Positions 1 to 64,000 of a stretch of DNA of 64,000 nt are shown here, piece by piece. Within the stretch, counting starts at the first letter, position 1. Each line of letters starts with the position of its first letter. A program made the translations under genes and the position numbers. This stretch comes from Diphasiastrum complanatum (lineage: Eukaryota; Streptophyta; Lycopodiopsida; Lycopodiales; Lycopodiaceae): assembly GCA_029204225.1 (NCBI GenBank), contig CM055102.1, positions 8,510,280 to 8,574,279 on the forward strand. The letters run 5' to 3'. The notes beneath the pieces are model-generated. The model searched no databases. It was not told the DNA's origin and saw nothing but the letters and a program-made list of their open reading frames with translations.

Positions 1-149
1 AGGTACACAGAAAAGCCTGCGAGAATTCATCTTATTCTAGTAAGTTGAAAAATGGGTTTAAGTGTCTAAAATTGAGGAAAATCATCAGTATCAGAAAAAC
101 TCGCAGACCATTCCATTGTTTCCAGAAGGTCATTTTACATCAATGATGA
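1..149. other. Unassigned left flank
   Basis: No coding or repeat signature is recognised. Two short words, GCGAGAATTC near 20 and ACTCGCAG near 100, resemble the CTCTCG words that cluster at 13616-13955. The target duplication of chromovirus A cannot be confirmed because its right LTR is cut off. Confidence 0.4.
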
Positions 150-1206
150 TGTTACATACCTATGTAACTAGCAGTACTTCAGACCCCTAATAGTCCATTT
201 AGTGTTGGGGTTAAATGGCAAGGTACCCTTAGGATTAAGGGTACGTGTCCTTGGATAAGGACAGACAAGTGACTATACCTTAGTTGGAGGTATGGAGTCA
301 CGTGACCCTTGGATAAGGAGTACCTTTAGTATTAAGGATATGTGTCTTAGATTAAAGTACTAGTGTCCTTGGTTAAGGACATGTAGGTGTCTATGCCTTG
401 GATGGAGGTATGGAACCTAGAGATGTGCTAGAAAGTCATTGGATGACTATTTTTCTAAACCTTGGGCCTCAACCTTAAATTATATCACTTTATTGGTCTA
501 GGACCAAAATATACTTGCACAACTTGGGCAATGAGACCTAGTAGGAGGGCGCCCTTCTAAAGTGTCCATCGAGTTCCCAACTCCTACAAGAAAGGCATTC
601 AAAGAGTCATAGGTTATGGAAGGAGTCTCTTGACATTCCACAAGTCTATGGAGGCTCTTGGAGATTCTTTAACTCCCCTAGGCTTCTCTCTCTCTCATTG
701 GATGAGCATTGAACTCCATTGTGCATTGGAGGGGTCTATGGGCCATCTATATGAAGGTAGTAGGGCGTCCATTGGGAGGGGGATTTACTTTGCTTATGCT
801 CTAGTGTTGCTACTAGTGTGTAGAGTGCTTTCTTGTGGTAGTATGCTTGAGGTTTGGATCTTGTTTATGGTATGGGACATAAGTAGGGTTTGGATCTTGA
901 GTATGCTATGGAGTGTTGTGGTATGCTTGTGATTTGTTTATGGTTAGCAAGGGGTTGCTAGATAGGTCTTGCTTGGAGTTTGTAGGTATGGTTGGGTGGT
1001 GAATACTTGAGGTCAGCTTGTTATCTATCTTTGTGTTTAAAGAGTAGGGACACAGGTGAAGTCTTTGGAGGCTTGCAGATCCTTACTTGCAGGTAGAGGC
1101 ATCATAGCTTGGAGTTGGGGAGCATCTTGAAGCTTGCAGGTTGCTTGGAGGACATTTGGAAGCTCTACCTTGGATTTGGAGGACTTCTTCACCTCTACTT
1201 GTAAAA
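150..1206 (+). repeat. 5' LTR of chromovirus A
   Basis: It starts TGTTACATACC and ends a base or two before the primer site at 1208. Its first 750 bases align with 6006-6905. It holds many short imperfect repeats around the words CCTTGGATAAGG, CCTTAGGATTAAGGG and TAGGTGTCTATGCC, a feature kept in the other copies. The end is about ACTTGTAAA rather than a clean CA, judged against the other copies at 38721 and 59274. Small open frames inside it have no recognisable product. Confidence 0.9.
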
Positions 1207-1207
1207 G

Positions 1208-1219
1208 TGGTATCAGAGC
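1208..1219 (+). other. Primer-binding site of chromovirus A
   Basis: TGGTATCAGAGC is complementary to the 3' end of plant initiator-Met tRNA, the usual minus-strand primer of plant LTR retrotransposons. It follows the LTR directly. The minus-strand copy near 59261 has one change (TCG for TGG). Confidence 0.93.
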
Positions 1220-2229
1220 TAGACAAAGGATGGTAACCTTTCTAACTTTCTTCAAGTTCTATTAAGATCACCAACTAAATTTTTTTTTGGAGAAGATTAT
1301 AGGCTTGTAGTTGAAGTATCTAGTTCTCTTTGGAAGAGAGTAGTGATGCTTATAGAATTGTTTAGGGGCTGATTTTTTTATCATGTTAGAGAAGTTTTAA
1401 AGTGGGCTTTGGGTTTTTAAAAGTTCTGAAAAAAAATTTGTGGGAAGGGTAGAGGAAGTCTTTCTCTACATACACAGATTTTTTTTGGCAAAAAGATTGA
1501 TTCTAGCTTTGTGTTTTGATCAAAACTAGTGTTTTTTTTTGCATAAATGAAGTGTTTGAAGTTCTGATTTTCATTTTGAAGTTCTATTTTTTAGACCTGT
1601 AAATATGAAAATCAGATATGAAAAGTGAAGTTTTCATTCAAACTTCATTAGTTACATCTTTATATCTTCTAATTTCATGAAGATGGCAATGTAGGAAGGG
1701 AATGGTAGTGTAACTTTGTGTATAAAACAAGTTTTGAAATTCTGTGTTTTGTCATTTTAAAGTTCTGATTTTCAGATCTGTAAATCTGAAAATCAGATTG
1801 GAAAATTGAAGTTTTCATAAAGCTTCATTAGTTATCCATTTCTAGACACTAGTTTTTTGGTTTTGGAAATCTAAAATAGTGAGAAATGTGAAAACTTTGG
1901 TTGCTTTTGAAATGACAAATGAAATTGAAATGAGAATGAGAACTTTATGTAAACATTAGCTTGGATTGGTTAATTGAAGTTTACATAAAGATTTGATTTT
2001 CATTTTTGTTTTTGATTAAGGCAAATGTAGCTGCTTGTTGTTTTTTTCTTAAGCTTGGATTAAACTTGCAAATAGTAGGCTTGGATTGAGCTTACAAACA
2101 ATAAGATTGAATGAATAGAAGTAAATGATTTTTATTTGCATTGGATGTAACAATTGAAGGATTTCTATCATTCTAATTTGAGCATTTGTTGTTGTATTTG
2201 CATAATAGGAAAACACACAAGCAACCCCA
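1220..2229 (+). other. Untranslated leader of chromovirus A with hairpins
   Basis: About 1 kb of AT-rich leader lies between primer site and gag. It contains a near-repeat at 1561-1690 and 1761-1860. The second unit has a perfect 13-base stem, CTGATTTTCAGAT and ATCTGAAAATCAG, around a 6-base loop (1765-1796). The first unit has a decayed form of the same hairpin. The same leader sequence is present at 34450-34738 and, reversed, at 58240-59260. No open frame of note. Confidence 0.7.
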
Positions 2230-3149
2230 ATGGATCAAACCAATGAAACCCAACATTTGATCCATCAAACCCATCCAATGTGGCACAAGCTCTTGAATTT
2301 TTATACCAACAAATTCAAGCCACTAATAAGCAGCTTCTTGAAACTAATAAAAGAAACTAAGACTTAGAATCTAGGTTAGCCAATCAAAAGAAGCATGTAG
2401 TTCCACCTTCTGTAAAAGTGTTTAAGGGGGAGAAGAAAAATAGGAACTTACAAGTGGTAAGTTCTTGGCTAAATGTTTGGAACAAATACTTTGTCATGAA
2501 CCAATTCTCTGAATCTGAAAAGTTATCCACTGTCACCATGTTCCTTGAAGGAAGAGCTTTAGTTTGGTGGGATGACTTAGTTGCAAAGGGCAATCAACCT
2601 TGTACATGAGATGGTTTTTGCAAGCTTTTTAGGGATTATTTTTTACCACTTTTAGATGACTATGAACACTTCCAAAAGTTGAGTCATCTAACCATGAATA
2701 AAAGTTTGGAACAATTTATTCAAGATTTTCATGAGTACCTGAATCCACTTTATAGTGATATTCCGCCTAAGGTACAAATGTTAATGTTTATTGATGGGTT
2801 ACCAAAAGATTATCAAGTGGATGTTCGTAGGAACCATCCAAAAACCCTAGAAAATGCTATTAGAGCTGCAAAATACTTTGATGACACACCTAAGCCACCT
2901 AGGGGTCAACAGCCTCATGAGCAAAAAAAAGGTTTTCAATTTAAGAGGAAGAATAGAGAAGTTGTTAATGAAACACATCCCAATTCCAACAATCCTAAGA
3001 AAACCAAGAAAATTTTTAAAAACCATCATGGTGGCAATGATAAAGCTGAAGCTCGCAAGAAGAACCTGTGCTTCAAGTGCAATGGCGAGGGTCACCTTGC
3101 ACGTGATTGCGTCAAAAAACAAGCTTCAACCTCAGGTAATATATCATGA
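2230..3149 (+). pseudogene. gag: gag of chromovirus A (capsid and nucleocapsid), broken
   Basis: Gag forms the virus-like particle that packages element RNA. The likely start is the ATG at 2230, the same site as in the minus-strand copy at 58239. The N-terminal stretch shifts frame near 2280, and stops occur near 2370 (TAA) and 2607 (TGA). Past these, the retrotransposon gag fold is recognisable from words such as FLEGRALVWWDD and HLTMNKSLEQFIQDF (2540-2740), followed by a basic region. One CCHC zinc knuckle, CFKCNGEGHLARDC, lies at 3069-3110 and would bind RNA. The frame ends at 3149, and protease follows in another frame. The family is clear; the gene is inactive. Confidence 0.88.
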
Positions 3150-3158
3150 AATAATGAG

Positions 3159-3505
3159 ATGGATGTTTGTTTCCTTAGTTCTTTAGTTTTTGGTCCTAAT
3201 GACCTTATTTGCATTAAAGGTAAAGTTAATGATCAAGTTGTTAATGTTCTTTTTGACACGGGATCCACTCATAACTTTATTATTGTAAATTTGGTGCAGA
3301 CGCTAAACCTTCCTACCAAAAAAAGTGAGAAAAAATACCGTGTGACAATGGCATCGGGAAGTAATTCCGATTTGATGGATTTTATTGTTCCTGATGTAGA
3401 ATTGCACATTCAGGATTATTCTGAAAAACTAGAATTCCATGCTGTTCAATTAGCTATGTAGATATTGTTCTTGGGCAACAATGACATTTTGATAAGAACA
3501 AATAA
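3159..3505 (+). pseudogene. Aspartic protease of chromovirus A, broken
   Basis: The retroviral-type aspartic protease would cleave the Gag-Pol polyprotein. The catalytic motif LFDTGSTHNFI sits at about 3250-3282. The frame stops at 3461 (TAG), where related elements read on through the ILG-type flap and C-terminal motif. A decayed version of that motif is visible just after the stop, at 3462-3480. The first codons overlap the sequence after the gag stop, so gag and pol are in different frames here; whether by decay or original design cannot be told. Confidence 0.82.
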
Positions 3506-4360
3506 TTGAGAATTGATTTTGTTGAGAAATCTTTATCTTTTATACATGAGAATTCTTTAATTAAGATCAAGGCTAGTTTAAGTACTGACGCTAAAAATGT
3601 TAACTCTTATTCTAAACGGGAACTTAATTCTATTATGAAGAATTCTGATTTTAAAGTTTATTTATGTTTTCATAATGATATCATTTGCTGCAATAATGAA
3701 GAACTTAACATAAATGTCATGAATATACCCAGTGAGAACACTACAGAATTTGAAGCCTATAATGAACTTAGGCAGGAATTCAATGATGTTTTTTTAGACC
3801 TTCCTGTAGGTTTACCATCAGAAAGGACAGTTGATCATAAAATTGACCTAATACTTGGAGCAATTCCAATCGCACAGCATCCTTATAGGATGAGTGCATC
3901 GGAAGAGGCTGATGTAAATAGACAATTACATGATTACCTGAAAAAGGGGTGGGTACAACCTAGTAAGTCTCCTTGGGCATCACCAATGGTTCTGGTGGCC
4001 AAGAAGGATGAGACTATAAGGTTTTGCGTCGACTATAAGAAATTGTACAAGGTAACCGTTAAGAATAGATACCCACTGTCGCGAATGGATGATCTAATAG
4101 ACTATCTTGGTGGTGCTGGGTACTTTACCAAAATAGATCTAAGATTGGGCTACCATCAGATATGCATTAAGGTAGAAGATATACCAAAAACTGGGTTTCG
4201 AACTGGCTTTGGTCACTACGAATATTTGGTGTTGCCTTTTGGTTTGACCAATGCACCGACAACTTTCCAACAAATGATGAACGATTTGTTTAGGCCATAT
4301 TTGGGAAGATTCGTAGTAGTATTCTTAGATGATATCTTAGTGTTTTTGGAGGTAAGCTAG
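3506..4360 (+). pseudogene. Reverse transcriptase of chromovirus A, truncated
   Basis: This frame holds the spacer after protease and the fingers and palm of a Ty3/gypsy RT. Clear blocks are [77 protein letters not shown] and the active site FLDDILVF (usually YLDDILVY), at about 4322-4347. Directly after the active site the sequence jumps to the end of RNase H. The RT thumb, the connection and most of RNase H are therefore missing, probably 0.6-0.8 kb. Polymerase activity is not possible from this copy. Confidence 0.92.
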
Positions 4361-5663
4361 ATGGGCTGAGCTGATGCAAATCTTTGACTTTTCTATACGT
4401 TATTGTAAAGGAAGTCAAAATACTCTAGCGGATGCTTTGAGTCGGTTACCGGTTATTAATCAGTTGTGCTTTACTGTTATAGAACCGGAGTTGTTTCAGT
4501 CTCTTCAAGGACTATATGAGTCCGATCCTTTTTTTGGAAAGTATTGGCAACAAGTACTTTCGGGGGTCGATTCAGGGTTGCAAGATTCCTCGAATCAGAG
4601 AAAGACTGAAATAAATTTCCTAATTCAAAACAGGATTTTGTTTCGTAAAGGAAAGGTGTGTGTACCGGAGAATGACACTGTAAGGGCCTAAATCTTGCAT
4701 GAGTGTCATGATAGTCCATGCGCAGGACATCCGGTTATACAAAGAACACTTGACTTAGTTCGAAGGCAATTTTGGTGGCTTAAGATGAAAAGTCAAGTAG
4801 AGGCCTATGTACTTAAATGTACTAAGTGCCAGTTAAATAAAGCAGAGAGGCTAAAAGCTAGTGGCCTATTACATCCTTTAGATATTTCTACCGGAAAGTG
4901 GAAAAGTATATCTATGGATTTTGTGGTCGGGCTTCCACGTATAGGGAAGGGCCACGATTTGGTTTGGGTCATTGTTGACAGACTTACGAAGTTTGTTCAA
5001 TTTATCCCAATGAAAACTACTGTTAAAGCTTCAGAACTAGCTCAACTGTTTGTTGAGAAGCTTTTTCGACTATACGGGCTGCCTTGCGATATTGTCAATG
5101 ATCGTGACCCAAAATTCACTGGGAATTTTTGGCAAGCAGTATTTGAAAAGTTGGAAAAGTTGGAAAAGTTGGAAACAACTTTAAGTTTGAGTTCTACAGA
5201 TCATTCGGAATCAGACGGTCAAACGGAAAAGACCAATCAGACGATGGAGGATATGCTTCGAGCATATGTGGGCCATCGACAATCTGATTGGGAACAGTAC
5301 CTTCCACTGGTGGAATTTGCATATAACAGTGCAAAACATTCAGCGACCGGATTCAGCCCTTTCATGCTTATGTATGGTTTTCAACCTCGATCACCAATCA
5401 GTGTTGGCATGAAAAACCTACAAGTGCAAGCCGCAACTGATTTCCTTGCGGATATGCAAGAAATGTTACAGTTGGCTAAAGATAGCATAAGAAGTGCCCA
5501 TGACAGGGCAAGACACTATGCTGATCTATCTCGAAAGCACAAGGTATTCATGGTCAACGACTGGGTGTTTTTGAGAGTCCCTAGTCACTCTAGGGGCTTG
5601 AAAACTATTAAGTGTGCAAAGTTGCGCCTAGGTATTGCGGTCCTTTTAAGGTTATCCAAGTGA
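4361..5663 (+). pseudogene. RNase H end and integrase of chromovirus A, broken
   Basis: The stretch opens with the final RNase H block (RWAELMQIFDF, then ADALSRL near 4430). After a TAA near 4690 comes integrase, which inserts element DNA into the chromosome. Its parts are an HHCC zinc finger at about 4696-4840, first Asp in SMDFVVGLP (about 4915), second Asp in VNDRDPKFTGNFW (about 5095-5130), and Glu in SDGQTEKTNQ (about 5210-5240). A 9-bp unit repeated three times at about 5146-5175 lengthens the VFEKLE segment in frame between the last two catalytic residues. A frameshift near 5610 separates the C-terminal part. Confidence 0.93.
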
Positions 5664-5989
5664 TAAACAAGGTCGCATACAAACTAGACCTTCCAGCTAA
5701 CGTTGAAATTCATCATGTTTTCCACGTTAGTAAGTTGAAACCCTCGTTGGGGGTTGGGGAGACTCTGGTCCCTGTGGAAGATCTAGAGGAACTTCTTCGT
5801 GATGAGTCCGTGAGTGGACCACCTGAACCCGAGGCGATTGTTAATAGCCGGTAGAGAACTCTACGGAGTAGAGTGCTTCGAGAATGTTTAGTCAGGTGGA
5901 GGGGCAAATCAGAAGAGGAAGATACCTGGGAAAAGGAGCCTGATCTCCAGGAGAATTTTCTAAATTTTTTCCTACGAGGAAAAATTTAA
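5612..5989 (+). pseudogene. Integrase C-terminus with chromodomain, chromovirus A
   Basis: Continuing integrase after the frameshift, this frame reads RYCGPFKVIQVINKVAYKL and HHVFHVSKLKPSLG, the GPF/Y module. After a TAG near 5854 comes a chromodomain-like end: VLRECLVRWRGKSEEEDTW, with the aromatic and acidic residues expected of the fold. Chromodomains guide integration toward particular chromatin. The same C-terminus recurs on the minus strand at 39676-39905. The frame ends at the TAA near 5989, just before the polypurine tract. Confidence 0.88.
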
Positions 5990-5990
5990 G

Positions 5991-6005
5991 TTTAGGGGAA
6001 AGGAA
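5991..6005 (+). other. Polypurine tract of chromovirus A
   Basis: TTTAGGGGAAAGGAA lies immediately before the 3' LTR. It would prime plus-strand DNA synthesis. The equivalent on the minus strand lies at 39660-39680. Confidence 0.85.
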
Positions 6006-6905
6006 TGTTACATACCTATGTAACTAGCAGTACTTCAGACCCTTAATAGTCCATTTAGTGTTGGGGGCTAAATAGCAAGGTACCATTAGGATTAAGGGTA
6101 TGTGTCCTTGGATAAGGACAGACAAGTGACTATACCTTAGTTGGAGGTATGGAGTCACGTGACCCTTGGATAAGGGGTACCCTTAGTATTAAGGGTAGGT
6201 GTATTAGATTAAGGTACTAGTGTCCTTGGTTAAGGACAGATCGGTGTCTATGCCTTGGATGAAGGTATGGAACCTAGAGAGGTGCTAGAAATCATTGGAT
6301 GACTATTTTTCTAAACCTTGGGCCTCAACCTTGAACCATATCATTTTATTGGTCTAGGACCAAAGTATATTTACACAACTTGGGCAATGAGACCTAGTAG
6401 GAGGACGCCCTTCTAAAGTGTCCATTGAGTTTCCAACTCCCACAAGAAAGACATTCAAAGAGTCATAGGTTATGGAAGGAGTCTCTTGACATTCCATAAG
6501 TCTATGGAGGCTCTTGGAGATTCTTTAACTTCCCTAGGTTTCTCTCACTCTCATTGGATGAGCATGGAACTCCATTGTGCATTGGAGGGGTCCATAGGCC
6601 ATCTATATGAGGGTAGTAGGGCGCCCATTGTGGAGGAGAGATCTCTCTTGTTTGCTTGGCTTATGTTCTAGTGTTGCTACTAGTGTGTAGAGTGCTTTCT
6701 TGTGGTAGTATGCTTGAGGTTTGGATCTTGCTTATGGTATGGGACATAAGTAAGGTTTGGATCTTGAGTATGCCATGGAGTGTTGTGGTATGCTTGTGAT
6801 TTGTTTATGGTTACCAAGGGGGTGTTAGATAGGTCTTGCTTGGAGCTTGGATCTAGCTATGGTTGGGTGGTGAATACTTGAGGCCAGCTTGTTATTTATC
6901 TTTTG
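6006..6905 (+). repeat. 3' LTR of chromovirus A, truncated
   Basis: It begins TGTTACATACC and follows the 5' LTR to the phrase ending CTTGTTATTTATC near 6902. About 300 bases of the LTR end are missing. Small indels and substitutions against the 5' copy show it is an old insertion. Confidence 0.88.
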
Positions 6906-7559
6906 TGAAATAAGTTGTGAGGGCCGTGGCTTCCTGCGTGTATAAGCCCATAGCCCAATGAGCACTTGTAAATAATTTATTTTGAATAAACTAGACTTTC
7001 GGCCATGTAACTAAAATAATGTTAAAAGGCCAAAGTTTAAGTTAAGTTTGCTAAGTTTTGTAATTAGTTAAAAGTCAAAGTGGTGGTAGGTGGGGTGTCT
7101 TTCTTTGTGCACCATAGATTAGATTGTGTTTCTTTTGAAGGGTTAGGATTTGAATCATACCTTCTTGCAAGTAGCCAATAGGAAGCGAGGGGCAAAGATA
7201 AAAAGGCACCTCTTGTACACCATTTTCCATGCTAATAGAGAGGAGGAAACTCTACCACTTTGGAGAGCCAAGCATCTTCATGTGCTAATGTTTCATGCTC
7301 TTGCTATTATTGTGATTGCTTGTTATTTCCCATTTTCCATTGTTCTTGCTTTTAGTTGTTAATGGCTTCTCCATTAGTATGCAATGTTGAGCACATGAGC
7401 TAATATCTCTCTCTCTCTCTCTTTCTCTCTCCCCCATTCACCTCCATTTTGGATGATTAGTGTTAGGTGGGGCTAGAGTTAGTATTGTGTAGAGCAGCAT
7501 CTAAACTAGCAACTAAACTAAGTTAGTTTCCTATTCTTGTGTTCTAACCCTTTTGACAG
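6906..7559. other. Unassigned stretch, possible LTR-like promoter region
   Basis: Unrelated to the LTR it joins. It starts TGTGAAATAAG, contains GATAAAAAGG at about 7197 and a CT-rich run at 7409-7435, and is followed by a pol fragment in the same orientation. This could be the left LTR and leader of gypsy B, but no second copy or primer site is visible. Confidence 0.3.
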
Positions 7560-9066
7560 GTGGAGGACTGCTCACCGTCGACTTCCTATGCCCTACAATG
7601 TTGTGTCCGTTGTAGTATGGGTCTGTTCGTTGGGAGCGACATGTGCGCACCTGCATGGGATTTAAAAGAGATTTGGAAAGAATCTCAAGACTCCAATTCA
7701 GTTGTTTACCCTCGTTATAAGAAGCAAGGACAAATATTGTTGTATGACAATTCTAGAGTTATGCTTGCTCCTAAATCCAAGTTCATTCCGCAAGTATTAT
7801 ATGATCTAGACTCATCTCCAAGTGCTAGGCATATTGGAATGTTGAATGCATATCAAATCATCCGAAAGCTATTCAAATGGGTTGGTACGAAGAAAGCAAT
7901 ATATACGTATGTGCAGGAATGTATCCCTTGTCAAGTGAATAAGGTGGAACATGTCAAGCAACCAGGTTTATTGCATCCGCTATCTATTCTCACACAACGT
8001 CGGACAAGTATTAGCATGGATTTTATACCTTCTTTGCCACCGACGACTGAGAGATATGATGGTATCTATGTGGTGGTGGATCAGCTTTCAAAATTTGTAC
8101 ATTTCCTACCTTATAAAACTACTGTTAGTGCAGCCCAAGTAACACAAATATTCTTGAAGAATGTCTTCAAGTTACATGGAATACCGAAGAAGATAGTGAA
8201 TGATAGAGATAGCAGATTATTTCGACTTTTTGGAAGGTCTTAATGGACAAGTTGGGCACTAAATTGTGCTTAAGTACATCATTTCATCTAGAAACTGATG
8301 GACAAACAGAAAGGGTCAACCAATGGTTGGAGTGTTATTTGTGATATTTTGTTTCGGATCACCAGACAAAGTGGGTCAACTAGTTGTACCTCATCGAATT
8401 TTGTTATAATAGTACTCCACATGTGTCAATCAGTATGACACCTTTCTTTGCATTATATGTCCATGAACCATTACAACCCATTAGTGCGAATTTGTCGGAG
8501 GTTGTAGTCCAGCAGTTGTGGACGAAGTTCAGCACATGAATGATCTTTTGAGAGCCAATCGAGAACATATAAAAGCAGCACATATACGAATGAAGCAATA
8601 TCCTGATAAAAAATGGACTTTCTATGATTTTGTTGACGTGGATTTTGTGTATTTAAGGTTACAACCTTATAGATACACTAAGCTGAAGAAAACTCAAAGC
8701 GAAAAGTTAGCTTCCAGATTTTATAAACCCTTTAAGATTGTGAAGAAGATCGGAGAGTTGAATAATGAATTGGATCTACCATCAACAACTCGTATGCATC
8801 GTGTGTTCCATGTATCTCTTCTAAAGAGGAGTTTGGGAAAATACTCAACTACAACTGTTACCCTACCACCATTGGATCATGAAGGTAATATGGTTTTGGA
8901 ACCAGCCAAAATTGTTGGACATCGGGACAAGGTATTGCGGAATGGGAAGCTAATCAAAGAATATCTAATTTGTTGGAAGAACCTTCCTGATGAAGACAAT
9001 TCTTGGATCAACAGCTCGTTTATTCAGAAGTGGCCACGACTATTATCAGGAAGCTGTTGGAAATGA
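7560..9066 (+). pseudogene. Integrase and chromodomain of chromovirus B
   Basis: Recognisable sequence begins near 7650, in the spacer before integrase, followed by the zinc finger (ECIPCQVNK near 7915-7945). The first Asp is in SMDFIPSLPP (about 8013), the second in VNDRDSR (about 8197), and the Glu in TDGQTERVNQW (about 8295-8325) after a frameshift near 8220. Further stops lie near 8341 and 8380. From 8518 the C-terminal module continues: ASRFYKPFKIVKKIGE, HRVFHVSLLKRSLG, then a chromodomain with EYLICWKNLPDEDNSW at about 8960-9008. This is a second, clearly different chromovirus family. No gag, protease or RT of it remains in the window. Confidence 0.9.
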
Positions 9067-9669
9067 CATTCTTCATCGATACGATTTGAAATGTATCATT
9101 AGAGCTACTAAGCAGATGTCTTCATTTTGTAGGACAAAAATGTTTAAGGGAAATACGTACATCCATGCTTATACATGCAAGATAATATTCAATGTAAGCT
9201 TTGTAGGCCCAAAAGGAGCTATTAGCCTTAAGAACAAGGCGGTTATCTCTTTAGACCCTTCAAAGTAATTAATAAGGATAATAGGCACTAAGGGCATTAG
9301 GCTAAATAATACTTAACAAGGGTTAATTATCCTTCAAGATAGTTATGTTTAGTTAAGTAAGAGCATTGTCTATAACTAGACAAGAGACAACAATTTTTGA
9401 ATCTTTTGGCTCATTTGCAAGTGAGAGCTTCTAGCTTCCTTGTGAATGTGAGCCATAGGGATCTCCATTGCTAGGTCTCATGTGCCCTATCTACATGAAT
9501 CCAGGTTCATTTACATTGTTTTGTACTTTTTATTTCATTGCTAATGTGATTCCATTGAGATCTCATTGTTCTAGCTTTCTATGGATATGCTATTTTGAAT
9601 GCTTTGTACTTTTCTTGCTCTTAGCTTTACTTCTTTATAATTGTTAATTGCTTGGGATTTGGCACATGA
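9067..9669. other. Unassigned stretch sharing a 95-bp block with 14074-14170
   Basis: No coding sequence is recognised. Bases 9409-9500 (GGCTCATT ... GTCTCATGTGCC) are similar to 14074-14170, in the same orientation, so both may be pieces of one LTR family. The position after the chromodomain of B and before the gag of C fits an LTR, but its ends are not defined. Confidence 0.4.
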
Positions 9670-11105
9670 CAAAGGAAGTTCCTGGAAGATCCTTTTCTTA
9701 TATTAAGCAAAGTCAAGATAGGAAAAAGAGAAAGGGTTCGGGACTACATTGAACGGGTCAAATACCTAAGATCCGAATGCAACACAACACTGACTCCTGA
9801 TTATGTAGTGATCAAGTGGTTTCTTGCGGGATTACCACATAGCATCAGAAGAGAACTCAAATGATGGGAGCAGTACGCCACTTTGTAGGAAGCAATGGAA
9901 GATGTCATCAGAGAAGAGTATGAAGACTCAGACGATGAATCCTATCCGACCACCCATAATTCAACTCCCTTGATAGCATCAACCTCCAACACTTCCAATG
10001 TATCAACAATCTGCTGATGGAACAGATGACAAAGTTACACAAGCAGCAGATGGAACAATTGACGATACAGTTTGATCCAAAATTGAAGACCTTTCAAGAA
10101 ATTGTAGCACCAATTTTGAATCCACCAAAACAGATTCAGCTGCAATATCCTGAAGAGAAAACGTATGGTTTCCGGTTTGTACATAGAACCATGCCGCCAA
10201 CAAGAAGCCAAACTTCAAACTGACACAACGCTATTGCCATGTGTGCAATGTTTCATCGTACGAAAGAATGTTCTTCCGATTCAATTCCAGAATCATACAG
10301 CAGAAAAATGAATCAATACCAGACCTCTTATCTTTATCACCAGGGGGCCCAAATGCGGCACCACGGTATAGAGCGCTAGTGAATCAACAGCGCATGGCTT
10401 TACCTGCACCACCAGGGCTAGCTAACAACCTGTGAATTTGACAACAACGGAACAAAAATTGCCACTCCAAACTGAGCAGTAGTAGTCGTGGTACGGTCCG
10501 GATGAACCCTTTGTAGATCCAGCCATCAATGAATATTATGTGACCTATGCTGCTCAACCTCAACATCAAGGTGGTAGGATCTATCTCTGCTATGGATGTG
10601 GCCAAGGGCACAGAATTGCAGAATGTCCTCACAAGGGCATGTTTACACCCTTTTGTCGAGAATGCGAATACAGGCATTGCTACAAGAATTGCCCATTAAG
10701 ACCCAGAGCAAGAATTTGATCATAGTGCAATCGATAACAACTCCAAGAAGGATGCTACCATGGATTTCAATTCTCCGTGTTCCCGTACTGGTAGTTACGC
10801 GAGAACAAAAACGGAAGGAAGTGGCACCATCACCCCAATCTTTAGTATCATTGGCTAAGGATCTACCCTCAACTGCAGGACCATATCCTAATGTGAGGGA
10901 AGAAGGAAGACAATATCAGAAGATCCGCCATTGGATACAGAATGCACAGGCCGAGGAAGCAGCGTGCGCTAAAGAAAAACTGGTAGCACCTCTACCCTCG
11001 GAAGTACCAACACCACCAACCGACTCTCCATTAAGGACACATCCTAATGACTGTCTACACCATCACGAAGTACCATTTTACTTGGGTGAGCTTGAGGTTC
11101 CGTGA
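9670..11105 (+). pseudogene. gag: gag of gypsy C with zinc knuckles, heavily broken
   Basis: Reading across frames, the capsid domain is visible at about 9690-9930 (RVRDYIERVKYLRSEC, FLAGLPHSIRREL, REEYEDSDDESY). The nucleocapsid has a CCHC knuckle, CYGCGQGHRIAEC, at 10588-10626, and a second one, CRECEYRHCYKNC, at about 10652-10690. An earlier C-x2-C fragment lies near 10238. Beyond it, 10770-11105 reads as the basic, Pro-rich gag end. Several frameshifts and stops interrupt. A homologous gag piece sits on the minus strand at 31060-31490. This gag is unlike those of chromoviruses A and B. Confidence 0.75.
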
Positions 11106-12460
11106 TCGGGAGTGTTTGCAAGTTTACTGGCTAGCCGTATGAACTTATCTTTCGAAGAGTTCTTGTGGGTTATACCTCAAGCTAAGAGCATTATGGAAGA
11201 TTGGATCAATTCAGATTCGGAACCAACCACAAAGGAACCTTTGTATTGTGCAGGCTACGAAGAAACAAACAATGTCCTCTACATTGGGGTAGTGTGAGAA
11301 AGTGAACAACACAACATCACCCTACCAATCAAGCATAAGAGATTCAAGGACGAAGCAACAATGATAGATGGAGGATCATGTGTTACTTTATAGCTCCATT
11401 TCTAGTATCACATGCAAGAAATCAGCAATCCATCTGAATCTCACTAAATTTAACTGTCTCCTATAATTCTGGAGATATAGATTGAACTTGTACACAAACA
11501 CATATAGACTACAATCTATAGTAGAAAATAATCCACTAAAATACGCAAAACTCTCGATAAGCAAAAACAATTTACTTTACGAGATATGTCTGTGAGATAC
11601 ATAGATCTCAATAAAACACTAGAGTAAAGAGATTTACCACTTCCAAAGTGCTAATGAAATGGGATTTGCAAGGATTGAAGCCAGCGAAATTTGCCATCAA
11701 ACTAGCAGATCAATCATGTGTAAAATCAAAACGTGTAGTTGAAGATATCCCAGTAACGGGAGTGTAGTTCGTAATCACCTTCGTGGTGATGGACATTCTA
11801 GAGTCATTGTCTGCCTATCGTGTTTTACTAGAGAGACCCTGGTTGATAGTCGTGCAAGTGGTTCACAACTGGGGAACCAGAAAACTCACCTTCGAAAATA
11901 GAGAGCAGGCTGTAAAGGTTGATCCAACCACATGGGCGATGAAACCAATTACGGCCAAGGCTGATGACGGATCTTCCACTACTAATCACACAATTGATCA
12001 TCCAAGATAAGCCAAGGGAAGTCATTATGATTCTGAAATAGATATTTTGTGAGGACGGATGCAGTAGCAACAGTTGACTGTATGGTTGGACATACATGTC
12101 ATCCTGATTCGGATCCAAAACCTAGCACATCTTCACCCACCAAGGGGTACACCATGGAGACACCAATTACTTTTGGGGTGAACATGATCAACGTAGCGTG
12201 GCTGTCAGCGGAAACTATTGAAGATCTTGTTGATGACGACTTAGTCCCTTGGCAACATGCTTTTACCTATAACAAAGAAGTTGAGCTAACTACAAGCTTT
12301 CCAGAAGCTTAAAGATGCATTGGTCTCAACGCCAATATTTTAAGACTATCCAATTGGTCCATAAGCACATGAGCGATAAAACAAAGAAAGCTATGTAGAA
12401 AAACTTAAGAAAGCGACAATGGCACCAATGTTGGAAGTATTTCTAGTTTGGGCGGTGGCT
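11106..12460 (+). pseudogene. Protease and RT scraps of gypsy C
   Basis: The protease C-terminal motif survives as YRVLLERPWL then VVHNWGTRKLTF at about 11818-11905; related elements have an LGRPWL core. A catalytic DTG/DSG is not legible; the best candidate is the decayed stretch near 11360-11385 (MIDGGSCV). Near 12290-12345 a frame reads FQKLKDALVSTPI, the start of the RNase H-proximal part of gypsy RT. The whole RT palm is therefore absent, pointing to a large deletion around 12310. From about 12460 nothing more is recognised. Confidence 0.6.
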
Positions 12461-13348
12461 AGATCTACTCAAGGATGTAGTATTGAGATGTAAAGGATCG
12501 TCCACTTCCTAAGATCTACAAGGTTCCTAACAAAATAAGAACATAAATAAAATTGAGCACTAAGGCTTCCCAACTAGTGCTCGAAAATAAATGATATGGC
12601 TAAGGCGGTACCCAACTAGCCATTTACTTAAAACCATAAAGTCTTGTTAAGGCTTTCCAACTAGCAAGAAGACTAATCTAAATCCTACTTAACACCCAAA
12701 GGGTAATAGAATAAGATTGTGGCTAATACTAAGCATAGAACAAATAAAACGAATGCCGCAATACAAACCAATGAGAAGGAGACCTTTCCAAAGGAAACAC
12801 AATTGAAATAAAATGATAATCTTAAAAATAGTAATATAGCTTAATCTCAAAAGTGTTGTGTACATGAGAAATACCTCTCCTCTTATAGCAAGGAGGGTCT
12901 TCCATAAGCATCCACTAACTTATGGGATTAGTTTAAAACTAGCCATTATAAAGCCTCTAAAAACTTCTAACTTAGAACTTAGAACTTTAAAAGTTTCTAA
13001 CTTGGGACTTAAGATAACTTAGAATCTTTCTAAGCTTAAGTTTCTTAAGTCTAAGTTCTAGTTATTTTATTATTTTAAGCTTCTACCCATGGACTCACAA
13101 AACACATGCCATAGTAGAAGTTTATTGTCTAATACTCATACGTGAGCTTACAAAACATATGCCACGGAGTTTTATTTTTTATTTTATATTTTCACTATGT
13201 TTGCACAATTGCTAACATTGTTCAATACACCCATCAATGGTAGCCGACTGCACAAGTATTGGCCACCTCAGTAACACAGATCAAGCTTGATGACAATAGG
13301 TAGATCATCTACAGATCAGATATCACACTACAAAGGTCATCACTTTCA
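12461..13348. other. Unassigned AT-rich stretch
   Basis: No coding homology. The segment 12540-12740 carries short degenerate repeats around CCAACTAG and AAGGCT, and 12960-13080 around TTCTAACTTAGAACTT. It could be untranslated or LTR sequence of gypsy C, but no second copy is present to prove it. Confidence 0.35.
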
Positions 13349-13462
13349 GATCTAACAAGATCTAACAAGATCTAGCTAGATCGACAAGATCCAGCAAAAT
13401 CCGGCAAGATCCATCAAAATCCGAAAAGATCCAGCAAGGTCCGACAAGATTCAAGTAGGATC
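13349..13462. repeat. Tandem repeat, 10-bp period (about 11 units)
   Basis: Degenerate copies of CAAGATCYRG run head to tail: GATCTAACAA, GATCTAACAA, GATCTAGCTA, then GATCCAGCAA, AATCCGGCAA, GATCCATCAA and so on. The period is 10, with one 9-base unit. It lies in otherwise unassigned DNA. Confidence 0.75.
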
Positions 13463-13615
13463 CAAATCCAGATAGGATAAAAAAGATAGCTAAATACCAT
13501 TTGGCAATAATTAATCTTTGAAATTGCAGATCTGATTTGAAGATCTCAAGAAAAAGTAGCAAAAACAGAAGTAGAAATGACTTAAACTAATGGATCAACT
13601 ACCAAATCTTCATAA

Positions 13616-13955
13616 GAACTCTCGCAAGAGTCACTATATTCAGATCTAACCCAGATGGACTCACAAAAATCTCGACGAGAGTTACTTGTGAAAGGAAAAT
13701 CAAATAGGAGCCTTTGCGAGAGTTCAGACAAGCAGAACCTTAGGAACCCTTGCATGCCATCAAGATCACCCTACCAACTCTCGTAGGTAGCATAAATGAA
13801 ATCAAAACAGTGAAATTGACCTGCCTATGTGGTGAGATCTTGAATATCAGCAAAAATGAGCAAGTTGGAAGAGAGTTCTCTCTTTGCAAGTGTTGAACTC
13901 TCGCATAACCTACAGAACTCTCGTAGGTAAGTCAAATCAGCTACCGAACTCTCGC
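13616..13955. repeat. Cluster of AACTCTCG words in both orientations
   Basis: Within 340 bases the word (G)AACTCTCG occurs at about 13617, 13776, 13895, 13915 and 13946. Its reverse (CGAGAGTT) occurs at about 13668 and 13717. Several copies continue as TAGGTA or CATAA. The arrangement is dispersed rather than tandem. Confidence 0.6.
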
Positions 13956-14073
13956 TGACTTCTCTGCCCTTATAATAATGTGAAGAAGGTCTTTGCAAAA
14001 ATAGGTATAGAACTGAGCAGTGGTAAGAAAGTAAATCCACTCTACCGTAGATCATCATCTTCTAGGCTCATTC

Positions 14074-14170
14074 ATAGTGATGTGAGTTTCTACTCCTTCA
14101 TTGTGAATATGAGCTATGGGACACTTTCTAGATATGGTCTCATGTGCCACTATCCCACATGATGTTTTTA
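14074..14170 (+). repeat. Second copy of the block at 9409-9500
   Basis: GGCTCATT ... GTGAATATGAGC ... GTCTCATGTGCC aligns with the earlier block with scattered changes. The likely source is an LTR or end region of a gypsy element. Confidence 0.55.
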
Positions 14171-14437
14171 TTAATGAGATTCTCATGTCCTTTTGGCATT
14201 CAATGCTGATCCATTGTGGTTTCCAATAATGTTATATTGTTTGGTCTTTTCTCTAACGGATAGCTTGTCTTTGAATTGGTATATCAAAGCACTGATCCTT
14301 GTATAGTCATTAAGCTTGCATTGATAACTCTGAATTTTTTATTTTTAGGTTCATTTTTCTTTAATTGGTGATTTTCCATTACAGATTCTTCAATACCGTC
14401 AGACCAAATTCTGCTTCAAGTTTTTATCATTCAAGAT

Positions 14438-14500
14438 AAGAGGAGTTGAACCTCTACAGGGTTAAGCCTTGCCTTCTAGGCCCTTTCTACTTATACAAAA
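14438..14500 (-). other. Possible tRNA 3'-half fragment (T-arm)
   Basis: On the minus strand a 5-bp stem AGAGG/CCTCT closes the loop TTCAACT, which meets the T-loop consensus including the G53-C61 pair. A convincing anticodon arm and acceptor stem are not seen, so this may be a decayed tRNA-derived piece, for instance a SINE head or organelle DNA, or chance. Confidence 0.2.
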
Positions 14501-15343
14501 GGAAGTCAATCTGACCATTATACTGATTACAAGCTGCAGTAGAAAGCAATTTTTTTTTTTGAGAGACACTATCAGCACCTGCAAGAAGATCAAATAAATC
14601 TGTGATTGCTACCATGTGAGTAGATCTACTATGTATTGCTGAACCTACAGAGGAAGCATTTTCAAGGAAGAAAGTTTTCAAGAAAAGGATCAAAGAGATA
14701 TCTAAGCATTCCAACTTGTAAGAAAATTCTATTATTGAGAGAAGTTGTTGCAGATCCAAAAATAACAGAGAAGAGCCAGTATACCACCAGTTCAGAAGAT
14801 CTGCAATAATTCAACTAGTTGGAAGTTGCTGAGTTAGATCCAAAAGCAAAACAAAACTCCAATAGCAAAGTTCAACCACAGTGCTACAAGAAATCTGTTA
14901 AAAGAAACTATTACTTGCACATTCAAAAACTTCAAATAATCATTGATAGGCTTTTTCTACTCACCAACCTAGGTAGCCAGAGATTGAAGATCCTCTAAAA
15001 TGCGTCCTTGAATTACCATACTAGTCTTGGTGCAGGTTTTACATGCCACCCTGTTGTCAAGATATTGTGCATGGCAAGCATCAAGGACAACGTCAGAAAT
15101 TTGAAAAAAAAAATGTCTCCATTTCAACCATAACTCTGGCACATTGGAGATTTCACACAGTGTTGAGAAAAAAAACTACTCAAGGAGTGTCATCTCCTGT
15201 AATATGCTCGATCCATTGTCACATACAAGTGGCTAAATATCTTCTGAATCTACCATTGGAACTTATGTATCCAGCAAAAATGGTCACTCCCAAATGAAGA
15301 TCAAAGGCAACGTAATCAGCAACAGAACTTGGAAGATCTAACA

Positions 15344-15347
<4 letters not shown>
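14501..15347. other. Unassigned stretch
   Basis: No recognisable coding domain or repeat in either strand. The short open frames at 14487-14759 (minus) and 15043-15297 (plus) show no familiar motif. Confidence 0.4.

Positions 15348-15418
<71 letters not shown>
15348..15418. repeat. (CT)n microsatellite, about 35 units
   Basis: An uninterrupted run of CT dinucleotides lies just 5' of the zinc-knuckle region of gypsy D. It is one of two long CT runs in the window; the other is at 32261-32309. Confidence 0.97.
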
Positions 15419-15419
<1 letters not shown>

Positions 15420-16203
15420 ACGCCAATGTCTGGTGTACCGCTTGTGGGAAGGAAGGTCACTCTAAGAATAATTGTCCCAGTTTACAGACTAACTATTAAA
15501 AAAAAAATTATTCCTTTGTCTGATCAATAACCACGAGGAGGTAGCTTATACTGCAACTCCTTCAAACCAAAAGAACTCTATATCAAAACCATGTACTGGT
15601 CAACAATACACCATTTTGTGTAGAGGAGGGACAAGAGATTCCACTCCTCCACCCAGAGTGAGGGGTTCCTATTACAATTGTAGAGCCCCTGGTCACTATT
15701 CGCCTGATTGTTCTGAATCCAGGAGGTGAATATGATATGTGTCGCTCTATGCTAACTGTAAAGGTGAAGGGCATGTCACTGTTGAATGTCCTCAGCCACA
15801 ACAGTCGTGGTCCAAACCGAGGTTTGTAAATTTGCCTAGAGAAGATGAGCTTCGGCCATCTAAAACTAACTCTGACATGGTAGTCCAAAGAATAGAAGTA
15901 GAGTCAAAACTACAAAATCAAGACCAAGAATGGCCTGATTTAGATGTAGAGATAAACAAAGTAACTACTAGAAGTAGTAAAGATGCTTCAACTCTTAGAG
16001 ATAAGAAGAAAATCAAGAAAATGAAATTTGCGAAAAATGCAAAAAACACGACAGATAAAGCGAAAGTCGCAGAACAGCCAATAGAAATTTCTAATAGTAA
16101 AGATTTAGACTTTGATAGGTCTACTGAAAAATACTACAAGGCTGATATTAGTTCGGAAGCTAAAAAACTTTTAGACGAAGAAACGAAGAAACGAAGAAAG
16201 TAA
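15420..16203 (+). pseudogene. gag: gag nucleocapsid of gypsy D, three zinc knuckles
   Basis: Three CCHC-type knuckles are legible: CTACGKEGHSKNNC at 15434-15475, a second reading NCRAPGHYSPDC near 15670-15712, and a third, NCKGEGHVTVEC, near 15748-15790. The first Cys of the second and third are lost. Triple knuckles occur in some plant gypsy gags and would bind RNA. From 15830 the frame is charged and Lys/Glu-rich to a stop at 16203. The capsid part upstream is absent; a (CT)n run takes its place. The following stretch carries the protease in other frames, so this is a fragment of one element. Confidence 0.72.
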
Positions 16204-17229
16204 AAAAAGTAACGTTCTCAGATCCAGTTATAAGTTGTGAGATACCCAGAGACCCATTGCCACTTAGACATCGTTCATATGACATAGTGAAAGATTTGCC
16301 TTTAGAATGCCCAATATAACTTTTAAACAATTATTAGATGATTAAAAGAAAGAGATTAAGCAATTTTTGCAAAAGAAAAAAAAAAAAAGAAAGCTAAGTT
16401 GCCGCTAGTCAATGTAGGACTGGTAAATCATGGTGACGAAGGTCAACTCGAGATTCAGGTAGTAATCAATGGCTGCATTTTAAAAAGTGTGCCTATAGAT
16501 TTCGGATCCAGTGTAAACATAATGAACTAAAGAAACAACATACGAGTTAGGCATTCACCAGAGAATAGCACCCACATTAAGATATTTGAGATTAGCTGAT
16601 GCAACTAGAAGATCACCAATAGGGGAATTGTCTCAAATTACAGTCTATATTGGAGACCATAAGTTTTCTAGTAGACTTTATTATATTAAAGACTACAAGA
16701 GAGTCGTCGTACAAGTATTATTAGGACGACCATGGCTCTATCAAGCCGATGTCATAACTCACTGGAAGAAGAAGGAATTACCTTCAAAGGTCAGATGGAG
16801 ACATCAGCAGAGAAAAGTCACAAAAGAATTATTGTATAGGCAGATGCTTTTATAAATTGGTCCACCAAACAAATATTTTTTCCAGGCATTCTCACAACCA
16901 GTCCAATAGGGGGTCACCTTGTGAGATGGGGTGAGGAGATTGGAGAATTTACTAAATCCTGGATCAAATTCATAGAATGTTATGAGATTAATGAGGAAGA
17001 GGAAATGGAACTACCAACAACATCCAAGTCGAGGGAAGTTTTGGGTGGAATTAGAGCAAACTTGACTGAGGGAATGTTTGATAAGAACGATTTTATAGAA
17101 ATAAAATTTATTAAATGTAAAATTTTGAATTTATATAAACACCACTCAGACCACGAGCGTGAAGAGTACATACTACTTATTCAGAAATATCAAAATGTAT
17201 TTGCTTGGTTAATGGACGATATAACATGA
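16204..17229 (+). pseudogene. Protease and pre-RT spacer of gypsy D
   Basis: Across frames, an aspartic protease can be followed. NVGLVNHGDEGQLEIQVVI leads to VPIDFGSSVNIM (about 16490-16525), where the catalytic D-S/T-G has become DFG. ELSQITVYIGDHKF then leads to LLGRPWLYQADVITHW near 16710-16765. A frame at 16921-17229 is the acidic spacer before RT, ending YILLIQKYQNVFAW, the usual approach to a gypsy RT. RT itself does not follow. The element is cut at about 17230. Confidence 0.75.
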
Positions 17230-17230
17230 A

Positions 17231-17630
17231 TACCAGCCTTGTAGACGATAGTAGGATTTGCAACATTTCGTGTTGGAATACATGAATAGCATTTGTTGAT
17301 ACTTCAGGATATTGGAACTGCAATTTAAAACATCGAGTATATGTATGTATTAGCCAATGTCTAAAAAAATGTAATTACACAAAGTTAACATAATGTCATC
17401 AAGATACTGGAAGTTGAGAAATTTATCTCACATATATTGGCATTTGGAGTTTGCATCATATACCAATCCAAGAATGATTTAACATTCTAGATGGAAAACC
17501 ATCCGCAGCTGAAAGCATCGTCTTGCTGTGAAGCTGAAAGATTACAACAAAAAATTGCTAAATTATAATTCAATACAATTTTAAATTCCATGCCATCATG
17601 TAAATAAAAAAAGTGAAAAGATCCTTTTAC
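17231..17630. other. Unassigned stretch
   Basis: No motif recognised in this AT-rich sequence between gypsy D and the minus-strand fragment that follows. Confidence 0.4.
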
Positions 17631-17633
17631 CTT

Positions 17634-17864
17634 TGCATCAACAGTCTCCATGTTGGTATTTACAATCAACCCATCTGGCCTGGGCAATAGCTCCATCGTC
17701 CTTTTGTACATAGAGTTAACAATGAAATGGGTGGCATTTAACGAATTCATTTTCATGCACACAGGGTGCAGCTTCCAGTAGAATCCACTTTTAAAGATAT
17801 TACATGCACACTCCAATGTTTGCTGATAGCAAATGGCAAGCATCGTTCCAAATGACAAAAGCAA
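17634..17864 (-). pseudogene. Possible host exon scrap, glycosyltransferase-like
   Basis: A minus-strand frame includes MYKRTMELLPRPDGLIVNT followed by NMETVDAKV. In plant UDP-glycosyltransferases a block of the form P..DG.(I/L)VNT..(T/S)(L/V)E is common near the middle of the protein, so this resembles one. The frame meets a GTAAAAGG, which could be a splice donor, just after DAK. No PSPG box or other landmark of the family lies nearby, so this is at best a captured or decayed exon. The match may be coincidental. Confidence 0.22.
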
Positions 17865-17959
17865 AACTATTCTCGATTTGCCGGTGTATCACATGGATAG
17901 TGTCGCATATGTCTCGTTGAATGATGTTGGAGATGTTCTTTGTCTAATCTACTTCACTC

Positions 17960-18182
17960 TTTGTCCATTGTCTGTATAGTGACAGGTTTTCACACGTGTG
18001 AGGCCACCAATCCACTTATTTGGTCAATTTACTTGTTGTTCTTGCTAGTTAAGTGCATATTTTTTATCTGGATCAAGATCTAATCATTAGATTTGTGGAA
18101 GATCAATCTAACTAGCATCCAACAGGTCTTGTGGATTGATTGAAGATCCATTTATGGTCCAAAATTTAGTAAATTTAACATG
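17960..18182 (+). repeat. Copia LTR fragment
   Basis: The end region GATCCATTTATGGTCC with its flanks resembles 26620-26650 at the end of the copia F LTR. The earlier TTCACACGTGTGAGGCC resembles 26040-26060 in that LTR. The fragment is broken on the right by a chromovirus LTR. Confidence 0.5.
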
Positions 18183-18940
18183 CTACACTACAATCAATCA
18201 CATAGCTACAATCACAACCACAAGCATACTCAAGATCCTACCCCCATCTAAGTCCCATACCAAATATGGAGATCCTTACAAGAGTTAGCTAGCCAAAAAT
18301 GCTCCCTACACTCTAGCCTCACACTAGATGCAAGCAACAACACAAGAATTCTCCCTCCCAATGGGCTCCCTAACCCTCTCTTATAGATTGGAAAAGACAC
18401 CCTTCAAAGCACTAGAGAGTGTCCTCCCAAGCAAATGAGAAGAGGGGAGGCAAAGAAAAGGTCAAGAGTCCCATAAGCTAGTGGAAGGTCAAGAGACTCC
18501 TTCCATAACTCATGTTTCTGGAATAACCAATTCTTGGATGCTTTGGGGACATCAAGGGTCCATAGTAGATACGCCCTCCTACTAGGTCCCAATGACCCAT
18601 ATATAATGGCAAACTTTTCCCCAAGGCCAATTATGTGATCATGGCTCAAGGTTGAGGCCCAAGGTTTATGAAATTGACCAATACCCACGGTAATGTCCTC
18701 CTAACACCTCACAAGGTTCCACACCCTCATCCAAGGCATAAACACCTCCATGCCCTTATCCAAGGACTTAAGTACCTTTATCCAAAGGCACCTACCCTTA
18801 TCCAAGGGTGACACGCCATTTAGCCCCTTGGTTATAAGGGTGACACCCTTATCCAAGGCTGACATGCCATTTAGCCCCTCGGACTCTAAATGGGCTCATA
18901 GGGGTCACTGAAGTACTACTAATTACATAGGTGTGTAACA
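18183..18940 (-). repeat. Chromovirus LTR (A family), minus strand
   Basis: The minus-strand sequence starts TGTTACACACC at 18940 and follows the A-family LTR with its CCTTGGATAAGG-type repeats. It loses the last 250-300 bases at the left. No internal coding region is attached on either side, so it is a solo or truncated LTR lying in copia sequence. Confidence 0.82.
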
Positions 18941-20065
18941 TTCTCCATGCCTTCGCTATTGTTTACAGTCTTGAAAGATGAGTCTATCTCCTCAAGTGCC
19001 CTAACCCTAGCTTATCCACCACTTAGTAAAAAACTACCAAATTATGACTAAATGGGATGTATGACTTCAAAAGCAAGTCTTCTATAGACCTCCGTATATT
19101 GACAGTTCTAGAACCTTTCATAGTGACGTTACTATTTTCAAGCCTCTACACAAAACTTATCTATAAGTTTACTTATGAGTTTTGGCCTCAAATTGCCAAT
19201 AATACTCAAGTAGTAAGTTGAGAAATTTACTGACTGCACAGACCTGGATAGAAGGAACAAGAGCAAACCAACCACCACATCACGGCCATGGAGTTGTAGC
19301 AATTATAGCCAAGGGAGAGACAACGACAAAACCAAGAGCGCGCCAATGAGACGAGGCCGAGGATGAACCAAGGGAAAGAACAAGCGACAAACTCAAAAAA
19401 GTCGTCGAAAGAAGCCAAAAAAGCTGAGTCCCGACACAACCATAAGAGACTCAAGGCAACGACGCAATGATAATACAACAATAAAGTACCAAAAAAGTGT
19501 TATAGAGCAAAAAGTAAAACATGTCATATAGTTCCAAAGTTAACGGTCGAGGAGTAAGTGCTTGTATTTGTTTTAGGAAAATCTTAACCAACAAAAAGCA
19601 AACAGTAAAAAATAATCCAAATTTCACTATTACTAATGTACCAACCAAAAAAAATCTTATATATCGTCAAGTCTCAAGTATAGGGAAACTGCTCAAGATA
19701 GCGATGTAAATATAGCCCGAACTGCATGACAAACGACATACTATGTTAAGTACAAAATAACGGTATCTATATAGCATTTGCCTAAAAAGCATAACAATAT
19801 TAATCCATGTTTAGGAGAAAAATTTGCGAGATGTGTTAAAAATAGTACTTAGTCCATCAATAGAAAATATTGTTGTTGGAGCATCTAATGATCAGCCTTT
19901 ATTTGCAAGACATTCATCGCAAAATTTGCCTTGGAAAGACTTAGTAGTCCTGATTTTCAGAAATTTGTGTTACCATTGGATATGGTAGTCAAGAACTTAG
20001 CATATGAACTTGCAAATATATTACTTGAATGTAAGATAAGAAACATGTCACTTCATCTTATTATG

Positions 20066-20066
<1 letters not shown>
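18941..20066. other. Unassigned stretch
   Basis: No known domain in either strand. An open frame at 19227-19481 (minus) and one at 19521-19709 (plus) lack family features. Around 19850-20040 a plus-strand reading (MERLSSPDFQKFVL) looks protein-like but is not identifiable. Confidence 0.4.

Positions 20067-20100
<34 letters not shown>
20067..20100. repeat. (CA)17 microsatellite
   Basis: Uninterrupted CA dinucleotides in unassigned DNA. Confidence 0.97.
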
Positions 20101-20103
<3 letters not shown>

Positions 20104-20184
20104 TGTCCAATCCAAAGATATAGAAAGTTTTAGTAAGTCTCTTACTTTCTTTTGAAAGGTCAGAAAATGAAACAACATTGTAAG

Positions 20185-20580
20185 TTAGTATTCTATCATT
20201 ACCAATGTTGCAATTTCTAATTCAATCATCACTTCTTGAATACATGGTCTCCTAGCCGGGATATGATTTAGCCCCTTGTTAATTTCTTTTTTCAGTGATT
20301 CTATTTTGATGATGCCAGTGTTAAGAGATACTACATGATCCCATTTCTTAGATATAAACAAGAGCAACTTGTGATCGATGTTACAAAGGTAGTCCTCAAT
20401 ATATGTTGGTTTGAAGTTGCAAAATACATCTTTGGGTTTGTAGAGGAATTTCATCATATTATGAGTAAAACATGACCCAAACATAATATTATCTCAAATA
20501 TTCTGCTCGACATGGCAATTAACTGCAGTAGTAACTTCTTCGAACAGATCTTTAATACAAAAGGTATCCAAGGTCTTTTT
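20185..20580 (-). pseudogene. Unidentified coding-like fragment, minus strand
   Basis: On the minus strand a frame from about 20580 to 20185, with one stop near 20490, reads like a real protein fragment: DLFEEVTTAVNCHVEQNI, then CTTHNMMKF-like and ISKKWDHVVSLN segments, ending IPARRPCIQEVMIELEIA. The last block has a superficial likeness to the final helix of plant protein kinases (RPS..EV...LE). No catalytic kinase motif is present, so I do not assign it. Confidence 0.3.
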
Positions 20581-20784
20581 TACAAATAGTACATGAAAAA
20601 AGAAGTCAGAGCTGTTTTTAGATCTGCAAAGATGCATCCTTCCATGAGAAAAAGTGTACGTGGATCATACCTCATAGACATCATCTTCATCTTGTATCAA
20701 TCATCATATAGCAAACGTCGAATAGGTAAGTCGAATTGTAGAAAAAGAGCTCGCGAGAGAAATAGCAGATTTTGCACCCCTTCG

Positions 20785-20803
20785 CCCCCCCCCCCCCCCC
20801 CCC
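20785..20803. repeat. Poly-C run (19 bases)
   Basis: Nineteen consecutive C lie within an open frame at 20593-20997 that becomes Pro-rich because of the run. The frame shows no domain and is probably not a gene. Confidence 0.95.
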
Positions 20804-21175
20804 TTTTGAAGAAGCTAAACTTTTTGGAGGAGAACAATATTAGTAAATTGAGGAATGAAAGACTGCTCCAAGGTATTAAGGCTTTTATAAAACCCATCTC
20901 TCAAGTTTCTACCTCCTCTAGTCCTAAAACTACCTCTCCACCCAGCACATCCTCTAGCCCCCACTACCTTAGCTCTTTTATGAGGATTACCTTTTAGAGT
21001 TTTTTAACAAAGCAGAATGTTTAATAGCTCTTTCAATAAAAGTTAAACCTTTTCCATTAAAACTAGAAAATTCAGTGAATTTTTTACCCCTTCAAAAATC
21101 TACTCGCGAAAAAGTGAAAGGTAATTGATGCTTTTATAATAGGTTCAGCCACATTGGACATCCAGGTTAAACAAG

Positions 21176-21969
21176 TGTTAAAACTGGAAAAACAAATCAT
21201 ATTGATTTCTTGGCTTGCTACAAATGTTGTACCATGCAAGTATGTAGCTCATAAATGCAAAATGCCAAGTTTGGCCTACATAAAACTCGAGCTACATGGT
21301 TATGTGATGTCTAGATTAAAGAATACAACTTGCATATAGTTTGTAGGCATAGAATTGGCAAATTCATGCTTGTAGAAACTCGTGGCAATTCACATGCATT
21401 AATTGGAAGTGATCCATAGTGACATGCAAGGCATGCACAAAGTATAATGGACACATGCATGATGATTTTTACTTTGTTAGTTAGAACTAGTACACTTGTA
21501 AAAAGTTGGTAGAATTTCATGCATGGCAAGTGACAAATGTCACATAGACTCTAGATGTTATTTTAGTTGTCATTTTGGAATGGATAGATGTGGTTCTACC
21601 TCGAGCTACCTCAAACTCCATAAATATGTGTAGCTCTCCTCATAATCAATGATGAAGAACCAAAGTTTTGTAGCTACCTCATGCCATTTTGGATCTAAAC
21701 TATTTTGCTTGTTATCTCTCTAGCTTTCTCTCTCTAACTTGTGTTGAAGCTAATGCTAATACACTGAAATCTTGTACTCTTATTCATTCTTTGATTCATT
21801 GCTATCATATTCTGATGCTTAGCATGCTAGATTGTGGTTAAGCCATTTCTTCTGAACTAGATCTTGCTAAACAATCTAGAATTAAATTACTGTGCTAATC
21901 ACAAAGCTTAATCAAGATCAATCATACTTGTGGACATTCCCCACACGTGTGAATCTGGAAATTTTGTCA
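21176..21969 (+). repeat. 5' LTR of copia E
   Basis: 794 bases, starting TGTTAAAACTGG and ending TTTTGTCA, so it has canonical TG...CA ends. It is followed at once by the primer site. It contains the palindromic word CACACGTGTG near its end and a CT-rich stretch at 21715-21740. Confidence 0.93.
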
Positions 21970-21982
21970 TGGTATCAGAGCC
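21970..21982 (+). other. Primer-binding site of copia E
   Basis: TGGTATCAGAGCC, complementary to the initiator-Met tRNA 3' end, directly abuts the LTR. Confidence 0.95.
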
Positions 21983-22733
21983 AAATTAAGCTTTGCATAC
22001 TAACATCTCTGATTGTACAAGAAACTGAGAGCTAAATCAAGCAAAAAAGTAGTTTTGCACTTTTTCTCACCTTTCTCTGAAGTGTATTTGGAACAAATCA
22101 GATTGGAACTGAATTTTCAGACTTGAAAAGTAGTAGTGCGGAATTCGGGAATTTCGCACGTGTGAAAATCAGAGATTTTCAGTCCTTTTGTTCTCCTTGC
22201 TAATAGATCCAAAGATAGCAATGTCGTAGCTTAATGAAAAGTTATGATCTGTACTTTCCATAAAAATTGAAACCAAATCAATCTGATGTGTCTAGCAAGA
22301 GTTATACTTAAAGAGGATAGGGATAGGTCCAAAATCCGAGTGACAACATTTTGATTTGATTCAATCTTGCTTTGTTATGAATCCATTGTTTTGAGCATCC
22401 TACACAAGAAACTGAAGATCAAGACTGAGTTTGAAGTAGTGAACACCTTTTGAGCCTTCTGAGAGTCAATTGTGTTTTCTTTTGATGCATTTGACATGTG
22501 CCAAAAGTAGGATTCAAACTAGCCAAAGTGTCTCAATCCACTTTGTGTGTCTGATCTAGATAACTTGTTTTGTGGAATATTTGAGAGTCATCTCAAATGC
22601 AGTTGCAAGTGTTTCACATAGGAAGGTAGTACATCCTTGAAAATACCTATAGTGAAAGAGAGCAGCAACTTTAAGTCTATTTGGAACAAGCTCAAACATA
22701 TCTTAGTCCAATAACTAAGAAGTCTTCATTAAA

Positions 22734-23640
22734 ATGGCATCTCAGGGAGGATATCTTCTAGAAGCCAGTGAAAGACTAAATACTTCTAATTACTCAATTT
22801 AGAAGTTCAGAATGGAGTCTATCTTGATACTCCAGGATGTTATGGATATTGTGCTTGGTGTTGAGGAGGAGCCTCAAGCACAGGCTGAAATTCTTAGGTA
22901 CAAGAAAAGAGCTAGAATGGCTCTACATTTCATTAAGATGAATGTATCTAATGAAATTTTGAGAGAGATAGGATCTTGCACTACAACCAAAGAAGCTTGG
23001 GATGCACTAAAGACCATCTATAAAGCAAAGAATACTTCTAGAATACTCACTCTTAGGAATCTGATTTTCCAAAGTTTTCAATGAAGTGAAGAGAGTGCAT
23101 CTAACTATGTTCTGAGAGTTACAGATTTACATAGAGAGCTTTCATGTGTTGGTGTTACTATTAACCAAGATGAGCTAGTTCAAGTCATACTGAATGGCTT
23201 GAGAGATGACTATGATGATCTTGTTCAGTCTTTTGCTATTAAAGAGAAGTTGTCTAATCTAGAAACTCTCCAAGGAATTCTTATTTCTGAAGAATCTAGA
23301 CAAAGCTATAATCTCTCCAGGATGAACAAACTCGAGCATGGTGGAAGTGACAAAGCCCTCTTTGTCAAAGGCAAACAGAAAGGAAGGAGTAAAAATCAGT
23401 TCTCTCAAGCATCCAACAAAGACAAAGCCAAAGATCGAGACAAAGATGGTGAAGAGGATGATACATCTCATCCTTCTAACTCAAAGACCAAGAAGAAGAA
23501 AGTGAAGTGTTTCTTCTGTGGCAAGAAGGGGCACTATGCCTCTAATTGCTTCAAGAAGAAAAACCAACTCAAGCAAGCTAATCTCTCCAAAGAGATTGAA
23601 GAAGATTATGTTGCAAGTGATGGAGAAGGATCACTTATGG
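22734..23640 (+). pseudogene. gag: gag of copia E
   Basis: The ATG at 22734 opens a copia gag: YLLEASERLNTSNYSI, then after a TAG near 22801 FRMESILILQDVMDIVLG, a block seen in all three related copia gags of the window. A second stop (TGA) lies near 23083. The UBN2-type capsid helices continue with ELVQVILNGLRDDYDDLVQ. A Lys-rich linker leads to one CCHC knuckle, CFFCGKKGHYASNC, at 23508-23549. Gag would pack element RNA in particles. Two stops make it inactive. Confidence 0.9.
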
Positions 23641-24040
23641 TGTCCAGTTTTTCTTCATCACCTTTCAAGAAAGATGGAGCTTGGTACATAGACAGTGGAG
23701 CCTATTCACATATGAGCGCCCAATAGAAGGAATTGGCAACATTCCATTGAAACTTGCTTTTTCAAAAGTTCTTTCAACTCCATACTTGTTTTATCAAGAG
23801 AAAAGATGAGATCCTTGCTGATGGATCTAGGTGTGGTGGAATTTTTAAGTTGAATTCTTATGAGAATGCAAACCTTTGTGAAGTTGCTTTGTTATCTAAG
23901 GAGGAGCTGTGGCATAGAAGGTTGGGTCATCCTAACTTTAAATCTATGTCTTCTAAGCCTTATCAGAAGTCTTTTATAAAGACTACTCATCCTTTGGAGC
24001 TTATACACTCAGATGTACTTTTTTCCTCTTCTAAAAGTAG
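23641..24040 (+). pseudogene. Protease and integrase stub of copia E
   Basis: The protease motif WYIDSGAYSHMS lies at about 23681-23716, followed by a TAG; most of the rest of the protease is deleted. From about 23800 the pre-integrase domain appears: GIFKLNSYENANLCEV and ELWHRRLGHPNFKSMS (the HHCC start). The integrase core then begins with LELIHSDVLF and stops after a few residues. The next sequence is already RT, so the catalytic core of integrase is missing, about 1 kb or more compared with intact copia elements. Confidence 0.85.
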
Positions 24041-24944
24041 GCTAGGCTTTGTGCTAAAGGTTTTGCTCAAGTTTATGGACTTGATTATGAAGAGACTTTG
24101 CCCCAGTTGCAAAGATGGTATCAATTAGAATCATAATTTCTCTTGCTTGTTTTTTCAATTGGCAAGTTCTTCAACTAGATGTCTCTAATGCATTTCTAAA
24201 TGGGTACCTAGAAGAAGAGATTTATATGGATCAGCCTATTGGGTTCATCCATGATAAAGAAAAAGCTCTTCAAAAGTTTATATGGATTGAAGCAAGCTCC
24301 AAGGTCATGGTATTCTCGACTTAACACCTTTCTTGAGTCACTAGGATTTAATCTTAGTAACTATGATCCTTCCTTATATGTCAAGTTTTTTTGATAAAGA
24401 TATTGTCATTCTTCTTATTTATGTTGATGATATCATTCTGACAGGAAGTAGTATCAAGTTAGTTGAGGAAACCAAGATTGCACTTCGAAAAGAGTTCAAG
24501 ATGCAAGATCTTGGAAAAATTCACTATATTCTAGGATTAGAGATTGACTTTCTTAAAAATAAAGCTTTTGTATGTCAATACAAGTATGCTCTTTCAATGT
24601 TAAAGAAGTTCAATATGTTGAATTGTAAGAGTATAGAAACACCTATGGAGCAAAATGTAAAGGATTCTAACAAAGGTGATGAAAGATCCTTCGTGGACAT
24701 CACACTTTTTAGAAGTCTTATAGGCTCCTTAATTTGGCTCACTATAACTAGACCTGACATAAGCTTTAGTGTTCATAAGTTGAGCCAGGCTATGCAAAAT
24801 CCTACTATCTATCATTGGAAAATGGCCAAGAGAGTGCTTAGATATATATCTTCAACTTTTGATTTTGGTTTATTGTATAAAAGTGAAGATCTTTCTATTA
24901 TTGGTTATTCTAACTCGGATTTTGCAAGTGATAAAGCAGATTGA
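24041..24944 (+). pseudogene. Reverse transcriptase of copia E
   Basis: RT begins abruptly with [15 protein letters not shown]. It continues through [19 protein letters not shown] and, after frameshifts near 24280-24390, the active site LIYVDDIILTGSS at about 24415-24455. Then come DLGKIHYILGLEI, CKSIETPME and GSLIWLTITRPDISFSV, all standard copia RT blocks. The YVDD catalytic pair is intact. Loss of frame before it, and the missing integrase, mean no full Pol can be made. Confidence 0.92.
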
Positions 24945-25384
24945 AAATCTACAAGTGCTTATGTCATATATCTTGGAGGAAACTTGATATCTTGGCTTTC
25001 CAAAAAGCAAGATACTGTATCACTCTCATCATGTGAAGCTGAGTACAAGGCACTCACTACAACAACAAAGGAAGTGCCTTGGATCAAGAGGTTACTAGTG
25101 GAACTAAAGATAATCTTGGAAGAGGATCTACCTATGATCATGTGTGATAACATTTCAGCCCAAGCCCTTGCCAACAACCCGATATTCCATGCAAGGAACA
25201 AGCATATCGAAGTTGCACATCCTTCGTGAGAGAGAAGCTCATTGGAGGGGAAATCAAATTGGAGCACATCGACACATCATCTTGCATTGCTGATATGCTC
25301 ACCAAACCTTTGAGCAAAAGTTCCTTCATCAAGCATAGAGCCAATCTTGGAGTTATACCAAGATCCATGTTTAAATCAATTTAG
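24945..25384 (+). pseudogene. RNase H of copia E
   Basis: After a TGA near 24943 the frame continues with SAYVIYLGGNLISWLSKKQ, SLSSCEAEYKAL and MIMCDNISAQALANNP. A frameshift near 25210 leads on to REKLIGGEIKLEHIDTS and ADMLTKPLSK, the usual end of copia Pol. RNase H removes RNA from the RNA-DNA hybrid. A stop near 25383 precedes the polypurine tract. Confidence 0.9.
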
Positions 25385-25385
25385 A

Positions 25386-25401
25386 TTATTTTTAGGAGGA
25401 G
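25386..25401 (+). other. Polypurine tract of copia E
   Basis: TTTTTAGGAGGAG directly precedes the 3' LTR. Confidence 0.85.
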
Positions 25402-25959
25402 TGTTAAAATTGGATAAACAAATCATATTGATTTCTTGGCTTGCTACAAATGTTTTACCATGCAAGTATGTAGCTCATAAATGCAAAATGCCAAGTTTGG
25501 CCTACATAGAACTCGAGCTACATGGTTATGTGATGTCTAGATTAAAGAATACAACTTGCATATAGTTTGTAGACATAGAATTGGCAAATTCATGCTTGTA
25601 GAAACTCGTGGCAATTCACATGCATTTATTGTAAGTGATCCATAATGACATGCAAGGCATGCACAAAGTATAATGGACACATGCATGATGATTTGTACTT
25701 TGTTAGTTAGAACTAGTACACTTGTAAAAAGTTGGTAGAATTTCATGCATGGCAAGTGACAAATGTCACATAGACTCTAGATGTCATTTTAGTTGTCATT
25801 TTGGAATGAATAGATGTGGTTCTACCTCGAGCTACCTCAAACTCCATAAATATGTATAGCTCTCCTCACAATCAATGATGAAGAACCAAAGTTTTGTAGC
25901 TACCTCATGCCATTTTGGATCTAAACTATTTTGCTTGTTATCTCTCTAGCTTTCTCTCT
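25402..25959 (+). repeat. 3' LTR of copia E, interrupted
   Basis: It starts TGTTAAAATTGG and matches the 5' LTR to TTTCTCTCT, where copia F begins with TGTGAAG. The last 235 or so bases of the LTR are not found downstream within the window. Confidence 0.93.
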
Positions 25960-26662
25960 TGTGAAGAATTGCCAAAAAATTGGCAAATCTAGCTTGATCA
26001 AAAACCATGTAGAACATTGTAAATATTGTATATAATCGGGTTCCACACATGTAAGGCCATGATGACATGTGGCAACCCACTCCTAATGTAGTTTAGGTCA
26101 AGTCCATAGGGTTGGTCATGTGATTTTGGTAGTGATTCCTAGTTTATAGGACCTAAGTCCTAGATTTAAGGTGAAAATTTGACCAACTAGCTATCTACCA
26201 AGCGTGACTCTAGGAAATAGACTAGGGTTTCATTTTAGGTCAAGGAGAGTGAGTTAACTTCTTTATTACATGCTGGAAATCCACCTAACTTCAAGAAGGA
26301 AGTCAATTTTGCTATGTATTCCCTCTCTCCATAGTGAGAAGATAGAAAATTTTTGGAGCTCATTGGCAATCTCAAGCTAGTTCACTATGTACATTGAGTT
26401 TTTGTGATCCAAATGAAACCAAATCAATTTCTACTTTCTTCTCAGGTTGAAGGCCGTACTAAAGCCTGTAGTACACACATGTGGGATCGGATTTCAATGT
26501 TTATCAATGCTTTTGATTGTTAATGCTTGTTGTTTGTCAAATTGCCATACTAGATCAACTTTTTGATGACTAGTTTTTTGATAGATTGTTAAGCAAGCAT
26601 CCAATCACTCTTGTGGATCTTTTGTAGATCCATTTATGGTCCTAAAGTACAGTACTTTCACA
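25960..26662 (+). repeat. 5' LTR of copia F
   Basis: 703 bases, TGTGAAGAATTG ... TTTCACA, followed immediately by a primer site. Related sequence is at 17960-18182. Confidence 0.85.
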
Positions 26663-26675
26663 TGGTATCAGAGCC
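26663..26675 (+). other. Primer-binding site of copia F
   Basis: TGGTATCAGAGCC adjoins the LTR end. Confidence 0.94.
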
Positions 26676-27469
26676 AAGTACAAGAACATAAGCCATTGAT
26701 CTAATGCATATCCATTTTTAGTAAGTTTTGGTGCTAAAAACTAGTATTGAGAGGGCAAGCTAGAATCTTGATTTTGGTGAGGAGATTTAATCCCAAACTT
26801 GGTAGGGGTCCAAATCCGTACTATCCACATGTGTGGGCACCTCTGAACCTGCATTTAATGCATGGTATTCATTTGATTTTAAAAAAAATTCAATTTGTGA
26901 GCTGTTAGTGTAATTTTTGGTGGAGATCCTAGGATAATCTACCAAGATCATTTGCCATTGATTAGATTTGAATTTGTTTCATGGAATCTAATTAATCTAG
27001 GCTGAGTTCAAGTCCTATTAAGGTTAAAAACAGGTCTTGAAAGTACACCAAGAAGGAAGAAAGAGATTAAGTCATTTTTTTGTCCAAAAATAGCCAAAAT
27101 TGGCAAGATTCGATTGTAAGTAGATTTCACATCATCTTATCTTCATTTCAACTTTGCGAGGGAGTGCTAGAACTGAGATTATAAGTCCATTTGTTGGATT
27201 AGAAATCTAATTTGAGTGAAAAACTACAAGAGAGAGACCTTAGTGAGTTTCTAGAGACAATCAAATCCAATTTTTGGCAAGATTTGTTTGAGAGTAGTTT
27301 TCACTTCATCTTATCTTCATTCTAACTTTGTGAGGGAGTGATAGAACTGTGATTATAAGTCCATTTGTTGGATTAGAAATCAAATTTGAGTGAAACACTG
27401 CAAGTGTGAGACCTTTGTGAGTTTCAAGTCATTCAAATCTATTTCTTGTTTGTAGAAGTCACTAGTAAG
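26676..27469 (+). other. Leader of copia F with a duplicated segment
   Basis: An imperfect direct repeat of about 110 bases, at 27105-27215 and 27270-27385, includes GGCAAGATT, CATCTTATCTTCATTC and CCATTTGTTGGATTAGAAATC. It lies between primer site and gag, where packaging signals are expected. Confidence 0.6.
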
Positions 27470-28201
27470 ATGAGATCTGCAAGAGCATACCTTCTAGAAG
27501 CTAGTGAGAGATTGAACTCTACAAATTATGCTATTTGGAAGGTTAGGATGGAGTCACTCTTGGTGATCCAAAACCTTTATGAGTTCTTGATTGAAGATGA
27601 AGATGAACCTCTAGGTGCACAGAAGTTAGCTAGATACAAGAAGAGATCTAGGCTTGCACTTCATTGTGTGAAGATGAATGTGAAAAATGATTTGTTGAGA
27701 GAAGTATCAGCATGTACTAGTGCTAAAGAGGCTTGGGAGTCTCTAAAATCAATCTATGAATCTAGCAACACTTCTAGAGTTCTTATGCTTAGTAATCAGA
27801 TTTTGCAAAGCATGAAGAGAAGTGAGGAGAGTGCACAAAATTATGTACTCAGAATCAAGTCTCTAAATAGGGAGTTGGCTTCCATTGGAGAGAAGATTCA
27901 TGATGGAGAGCTTGTACAAATTGTCCTTAATGGTCTAGGAGATGACTTTTCAAATTTGGCTCAAAGTTTTGCCATCCAAGACACTTTGCCAACTATAGAA
28001 AAACTTCACAGTGTATTAGTGGTTGAAGAGTGTAGGATGCTCCATGCAAAATCTAGGATGAGTTTCTTGTCTTTGCAGGATGGTGATGAGAAAGCCAATT
28101 TCTCATTCAAGGGAAAAAAGAAGACCAATGGAAAGAAGAAGCATCCAAAGGAGGTCAAAGAAGAGGATGATGCATCAAGCTCAAAGGACAAGTCAAAGTA
28201 G
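27470..28201 (+). CDS. gag: gag of copia F (one stop before the zinc knuckle)
   Basis: The ATG at 27470 gives an uninterrupted 243-codon frame. It has the copia gag signature: AYLLEASERLNSTNYAIWKV, then VRMESLLVIQNLYEFL, RLALHCVKMNVKNDLLREV and ELVQIVLNGLGDDFSNLAQ. The end is Lys-rich. A TAG at 28199-28201 separates it from the knuckle, FFCGKKRHYASEC at about 28208-28246, whose first Cys is now Trp and whose Gly is Arg. The stop may be a mutation or a point of readthrough into pol. It is the best preserved gag in the window. Confidence 0.85.
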   Translation: MRSARAYLLEASERLNSTNYAIWKVRMESLLVIQNLYEFLIEDEDEPLGAQKLARYKKRSRLALHCVKMNVKNDLLREVSACTSAKEAWESLKSIYESSNTSRVLMLSNQILQSMKRSEESAQNYVLRIKSLNRELASIGEKIHDGELVQIVLNGLGDDFSNLAQSFAIQDTLPTIEKLHSVLVVEECRMLHAKSRMSFLSLQDGDEKANFSFKGKKKTNGKKKHPKEVKEEDDASSSKDKSK

Positions 28202-29626
28202 AAATGGTTCTTTTGTGGAAAGAAGAGGCATTATGCATCTGAATGCTACAAGTGGCTAAGAGCACAAGTGGAGGAGGACAAACAAGGAAACCTTGCAAAG
28301 GAGGAGAAGGAGGATGAAGTAGATGTATTCTTGATGGCATCTACATCCTCACCAACAAGCAATAGCAATTCAAGAGACAATTGGTGGATCGACAGTGGGG
28401 CTAGCTCCCACATGTCTTGTGAAAAGGACTTTTTCTCAACCTTACACTCTTTCAATGCTACTAAAATGTTTGTCTTTACTGTAAATGATGAAGAGTGTAG
28501 GATTGATGGTGTTGGCACCATCTCTTTGTGTCTAGAATCCTCAAAATGCATGGATCTAGAAAATGTCCTTTATGTACCATCAATCACCAAGAATATGCTT
28601 AGTGTTGGTCTACTCTTAGAAAGTGGTTTGGATGTCCACTTTAAGCATGGTGTTTGCTTCATCTTGAAGAATGATGTTTGCATTGCAAAGGGATTTAAAC
28701 ATGGAAGATTGTTTAAGTTGGAAGCTAGAGTTGCCTTTGAAAGAATGAGCTTGGCAAAGGAGGAGATCACTCAAGAGGAGATCTTGGCAAAGTGTGATCT
28801 TGCTTGCATTGAGGAGGAGCCTCAAAAGGAGAAAGATCGTGAGGATCAGCCTCAAAGCTTGAGAGTTCCAAGGGATTCCTCAATGACAATGGCCGAGTCA
28901 TCAAATTGCATGCAAATTGTCCATTCAAGTGTGCATCTTGCAAGGGTGTTGAGCATTAGAGAGTCTACTATCTTTGAATACTTTTTGGAAAGTAGTAGTA
29001 GACATGAGGTGACTTGTTTCTTACCTTTAAGATTCATGGTGTTTATTTCTTTGTATGACAAGACAATGAAATGGGATGCATTGAAATCTACATTTGTTGT
29101 TGATAAAGCAATTTCATTAAATAACTATTTTTGTAATAGTTTGAATAGAGTCATAAAAGATGAAACATCATTTGCTTTGGAAATATTTGTGTCCACATGC
29201 CTTGTGCATGATCATTCCAATGTAAGGACCAAATATTGTCCTATTTCAATGATAGGAATAATGGTAGTGTTTTGCTCTTCAAGTAGAGATTGTAGAATCT
29301 ACTTGTTTTCCATCAAAGAAGTTGTCAATGGTGGAAATGTAATCTTTCAAGAGTGGAAGATTTGTAAACTTGAAGGAGTAGCTTTGGACCAACACCTTAT
29401 TCAATTCCTTGAAGGTTTGGAGTCAAGTCAAGTGGAGGAGCAAGCTCAAGACCCGAGGACTCCAAGAAGAACCTTGAGTACCAAGATGGAGCCATCTAGG
29501 CTCAATCAGATGGATCAAGCAAGGCGAGTTGTCTTTGGCAACATTATGTATGCACTTAATAGTTTTATTGATGTATCTTCAAGTGCACAAAATGCCTTGG
29601 AATCCATGGCTTGGCATGATGTATAG
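28202..29626 (+). CDS. Protease fused to an unknown C-terminal region, copia F
   Basis: The frame stays open for 474 codons after the gag stop. Residues 1-60 hold the zinc knuckle and acidic linker. The aspartic protease motif WWIDSGASSHMS is at 28382-28417, and the rest of the protease runs through LENVLYVPSITKNMLSVG to GRLFKLEARV near 28730. In related elements the integrase zinc finger comes next. Here it is replaced by about 297 residues with no integrase, RT or other motif I recognise: a charged start (EEEPQKEKDREDQPQ), a hydrophobic middle rich in Cys and aromatics (about 28900-29330), and a basic end (DPRTPRRTLSTKME). So long an AT-rich frame without stops is unlikely by chance, which suggests a protein that was under selection. 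Function unknown. Confidence 0.7.
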   Translation, partial: KWFFCGKKRHYASECYKWLRAQVEEDKQGNLAKEEKEDEVDVFLMASTSSPTSNSNSRDNWWIDSGASSHMSCEKDFFSTLHSFNATKMFVFTVNDEECRIDGVGTISLCLESSKCMDLENVLYVPSITKNMLSVGLLLESGLDVHFKHGVCFILKNDVCIAKGFKHGRLFKLEARVAFERMSLAKEEITQEEILAKCDLACIEEEPQKEKDREDQPQSLRVPRDSSMTMAESSNCMQIVHSSVHLARVLSIRESTIFEYFLESSSRHEVTCFLPLRFMVFISLYDKTMKWDALKSTFVVDKAISLNNYFCNSLNRVIKDETSFALEIFVSTCLVHDHSNVRTKYCPISMIGIMVVFCSSSRDCRIYLFSIKEVVNGGNVIFQEWKICKLEGVALDQHLIQFLEGLESSQVEEQAQDPRTPRRTLSTKMEPSRLNQMDQARRVVFGNIMYALNSFIDVSSSAQNALESMAWHDV

Positions 29627-29679
29627 TTTTTGAAGTGTGCTACATGTATATAGACACATTTGTGGAACATCTTGTAAGG

Positions 29680-30910
29680 GAGTCTCCACCACTCAAGATG
29701 ATATCATCCACATAGATTAGCAAGATGGTAACATCATTTCCAGCAAACTTATAATAAAGTGAATGATCATACTCATTCATAACAAAGCCATGAGAGAGTA
29801 AAAAAGTGTTAAGCTTAACCTACCAACTCCTTGGTGCTTGCTTAAGGCCATACAAACTCTTTTGGAGTAGACACACATAATTTGGCTTTGTTGATGAAAT
29901 GTAACTCTCGAGTTGTTCCATGTACACTTCCTCCTCAAGATCACCATTCAAGAATGCATTTGTAATGTCCATTTTCCATAGATCTCATCCATAAAGTATA
30001 GCAAGTAAGATGATGACTTAAATTCTTACCATCTTTGCCATGGGTGCAAAGGTCTCATCATAGTCAATCCCCATATGTGAGCCTTGAAGGTACTTGTCTT
30101 TCCCTTGATGTTCTCATTGGCTTTTGACTTGATGAAGGTCCATCATCATCACCAACTAAAGTAAGATCCTTTACATCAACATCAAGAGTAGATCCATCCA
30201 CACCTTTATCGATCATGCTTGAGACAGCTTTGGAATGTTCCCCTCATCAATGATGACTTCTATACCAACAATCATTTTGTTAGTAGAAGGAATGTAAACC
30301 TTGTAGGTTTTACTCACCTCATTATATCCAACAAAAATACCTGTTCTTGACGATGGATCCTCCTTGGTCCTATCATCAAGAGTAATGTTGACATAGCATG
30401 TGCATCCAAAGGTTCTTAGAAAGTTGACACTTGGTCTTCTCTTGAATAGCATCTCAAAAGGTGTCCTTCCATCCAAAATAGCACTCGGCCACCTATAGTA
30501 CAAGAAATTGGCATACAACAAAGCTTGATCCCAAAATTTATCAAGATTAGCACTTAACCTCATGGCTTTAGCACTTTCACATAAAGTCTTATTCTTCCTT
30601 TTGGCCACTCCATTTTGTTGTGGGGTCCTTGATGTTGTATACTCCCTTTTGATCCCATGCTCATCACAAAAGGCCTTGAACTTGGTAGATATGTATGCAC
30701 CACCATTGTCACTCCTTAAGCACTTGATCTTTGTGGAAAATTGGTTCTCCTTTGCATTCTTGAACTTGATAAATACACTATACACTTCATCCTTGCTAGT
30801 AGATAGATCCAACAAAATCTACTAAAATCATCAATGAATGTTACATACATCTCAGCTCCACTATTGCTAATTGTAGTAAATCCATGAATATTTGAATGTA
30901 CAAGTAAAAA
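29680..30910 (-). pseudogene. Copia G: integrase core and RT fragment, minus strand
   Basis: Reading the minus strand, integrase starts near 30905 with GAEMYVTFIDDFSRFCW. It continues in an open frame at 30815-30213 with CLRSDNGGAYIS (second Asp), RTPQQNGVAKRKNKT (catalytic Glu replaced in part by decay: expected NGVAERKN) and GRTPFEMLFKRRPSV. RT follows with an internal deletion near 30150-30200. It shows [18 protein letters not shown], a KQAPRSW block, and LIYVDDIILSGG near 29700-29720. The fragment ends against copia F. The Glu-to-Lys change in the integrase motif would by itself inactivate it. Confidence 0.85.
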
Positions 30911-31059
30911 ATATAATTTTCTCAGGTTTCCTGCTATTTGTCTTTTGATAATATTCTATAGACTACTAACACTTGAACATTAGGATACATATGTTTCTTT
31001 GGTGCAACTTGGTGTGCATTTGTGCTCGTGCCTGCTGAAAAGACCGCAATCTAGTTCAA

Positions 31060-31490
31060 TGGTGCACTTGTGCTAGCTCTAAATGGACAATTTTTTTCGC
31101 AATGTCTTATCCGCACTTGCGGCAAGAGGGCATATAAACTCTGGACATTCAGCAATCATGTGTCCTTCTCTACATCCATAACATCCATAAAGTCTGCCCC
31201 CTTGACATTGTGGTTGTGTAGCATATGTGACGTAATACTCATTAATGGCAAGATCGATGAAAGATTCATCAAGTCCATACCATTGTTTCATTTTGTGTTG
31301 AAAAAATATTTTAATTTCTGCCATCGTGAGCTTCACGTAGGCTGATTTATTATTACTCAGCCCTGGTGGTGCTGGTAGTGCCATTCTGTGTTGCTGAGGG
31401 ATAGTCCAAGCCTTAGTGTTGCATTAGGTGCTCCTTTATGGTAAGTATAAGAGGTCTAGAACTGAGCCCTTTTCTCTTGTATGATCCTTG
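31060..31490 (-). pseudogene. gag: gag fragment of gypsy C family, minus strand
   Basis: The minus-strand frame at 31384-31079 (MALPAPPGLSNN, INEYYVTYATQPQCQGG, CYGCREGHMIAEC) is homologous to 10390-10640 of gypsy C. Homology continues without a clean frame to about 31490. Only the linker and one CCHC knuckle are left. It shows that the gypsy C family has at least two copies here. Confidence 0.8.
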
Positions 31491-31963
31491 GATTGTAGAG
31501 GTAGTAAGTAGTGTTGTGCGAAGACTTAGATCAGTCAGGTGTGAGAGAAAATTGGCCTGAACTTTTTCTGAATATTTTGCAGAAATTAGTGGTTTTCTAG
31601 CTGTTTTGACAGTTTTTTAGTTTTTTATTTTTGAAGGATTTTGGTACTTTATCAAGGTATTTCCTTTCTCTAATCCTCTCATTATAGTACTTTCAAACAA
31701 AAAATAACAAAAAAAAAAAAAAAAACACTAATTGCTAATTTTTGCTCTAAACTACCCCTAGACCATACCTAAATAAAATCGAAAAGCAAGCTAAGATATA
31801 AAAGAAATGCTAATCTACCCTCCAACAATGGCTCCAAAAAATTGTATCTCCAAGTACTTGTCATGCGTAAGTTCGTTCCCAAGGAATAGTGCTTTCTCTT
31901 GTGTGGTTAGCTTGGGTCAATGGCTTTCCTATCTAACTACCCCTAGTTAACCACCTAACTAGT
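31491..31963. other. Unassigned stretch with an A-rich run
   Basis: No coding homology. An A-rich segment lies at 31697-31727. The right side meets the copia H LTR. Confidence 0.4.
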
Positions 31964-32228
31964 TGTGAGAGATTTCAACTAGTTTAGTCAAAATTGTTAC
32001 ATTTGTTCATATGACATTTGAGGCCAATTTCATATTAGACTTAGAGTTTGACTTTTCAAAGTTGTATTAGTCTAAAAGCATTTGTCAAAACACTTTTGGA
32101 AAGTGTGGGAAAGTGTAGAACATGAGTTTTGGAGGGATTCAATTTGAGTAATAGAAACATTGAATCTAGCCACAACAATAGTAGGGTTTTTCATTATGGA
32201 GGGATTCAATACTTAGGTTTGGACCAGC

Positions 32229-32237
32229 TATAAAAGG
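32229..32237 (+). promoter_or_regulatory. TATA box in copia H LTR
   Basis: TATAAAAGG is kept in the minus-strand sister LTR (near 37477-37486). The downstream region in both is pyrimidine-rich. Confidence 0.6.
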
Positions 32238-32256
32238 TTGTAACTCATGGGAAGAG

Positions 32257-32260
<4 letters not shown>

Positions 32261-32309
<49 letters not shown>
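32261..32309. repeat. (CT)n run in copia H LTR, about 24 units
   Basis: The sister LTR has only an imperfect short CT stretch at the same place, so this run expanded within one copy. Confidence 0.95.
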
Positions 32310-32311
<2 letters not shown>

Positions 32312-32626
32312 GCTTATACATGGTTCTCTTGGGTTCTACTATCCATTGGTGCACTATACTTGTGATATCTTGCAATTTTATGTGTAGAATGCTTATTAAA
32401 TGCTATTTTCAGATCCACATGTGTGAAATACAATATCTTCATGTTATTGTACAAACAAGAACATTATTGTTTTGGTTAATGCTTGATCAAGATCTATTAG
32501 ATTTCGCATCTCATTCTTAGAGTAGATGCTGATTTTTTCTACATTGGCAAGATAGGTGAGTTGTTGTCTTTCTAACCCAAGATCATGTTATGGATTTAGA
32601 TCCTAATTGATTTAAAATCTTTCACA

Positions 32627-32638
32627 TGGGATCAAAGC
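32627..32638 (+). other. Decayed primer-binding site of copia H
   Basis: TGGGATCAAAGC follows the LTR end; the expected form is TGGTATCAGAGC. Position and partial match support it. Confidence 0.7.
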
Positions 32639-33224
32639 TTGTGTTTCAGGTTATGAAGGAGTAATTCACAATCTATCAATGCTAGAGCATGCTAGATTAA
32701 ATTCTACACCAAAATCGAGTTTCTTGCATATGTAGATTGGATCTTTTGTAGAGCAAAACTCTATTTAGGGTTATATTCTTGATCAATTCCAATTTCACAC
32801 ATTAATTACTAGAAATGGCTGATTTTCAGAGCATTGGAAAAGCCTAAGTGGTGGCTACAAGATTTCATATCCAGTTTTAGGCAATTGCATATAAATTTTG
32901 AAATAATCAATTTTTTGTAATTTTGTCAAAACTCTAATTTTGATTGGATCTCTAGATTGTGAGGTTACTGAACTTCATTTGAGTGTGCTTCAATCTTAGG
33001 AAGTGGCAAGAGTCATTAGATTGAGGATAGATCATAGATTGATCAAGATTTCACTATTCTATGTGTTGATTTGCTTGGTATAAGTGCTAGAAGATAATTG
33101 AGTAGTTTCATATATTTGTGATTTCCTTTTGAAAATATTTGTTGTTGTTCAAAGGAGTGCTTTGTGCATTGACACAAGTTGAAAGAGAGGATCAGGTCAT
33201 TGCTACATCGATACATCAAGTGGA

Positions 33225-33707
33225 GTCATGCTGGAAGCCAATGATAGGCTTACCTCAAGCCAATGATAGGCTTACCTCAAGTAATTATTCATTGTGGAAA
33301 GTGAGGATGGAATGACTTCTTGAGATGAATGATGTTTTGGATATTGTTGTAGGTTTGGAGGAGAGACCAACAACACAACAAGATCAAGTGAGGTATGACA
33401 AGAGGGCCAAGAAGGCTCTACACATGATAAAGATGAATGTTACCAATGAGCTTCTCAAAAAAGTTGGTAAGAGTACCTCATCAAAGGATGTTTGGGATTC
33501 ATTGAAGAAGCTTTATGAATCCAAGTCTACTTCTAGAGTCTAGACTCTAAGAAGGCAAATCTTTTATTGTTTGTTAAAGAGTGAAGAAAGTCAAAATACT
33601 TTTATTTTGAGAGTGAAAGCATTGAATGATGAGTTAGCTTGCATTGATGAAACAATAAGAAAGGAGAGCTTATTCAAATTATTCTTAATGGATTGTTGGA
33701 TGCTCAT
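33225..33707 (+). pseudogene. gag: gag (first part) of copia H, cut by a chromovirus
   Basis: Starting from MLEANDRL near 33227, the gag reads WKVRME, then (after a TGA near 33313) MNDVLDIVVGLEERP, KKALHMIKMNVTNELL, KDVWDSLKKLYESKSTSRV, TAG at 33541, and on through ELACIDET to LLDAH. A 22-bp direct duplication (CCAATGATAGGCTTACCTCA) at about 33239-33280 repeats codons near the start. The frame is cut at 33707 by the LTR of a chromovirus. The rest of this gag with matching edge lies at 38720 on the minus strand. Confidence 0.88.
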
Positions 33708-34738
33708 TGTTACATACCTATGTAACTAGCAGTATTTCAGACCCCTATTAATCCATTTAGGGTTGGGGGCTATATGGAAAAGTACCCTTAGGATTAAGGG
33801 TATGTGCCCTTTGAAGGGCAGACAAATGACTATACCTTAGTCAGAGGTATGGAGTCATGTGACCCTTGGATAAGGAGCACCCTTGCGGTTAAGGGTAGGT
33901 GCCTTAGATAAAGGTGCTAGTGTCCTTGGTTAAGGACAGGTAGGTGTCTATGCCTTGGATGGAGATATGGAACCTAGAAAGGTCTTAGAAAGTCATTGGA
34001 TGACTATATTTCTAAACCTTGGGTCTCAACCTTGAACCATATCACTTTATTGGTCTTGGACCAAAGTAAACAATCACAACTTGGGCAATGGGTCCTAGTA
34101 GGAGGGCGCTCTTCTAAAGGGTCCATTGAGTTTCAAGTTCCACAAGAATAGTAATCAAAGAGTCATAAGTTATGGAAGATGTCTGATGACCTTCCATAAG
34201 CCTATGAAGGCTCTTGAACTCCTCTAGCCTCTTTCTTTCTCATTGGATGTGCATGGAACTCCATAGTGTATTGGAGAGAACTAAATGCCATCTATATAAG
34301 AGGAATAGGGCGCTCATTGGGAGGGAAAGATACCTCTTTTGCTTACCTTGCTTATGCTCTAGTGTGGCTACTAGTGTGTAGAGTAATTCTTGTGTGTAAT
34401 ATGCTAAGGGTTTAGATCTTGCTTATGGTATGGGACATAAGTAGGGTTTGGAATAAGTTCTAAAAAATGATTTGTGGGATGGTTAGGGGAAGTCTTCCTC
34501 TACATACACAAACTTTTTTTTGCAAAAAGATTGATTCTAGCTATGTGTTTTGATCAAAACTAGTGGTTTTTTTTTTTTGCATAAATGAAGTGTTTGAAGT
34601 TCTGATTTTCATTTTGAAGTTCTGTGTTTCAGACCTGTAAATCTAAAAATCAGATATGAAAAGTGAAGTTTTCATCCAAACTTCATTAGTTACACCTTTC
34701 TATCTCCTAGTTTCATGATGATGGCAATGTGGGAAAGA
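33708..34738 (+). mobile_element. Chromovirus (A family), left part, inserted in copia H
   Basis: LTR from TGTTACATACC at 33708 to about 34450, joined directly to leader sequence (34455-34738) equal to 1425-1690 of element A. The end of the LTR and the primer site are thus deleted. The leader retains one hairpin unit (CAGACCTGTAAATCTAAAAATCAG, in decayed form, near 34631). The target CTCAT precedes it at 33703-33707. Confidence 0.87.
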
Positions 34739-34788
34739 ACAAGATCAAGTGAGGTATGACAAGAGGGCCAAGAAGGCTCTACACATGA
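34739..34788 (+). repeat. 50-bp copy of copia H gag
   Basis: This matches 33384-33433 almost exactly and is attached to the broken end of the chromovirus leader. It marks a rearrangement junction. Confidence 0.8.
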
Positions 34789-34840
34789 TTTATATCATAA
34801 TATTATTACCATGCAACGCTATAATTGAAAATCAATATAA

Positions 34841-35040
34841 ATGCTATGATACCATGTTGGAAGAAGGAAATGATGCTCGATAGAGAAGAAATGCATTCGA
34901 TAGATTCCATATCAAACTCTATGGAAAGATCCTTTTTCTAATGCATGACTACGCCTATCAAATTTGAACAAAACTATGGCGACAATTGCCATGCTCGATT
35001 CTACTTGATTCTAACTTTGAAATCATTAGAATCATTTAGA
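34841..35040 (-). repeat. Copia-type primer site and LTR end, minus strand
   Basis: The minus strand reads an LTR end CTTCTTCCAACA followed by TGGTATCATAGC (34842-34854), one base off the standard primer site. The LTR fragment extends right to about 35040, where it meets copia H2. It represents yet another element family. Confidence 0.5.
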
Positions 35041-35965
35041 TTGATTTGTAGCTTTGTAGATCTAGATGTAGATCTATATAAGGTAGTCTATGTGACTTAG
35101 ATAAAGCACAAGACTCACAAACATGTTTGATGCCACTTACGGAACTTGGAAGGCCTACTATCACAACCTTCTTTCTAGCCATTACCTCCAATGACTTAAA
35201 GTTGAGGTGTCCCATCCTTTTATGCCAAATCTCTTGAATAGGTATTTGCTCTCTCGCAACACATCCAACTTGGTTAGCAATAACACAAGCATCTAGTTTG
35301 AACAACTTTCCTTGCCTTTTACCTTTTCCAATCAAGACATTCTTGCTTTTGATCATACAAGCATCTTCATCAAACTCAACCTTGAGGCCTTTACTTAGCA
35401 TTTGACTCACACTAAACAAATTTTTGGTAATATATGGAATAAACAAGACATCCTCTAAATGATTATTCCTATTTGTAGAGAGAGAAATAGATATTGTGCC
35501 AATCCCTTTGATTGCACACTCACCATCATTGGCCGTGTAGATTACCCTCTTGTCATTTCCATATGCCAACAAAGAAGTGAAATACTCATGAAAAGTCATG
35601 TTTGAACTTGCTCCACTATCAATCCACCAAGGATCTATATCTCCATCATTAGCAAGCATACATGAAGACATCACAAAAGCATTATCATTTGCATCTTGAA
35701 CATCCAAACCATCCTCATCAAGAGTAAGATTACCTTGCTTGTCTCCTTGATCTCTCTTCTTCTTGTAGCACTCACTTGCAAAGTGTCCTTTGATGCCACA
35801 ATAGAAGCACTTGAGCTTTGATCTATCTTTCTTTTTGCCACTTGAAGAAACATCCACTTGGTCTTGTCTTGTAGACCACTTACTTTTGATTTTGCCCTGG
35901 AATTTGCCCTTTTTGAAAATAGCCTCCTCTTGATCCACCTCTTGCTCGAAGCGTATATTCTTCAT
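35036..35965 (-). pseudogene. Nucleocapsid, protease and integrase start of copia H2
   Basis: The open minus-strand frame of 309 codons has a CCHC knuckle CFYCGIKGHFASEC (35808-35767), the protease site WWIDSGASSNMT near 35630-35595, LEDVLFIPYITKNLFSVSQ, and the pre-integrase domain IWHKRMGHLNFKSLEVM with CESCALSKSHRLPY near 35130-35090. It joins gag by a frameshift near 35955. The frame ends before the integrase core, so only the front of Pol survives. The preservation of this frame is good for the region. Confidence 0.88.
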
Positions 35966-36518
35966 TGATCAAGATCTCTTGAAGATCCATCAAACTTGAC
36001 AAAGTCTTTTGAATAGCAATACTTTGAACAATTTTAGCATGAGCATCCAACAATCCATTAAGAATAACTTGAACAAGCTCTCCTTCCTTAATGCTTTCAT
36101 CAATGCAAGCCAATTGATCATTTAATGTTTTTATTCTCAAAACAAAAGTACTTGGACTTTCTTCATTCTTTTGCAAACAAGAAAAGATTTTCCTTCTTAG
36201 AGTCAACACTCTAGAAGTAGACTTGGATTCATAAAGCTTCTTCAATGAATCCCAAGCATCCTTAGATGAAGTACACTTACCAACTTCCTTGAGAAGCTCA
36301 CTGGTAACATTCATCTTGATAATGTGTAGAGCCCTTTTGGCCCTCTTATCATACCTCATTTGATCTCGTTGTGTTGCTGGTCTCTCCTTTAAACCTACAA
36401 CAATATTCAAAACATCATTCATCTCAAGAAGTGATTCCATCCCCACTTTTCACAATGAATAGTTACTTAAGATAAGTCTATCATTGGCTTCCAACATGAC
36501 TCCACTTGATGTTGCCAT
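35940..36518 (-). pseudogene. gag: gag of copia H2
   Basis: The ATG at 36518 gives MATSSGVMLEANDRL. A TGA near 36456 follows NYSL, then the frame is open through VGMESLLEMNDVLNIVVGL, RALHIIKMNVTSELLKEVG, ELVQVILNGLLDAHAKIVQ and EILINEEYTLRA. It spans intact the site GCTCATGCTAA that is split by a chromovirus in copia H, which is how that insertion can be read. Confidence 0.88.
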
Positions 36519-37101
36519 GTAGCAATGACCTGAGCTTCTGTTTCAACCTGTTTCAATGCACAAAGCACTGAACAACAACAAATGTTTTCAAAAGAAATCA
36601 CAAAGATTTGAAACTATCTCAAAATTTTTCTTCTAGCACTTATACCAAGCAAATCCACACATAGAATCATGAAATCTTGGTCAATCTATGATCTATCCTT
36701 AGTCTTATGACTTTTGACACTTACTAAGGTTGAAACACACTCAAATGAAGTACAACAACCTCACTATCTAGAGATTCAATCAAAATTAGGATTTTGACAA
36801 AATCACAAAAAATTGATTATTCCAAATCTACATGCAAATGCTGAAAACTTGATATACAATCTATTAGCCACCACTTAGGCTGATCCAATGATCCAAAAAT
36901 CAGTCAAATCTAGTATGTGAATTCAAAAATCAGAATTGATCAAGTTTATGAACCTATATAGGGTATTTTGATCTACAAAAGATCCAATCTACAAAAGCAA
37001 AAAACTTGATTTCGGTGTAGAATCCTCTCTAGCATGCTCTAACCTTGATATCTTCACCAAATCATTGATAGATATGATTTCTTCCTTCATAACCTGAAAC
37101 A

Positions 37102-37116
37102 CAAGTTCTGATGCCA
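37102..37116 (-). other. Decayed primer-binding site of copia H2
   Basis: The minus strand reads TGGCATCAGAACTTG next to the LTR end. Confidence 0.75.
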
Positions 37117-37744
37117 TGTGAAGGATTTTAGATCAATGATGATCCAATCCACGAAAAGTCTTGGGTTACAAAAGAAGCTACTCTACCAATCTCACCAATG
37201 TAGAAAAATCAGCAACACACAAAATGAGATGTAAACTCTAATAGATCTTGATCAAACATGAATCAAAAGATAAAGTACTGTTGTTGTCCATACAAAACCG
37301 GCAAGCTACTATATTTCACAGTGTGGATCCAAAAATAACAAATGTAGATCATTCTACACATAAAATTGCATGCAATCACACGTATAGTGCACTAATGGAT
37401 AGCAGAACCCAAGAGAACCATGTATAAGCATGAAATGAGATAGAGAAGAGAGAGACTATGTCTCTCCATGAGTTACATCCTTTTATAACAGGTCCAAACC
37501 CTATTTGGCCACTTGGCTTTCCCAACAAAATGCTAATCCTACTATTTTTGGGTCTAGATTCAAAGTACCCAACATTCAAATTTGAATCTACTCAAACTCG
37601 ACTTCTAGCTTTCCCACACTTTCAAAAAGTATTTATTCAAATGAAATTTAGACTAATGAACTTTGAAGTCTAAAATAAAGTTGGCCTCAATTTGTCAAAT
37701 ATGAAAATGTAGCAAATATGATCAAATTAGTTGAATATTTCACA
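37117..37744 (-). repeat. 5' LTR of copia H2, minus strand
   Basis: TGTGAAATATT ... TTCACA on the minus strand, 628 bases, homologous to 31964-32626. TATAAAAGG is present. Confidence 0.87.
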
Positions 37745-38720
37745 CTCTATGTGACTTTGACAAAGCAGAAGACTCACAAACATGATTGATACTTTTTAAG
37801 GAGCTTGGAAGACCAATCACAACCTTCTTTCTAGCCATTACCTCCAAAGACTTGAAGTTGAGGTGTCACATCCTTTTATGCCAAACCTTTTGAATAGGTA
37901 TTTGCTCTCTTGCAACACATCCAACTTGGTTAGCAATAATACAAGCAGCTAGTTTGAACAACTTCCCTTGTCTTTTATCTTTTGCAATCAAAATATCATT
38001 CCTTTTGATCATACAAGCATCTCCATCAAACTCAACTTTGAGGCCTTTACTTAGCAATTGACTCACATTAAGTAAATTCTTGGTAATAGATGGAATGAAC
38101 AAAACATCCTCCAAATGAACATTCCTATTAGTAGAGAGAGAAATAGGAATTGTGCCAAACCTTTTGATTGCACACTCACCATCATTGGCGGTGTAGATCA
38201 CCTTCTTGTCATCTCCATATGCCAATAAATAAGTGAAATCCTCTTTGACAAAAGTCATGTGTGAACTTGCTCCACTATCAATCAACCATGGATCTAGATC
38301 TCCATCATTAGCAATCATACATGAGGACATCACAAAAGAATCATCATTTGCATCTTGAACATCCAAACCATCCTCATCAAGAGTAAGATTACCTTGCTTG
38401 TCTCCTTGATCTCTCTTCTTCTTGTAGCACTCACTTGCAAAGTGTCCTTTGATGCCACAATAGAAGCACTAGAGCTTTGATCTATCTTTCTTTTTTCCAT
38501 TTGAAAAGCCTCTCCTTGATCTTGTCCTTTAAACCACTTACTTTTGCTTTTGCCCGTGAATTTGCCCTTGATGAACATAGCCTCCTTCCAACTTGAGATG
38601 ATGATGAATATTCGTCTCTTGCTTGAAGCGTATATTCTTCATTGATCAAGATCTCTCGAAGATCCATCAAACTTGGCAAAGTCTTTTGAATGGCAAGACT
38701 CTGAACAATGTTAGCATGAG
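37745..38720 (-). pseudogene. Remainder of copia H: gag end, protease, integrase start
   Basis: On the minus strand, 38720 begins CTCATGCTAACATTG and continues gag exactly where 33707 stops. Then come EILINEEYTLQA, the knuckle region near 38460-38420, the protease site WLIDSGASSHMT near 38290-38255, LEDVLFIPSITKNLLNVSQ, and pre-integrase IQKVWHKRM near 37870. A frameshift separates knuckle and protease, and a stop follows HKRM. It is cut at 37745 by the LTR of H2. Confidence 0.87.
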
Positions 38721-39659
38721 TTTAGCAAGTAAAAAGGAGAAAGTCCTCCAAATCCAAGGTAGAACCTCAAATGTCCTCCAATAATCTGCAAGCTCCAAGA
38801 TGCTTCTCCAACTCCAAGCTAGGATGCCTCCACCTACAAGTAAGGATCTGCAAGCCTCCAAGCATCTCTCCTCCACCTGTGTTCCTACTCTTAAACATGA
38901 AGGAATATAACAAGATGGCCTCAAGTATTCACCACCCAACCATAGCTAGATCCAAGCTCCAAGCAAGACCTATCTAGCACCCCCTTGCTAACCATAAACA
39001 AATCACAAGTATATCACAAAAATCCATAGTTTACTCAAGATCCAAGCCCTACTTATGTCCCATACCATAAGCAAGATCTAAACCCTTAGCATATTACACA
39101 CAAGAATTACTCTACACACTAGTAGCCACACTAGAGCATAAGCAAGGTAAGCAAAAGATATCTCTCTCCCTCCCAATGGGTGCTCTACTCCTCTTATATA
39201 ATACACTATGGAGTTCCATGCACATCCAATGAGAAAGAGAGAGGCCTAGAGGAGTTCAAGAGCCTTCATAGGCTTATGGAAGGTCATCAGACATCTTCCA
39301 TAACTTATGACTCTTTGATTACTATTCTTGTGGAACTTGAAACTCAATGGACCCTTTAGGAGGGCTTGTATACTTTGGTCTAAGACCAATAAAAAGTGAT
39401 ATGGTCCAAGGTTGAGGCCCAAGGTTTAGAATATAGTCATCCAATGACTTTCTAAGACCTTGACACCTATCCTTAATCCCAAAGGTACCCCTTATTTAAG
39501 GGTCACATGACTCCATACCTCTGACTAAGGTGTAGTCACTTGCCTTCCCTTATCCAAGGGCACATACCCTTAATCCTAAGGGTACCTTGCCATGTAGCCC
39601 CCAACACTAAATGGACTAATAGGAGTATGAAGTATTGCTAGTTACATAGATATGTAACA
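38721..39659 (-). repeat. Chromovirus LTR (A family), right end of the insertion in copia H
   Basis: On the minus strand it begins TGTTACATATC at 39659 and ends TTGCTAAA at 38721, against the target copy CTCAT (complement at 38716-38720). Upstream on the minus strand lie the polypurine tract and chromodomain, so this is a 3' LTR. Confidence 0.9.
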
Positions 39660-39905
39660 TTCCTTCCCCCTAAACTTAAATTTTTCCTTGTAAGAAAATT
39701 TTTGAAAAAATCTTCTGGAAATCAACCTCCTTTTCCCAAGTATCCTCCTCTTCTAATTTGACCCTCCACCTGACTAAAACTTCCTGAAGCACTCTACTCC
39801 GTAGAGTCCTCTGCCGGCTATTAACAATCGCTTCGAATTTAGGTGGTCCACTCACAAACTCATCACGAAAAAGTTCCACTAGATCTTCCACAGGGAGCAA
39901 GGTCT
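39660..39905 (-). pseudogene. Chromodomain end of chromovirus Pol, minus strand
   Basis: The minus-strand frame reads LPVEDLVELFRDEFVSGPP then VLQEVLVRWRVKLEEEDTW and FSKIFLQGKI, closely matching 5770-5989 of element A. It is followed on the minus strand by the polypurine stretch and LTR. The rest of this element's pol is not adjacent; homology stops near 39905. Confidence 0.88.
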
Positions 39906-40490
39906 CTCCAATCCATTAGAGGAGTTCTCAATATCAAAAAGACCTTTTAAGAAATGCCATGTTGGATATACAAAAATATCAAAATAAATAAAACAATATT
40001 GTTTATTTGCTTGCCCACACCACTCCCAAGGCCTCCCCAACTCCCAATGATCTAACCACAGTGTCTATAGTCACAGTTAAGAACTGTTAATAGTTCGCAG
40101 TATAACTTGACTAAATTCAAAAATATTTCCTCCATTGGTTACAAAAAGGACAATATTTTCACTGGATCTAGAATATGACCGCCATCCCCAAATTTGAATC
40201 AGGAAAAATTGCAAAATGTTTACATATGCATTCCTTCCACGAGAATGGAAATATGAGCGCCAACTACCTATTGGAATGAAAAAATGAGCGACATTTTCAA
40301 ATTTGAATCAAGCATACAAGCACAGAGATTGGATTGATTGTACATAGTATATAATATAATCAAAGATGAGTATTTTGTTTTGCTTCATAGAATCTGGTCA
40401 TAGTACTTTGATGTAACTGATTACTCTATTATTTTATTGATGATGACATTATATCATCTACATGTGGATATCCCTGTTGATTTGGCACCT
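39906..40490. other. Unassigned flank with spaced near-repeats
   Basis: Three related words, GAATATGACCGCCATC, GAAATATGAGCGCCAAC and AAAAAATGAGCGACATT, occur at about 40168, 40248 and 40279. The first and third are followed by CAAATTTGAATCA. This is just upstream of the transposase-like relic and could belong to its terminal region. Confidence 0.4.
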
Positions 40491-41058
40491 TTGCAGAGAA
40501 GAGGAGGCAAAGGAGTTCAAATATCTGTTGAAGATCGTTCTCGTTGCAGGGCAGAAGGAAAGAAAAACGTGGATTTGTGGACAGATGGAACATTATATCC
40601 ACAAGAAGCACTTTGACACATCTCACATTCTCTTCAATAACTCATTTAGTTACATGGATATGCAATGGGCATAGTGGATTACTAGGATATTGTGAAAGAT
40701 TGCAAAACCATGAAAAACAACTTTATATGAATGAAATTCACTTTTTAGAAGGTGAGTTAATTCGGATATCCTCTTACTGTCAGAATAGAGATTGTCATCT
40801 CCAAAAGACGTTAGAAAAAAATGAACAACTTAAAAAAAATAATGAATCATTACAGAAGATAGCAATCAATATCAAATCAGAACTAGAGCAAATGCAATTA
40901 GTCTTACAGTCTATTTGTATTGAAAACTTACAATTATTGAAGGATGTGGATTTGGTAAAGAAGAAGGCTGAAAGTAAGAAGCGAAAGCGACAAAGTTGCA
41001 AGGATATTCAAACGCTTTCAAAAGGAGGTTATCGAAATAGAAGGATCCGTGCATTCAA

Positions 41059-41152
41059 GTAAGCATATTCTAAATTTTGTAAGTTTTTCAATGACATTTG
41101 GATTTAATTTCGGCTATGGTGATATTCTATTAACTATCTATTTTTTTTGCAG
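41059..41152 (+). other. Intron 1 of the transposase-like relic
   Basis: GTAAGCATATTC ... TTTTTTTTGCAG, 94 bp, with a TTAAC branch-like word and a polypyrimidine tract. Confidence 0.75.
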
Positions 41153-41822
41153 ATCTGCATTAGTAGCTCCTCGGAATATTAAAGACAATGCTTCACTAGG
41201 AATGTCATTGGGCACAATATTGACTTGCAAATCCACTGAGCGTATCATGATGAACAATAGGATTTCAAATGTAAAATGTAAAATAGCAGAGTCTTTGATG
41301 GTGGACATTCAAAATATTTTAGATAAGACTATAGTTCAGGGTGCTTATGATTTTGCAGGTATTAGTAGGGAAGCATATGCAACAATATTTAAACTAATTA
41401 GAGAAGCTTTTAAGCAAGTTCAAATTAGAAAAGTCCCAATCCCTAGAACATACCACTTGAAGAAAGAGAGAGATACATTAAACATAGGTATGCGTAAGAT
41501 CACCGGAACTCCATTTCATATTGAGGAAGTGTATGAAATTGATGGAAGATCGATATTCTATAATTCATCAAACAATTTATTTGTTGATCTAAATTAATTG
41601 CTGAGATACATCGTCACATTCTATGATATAACCTATGAAAAGGTGAATGGCAAAATAATCATAGTACTTAAGTTAGATGAGTCAGAAATTGTGAAAGGGC
41701 AGAAGATGGAAAGAGTTAGTATAACTCTCATGAATGGTGCTCTATCCCAAACAGAGAACCAAGAAGATTTCAAATTCAGTGTCCAGTCATAAAATGATAC
41801 ATGGTGGTTGGCAGCGTTTCAG

Positions 41823-41903
41823 GTAACTAGCCTCATTATTACATTACATTCATTGAATAGTATTAATACATTGTAAACTAAGTATGATAAATTCTTTGGA
41901 CAG
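41823..41903 (+). other. Intron 2 of the transposase-like relic
   Basis: GTAACTAGCC ... TTTGGACAG, 81 bp, phase 0 between AAFQ and VLKED. Confidence 0.72.
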
Positions 41904-42705
41904 GTGCTGAAAGAGGATCATGATATATTATCATGGATATTCTCAAGGACATCTTATCCGAGGATCATCAAGGACCATATGGATGGAGGATTTCTCAATG
42001 TTCTAGGAGTTGGAGACTTCAATGTTGAATGACACTTAGCAGGTGATTTGAAAACATTGAAATGTATGTATAATGTCTTTCACCCTTGTTTGTACTGCAT
42101 GAAAATGGCAAAAGATGTAACTAGGAGTACAAGAATTACTAGAGAATATGCAGATCCAAATTGGAAGCCTGTGCTGCCCATTTTCTTAAAAAATGTGCAT
42201 GTTTGCACTCTTCGTGCAGAAGTTAGATTAATAGAAAAGATCATTTATCTTCATATAGTTTTTGCTTGGAATACTAAGCCAACATCATTAGCAAAGGAAG
42301 CTATCTCTCGATTAGAAGATGTTTTTATCAAAAGCAGGACTCCATAAAGGACATGTCAAAATTCAAAAACATGAAAAGCTTTCAGGAAAGAATGGGAACA
42401 TGCCAACTAAGCCAAGCATAGGTGGAGCAAAAGCACGTCGTTTTCTATCAAATCATAATGGTAAGGCTTTTAATATTCAACACTCAGTCTGGACAGATAT
42501 TATTGCTGCCACTCAAGACTTCGAGAAAGACGGCAAAACCAGAGTACTAAAAGTTGATGTATGGAAAAAGCTTGATAGTATGATTGCTATTTTAAGAAAA
42601 GAAAAATACTCTGATATTGATAAGAAAGCTGTCCAAAGGACTTGTGTCGAGTTTGTTAATGCAATATCAAAAGCATGGGGAGAAGATCTCATCACTCATT
42701 ACATG

Positions 42706-42794
42706 GTTAGTATAAAATTTTCAAAATGCTTTCAAATTTTCATATATATTTAGATCTAAACATAAGACTAACATTATGATTTTGACATATGCAG
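42706..42794 (+). other. Intron 3 of the transposase-like relic
   Basis: GTTAGTATAA ... ACATATGCAG, 89 bp, with an ACTAAC branch-like word about 25 bases before the acceptor; joins HYM to HILRDRT in frame. Confidence 0.7.
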
Positions 42795-42949
42795 CACATA
42801 CTAAGAGATCGTACAATATTATTTGCAATACATATCACAAGGGATGGAGAAGTCACACTGGCAAGCACGAGCAACATTTCATCAAAATACACAACATGGA
42901 GGAACCAATGAAAAACGAAACTACGCTATCAGTCATCTCTGCATTAGGG

Positions 42950-43510
42950 CGTGATGTCCTTCGAGAGAAGAAGGATGTAATCTGAGACTGTGTGTCAGGA
43001 TAGGTATGCTGAGCTGTTTGACATAGGTCCTGACGTAGGAGGGACATCTCACGTATCATAAGTGCCACACATCGGGGGTCCTGATATGAGACAAGGGACC
43101 GTAGTGTAACTGGTGTATGACGAAAAAGGCAATGATATTGCCCTCTGATCTCATAGTAGACTGGACATGTGAATAGGAAATGCTCCTCTGATGCGACCAT
43201 GGATAATGAGCATAACTGGCAAAGACGCTCCTCCCATGGGATACCCTGGAAGCGCCCAGTCTCAATTGCCAATTGGTGCGAAGACACTTGGAACTGGCCT
43301 AGCAGAAACCTAAGCCCATGAGATAGTCCTGAGGTGAGATAATGTGGCAAAACTAGAAATCTCACTGTGTCTAGCTCCAGAAAGTGTCCTGTAATAGTCG
43401 GGTTTGACCCTGAGTTGTCCCTGCCATGTCCGACTCAAATATGCTCTATAGAGAAAGCGTCTGATATACTCATGGATGCCCGATGGTGGTTCTTTTTTTG
43501 TACCACCAAA
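42950..43510 (-). pseudogene. LINE reverse transcriptase C-terminus, minus strand
   Basis: The minus-strand reading near 43480-43380 is a RRFLYRAYLSRTWQGQLRV-type linker. After a frameshift, an open frame from 43365 has FLLGQFQVSSHQLAIETG, IPWEERLCQLC, EEHFLFTCPVYYEIRGQY and further helices. A C-x2-C followed by H-x4-C after a (L/I)..E.G...IP.EER segment is the zinc-finger region at the end of many non-LTR retrotransposon RT proteins. Only the 3' end is present, as usual for 5'-truncated LINEs. Its end touches the transposase-like relic near 42950. No poly-A is visible. Confidence 0.7.
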
Positions 43511-44500
43511 CCTTTTAGCCCTATATAAAACGGGTTAAGAGGTTGTGACCTTGAGTGTTCCAGACTATAGCGTAAGGTGAGACAAGTATGTATCTTTTCA
43601 AGTAGTGTGCATTGATGCCATCAAGAGAGTCGATAATAGTAAAAGCACTTGTTCTGACTTTGATAACTCTAACAATGAGAGAAGACACCCAAAGCAATGA
43701 TGAGACAAACGTAAGGATAAGCTTCATGATGATGCTTTCACCTCTATAGCCATTACCAATGATACGATTATATATACCATAGAGAAGTTGCACACACAGA
43801 GCAATGAGCAATTTAGAAAGCTCTCAACCAACCTTACCATGGTTGTTGTGTTGGAAATTGACCAGTGTCAGATTTCTCAGTGCGTGCACAACGCCTACTA
43901 GTAAAGGTTCCGTAGGCGAACACAAAAATAATGCGCTTTGCGGAAGCGTTATCAGATCAAGAGCTAGAGCTTATTATCAGCACAAAATTATCAGCCATAT
44001 AAATATCTAATTTACAAATAATTTATCTGCATGGCATGAATCAATGAATCAGAATTGAATGATAATGCATTGGACCAAATACTAGATGATTCAGATTGCT
44101 GGAATTATATAATCGCAAATAGTACAAGTCTGAAAGCAGATACAAGACACGTTCTTCCTGAAATAATACTCTGATATAACAGAGAGGAAGAAAGAGAATT
44201 ATTGCGCTCCTGCTTGAATCATTTATCACTCTATCTTACACTTGATTAAATTATGATCTACTGATCTTATCATTTTACAATGACAGATGTACATGAGAGC
44301 AGTCGGTGATGCCTGATTAGTGGAGAGTGGATAGCCATAATTCATGCTTCTTTCTTTAGGCACCGTCATCGCTTTGGGCCGTCACCGCCTTGCTCAACTT
44401 TCTATTTGTGAGAGAGAGTAAACTTAAGCTTTAGAGGGAGAAGGAGAATTAAAAGCTATACTTTACATCATCGGCCAAAAGTCAATCTTATCTATATAGT
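43511..44500. other. Unassigned stretch
   Basis: No recognisable domain or repeat copy. Part of 43511-43810 could extend the LINE but is too decayed to align by eye. Confidence 0.4.
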
Positions 44501-44565
44501 GTTGACTTGGACAATGTAATGTGTTTTCATGTTGACTTGGACAGTGTACATGTGTTTGCATGTTG
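44501..44565. repeat. Tandem duplication of about 30 bases
   Basis: GTTGACTTGGACARTGTA with following ATGTGTTT appears twice in a row (44502 and 44533). Confidence 0.7.
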
Positions 44566-45560
44566 GGTCTCGTGCGGCCAGGCACATGCCAAGTGTTGTG
44601 ACAAGTGTTGGGACTTGGTCCTGTTAATATTAATCTTGCCATGTAGGATTGTCACACGAGAAACTATATACTATATATACTTCACTTTTGAAGCATGAAG
44701 CAAATACAATGTGTTTTTCTCTTGGAGAGATTTGGAGGTGCCTGTTTGAGTGTAGAAGTTGCTATACTATGTTTTTGTTGTTTCTTTGATGATCGGAATG
44801 TGTGGATGAGTTGAAAATCACAATCTAGGTGTTTTCCATCAGATTTAACTAGTCAAAGTTTGATAGCCCCTTAATATACCTCAAGTAAGATGATTTTTAG
44901 CCATAAATGTTTCAAATGATAGACAATGTTATCATGTATCATAACTAGGGTCTATGTTGAAGAAAAATCTATAAAATGCTATATTTTAGATTCTTTTTAT
45001 TCTATTTTTACTTGTTGATACTTTGTGTTTGACTAAACATATAGTTATTGTATTAAAAAAGAAAAAAAAAACAAAGTTATCTTGGGACGAAAAAACATCC
45101 CTTCTACAAACTCTAGTGTTAAGCATGATGCCTCCATAAAAGATTATGATGTTATATAGAGCGAGAAAGTTTCCGTCGTAAAAAAAAAAAACCTCTTCCA
45201 CATGGTTTTATAGTCACTTGAACATCGAGGACTAAGCCCTTAGTCCATGAACACGTGATTTAAATATTTTTATATGTAGGGTATCAATTGAAACAAATTT
45301 AGATTTAAAGCTTTTTTATGCATGAGATCTATTCTTAAAGCTAGCACACCTTACTTGCATGGGCCACACAATGTGACCATTTCGGGTGGTATAAACTACT
45401 CCTGTGAGTCATACAAAGTGTATGTGCGTATGTATAAATCACTCACATCATATAGCCAATAAGTGATCACTATCAGGTTAAAAGTTCGTCTAGTTGAGCC
45501 AAAAAATATTACTTTCGAATGCGAACGGGTGTTTACAAAGTCTTGTAATGGATGGTAGCA
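44566..45560. other. Unassigned stretch
   Basis: No coding homology. A TATATATA-rich site lies near 44669-44685. Otherwise AT-rich, with A runs at 45055-45070 and 45178-45191. Confidence 0.4.
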
Positions 45561-45699
45561 AGTCAGTATTAAAATGTGGGCCCATCTCTCTTCTTACACC
45601 CCAAGATGTTGGCATTTGCACGTCTCTCTTATTATTTGTTTAATTTTCTTTATGTCTTTTAGTCTGGAGTCTGATTTAACCATCACCGTTGGATTATCT

Positions 45700-46080
45700 A
45701 GTTGGCGTCTAGATTCTGCCACGTTATCACGACGATTCGTTCAAAATTCTTCAAGTGACAAAGCGCCACGTGGCAAAGTGTCCCAAGTATTCCGTGTCAT
45801 TAAGCTCCAACGTTGTTATCCCAAAACCCTAACCCTAGGACGACCTAAACCTAATAACCACCCCCTTCATTTTATCTGCTCTGGCCTTTACCATTGCTGG
45901 CGATGGCAGCAGCAGCCAAACGAGATCAAATTTTCTGAAAGTACTGAGCAATTGATCATGTGCGTATCAGCAGGAGGAGGATGAATGAAGGCTTGGATGC
46001 ATGGATCGAGCTTGCTTTGTGTGGAAATTGTCACATCTTATTGCCTGCCAGTGCTTGTCATCATAGCATCCAGTAAGCGT
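45700..46080 (+). promoter_or_regulatory. Promoter-like island, possible 5' end of a host gene
   Basis: This segment is more GC-rich than its neighbours and contains GCCACGTGGCA (45767-45777, a G-box) and AAACCCTAACCCTAGG (45824-45839, a telo-box-like element found upstream of many plant housekeeping genes). These are followed by ATGGCAGCAGCAGCC at about 45903 and a GTAAGC donor-like site near 46072. The small frame from that ATG closes after 11 codons, so coding is not shown. It may be the decayed or non-coding first exon of a gene. Confidence 0.3.
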
Positions 46081-47090
46081 TACGTTTTCGCAACCTTAAT
46101 TGGAATAGTCTTTAATGACAGGAGTTTTTTCTGATGATTATGATTCACCTCCTAATGCGTAGATAGCTGTAAAATCTGATCGCTGCTGCAAATGCAGAGC
46201 TTAAATTGTTGCGGAATGTGCGTGAATGACGTTTTTCACGAGTTTTACTTTATGTGTTTGAGAGTGAACGTTCTTTCCCTTAGGGTCTCAAGCTATTATC
46301 CCTAGAAGTGATATCCTGTTTTGTGTTGTGATACATTAAATGCTGGACAAAGTGTGTTCAATATGATAGGTAGATGTTTTTGAGACGCACGATAGAGTAG
46401 TGGTGTCCTTCATAGTAGGTTGGTGTTGCTTGTTTGCTTGCTGAAACCCGGCTTCTATCCCCGTGATTTGATGAATTTTCTCGTTAATGCCTGCATCACA
46501 AATTTTGGAGATGCTTGTACTTCGAAATTCCTTGCAATTTGTTTTGTGGCATTTGGGATCCAGCAATGTCATCTGTAAGTCCAATTTTTTAAAGAATTTT
46601 CGTTTTATTTTGGAAAATACTAATGTGCACTTTTTCTCCAATTTCTCGCTCTAAGTTTGTTCGTTGTACGTTTTTAATGCCTTTGCTTCATTTCTCGTCT
46701 ATGGTGAATCTTCCTCGTCTCAGTCTCAAGTGTGTCCAGTAAACCTTAAATATCCTCCTAGACGCTCTTGTATGTGTATGGCTCAATCCCACTTTTGTAA
46801 TATCGGCCATCATGTTGAACATATTTTTGTTCTTCCCACATTCTCCATCCTTATCGAATTTCTTTTTCTGAACTTGCAAAGATTTGGTTTTGTAGTTGCT
46901 ATTCCAGTCTCTTTGCTCTCACTTTTCAAATCTTGTGAGCTTGTGTCCGCTTTATGGCAATCTACACAAATCTGTTGGTTCTTTAAGAGTTCCATGTTTG
47001 TAAAGGTCATCTTATCCAGCTATGAACGCACATTACTTACGTGGCATCGCATTAAGAAAACACACAATATAATGTTGATCGCATAGAACT
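46081..47090. other. Unassigned stretch, possible intron or decayed gene
   Basis: Open frames at 46336-46641 (minus) and 46664-47086 (plus) have no family features. The latter is Cys and aromatic-rich, as expected from chance reading of T-rich DNA. Confidence 0.3.
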
Positions 47091-47499
47091 TGTTGAAATA
47101 TAATGCCTATTTTGCCCCTTTTGGCTTGTATACTTGTAACTTGTAAGTAGTCCATAAGACATGGGGGTAAATATTCCTTTATATAGTACACCCACTTATG
47201 CTAATCAACCAAATGATGACAAGTAGGTCAAAGATCCATGTGGGTCTAGAGCTAGAATAGAAAATGATATCACCTCCATGTTCCTTGCTATTTGTGGCCT
47301 CTCTTGACCTTTCTGGCCTTGAGGGGTTTCCACTCCCTCCTCTAGTTTGGAATTCATTATGTTGGAATCAATCTAGAGTTCTCCTGTGCTCTTGTTCTCT
47401 CTTGCTTTTGTCTTCGACTCCATAGCTGGGTTTTTAAGCTTTCATAGTGTGCTTTCTATGCTGCTAAGATACTCTATAGCTAGGCCTTGACTTTTGTCA
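47091..47499 (+). repeat. 5' LTR of copia I
   Basis: 409 bases, TGTTGAAATATAATG ... TTTTGTCA, adjoining a perfect primer site. TTTATATAGTACACC at about 47179 may be its promoter box. Confidence 0.88.
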
Positions 47500-47511
47500 T
47501 GGTATCAGAGC
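47500..47511 (+). other. Primer-binding site of copia I
   Basis: TGGTATCAGAGC directly follows the LTR. Confidence 0.95.
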
Positions 47512-47890
47512 AGGTGGTGCTTGTGATGTGGGAAAGCTAGGACCAGATTTTTGATCAGTTTTCAGGAAAGTTCCAGATCAGCCAACCTGAAATTTGGGCG
47601 GCCTCTTTGTCGGAGCATCGAATTTCTCTGTTGTCTGGATCGTTGGAGTACTGTTGGCAAGGGGAGTATTTTGATCCAAATTTTTTTTATTTTGGGACAA
47701 AAATTTCACCACCTGTCTAAGCTAGCTGAGGGTGTAGGAGGGCACAATTTCTGTTGGAGATTCCAGTGAAAGTGCAGGTTGGATCTTGGACAAGGGCTAG
47801 GACAGCAAATCCAGAAGCTGAAGGTTATCGAGCAAGTGGCTGCATAACCTAGTTGGGTGCTAACCTTCTGTGCATTTTTTCTATCTAGTT

Positions 47891-48780
47891 ATGACTAGTC
47901 TTTCAGAGAGCATGCTGAGTGAAGCCAGCAGGCTTGGTGGCACTAATTTTAGTGTCTGGAAATTCAAGATCAAGAATATTCTGGAAGATAATTAATGTAG
48001 GAAGCTTGTGGTAGGTGAGGATCCTATTCCAACAAAAGAACTGAGCTTAGGGACTATATCAAGAGGGGGGAAAGGACACACAGAATCATCAACATGTTTG
48101 TGAGGAATAATATTATTCGTCTAATCAGGTCAGCCAAAGGGCCTAGAGAAGCATGGCACATTATGTGTGCATTGTATGAACACAAAATACAGCTAGACTT
48201 CTTTACTTGAAGAACAAGTTGTATTCTCTCAGGATGGAGATAGGGGATCAGTCATTGACCATCTTACTAAGATCCAGGATCTTAGATAGCAGCTTTCTGC
48301 AGTTGGAGAGGTTATTGTTGACAAAGATTTGGTGCCAATAGTTCTGAATAGCCTGTTATATCCTTATCAGAACTTTGTTATGATTATATTTGTGAGGGAG
48401 AATTTCCCTAGCTATGAAGATGTATATGGTCTCTTCTTACAAGAGGAGATGAGGAGAGTTAATCTCTCCAAGAGGGAGGATTTCCAAGAGCATGCCTTTG
48501 CTTCTAAGAAGAAACATCAGTCTGCCAAGGACAAGAAGAAAGGTAAGGGCAAAAACAAGGGACACCACAAGCACTTGAGCAAGTAATGGAGAACTTGCAA
48601 GTGTCAGAAGCACAATCCTCCTCTACTACCTCTTCTACACGTCGAAGGAGAATTGCAATCAATGTGGTAAGTATGGTCACTTTGCTTTTGAGTGCAGGAA
48701 GAAGCTTGGAGAGCAAAAGAAGGGCACAAAGAAGCAAGGAGGCAATGGGTTGTAGAGAGTGTTGCAAGAGAGGAGCAGAA
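47891..48780 (+). pseudogene. gag: gag of copia I, broken
   Basis: The ATG at 47891 gives MTSLSESMLSEASRLGGTNF and VWKFKIKNILEDN, then a stop near 47995 and several frameshifts. Later parts are legible: LVPIVLNSLLYPYQNFV (48330-48380), a Lys-rich segment, and a CCHC knuckle CNQCGKYGHFAFEC at about 48654-48696. It would form the particle. Compared with the gags of E, F and H it is a different copia lineage. Confidence 0.8.
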
Positions 48781-48831
48781 TGACATAAGGCAAGTGGAGC
48801 TATTTTCTGTTGCATTCACAAGTTACGTCAG

Positions 48832-49785
48832 GTGGCACAAGATCCGTTCATCGAGGTAGCAGATGAGAAGGTATGGCAACAAGCCATGCAAGAGGAGTAT
48901 GACTTCATCCTCAAGAATGATACATGGGACTTGGTGAAGCTATCAAAAAGGAAGTGTCCTATTGGGTGTAAATGGGTCTATAGGACCAAATACAAATCGG
49001 ATGGGAGCATTGAAAAGCATAAGGCAAGGCTGGTGGCCAAAGGCTATGTGCAGCAGGAGGGCTTGGACTACGATGAGATGTTTGGACCCGTGGCTAAGAT
49101 GACGTCTAGTAGGATGGTCTTAGCATTGGTTGTATTCTAGGATTGGGAGGTCCATCATATGGACGTAAAGAGTGCTTTTCTCAATGGATAGCTGATTGAA
49201 GAGGTTTACATGGACCAGCCACAAGGCTTTGAGGCGAAGGGCAAGGAAACTATGGTATGCAAGCTTAAGAAGGCCTTGTACGGTTTCAAACAGGCACCTT
49301 GGGCCTGGTATACTCATATTGACGGCTATTTTGCCAAGGAGCATTTTATAAATAGCCGTTTGGATTGCAACTTGTATGTGAAGGAGGAAGATGGGAACAT
49401 CGTCTTGATAGTTCTCTATGTGGATGACTTAGTCATCATGGGTAGCAATGGGAAGCTGATTGCAAAGATGAAGGCTCATTTATTGAATGAGTTTGAAATG
49501 AAAGATTTGGGTTTAATCCACTATTGCCCAGGTTTGGAGGTTTGGAAAAAGCAAAATTGCGTGCTCATTTCTTTGGCAATCTATGCATGTGAAGTCTTAG
49601 AGAGGTTTAACACGCAGGATTGTAAACTCGTATCTACTCCCATTGATACCAGCAACAAGCCATCTAGGGATGATGACACTCCTTTTGTGGATGAGACTCT
49701 TTATAGGCAGCTGGTGGGCAGCTTGATCTATCTTACCACTTCGAGACCAGACATTTCCTATGTGGTTGGTGTGGCTAGCTAGTTT
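48832..49785 (+). pseudogene. Reverse transcriptase of copia I
   Basis: RT starts with DPFIEVADEKVWQQAM and shows WDLVKLSKRKCPIGCKWVY, HKARLVAKGYVQQEGLDYD, TAG at 49138, HHMDVKSAFLNG, another TAG at 49188, EEVYMDQPQGFEAKGKE, ALYGFKQAPWAWY, the active site LYVDDLVIMGSNG near 49414-49452, DLGLIHYCPGLEV and SLIYLTTSRPDISYV. The palm is complete and only the two stops break it. The preceding 50 bases are already gag-side sequence, so protease and integrase have been removed by one deletion near 48800-48830. Confidence 0.93.
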
Positions 49786-50330
49786 ATGAGTTCCCCAATT
49801 GAGGCCTATTGGAAAGTAGCAAAGAGGGTACTTAGGTATTTCAAGGGGAGTACCTGTTATGGAATAGAGTACACAGATGACAGTGAGCTTCAGCTTGGAG
49901 GCTTCATTGATTTGGATTGGGTTGGTGATAGGGATGATCGGAAGTCAACCACAGGTTACACATTCAACCTTGGTTCTGGAGCCATTTCAGGGTGCAGCAA
50001 GAAACATCCCACTGTCACCTTATCCACAGAGGCTGAGTACTGGGCAGCAACGACAAAGGCTACCTGCGAGGCTATATGGCTTAGGAGGCTAGTTGGGGAG
50101 GTGTAGATCCCACAGGATGATCCTACTGTTCTTTATTGTGATCCAGAGTTGTATTCAGCTGGCCAAGAATCCTGTTACCATACTCATATGAAGCACATTG
50201 AGGTGGATCAACACTTCTTAAGAGAGGAGATCCAGAGTGCGAAATTCAGCTCATGTATTGTGATACTAACAACCAAGCAGCGGATATCTTTACTAAGGCA
50301 CTTAGCCAGGCCTTGAAATTTGTCAGAGCT
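49786..50330 (+). pseudogene. RNase H of copia I
   Basis: After a TAG near 49782 the frame continues with KVAKRVLRYFKGSTCYGIE, DLDWVGDRDDRKSTTGYTF and STEAEYWAATTKATCEAIW. A stop at 50104 follows, then HMKHIEVDQHFLREEI and ADIFTKALSQALKF near 50281-50325. Key acidic residues of the RNase H fold can be matched. Beyond 50330 the element is lost. Confidence 0.9.
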
Positions 50331-51440
50331 TTCCCACAAAGAACACCATACAAACAACATGATACAACCATACGTAGGTCCTCTTGGAAAAGAACATTGC
50401 CAATCAACTTCGACAAAGAATCTCGTAGACATCAGAATCATAAGTTGTAGAATGTCTAGTAGAGATCTTATTTATGCTAGTAAGGAGGTTCTATCAAGAA
50501 CCTTCCAAAAAGCCACTATTAGGATCATGACTAAGATTCCCCAACCTTATCCAAACGTTGTGATTTCCTAGAACGATATGAATGTTCAGTTGGCCCAAAA
50601 CGCACTTAATATGAATCATAGATGCAGCATGCGTTCTCAATTGCGATCTGGGATTTTCCATTATGTTCTAATTGTACTCTTTTGGTGGGCCATATGTGTA
50701 TCAGATTAAAGGGCTTTTCAAGAGTAATAAACCTATCAAGCTTGCCGAGAGTTTCAAGAACAATGCGGTCTAGTTTTGGGCAGTTAAGTGAAACAGTGTC
50801 CTTAGGAAACCATATCAAACATCTGTCTCTTTGTATATTTGAAATGAAATCATAACAAACCAATGGATGTGGCTTATGTAGATTGGCAAAATGTTGGTAC
50901 TCATTGGGCCCAATGTTCAGTTGTGTGAGAGCTTTACACCTCCAGGATTTTGCATTTAATGTACTCATATTTTGTTGAGCTGATTCACGTTCTTGTAACA
51001 AGCTCTGAGATTTGTTAAGCTCAAGATTCAAAACGATGGGTGATTATGGGGTAATTGCCTGAAGCTTTTATTCTATTTCCTACAATCGATTTAGGAGTTG
51101 CTTTTTTTCTTCAAGCAAAAAGCAAGGGACAACCCCCACTTACTGCACTCAAAAAAGAATGTTACCAATGATGGGCTAATCTGCCAGAAGAGTCCATGGT
51201 TCCTTGGGGTGAAATGGGGTAAAATGACATTTGACCAAGAAATTGCTATTCACATGATTCTTCAAGATAGATAGTACGTGGGTTTTTCGTCACTGCTATC
51301 ATCAATCCTGTGTTATACACCATTGGTAACATTCTTTTGGGTGCAGTAACTTTGTGGTCTCTTATTTTTTGCTTGGAGAAAAAACAACTCCTAAATCAAC
51401 TCTAGGAAAAAGGGTTAGAGCTTCAAGCAATTATGAAGCA
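50331..51440. other. Unassigned stretch with one minus-strand ORF
   Basis: The minus-strand frame at 51031-50606 (141 codons) has a helical, Gln/Glu-rich start (LNKSQSLLQERESAQQN) and a segment NIGPNEYQHFANLHKPHP. It looks like protein but I cannot place it. The plus-strand frame at 50320-50571 is also unplaced. Confidence 0.3.
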
Positions 51441-51449
51441 TAAGCACCA

Positions 51450-51782
51450 GTGTTTCATCGAAATGCGTTACGAACAAAGAAACACGTTTGCGCGTTTCGA
51501 AACGCGGTTCTTTCGTTCGAAACGACTGTTATATTAGTGCAAATTTTTTTGACTGACGAAAGCCACCATACACAGTTTCTCTTCTTGAAATTGCATTCTC
51601 TAGAGCACTCTCATGAATTTGGATGTATCTACTTGGTACTAGTCTTTCTATGACATGTCTAAACCCCAACGAATCCATTAAAACACATTTAAAAAAAAAA
51701 AAAAACCCTAAAAAAATTCCCGTTTTGAACCTGAACCTCCCGTTTGAAACGCGTTTCAAACCCGTTTCGCGTTAGCTTCATA
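51450..51782. repeat. Repeat with GAAACGCGTTTC-type palindromes, copy 1
   Basis: 51565-51765 matches 56646-56825 (ACAGTTTCTC ... GGTACTAGTCTTTCTATG ... CTAAACCCCA). Palindromic words around AACGCGTTTC lie at each side, near 51495-51530 and 51735-51775. The unit abuts copia J RT at about 51783 and may be a non-autonomous transposon that landed in it. Confidence 0.6.
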
Positions 51783-51784
51783 TT

Positions 51785-52960
51785 TTGGATGGAAAATTTA
51801 CAAAATGGAAATCAACATTTTTGAATGGTGACTTAAAAGAGGAAGTTTATATGCTCCAACCACAAGGACATGCAATCAAGGGCCAAGACAAAAGTATGCA
51901 AGTTGCAGAAAGCGCTATATGGTCTAAAGCAAGCACTGTGTGCGTGGATAGCTACTTTTTCACTAACAATTTTGTGAGGACGAATTCTAATTCTAACCTT
52001 TATGTGCTCACTAGTGGTGATGGCGTTGCTTTAGTAGTATTGTATGTAGATGATATTATTATCACACGAAATGATGAGGACCTAATAAAGTCTATCAAAG
52101 TTGACTTATGCAAGCATTTTGAGATGACATAATTAGATCTGATGCATTATTGTTTAGGCATAGAAGTGTGGCAAATGCAGACAATGTCAAGCTTTGGCAA
52201 GCTAAATACGCTTGTGAAGTTTAGAGAGATTTCACATGCTTGATTGCAAGCCCTTGACTTCGCCTAGTGAGACTAGTAAGAAGCTAACATGTCTCAATGA
52301 TAGTGGTCCAGTAGATAGTACTTTATATCGTCAACTTGTTGGGAGTCTTATATATCCACTAGACCAGATATCAGTTATGTTGTAAGCTTGGTGAGTCAGT
52401 TCATGGCAGCACCGACTATGGAACATTGGAAATAACCAATCTCATTCCAAGGTACGTGAAAGGGTTGATCTTGGTCTAGTCTATATTCAAGACAATATGA
52501 TCTACCTAAGCTGAAAGGTTATGTGGACGCTGGGTTGGTAGCATAGATGATAGGAGATCAACTACAGGTTATACTTTGATATTGGCAATGTTTGTTTCTC
52601 CTGGTTGAGCAAAGGGCAAGACACTGTTTCACTTTCTACTACAGAGGCTGAGTATAAGGCTTTATGTGTAGCAACACAGGAAGCAATTTGTCTTCGTTAG
52701 CTGCTTACGGAAATTGGCATAAAGCAAATCAAATCATTTCTTGTGATAGTCAAGGGGGGATTCAATTGGCTAAGAACCTTGTATTTCATGCCAGAACAAA
52801 GCACATAGAAGCAAACTACCATTTCATACATGAAAAGCTTTGTTTAAAAGACATACGTAATTCAATGTTGCTTTGCTATTGGCTGATATATTCACAAAGT
52901 CACTAAGCAAGGACAAATTTGAGGACTTTAGGATGAAGCTTAGTGTGGAACCAATAACTT
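51785..52960 (+). pseudogene. RT and RNase H of copia J
   Basis: The recognisable start is KWKSTFLNGDLKEEVYMLQ, then a shifted KQALC-like region and ALVVLYVDDIIITRND (active site near 52038-52085) with CKHFEMT and a TAA near 52130. Further decayed RT follows (MHYCLGIEVWQ). RNase H shows LSWLSKGQDTVSLSTTEAE near 52597-52655, HARTKHIEANYHFIHEKL near 52790-52845, and SKDKFEDFRMKLSVEP before a stop near 52960. Upstream gag, protease and integrase are absent; the RT front is replaced by the repeat at 51450-51782. Confidence 0.87.
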
Positions 52961-53076
52961 GAAGCGTGGAAGAAATTGAAGGATATGTCTTTCTTGCCTT
53001 ACTCACAGTCTCATGATAATGTATATCAATGATTCATCGAAACCTCTAGGTGACTTTGACCCAAAAGGTCGAGATA

Positions 53077-53462
53077 TGTGTAACCATTGGTTATTTCTCT
53101 ATTGGCCAAGTTAAGTTATAATTGGGCTCCCAGGTAGAAACTCATGGGTCCAAATGGCCTTGTTAATAAAAGACCCTAACTTAGAAGTAGGGGCTTGCTA
53201 GTTTTTATTAAGTAACTTGTTGGTGAAGTTAGGTTAGACTTAATGAAGCTTCTTGAAGAAGTTAGGTTATTTGGACATTGCTCCAATGTTGGTTCAGCTC
53301 TAAATGTATGTCACTTCTTCATTATTCATGTATGCAAGCATAGAGCCAATCTTCTTGGAGTGCCACGAGTCTCTAAGTAGGGCGACCAGCTATCTCCTCC
53401 TTCATGTGTGTTTGAGATTCATTATGTTAAATGCTTTGCTGTTTGGTTTATGATTTCCTACA
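53077..53462 (+). repeat. Copia LTR between copia J and copia K
   Basis: The right end is firm: it adjoins a primer site at 53463. The left end is inferred from TGTGTAACC at 53077, after a weak purine tract, giving 386 bases. RT/RNase H lies on its left and gag on its right, as in a tandem pair of one family sharing an LTR. Confidence 0.6.
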
Positions 53463-53475
53463 TGGTATCAGAGCC
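53463..53475 (+). other. Primer-binding site of copia K
   Basis: TGGTATCAGAGCC, a perfect match to the initiator-Met tRNA end. Confidence 0.94.
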
Positions 53476-53499
53476 TTTTGTGGAATCTGGATGCCTGCT

Positions 53500-54330
53500 G
53501 CCCAGCGCCCATCTACATGCTATCTATCTCCACTTTCGTCGCGAAGAATCAGCTCTAATCTGATTTTTACAAGTGGAGATCTGATGTTTAGCCTAATAGC
53601 AGTTTTGGTGGATGTTTGGAAGGCGCTACAACATTTCGGAAGGTCTATAGGGGCGCCCATCAATCAGCCCTCTTTATGTGCGAAAGGCACATGCAGTATT
53701 GACCTATTTTTCAGATTTGTGTGTTTTCAGGAGGGCACCATCCTACATGTGCCCTACTACACTTTTTTGGCTGAAAATTTCAGGTTTGTAACTTTGCAGC
53801 AGAGCGGCCATCTACATCCATTTTGTGTGTACATTGAGCTTGAAATTTTCAGATTTACATGCTTGCAGGAGGGCGCCCATCTACATCAAGTTTTGGTGTC
53901 CAAATGACACGTTTTTTGGCTGAGATTTTCGGATTTGTTTGTTGGCAGGAGGGTGCCCTACTATACCTAATTTGTGTGTGATTTAGACACACTTCTGCTG
54001 CTGTTTTTTTTTTCCAAATTGGGTTACCTACAGAAGGGTGCTACCTCAAAGCCATTTTTGGTGTCTAAAAGAGGCACATTTTGTTGCTGAAAATTCAGAT
54101 TTCAGTTGTGCATCCGAAGGAGGCAAATTTGTTTTGCTGTTGGGTGCTTATCTCCCTTGCTGATTTTCAGTGGGGCAGCTATTTTCATTTGTTCCTTACA
54201 ATAGGGCTTCCACTTCCAGTGGTGGTTATCAGCCTTCTACTTCAGATTATTGAGCAGATCTCTTTCAGTATTTGGAGATGTATTTGTGCTCATTTTCGGT
54301 TTTCAGTTTGCTGTTTTTGCAAGTAGTTTG
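53500..54330 (+). repeat. Leader of copia K: degenerate tandem repeats, about 67-85 bp
   Basis: The phrase CAGGAGGGCGCCCATCTACA in more or less changed form recurs near 53501, 53649, 53729, 53799, 53866, 53946, 54031 and 54113. It alternates with TTGGCTGAAAATTTTCAGAT. The array lies entirely between primer site and gag start, where the packaging signal is expected. Confidence 0.7.
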
Positions 54331-54415
54331 TGTTGCTGAAAAATTTCAGATCTACTGTTTTCAGATCTGTGGCTATTTTTCAGATCTACTTCAAGCTGAT
54401 TTTACTTCTCTTATC

Positions 54416-55400
54416 ATGGCAAGAGACTCTGAAGCTATTGGAGCTTTGTTTAATGAAGATAGGTTGGATGGATCCAACTCTCCTTATGGAGTTATATGAT
54501 CAAGAACCTGCTTATTGCCAAAGGCTTGTGGGAGGTTGTCATTGGTGAAGATGAGAGGCCTATTAATATTGCTCCTTCTACTCCTGCTAGGCCAGGCTCA
54601 TCTACGGCTTCTTCGACACCTTCAGAGGATCAAAGGAAATGGGATAGGAGGGATGCTCAAGGCCATTCCATGATTGCATTATCAGTGAAGAGATTTATTT
54701 TGCCTCATATTAGATCTTGCACAACATCGAAGAGTGCTTGGGATACTCTTCTCAAGATGTTTCAACTAAAAAATGCAGCAAGGGTTCTGTTTCTTCGGAA
54801 CCAACTTTCCAATTTGAAGATGCATGAAGGTGAGTCTATTTCCGACCCCTTGACAAAGATCAAGGATCTTAGAGAGGAGCTTTTAAATATTTATGAGGTC
54901 AATTTGTTCCATCACTTTGAATTCACTTCCGCATTTGTATCTTACTTTTGTTATGCCATTGAGTATATCCTTGAGGGGAACTCAAATCACTTTTGATGAG
55001 CTAGTGGGCCTTCTTCTACAAGAAGAGCAAATGTGTAACAATTTCTCATTGGGAGATACTCAAGGTCAAGCTTTCTTCTCCAAAGGCAAAGGAGAGAGTA
55101 AGTGGAAAGGTAAAACCTCTTCTACATTTTCCAAAGTTGAGCATCTCGAAGATGATGATGATGATTTTGATTTTGAGCCTAAGAAGAAATGAAAATGCCA
55201 TTATTGCTTCAAGTATGGGCATTTTATTAAGGATTACAGGAAGCGGATTGCGAAGGAGAAGAGCAGGGAAACAAATGTTGCCATCGTTACTTTGGAGCGG
55301 CAATTTGAGTCGCAAGTCAATCTGGTTGATCAAGATTACGCTTTTATGGCTTGTGAAGTTTTTGAGCAGCCGCAAGGTCATGGATGTGATGGATGCATAA
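54416..55400 (+). pseudogene. gag: gag of copia K, broken
   Basis: The ATG at 54416 opens MARDSEAIGALFNEDRLDGS. After a TGA near 54498 (shifted frame) come LLIAKGLWEVVIGEDERP, KWDRRDAQGHSMIALSVKR, HIRSCTTSKSAWDTL and AARVLFLRNQLSNLKMHEG, a typical copia gag. A frameshift near 54890 leads to TLRGTQITFDELVGLLLQE. An acidic run precedes a knuckle CHYCFKYGHFIKDY whose last Cys is lost (55195-55236). Protease does not follow. This gag belongs with the RT type of copia J. Confidence 0.85.
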
Positions 55401-56640
55401 GTGGAAAGTTTTAAGGGAACTCTTTCCAATTTGATGGTTCGGCAAGGGCTGAAAAACTCGGGCACTCTTTGAAGACTTTATGTACTACTTCGCGGGGCCT
55501 AACTCTCGCAAGCTCTACTATGTCCTGGTCTCAATGAGATGGAACTTCATGGACCACTCGAGCTGATGCATCATGTAGGACCATGAGCACAGGAGAGGGT
55601 CCGAGCCATCCAGTTGGTGACTTAGACACCTCTGAGAGTCCCTCTGACTCAAATGAGGATTCCACCAATGAGGGTGAGGATGTAGCCTCATGATGGGGAG
55701 GATGACCCTGAGCTTGAGCCATGTAGTGCCTCCACAACGATAGCTTTCGAGGCGGGCACCTAGAGGCTAGAGGACTCAGTACTCAGCATAGTAGCATACT
55801 CTAGGCTCTAGCATAGTAGTTATACATATGACTCATGAGGCCTCAGGCTTGAGCCTGGAGGCTATGCCTGAAACTCTTGTTATTTATACTTTTACTTTAA
55901 AGAATTAAGTTTAAACTTTTGACTCTTGAATTGTAATTTGTGATTTGTTAGTGGTTAGTACATTGTACATTTCATAACTTTGCTATTTATAATTTCTGGA
56001 AGTTCTTGGATGTCTGAGACTGTGATGAGTTGCGTGCATTGTAATTTGTGCATGTGTACTATCATCTATGGACTATCTTTTATGTACTATAGCTTGTAAG
56101 TTACGATGAATTGTGAGTCATTTAAATTGTAAATTGTAATCTGTATTTCAACTGGTAAGTCGGAATTGGTCATGACTCACGTCACGACTCACTACGTGTG
56201 AACTCTGAAGCACTTGCCACTCAACACTGTGAACTAAGAACTTTCAACTCAGTCTTGTAATATGTATGGAGTATGGCGGTATCTAGTTTCTACAAGTGTA
56301 TATATTATGATCACCTATTTATGGGGTCCCATAGATGATAGGGCCCAAATTAGGGCTAGGGTTTATAAGATAAGGGCTAGGCAATGGGCATAGGGCATAG
56401 AAGTGTGATTGTTGACATGTTATCAAGTACCTACTACGGTGTGGCAATGAGCATGCAGACCCTCACGAGCTAAATGTCTTACTCTTACAAGACTCTAAAG
56501 ATGATGACAATCATGTCTTTGCATACTTTTTGAATGCACTTGAGCATTATTTCTCAAGGGCCGTAAGCTTTGTGCTGGCATGAACATATTCTCGCAACCT
56601 AATAACCTATCCATGACAATATCAATAATCGACTGAGGAA
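55401..56640. other. Unassigned stretch
   Basis: A Ser/Asp/Glu-rich reading at 55596-55690 (SPSDSNEDSTNEGEDVAS) ends in a stop and is followed by several hundred bases rich in TTGTAA words, as in a 3' untranslated region. It could be the tail of a DNA transposon gene. No domain proves this. Confidence 0.3.
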
Positions 56641-56645
56641 AGCGA

Positions 56646-56830
56646 ACATACACAGTTTCTCCCTTGAAATTGCATTCTCTAGAGCATTCTCATAAAATTG
56701 GATGTATCTACTTGGTACTAGTCTTTCTATGTAATGTCTAAACCCCAAAAAACATTTTCAAACAAAAAGAAAGCTAAAAAAATTTCCCGTTTCGAACCTT
56801 AACCTGTTGTTTCAAACGTGTTTTGAAATG
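56646..56830. repeat. Repeat, copy 2 of 51565-51765
   Basis: Same order and orientation as copy 1, ending in a TTTCAAACGTGTTTTGAAA palindrome-like word. Confidence 0.7.
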
Positions 56831-57334
56831 ACATATGAAATGACCCCATGAAACATTGATGCTTTGCTCTCCTCTACAAACAATGGACCCAACCCACGAA
56901 ACCTCTAGGCCTATGTAAGGGATGGCTGGCTCCTCATGTGTCTCTGCATCAAGGTCCCCGAACAAATCTTGCATGTCATCCCCCCCCCCCAACCCTCACC
57001 CTCCTCTATACCCCCCATCCTCCACTCACTCCTCTTAATCAGCCCCAAGATCCTCTCAATGCCTTGAGAGCTCATCATCTCCCTCCTCAACCCCCTCTCG
57101 TGTCTCTCACTGTGGAGCTGCTCTTTTCTAGCTTCGCATAGCTCCTGCCTCTTTCTCCATTTGCCTATGCAGGTCTCGATAGATCTCATTTTCAAGCTCC
57201 TCCTTTGTAGGTCGTGCCCTAGGAACAACAACAGTCATGTGTACCATGTAGGAGTTAGGTTTCACTTGCAACAACAAACAAGCGTAGTTCCATTTGTCAA
57301 ACAAGTATTTTGTCAAACAAGGCACCTTAATCAA
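56800..57334 (-). pseudogene. Unidentified coding relic, minus strand
   Basis: Reading the minus strand from 57334: KVPCLTKYLFDKWNYACLL, then YMVHMTVVVPRARPTKEEL and a highly charged helix RDLHRQMEKEAGAMRS. After frameshifts comes an acidic part, GGGDDMQDLFGDLDAETHEE, and a short hydrophobic end. The pattern (charged helix, acidic linker) looks like a genuine protein fragment. I do not recognise the family. A plus-strand poly-C/Pro reading over the same bases is a shadow. Confidence 0.35.
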
Positions 57335-57344
57335 TTGGTCACCC

Positions 57345-57786
57345 TATATTACAAATCTCTCTGAATTCAACTCAAAGCACACCGAAGTAGGCACCAAATA
57401 TCCAGTTTATTGATTTCTCTTCCAAGTACATGGCAAGTTACCAACATAAACACATAAGAGCACTGCTGCTAACTCTCCTCCGAGCCACCTGCTGCATAGA
57501 CTATGATGAGGAATGCCTCTCTCTAGGCTCACTTATACATAATCCTCAAGCACCCACTTAACCCGGACGCTTTCCTAACGTTGACACATGGCGATTCCCA
57601 TGCACAATCGACACTTGCCACTTGGCAGTACCCGGACACATTGGCAAGCGACTAGGAGGACCGTCCAACCCGTGTCACTCATGCACTGGACCAAGTGTCC
57701 CAATGAGCATATGACACGTCCCGTTGACCGGTCAACTCCTACATTTTAGGAGGTCAGTCTAGTAGCCTCTAAATTAAGACCCAACA
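57345..57786 (-). repeat. LTR L, minus-strand copy
   Basis: Homologous in reverse to 62045-62486. The minus strand begins TGTTGGGTCTTAATTTAGAGG, carries GTTGACCGGTC, GTGTATAAGTGAGCC and AATCAATAAA (poly-A-type signal) and ends near TTTGTAATAT. No primer site adjoins it here. It is cut off from any internal region. Confidence 0.75.
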
Positions 57787-57841
57787 CCCTATACCAAATA
57801 TCAACTTGAATATGGGACACAAGAATCTTTTCTTCAAAGTA

Positions 57842-58239
57842 AACCTTTATTCATTGTTAAATGACTCAACTTTTGAAAGTGTTCATAGTCATCTAATAGT
57901 GGTAGGAAGTATTCCTTAAAAACTATGCAAAAATCATCCCATGTACAAGGTTGATTGCCTTCTGCAATTGGGTCATCCCACCATACCAAGGCTTTTCCTT
58001 CAAGGAACATAGTTATAGTGGACAACTTTTCACATTCAGGGAATTGGTTCATGCCAAAGTATTTGTTCCATACATTAAGTCGTGAAGGCTAACCTAGACT
58101 CTAAGTCTTGGTTCCTTTAATTAGTTTCAAGAAGCTTTTTATTAGTGGCTTGAATTTGTTGGTATAAAAGTTCAAGAGCTTGTGCCACATTGGATGAGTT
58201 TGATAGATCAAATGATGAGTTTTCATTGGTTTGATCCAT
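57842..58239 (-). pseudogene. gag: gag start of minus-strand chromovirus
   Basis: The ATG at 58239 gives MDQTNENSSFDLSNSSN-like sequence after frame repair by eye. A better-kept frame at 58052-57842 reads MNQFPECEKLSTITMFLEG, ALVWWDDPIAEGNQPCTWD and LDDYEHFQKLSHLTMNKG, matching 2490-2710 of element A, with TGG where A has a TGA stop. It is cut near 57842. Confidence 0.85.
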
Positions 58240-59260
58240 TGGAGTTGCTTGTGTGTTTTCCTATTATGCAAATACAACAACAAGTAATTCTAATTAGAAT
58301 GATAGAAATGCTTCAATTCTTACATAATTCAATACTTCTACTCATTCAATACTTATTGTTTGTAAGCTCAATCCAATTTAAGCCTACTTTTTGCAAGCTC
58401 AATCCAAGCTTAAGAGAAAATTACACCAAGCAATTTTTTACTTTTGCCTCAATCCAAAGAAAAAATCAAAACTAATCTTTATGTAAACTTCAATTAACTA
58501 TTTCAAGCTAATGCTTACATAAAGTTCCCATTCCAATTTCATTTCCATTTGTCATTTCAAATTCAACACAAATTTTCACATTTCTCACTTTTCTAGTTCT
58601 TTAAATCCATGAAACTAGTGACTAGAAATGGAAAACTAATGAAGTTCTATGAAAACTTCACTTTTCAGATTTACAGGTCTGAAAATCAGAATTTCAAAAT
58701 GACAATAAACAAAATTTTAAAACCTTTTTTATGCATAAAGTTACACTACCTTTTCCTTCCTACATTGCCATTTTCATGAAACTAGTAGGTCGAAAGGTGT
58801 AACTAATGAAGTTTTTATGAAAACTTCACTTTTCAGATCTGATTTTCAGATTTACAGGTCTGAAAAACAGAACTTCAAAATGAAAATCAAAAGTTTAAAC
58901 ATTTCATTTATGCAAAAAAAAACACTAGTTTTGATCAAAACACATAGCTAGAATCAATATTTTTGCAAAAAAAAAATTTGTGAACGTAGAGGAAGACTTT
59001 CTCTAACCATTCCACAAATCTTTTTTTAAAAAGATTTAAAACCAAACGCCCAATTTAAAACTTTTCTAACATATTAAAAAATCAGCCCCTAAACAATTCT
59101 ATAAGCATCACTACTCTTTATCAAGAGAACTAGATTCATTGGGTACTTCAACTACAAGCTTCCTATTACTAGAAAAGCCAATAATCTTCCCCAAAAGAAA
59201 TTTAGTTTGTGATCTTTATAGACCTTGAAGAAGGTTAGAAAAGTTACCATTCTTTGTCTA
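58240..59260 (-). other. Leader of minus-strand chromovirus, hairpins conserved
   Basis: Two hairpin units like those of element A lie at about 58665-58695 and 58830-58875, each with CAGATTTACAGGTCTGAAAA at its core on the plus strand. Confidence 0.75.
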
Positions 59261-59272
59261 GCTCTGATACGA
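59261..59272 (-). other. Primer-binding site of minus-strand chromovirus
   Basis: The minus strand reads TCGTATCAGAGC, one mismatch to the standard site, adjoining the LTR end. Confidence 0.88.
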
Positions 59273-59273
59273 C

Positions 59274-60335
59274 TTTTACAAATGAAGTCAAGAAGTCCTC
59301 CGAATCCAAAGGTAGTGCCTCCAAAGGTCCTCCAAGTAACCTGCAAGCACCAAGATGCTTCCTAACTCCAAACTAGGATGCCTCCACCTGCAAGTAAGGA
59401 TCTTCAAGCGTCCATGGATCTCTCCTCCATCTGTGTTCCTAATTTTAATTACAAAGGTAGATAACAAGTGGCCTCAAGTATTCACCACCCAACCATAGCT
59501 AGCTAGCACATGCAATCCTGCAACTTGGCTAATCTAGCACCCCCACCACAAACCATAGCATACCTAAGATCCAAACCCTACTTATGTCCCATTGCCATAC
59601 GCAAGATCCAAACCCTAAGCATATTACACACAAGAAAACACTCTATACACTAGTAGCCACACTAGAGCATAAGCATAGCAAACAATAGAGATCTCTACCC
59701 CCCCTATGGGCACCCTCCTCCCCTCGTATGGATGGCAAATGGCACCCTCCAATACACTATGGAGTTCCATGCACAACCAACGAGAAAGAGAGAGGCCTAG
59801 GGGAGTTAAAGAACCTTCGTAGGCTTATGGAAGGTCAAGAGACTTCTTCCATGACCTATGACTCTTTGAATGGCTTTCTTGTGGGAGTTGGGAACTTAAT
59901 GGACACCTTGGAAGTAGGTCCCATTGCGCAAGTTGTGCTTGTATACTTTTGGTCCAAGACCAATAAAGTGATATGGTTCAAGGTTGAGGCCCAAGGTTTA
60001 GAAAAATAGCCAAAACACCCATGGTAATGACTTTCTAACACCTCACTAGGTTCCATACCTCCAACCAAGGCATAGACACTTATCTGCCCTTATCCAAGGA
60101 CCCCAATACCTTAGTCTAAAGGCACATACCCTTAATCCTAAGGGTACCTTATCCAAGGGTAACTTGATTCCATACCTCCGACCAAGGTATAGTCACTTGC
60201 CTGCCCTTATCCAAAGGCACCTACCCTTAATCATAAGGGTACCCCTTATCCAAGGGTAACTTGCCATGTAGCCCCCAACACTAAATGGACATATAGGGGT
60301 CACTGAAGTAGTGCTAGTTACATAGGTATGTAACA
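59274..60335 (-). repeat. 5' LTR of minus-strand chromovirus
   Basis: It begins TGTTACATACC at 60335 and ends TTTGTAAAA, full length like 150-1206. A segment of the CCTTAATCCTAAGGG repeats near 60100-60260 is duplicated relative to the other copies. Confidence 0.9.
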
Positions 60336-60650
60336 CCTTGCCATTGGCCTTTGACCTTGAATTTGTGCTTACCCCAAGGCATTTGGTCCCTTGGGCTTGA
60401 CCACTCAAGGTTCCCGCAGCTGGTTCATGGGACTTCTTCCCATCTTCATAATAAATAGCCATCTGAATGGCATTTTGAACAGTGTGTGTTTGCTCCTTTC
60501 GCACAAAAGGCCGCAAACTCTCCCTAAGTCCTTCGATGAAATAGAACACCTGTAAATACATAGGCACTTCCTTAGGGATTCTGAGCAATGCCTCTCTGAC
60601 GAACTCATGAGGTTGCAGCGAAATTGATCCACTACAACCATGATATAAAT
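60336..60650 (-). pseudogene. gag: Gypsy gag fragment, minus strand
   Basis: On the minus strand, after a frameshift near 60600, LLRIPKEVPMYLQVFYFIEG, LRESLRPFVRKEQTHTVQN and AIQMAIYYEDGKKSHEPA are typical of the retrotransposon gag capsid domain. The sequence breaks at 60335 where the chromovirus LTR begins, so this is the older host of that insertion. It is different from the gags of A, C and D. Confidence 0.78.
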
Positions 60651-62030
60651 AGTGACTTATAACTTATGACTGCTTGTAACTCGGGCAATTCATTTTTATG
60701 CTTACATTCTGTTTCCAGCTTTGCCAAGTTGACCAAAGAGCTTTATGTTTGCTTTTATCTCATCTAGCTTCCAATCCCTCTAATATCATGGCTTGGCATG
60801 CTTTATTGCTTCTCCCTCTCTAGCGTTTGCCTCTGCTAGAGTTTCCTGGCTAAATGGGCCGAATCGACTTTTTCGAATCTGTCCTAGGGTTTTCGAATTG
60901 GCAAATGGTTTTAGTTTTTCAGAACTCGATTTTTTTGTAGATTTGTCTAGAATTTAGAAAAGCCAAAAATTTTGGACCGGAAACAATGGTATCTCCAATT
61001 TTCACTCCTCTTGGATGTAAAATATATCTTTTTCGGAGATTTGAATTGGCCGAATTGGATTCGAATCGGAATTGCGATTCAATCAACATCGAATCACGAT
61101 TCAATGAAACTGTAGCCTCTGCCTCCTCGAGGTGGTCAAGCAGGTCATCATGAAACTAATAATAGAATTTGACGATTTATGCTAAATGATTGGCAATATT
61201 TGCAAGAAGAGCATTTCCTTCTGTGCCATGCACTTGTTGCTAGGTAAGCATTTGAGTCTAATTGGATCTTTGTTCCTTTACTCCATCATGGTTTACATCG
61301 ATACCTTTGCTTGGACAATCTAGGGAATTATTTGCTAGGGCTTATTCCCTTGCTCTTTTCGGTTCCAACTATTCTTTCTTCTGCTACTATTCAAAAATTG
61401 GAAGTTCACCCGCATGCCAACAATGGTCTTTCATTTGTCGAACATTTTTGTGCCTAATTATGATCCTCAACTTGTTGAGGCTCATTTTATTTAAGCTTTT
61501 CTTAGTTCGTGCCTTGTGTGCTACAACAACAAATTTCTATACAGGTATGTTTCCCTCCATTGCAGACAATATGCATATTGTGGAGCCTGCTAGTGATGTC
61601 TTTCTAACTTTCTTAAATTTTCAGATCAACTTTTAATGCTAGGACTTACGGTGAATAAGTTTAATTGTGTGGCTCGGTGTCCATGAGGATGTCTTGTGGA
61701 TTCTTCTCTACACAAGGATTCATTACTCCTAAGCATGGCATTAGGGTAGTTGGTATTGCTATTGGTACTCCTAAGTTGGTCACTTCCTTTGTATGAAATA
61801 GTTTTAATAATTATGTTCGTCATTTTGATGTGTTGCCAAAGATTGGAAACTCAAAGGTCGCGTTCGGCATTTTCACAGCATACGTGTTATGTACTTATAT
61901 TCCTGCCTCAGTGTGAACACGTCAGACTTGTAAATTGTAAATTTGTAAATATTAAAATGGCTCACACCGGCTTGTGGTGTTTTTGTAAAAATGTAAATAG
62001 TAGGTTTTTGGTAACTTATTGTCCTGCTTA
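60651..62030. other. Unassigned stretch
   Basis: No domain or repeat copy recognised. The open frame at 61262-61636 (plus) and one at 61750-62085 show no family signature. Confidence 0.4.
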
Positions 62031-62044
62031 TATTTGGTATAGGG

Positions 62045-62486
62045 TACTGGGTCTTAATTTAGAGGCTATTGGACTGACTTCCTAAAAAGTATGAGAGTTG
62101 ACCGGTCAACGAGACACGTGTCATATGCTCATTGGGACACTTGGTCCAGTGCATGAGTGACACGGGTCGGACGATCCTCCTACTCGCTTGCCAATGTGTT
62201 AGAGTACTGCCAAGTGGCAAGTGTCGATTGTGCATGGGGCTTGCCATGTGTCGACATTAGGAAAGGGTCAAGGTTAAGTGGGTGCTTGAGGATTGTGTAT
62301 AAGTGAGCCTAGAGAGAGGCATTCCTCATCATAATCTATGCATCAGGTGGCTGGGAGGAGACTTAGTAGCAGTGCTCTTATGTCTTTATGTGGATAATTT
62401 GCGATGTACTTTAAGGAGAAATCAATAAAGTGGATATTTGGTGCCTACTTTGGTGTGCTTTGGGTGGTATTCAGATAGCTTTGTCA
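62045..62486 (+). repeat. LTR L, plus-strand copy
   Basis: Reverse homologue of 57345-57786. It has GTTGACCGGTC, GTGTATAAGTGAGCC (promoter-like, about 62298) and AATCAATAAAG (about 62426). It ends TTTGTCA near 62486, four bases before a perfect primer site. Confidence 0.82.
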
Positions 62487-62490
62487 TATT

Positions 62491-62502
62491 TGGTATCAGA
62501 GC
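62491..62502 (+). other. Primer-binding site after LTR L
   Basis: TGGTATCAGAGC follows the LTR with a 4-base gap. Confidence 0.92.
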
Positions 62503-64000
62503 AGCTCCTTTCCAGGATTGTGTGGGGATTGGCATCACTTTTGTATGCAGTTAGGGTTTATTGGATGCTAGGTGGGCCAGTGCCCTCCTACAGGAGTATT
62601 TATGAGCACCAAGAATGGGAAGTGCTACCAAGAACAAAAGAGTCTTGTCCTGAGTATCCTAAACTACGAGACAAAGCTCTTTGACAAGCATATCCAGTCA
62701 CTTAGCTAGCGAAAAGAAGGGAAGTGATGATGGGTGACGACTTGGCTTTGCATGCCCATTTAGTATAATATGGAGATGCAGTCACAAGTATAAGGTTGTT
62801 AACCTGAGTCTTTTGATGGGTAAATTTTTACTAGTTGTGCTTATTAATGGTTCCCATTCTCGATTGTAGTTCATGGCAAGCTCAAGTTCAATATAGATAA
62901 ATGTTGATGGAGCCCTAGCATAATTTCATGCCCATTTTATCATGATGTTTTTTGCGCCATATTCATCTTGACACTTCCATAACCTGAGGTTTATAGAGAA
63001 TGGATCTTGTCAAATACTTGATCAATCTTGGTGGGTATTTGACCTGTCATTTTTCATTGACTCTTTGTTAGATCCAAAAATCTATGCCAGCTTCTTGTAG
63101 AGCATGCTCCAATTCCTGCCTTGGCCACATCACATTCTTGAAAACACCTGTTAATGATAAGGTCATATCATCTACATACAAATTCTTGCTATTGGTGAAT
63201 CTTAGAGTTCTTAGAGCCTAAATCTTATTACCGGTCCTTACTATAGACATCTGACCAAAATGGGTTGGAATGTACTGGACATTCTGGAACGTAGTGGTCC
63301 AAAACGTGTGAAAGAAATTAAACTCCATGTGTATGCATTTTGGATACATTCAAACAGTAACCATCTTTTTGATAGTTTGATCAATGTTAAAAAGCCTTTT
63401 TTGTTGTGTAAGCAATGAGACTCTACTTTCAGGGAATTCAAAGATGCTGACCGCAGTTTGCTTAAATCTCCCAGATCAATGCCCCAAATGCCATTGTTTT
63501 TTATCTTTAATACGTAGAGCAAAGCATATATATGTGCAGCAGCACATTTGTATGGATGGAGGACGTACATTTGGCCTCAAAATCTGTTTAAAAAAATAGT
63601 TTTTTTTAATTATTTAAAATAAATAAATGTACGTACTAAATTTCTTTTTTCAGGCTTGTTCCGAAGCAGAACGCGTTTCGTTACGGAACGGGCAGCTATG
63701 CTATAGAGTAACCTTTGCACTGGTTCATCTATCTGCATCACCAATGATACAATCATGCAGTCATGCAATTTTACAGTAAAGAGACCAACGCTACCTATAC
63801 GTAGTTCCCTGGTGGGAGTTCATGTAGTTGAAAGAACTAAACACATACGTGAGACTGCAAGTATTGACCTTAAGTACCAATACTTGAATCCATTTGATAT
63901 GGAGCCACATTGGGTCATTTACATGTGAGTTCTGACCACAAAAACTTAAAACTTGTGAATTTTGAGCTCCACCTTTTAAAACTTCTGATAAATAACCATG
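62503..64000. other. Unassigned right end
   Basis: The first 200 bases are presumably leader of the LTR L element. On the minus strand near 63190-63070 a reading NLYVDDMTLSLTGVFKN, then QELEHALQEAGIDF, contains a YVDD word but no surrounding RT blocks, so it is not called. The word GAACGCGTTTCG at about 63670 recalls the repeat at 51450-51782. Confidence 0.35.

What the first reader, a model, noticed from the sequence alone, without database searches (positions are those of the whole stretch)
40497..42945. Multi-exon transposase-like gene relic of no recognised family
Seen: four exons linked by three short GT-AG introns with frame kept across each join. There is a coiled-coil start, acidic blocks (VLKLDES, HLAGDLKTL), a CLYC pair, HVCTLRAE and a long helical tail, with three stops and one frameshift. 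Known: DNA transposase genes often combine spaced acidic catalytic residues with Cys/His pairs and have introns, unlike retrocopies. Inference: a decayed DDE-type transposase or a domesticated derivative, perhaps of an undescribed superfamily. The near-repeats at 40168-40290 could be part of its end.
Basis: partly seen in the sequence, partly recalled or inferred. Interest (0 to 1): 0.8.

Follow-up and report, generated by a model that had tools for sequence, protein, structure and literature searches.

The report
Dead copy of RAG1-like plant transposon
The stretch is one decayed copy of a very abundant jumping gene, apparently of a plant, whose cutting enzyme is predicted to fold like RAG1, the enzyme that rearranges our antibody genes, and whose fuller copies also carry a histone H3-like gene, a combination we did not find described.

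Summary
Window 40443-42924 holds a broken four-exon transposase gene inside a larger DNA transposon whose left end lies at 39914. Elsewhere in the same genome one copy runs 9.45 kb between 35-bp terminal inverted repeats (5'-CATTAGAGG...CCTCTAATG-3'). A 30-base piece of the repeat (up to 2 mismatches) occurs at 2,046 places; the reversed control at 0.

Three protein searches fetched 127 sequences, nearly all of one family that Pfam does not recognise; the only organism named is the fern Adiantum nelumboides. AlphaFold2 models of two members resemble RAG1: all Foldseek PDB hits at E <= 0.001 (7 of 7, 8 of 8) are RAG1, BbRAGL or HzTransib. Two Asp, a CxxC pair, H-x4-H and the final Glu keep RAG1's order and near-identical spacing.

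CA..TG ends and the C(2)C/H(4)H motif place it with the CACTA-Mirage-Chapaev-Transib group. It fails tested defining features of Transib and CACTA; Lanisha, a named but unavailable lineage, cannot be excluded. Fuller copies also encode a histone H3-like protein followed by a weakly supported Ulp1-type protease piece; an Adiantum protein joins pieces of all three. Target duplication is unsettled (1 of 4 copies).

The parts
39914..39948 (+). left terminal inverted repeat of the transposon, 35 bp, 5'-CATTAGAGGAGTTCTCAATATC...
   Evidence: sharp left border shared with 11 of 19 fetched copies; 97% identical over 35 bp, inverted, to the right end of copy L011x; CA at 25 of 26 sampled ends
40163..40310 (+). 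subterminal near-repeats (three imperfect 39-bp units, 62-74% to the first), inside the element between terminal repeat and gene
   Evidence: left subterminal region of copy L022 more self-similar than 10 shuffles of two-base blocks (41 overlapping 12-mer pairs vs mean 8.8, max 16); the right side is not (32 vs mean 24.5, max 33), and left and right share no more than shuffles do
40443..41058 (+). transposase exon 1 (N-terminal part and coiled coil), frame broken; start codon inferred
   Evidence: homologous to P0013, P0012, P0007, P0002 N-termini
41059..41152 (+). intron 1 (GT-AG, 94 bp)
41153..41822 (+). transposase exon 2; first catalytic Asp of KLDES at 41676-41678; two premature stops (41595, 41790)
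41823..41903 (+). intron 2 (GT-AG, 81 bp)
41904..42705 (+). transposase exon 3; second catalytic Asp (GDLK) 42045-42047, CxxC 42087-42098, HxCxxH motif from 42198; premature stop 42030 and a frame break
42706..42794 (+). intron 3 (GT-AG, 89 bp); position conserved in homologues (ITHYM | HIL)
42795..42924 (+). start of transposase exon 4: H-x4-H region (damaged) and catalytic Glu of GMEKSH at 42847-42849; the element breaks off here and the remaining ~6.4 kb is nowhere in the window
42925..43434 (-). foreign DNA beyond the break, with a minus-strand ORF (42853-43434) faintly like the zinc finger of reverse transcriptases; not part of the element
   Evidence: zf-RVT E 0.14, below cut-off

Best explanation
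The stretch is a dead, right-truncated copy of a high-copy cut-and-paste DNA transposon, apparently of a plant. Its four-exon gene encoded a DDE transposase with the RAG1/Transib-type RNase H-like core: Asp, Asp, Glu triad, a CxxC + H-x4-H zinc clamp between the second Asp and the Glu, and a long N-terminal coiled coil. Shown: gene anatomy, family, predicted fold, element ends, copy number, histone-like cargo. Inferred: the transposase pairs the two ends, cuts next to the CATTAGAGG repeats with two metal ions and inserts the element elsewhere. Also inferred: the accessory histone H3-like protein with its probable SUMO-protease (Ulp1) tail helps the element against host chromatin silencing or in choosing targets. 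The lineage belongs with the CACTA-Mirage-Chapaev-Transib group but fails tested membership features of both Transib and CACTA.
Against: Sequence alone does not link the family to RAG1: a profile search of PDB gave only a coiled coil, hhalign against one RAG1 sequence gave probability 0.1 on its percent scale, and among the 25 families shown of 28 matched by the 18 members of A3 none is a transposase model. Most profile members lack the last exon. Model confidence is moderate (mean pLDDT 71 and 68, pTM 0.58 and 0.53), Foldseek TM-scores are low (0.16-0.52 over both models) and rmsd high (9.5-19.7 in Foldseek, 4.5-9.7 in VIA-align for these chains). I know of no solved CACTA, Mirage, Chapaev or Plavaka transposase (recalled), so the fold cannot choose within the group. 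Only 1 of 4 both-ended copies shows a target duplication (3 bp). The Ulp1 match is below Pfam's cut-off. No copy was seen to move.
Confidence: 0.88

Rival explanations
1. The element is a member of Lanisha, the cut-and-paste lineage proposed in 2020 and placed by Kojima (2025) in the same group; then the transposase lineage is not new and only the histone/Ulp1 cargo, if unreported, is.
For: Kojima (PMC12730594, section 16 read) says that Lanisha resembles EnSpm and shares the C(2)C and H(3-4)H motifs, which this family has. The proposers (reference list) work, as I recall, on a moss.
Against: No named moss protein appears among the listed hits of three searches, but those name almost nothing. 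No Lanisha sequence or description was available: of 20 papers listed (23 hold the word) one is about transposons, to judge from titles, and the moss genome paper that I looked for is not held.
Confidence: 0.3
2. A diverged CACTA/EnSpm element: ends CATTA resemble CACTA, one copy has a 3-bp duplication, and an Ulp1-like piece is carried.
For: Ends 5'-CATTAG; TCA duplication in one copy; CAC..GTG ends and 3-bp duplications are given as consistent with EnSpm in PMC12730594 (passage).
Against: No transposase model among the 25 Pfam families shown of 28 for 18 members at E <= 10; the ends read CAT, not CAC; the duplication is in 1 of 4 copies only.
Confidence: 0.15
3. A true plant Transib/RAG1-like element, sister to the RAG1 lineage.
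For: The only solved structures that it resembles strongly are RAG1, BbRAGL and HzTransib.
Against: The ends lack the CACAGTG-like heptamer recalled for Transib and RAG targets; 0 of 4 both-ended copies has a 5-bp duplication; no profile similarity to RAG1 was found. Other members of the group are not among the matched structures, so the match does not single out Transib.
Confidence: 0.15
4. A domesticated, host-serving gene or ordinary plant gene family.
For: Multi-exon anatomy; named homologous gene models in Adiantum.
Against: 2,046 element ends, copies 91-100% alike over 801 bp, rare substitutions evenly spread over codon positions in the transposase exons, broken reading frames here.
Confidence: 0.02

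Closest known systems
RAG1 / RAG1-like (BbRAGL) and Transib transposases
   Same: Predicted fold, with about 380-490 residues aligned to the solved chains; order and spacing of Asp, Asp, CxxC, H-x4-H, Glu.
   Different: No detectable sequence-profile similarity; ends CATTAGAGG instead of a CAC heptamer (recalled); no 5-bp duplication in 4 copies; apparently a plant host; four-exon gene; no kelch (RAG2-type) match among the element ORFs scanned.
[quoted passage not shown]
   Same: C(2)C and H(3-4)H between second Asp and Glu; CA..TG ends.
   Different: No Pfam transposase model among those shown; duplication length unsettled.
Lanisha (Repbase Reports 2020; seen only as a citation and in section 16 and passages of PMC12730594)
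   Same: Said to share the C(2)C and H(3-4)H motifs.
   Different: Cannot tell: no sequence, ends or duplication length at hand.
Plant elements carrying Ulp1 (Kaonashi/Vandal MULEs; passages of PMC13317346)
   Same: A SUMO-protease-type domain carried as cargo; here only weakly supported.
   Different: Here next to a histone H3-like domain and carried by a RAG1-fold transposon; the main text of that review has 0 occurrences of histone.

Membership tests
CMCT group (CACTA-Mirage-Chapaev-Transib) | RNase H-like DDE core | tested here: met
   two AlphaFold2 models, Foldseek and VIA-align; prediction, not a solved structure
CMCT group (CACTA-Mirage-Chapaev-Transib) | C(2)C and H(3-4)H between second Asp and Glu | tested here: met
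   each Cys in 113 of 115 rows; first His in only 2 of 82 rows because 80 read into the intron, but H-x4-H in P0012, P0013 and in 17 of 19 own-genome stretches
CMCT group (CACTA-Mirage-Chapaev-Transib) | 5'-CA..TG-3' ends (most members) | tested here: met
   CA at 25 of 26 ends on contig C1; 7 of 10 in the first copies compared
CMCT group (CACTA-Mirage-Chapaev-Transib) | target duplication of 2 to 5 bp | tested here: inconclusive
   1 of 4 both-ended copies, 3 bp TCA; 0 of 18 further copies had a partner end in the expected stretch
Transib / RAG1 | fold of the catalytic core | tested here: met
Transib / RAG1 | sequence-profile homology to RAG1/Transib | tested here: inconclusive
   none; hhalign probability 0.1 (percent scale) against one RAG1 sequence typed mostly from memory; most members of the profile lack the last exon
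Transib / RAG1 | ends beginning with a CACAGTG-like heptamer (recalled) | tested here: not met
   ends CATTAGAGG
Transib / RAG1 | 5-bp target duplication (recalled) | tested here: inconclusive
   0 of 4, few copies
CACTA/EnSpm | TNP2-type transposase recognised by Pfam (model name recalled) | tested here: not met
   18 members scanned, 28 families matched at E <= 10, none of the 25 shown is a transposase
CACTA/EnSpm | 5'-CAC..GTG-3' ends | tested here: not met
   CAT..ATG
CACTA/EnSpm | 3-bp target duplication | tested here: inconclusive
   1 of 4 copies
Lanisha | transposase similarity, ends, duplication | not testable with these tools
   no sequence or paper held
Cut-and-paste DNA transposon with terminal inverted repeats | matching inverted repeats at both ends, many copies, empty sites | tested here: met
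   both ends in L027x and three copies on C1; 2,046 places; comparison with related host sequence fits limits CA..TG for one left and one right junction, the others being less clean

The most novel reading that the evidence does not exclude
A new lineage of RAG1-fold transposons living in ferns and related plants that carries its own histone H3 variant fused to a SUMO protease. The element would thus bring a chromatin component of its own, for example to mark its DNA, resist SUMO-dependent silencing or steer insertion, and it would widen the known range of RAG1's relatives to land plants.
Probability: 0.4. Interest if true: 0.9.

Novelty: new variant of a known kind. Interest (0 to 1): 0.78.

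Why it matters
The RAG1 core is held to have evolved from Transib transposases (start of the abstract of PMC4411706, seen in a listing); Transib elements are, as I recall, known mainly from animals. A family with the same predicted core, about two thousand ends in one genome and a named fern homologue gives a new outgroup for asking how the RAG1 core, its zinc clamp and its end recognition evolved. A transposon that encodes a histone H3-like domain next to a SUMO-protease-like piece was not seen in the listings of my searches of the held library; it would make transposon-borne chromatin components testable. It would also let annotators recognise a repeat family that the Pfam scans here did not see.

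Tried and rejected
Helitron was considered because the left end read backwards looks like CTAA|T with no obvious duplication; rejected when the inverted repeat at the right end was found. A right end at A 10050, at B 10775 or at B 11553 was considered in turn and rejected as longer copies kept matching. A TA or AT duplication within ATTA..TAAT was considered and dropped when CA preceded TTAG at 25 of 26 ends. A viral origin was checked: 62 stretches of viral contigs matched a peptide pattern, none encoded a relative. The minus-strand ORFs gave no Pfam match above cut-off. Sequence-level linking to RAG1 failed. Partner ends for 18 single ends were looked for 9.0-9.65 kb away: 0 of 18 found; one loose match there was not a terminal repeat. 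A scan with TSA in front of the end gave 75 places and one facing pair, the copy already known, so it adds nothing on duplications. Subterminal repeats shared by both ends were looked for and not found above shuffles. In the codon-position test the exon 3 piece was dropped from the sums because the copy used has a frame break in it. In the residue counts P0024 and P0041-P0043 were dropped as fusions.

Full report
What is there. The window stretch 40443-42924 contains a four-exon gene relic. The three introns are 94, 81 and 89 bp with GT-AG borders, and the frame is kept over each join. There are three premature stops (41595, 41790, 42030) and at least three frame-shifting lesions. Of 19 other fetched copies (L010-L028), 11 match the window from 39912-39915 on, and in 18 the match ends at 42921-42925. 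The rest of the element is nowhere else in the window.

A real family. A search with the read-through relic gave 27 proteins with E <= 1, a search with P0013 gave 28 with E <= 10, and an alignment search gave 138 with E <= 10, of which 120 were listed. Together 127 sequences were fetched. Of nine proteins scanned one matches a Pfam model above its cut-off, an Adiantum gene model with DUF7794; for the 18 members of A3, 28 families were matched at E <= 10 and none of the 25 shown is a transposase. The only named organism is Adiantum nelumboides, a fern (P0024, P0041-P0043); that the window itself is from a plant is inferred. Two homologues, P0012 and P0013, run without a break across all three intron positions, as spliced sequence would.

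High copy number. In the window's own genome (1.74 Gb) the 801-bp query gave 3292 first-look candidates; the 40 that were scored, the window among them, are 91-100% identical. One near-identical copy on a small contig (99.7% over 9.8 kb) is probably the other haplotype.

The element. Comparing copies gave a sharp left border and, after several false stops, the right border: an inverted copy of the left end in L011x, L015 and L027x. The ends share 35 bp starting 5'-CATTAGAGGAGTTCTCAATATCAAAAAGACCC. The dinucleotide before TTAG is CA in 7 of 10 independent insertions among the first copies (AA 2, TA 1) and in 25 of 26 ends sampled on contig C1. A 30-base pattern of this end with up to 2 mismatches occurs 1003 times forward and 1043 times reverse; the reversed control occurs 0 times. 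Facing pairs on C1 define elements of about 8.1, 9.45 and 2.6 kb; L027x measures 7.4 kb. Comparison with related host sequence that lacks the insertion fits element limits at CA and TG for one left and one right junction; the other comparisons there were less clean. Of four both-ended copies one shows a 3-bp duplication (TCA) and three show none, so the duplication is unsettled. For 18 single ends, 0 partners were found 9.0-9.65 kb away, so full-length copies are a minority.

Against the link to RAG1: no sequence-profile evidence, moderate model confidence, low TM-scores (0.16-0.52) and high rmsd. Kojima (PMC12730594; section 16 read, other passages by find) unites EnSpm/CACTA, Mirage, Chapaev, Transib, Plavaka, ESTA, Lanisha and RAG1 by this C(2)C/H(3-4)H motif, and gives CA..TG ends for most and duplications of 2 to 5 bp. 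The family therefore works like, and probably belongs to, that wide group; which branch it joins is open. It fails the CAC-type ends of CACTA and the recalled heptamer of Transib. Lanisha could not be tested.

Cargo. Downstream of the transposase the fuller copies carry a plus-strand ORF whose first 130 residues are histone H3-like (Pfam Histone 5.4e-25; PDB histone H3 7.1e-20, centromeric H3 2.5e-19), followed by a long tail and, some 350-390 bp further on, a piece with a QxxDSxxCG stretch like that of Ulp1/C48 proteases (Pfam C48 E 0.012, 15.9 bits against a cut-off of 20.7). In Adiantum P0041 a transposase piece, a histone piece (6e-9) and a C48-like piece (0.067, below cut-off) stand in one predicted protein, 42% identical over 60 residues to the histone part here. 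That histone and protease form one protein in the window's genome is inferred. Minus-strand ORF groups of unknown kind complete the element. Rare substitutions among copies are even over codon positions in three transposase exon pieces (86, 91, 72; shared ones 8, 0, 6) but favour third positions in the histone ORF (110, 87, 159; shared 1, 3, 4), suggesting past selection on the latter between lineages of copies (exon 3 left out of the sums, its phase being broken in the copy used).

How it likely works. Shown: ends, copies, gene structure, predicted fold, histone-like cargo. Inferred: a transposase dimer binds the CATTAGAGG repeats, cuts with the two-metal DDE site and pastes the element; old copies such as this one then decay. 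The histone-protease protein may loosen or mark chromatin, or remove SUMO used in silencing; this is a guess without test.

Literature. Searches for RAG1-like or Transib elements in plants, for transposons encoding histones and for new transposon lineages in ferns or lycophytes and for Lanisha were seen as listings with the starts of abstracts; none of the listed titles describes this element. A 2026 review of gene capture by plant elements (PMC13317346, passages) names Ulp1 and has 0 occurrences of histone in its main text. PMC12868710 (passages) gave nothing of use. The library lacks most subscription journals, and Repbase Reports was not seen, so an earlier description is possible.

Noticed in passing
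L025:713-1705 (minus strand); L022:8132-9127: Histone H3-like ORF inside the transposon, with one extra residue in loop 1 against canonical H3 and some CENH3-like residues (recalled), then a probable Ulp1/C48 protease piece.
   Followed up: partly
L022:6585-7364 (minus strand); L030:8352-9632 (plus strand of the contig): Further ORF groups of the element without a Pfam match above cut-off; the first has a CPYC pair.
   Followed up: partly
window 42853-43434 (minus strand): ORF next to the break, with a faint zf-RVT match (E 0.14, below cut-off), possibly the end of a LINE that joins the truncated transposon.
   Followed up: partly
L009 (G000:C304:25661-35460): 99.7% identical to 9.8 kb of the window around the relic, probably the other haplotype on an unplaced contig.
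   Followed up: no
L046/L047 and L058/L059 on contig C1: Pairs of ends with the same 14 flanking bases shown, in opposite orientation, 32 kb and 481 kb apart, suggesting inverted segmental duplications.
   Followed up: no
L019, L021 (contig C14, about 279 kb apart): Left ends with only 12 bp of terminal repeat joined to internal sequence, with identical 300-bp flanks: an internal deletion derivative in duplicated DNA.
   Followed up: no
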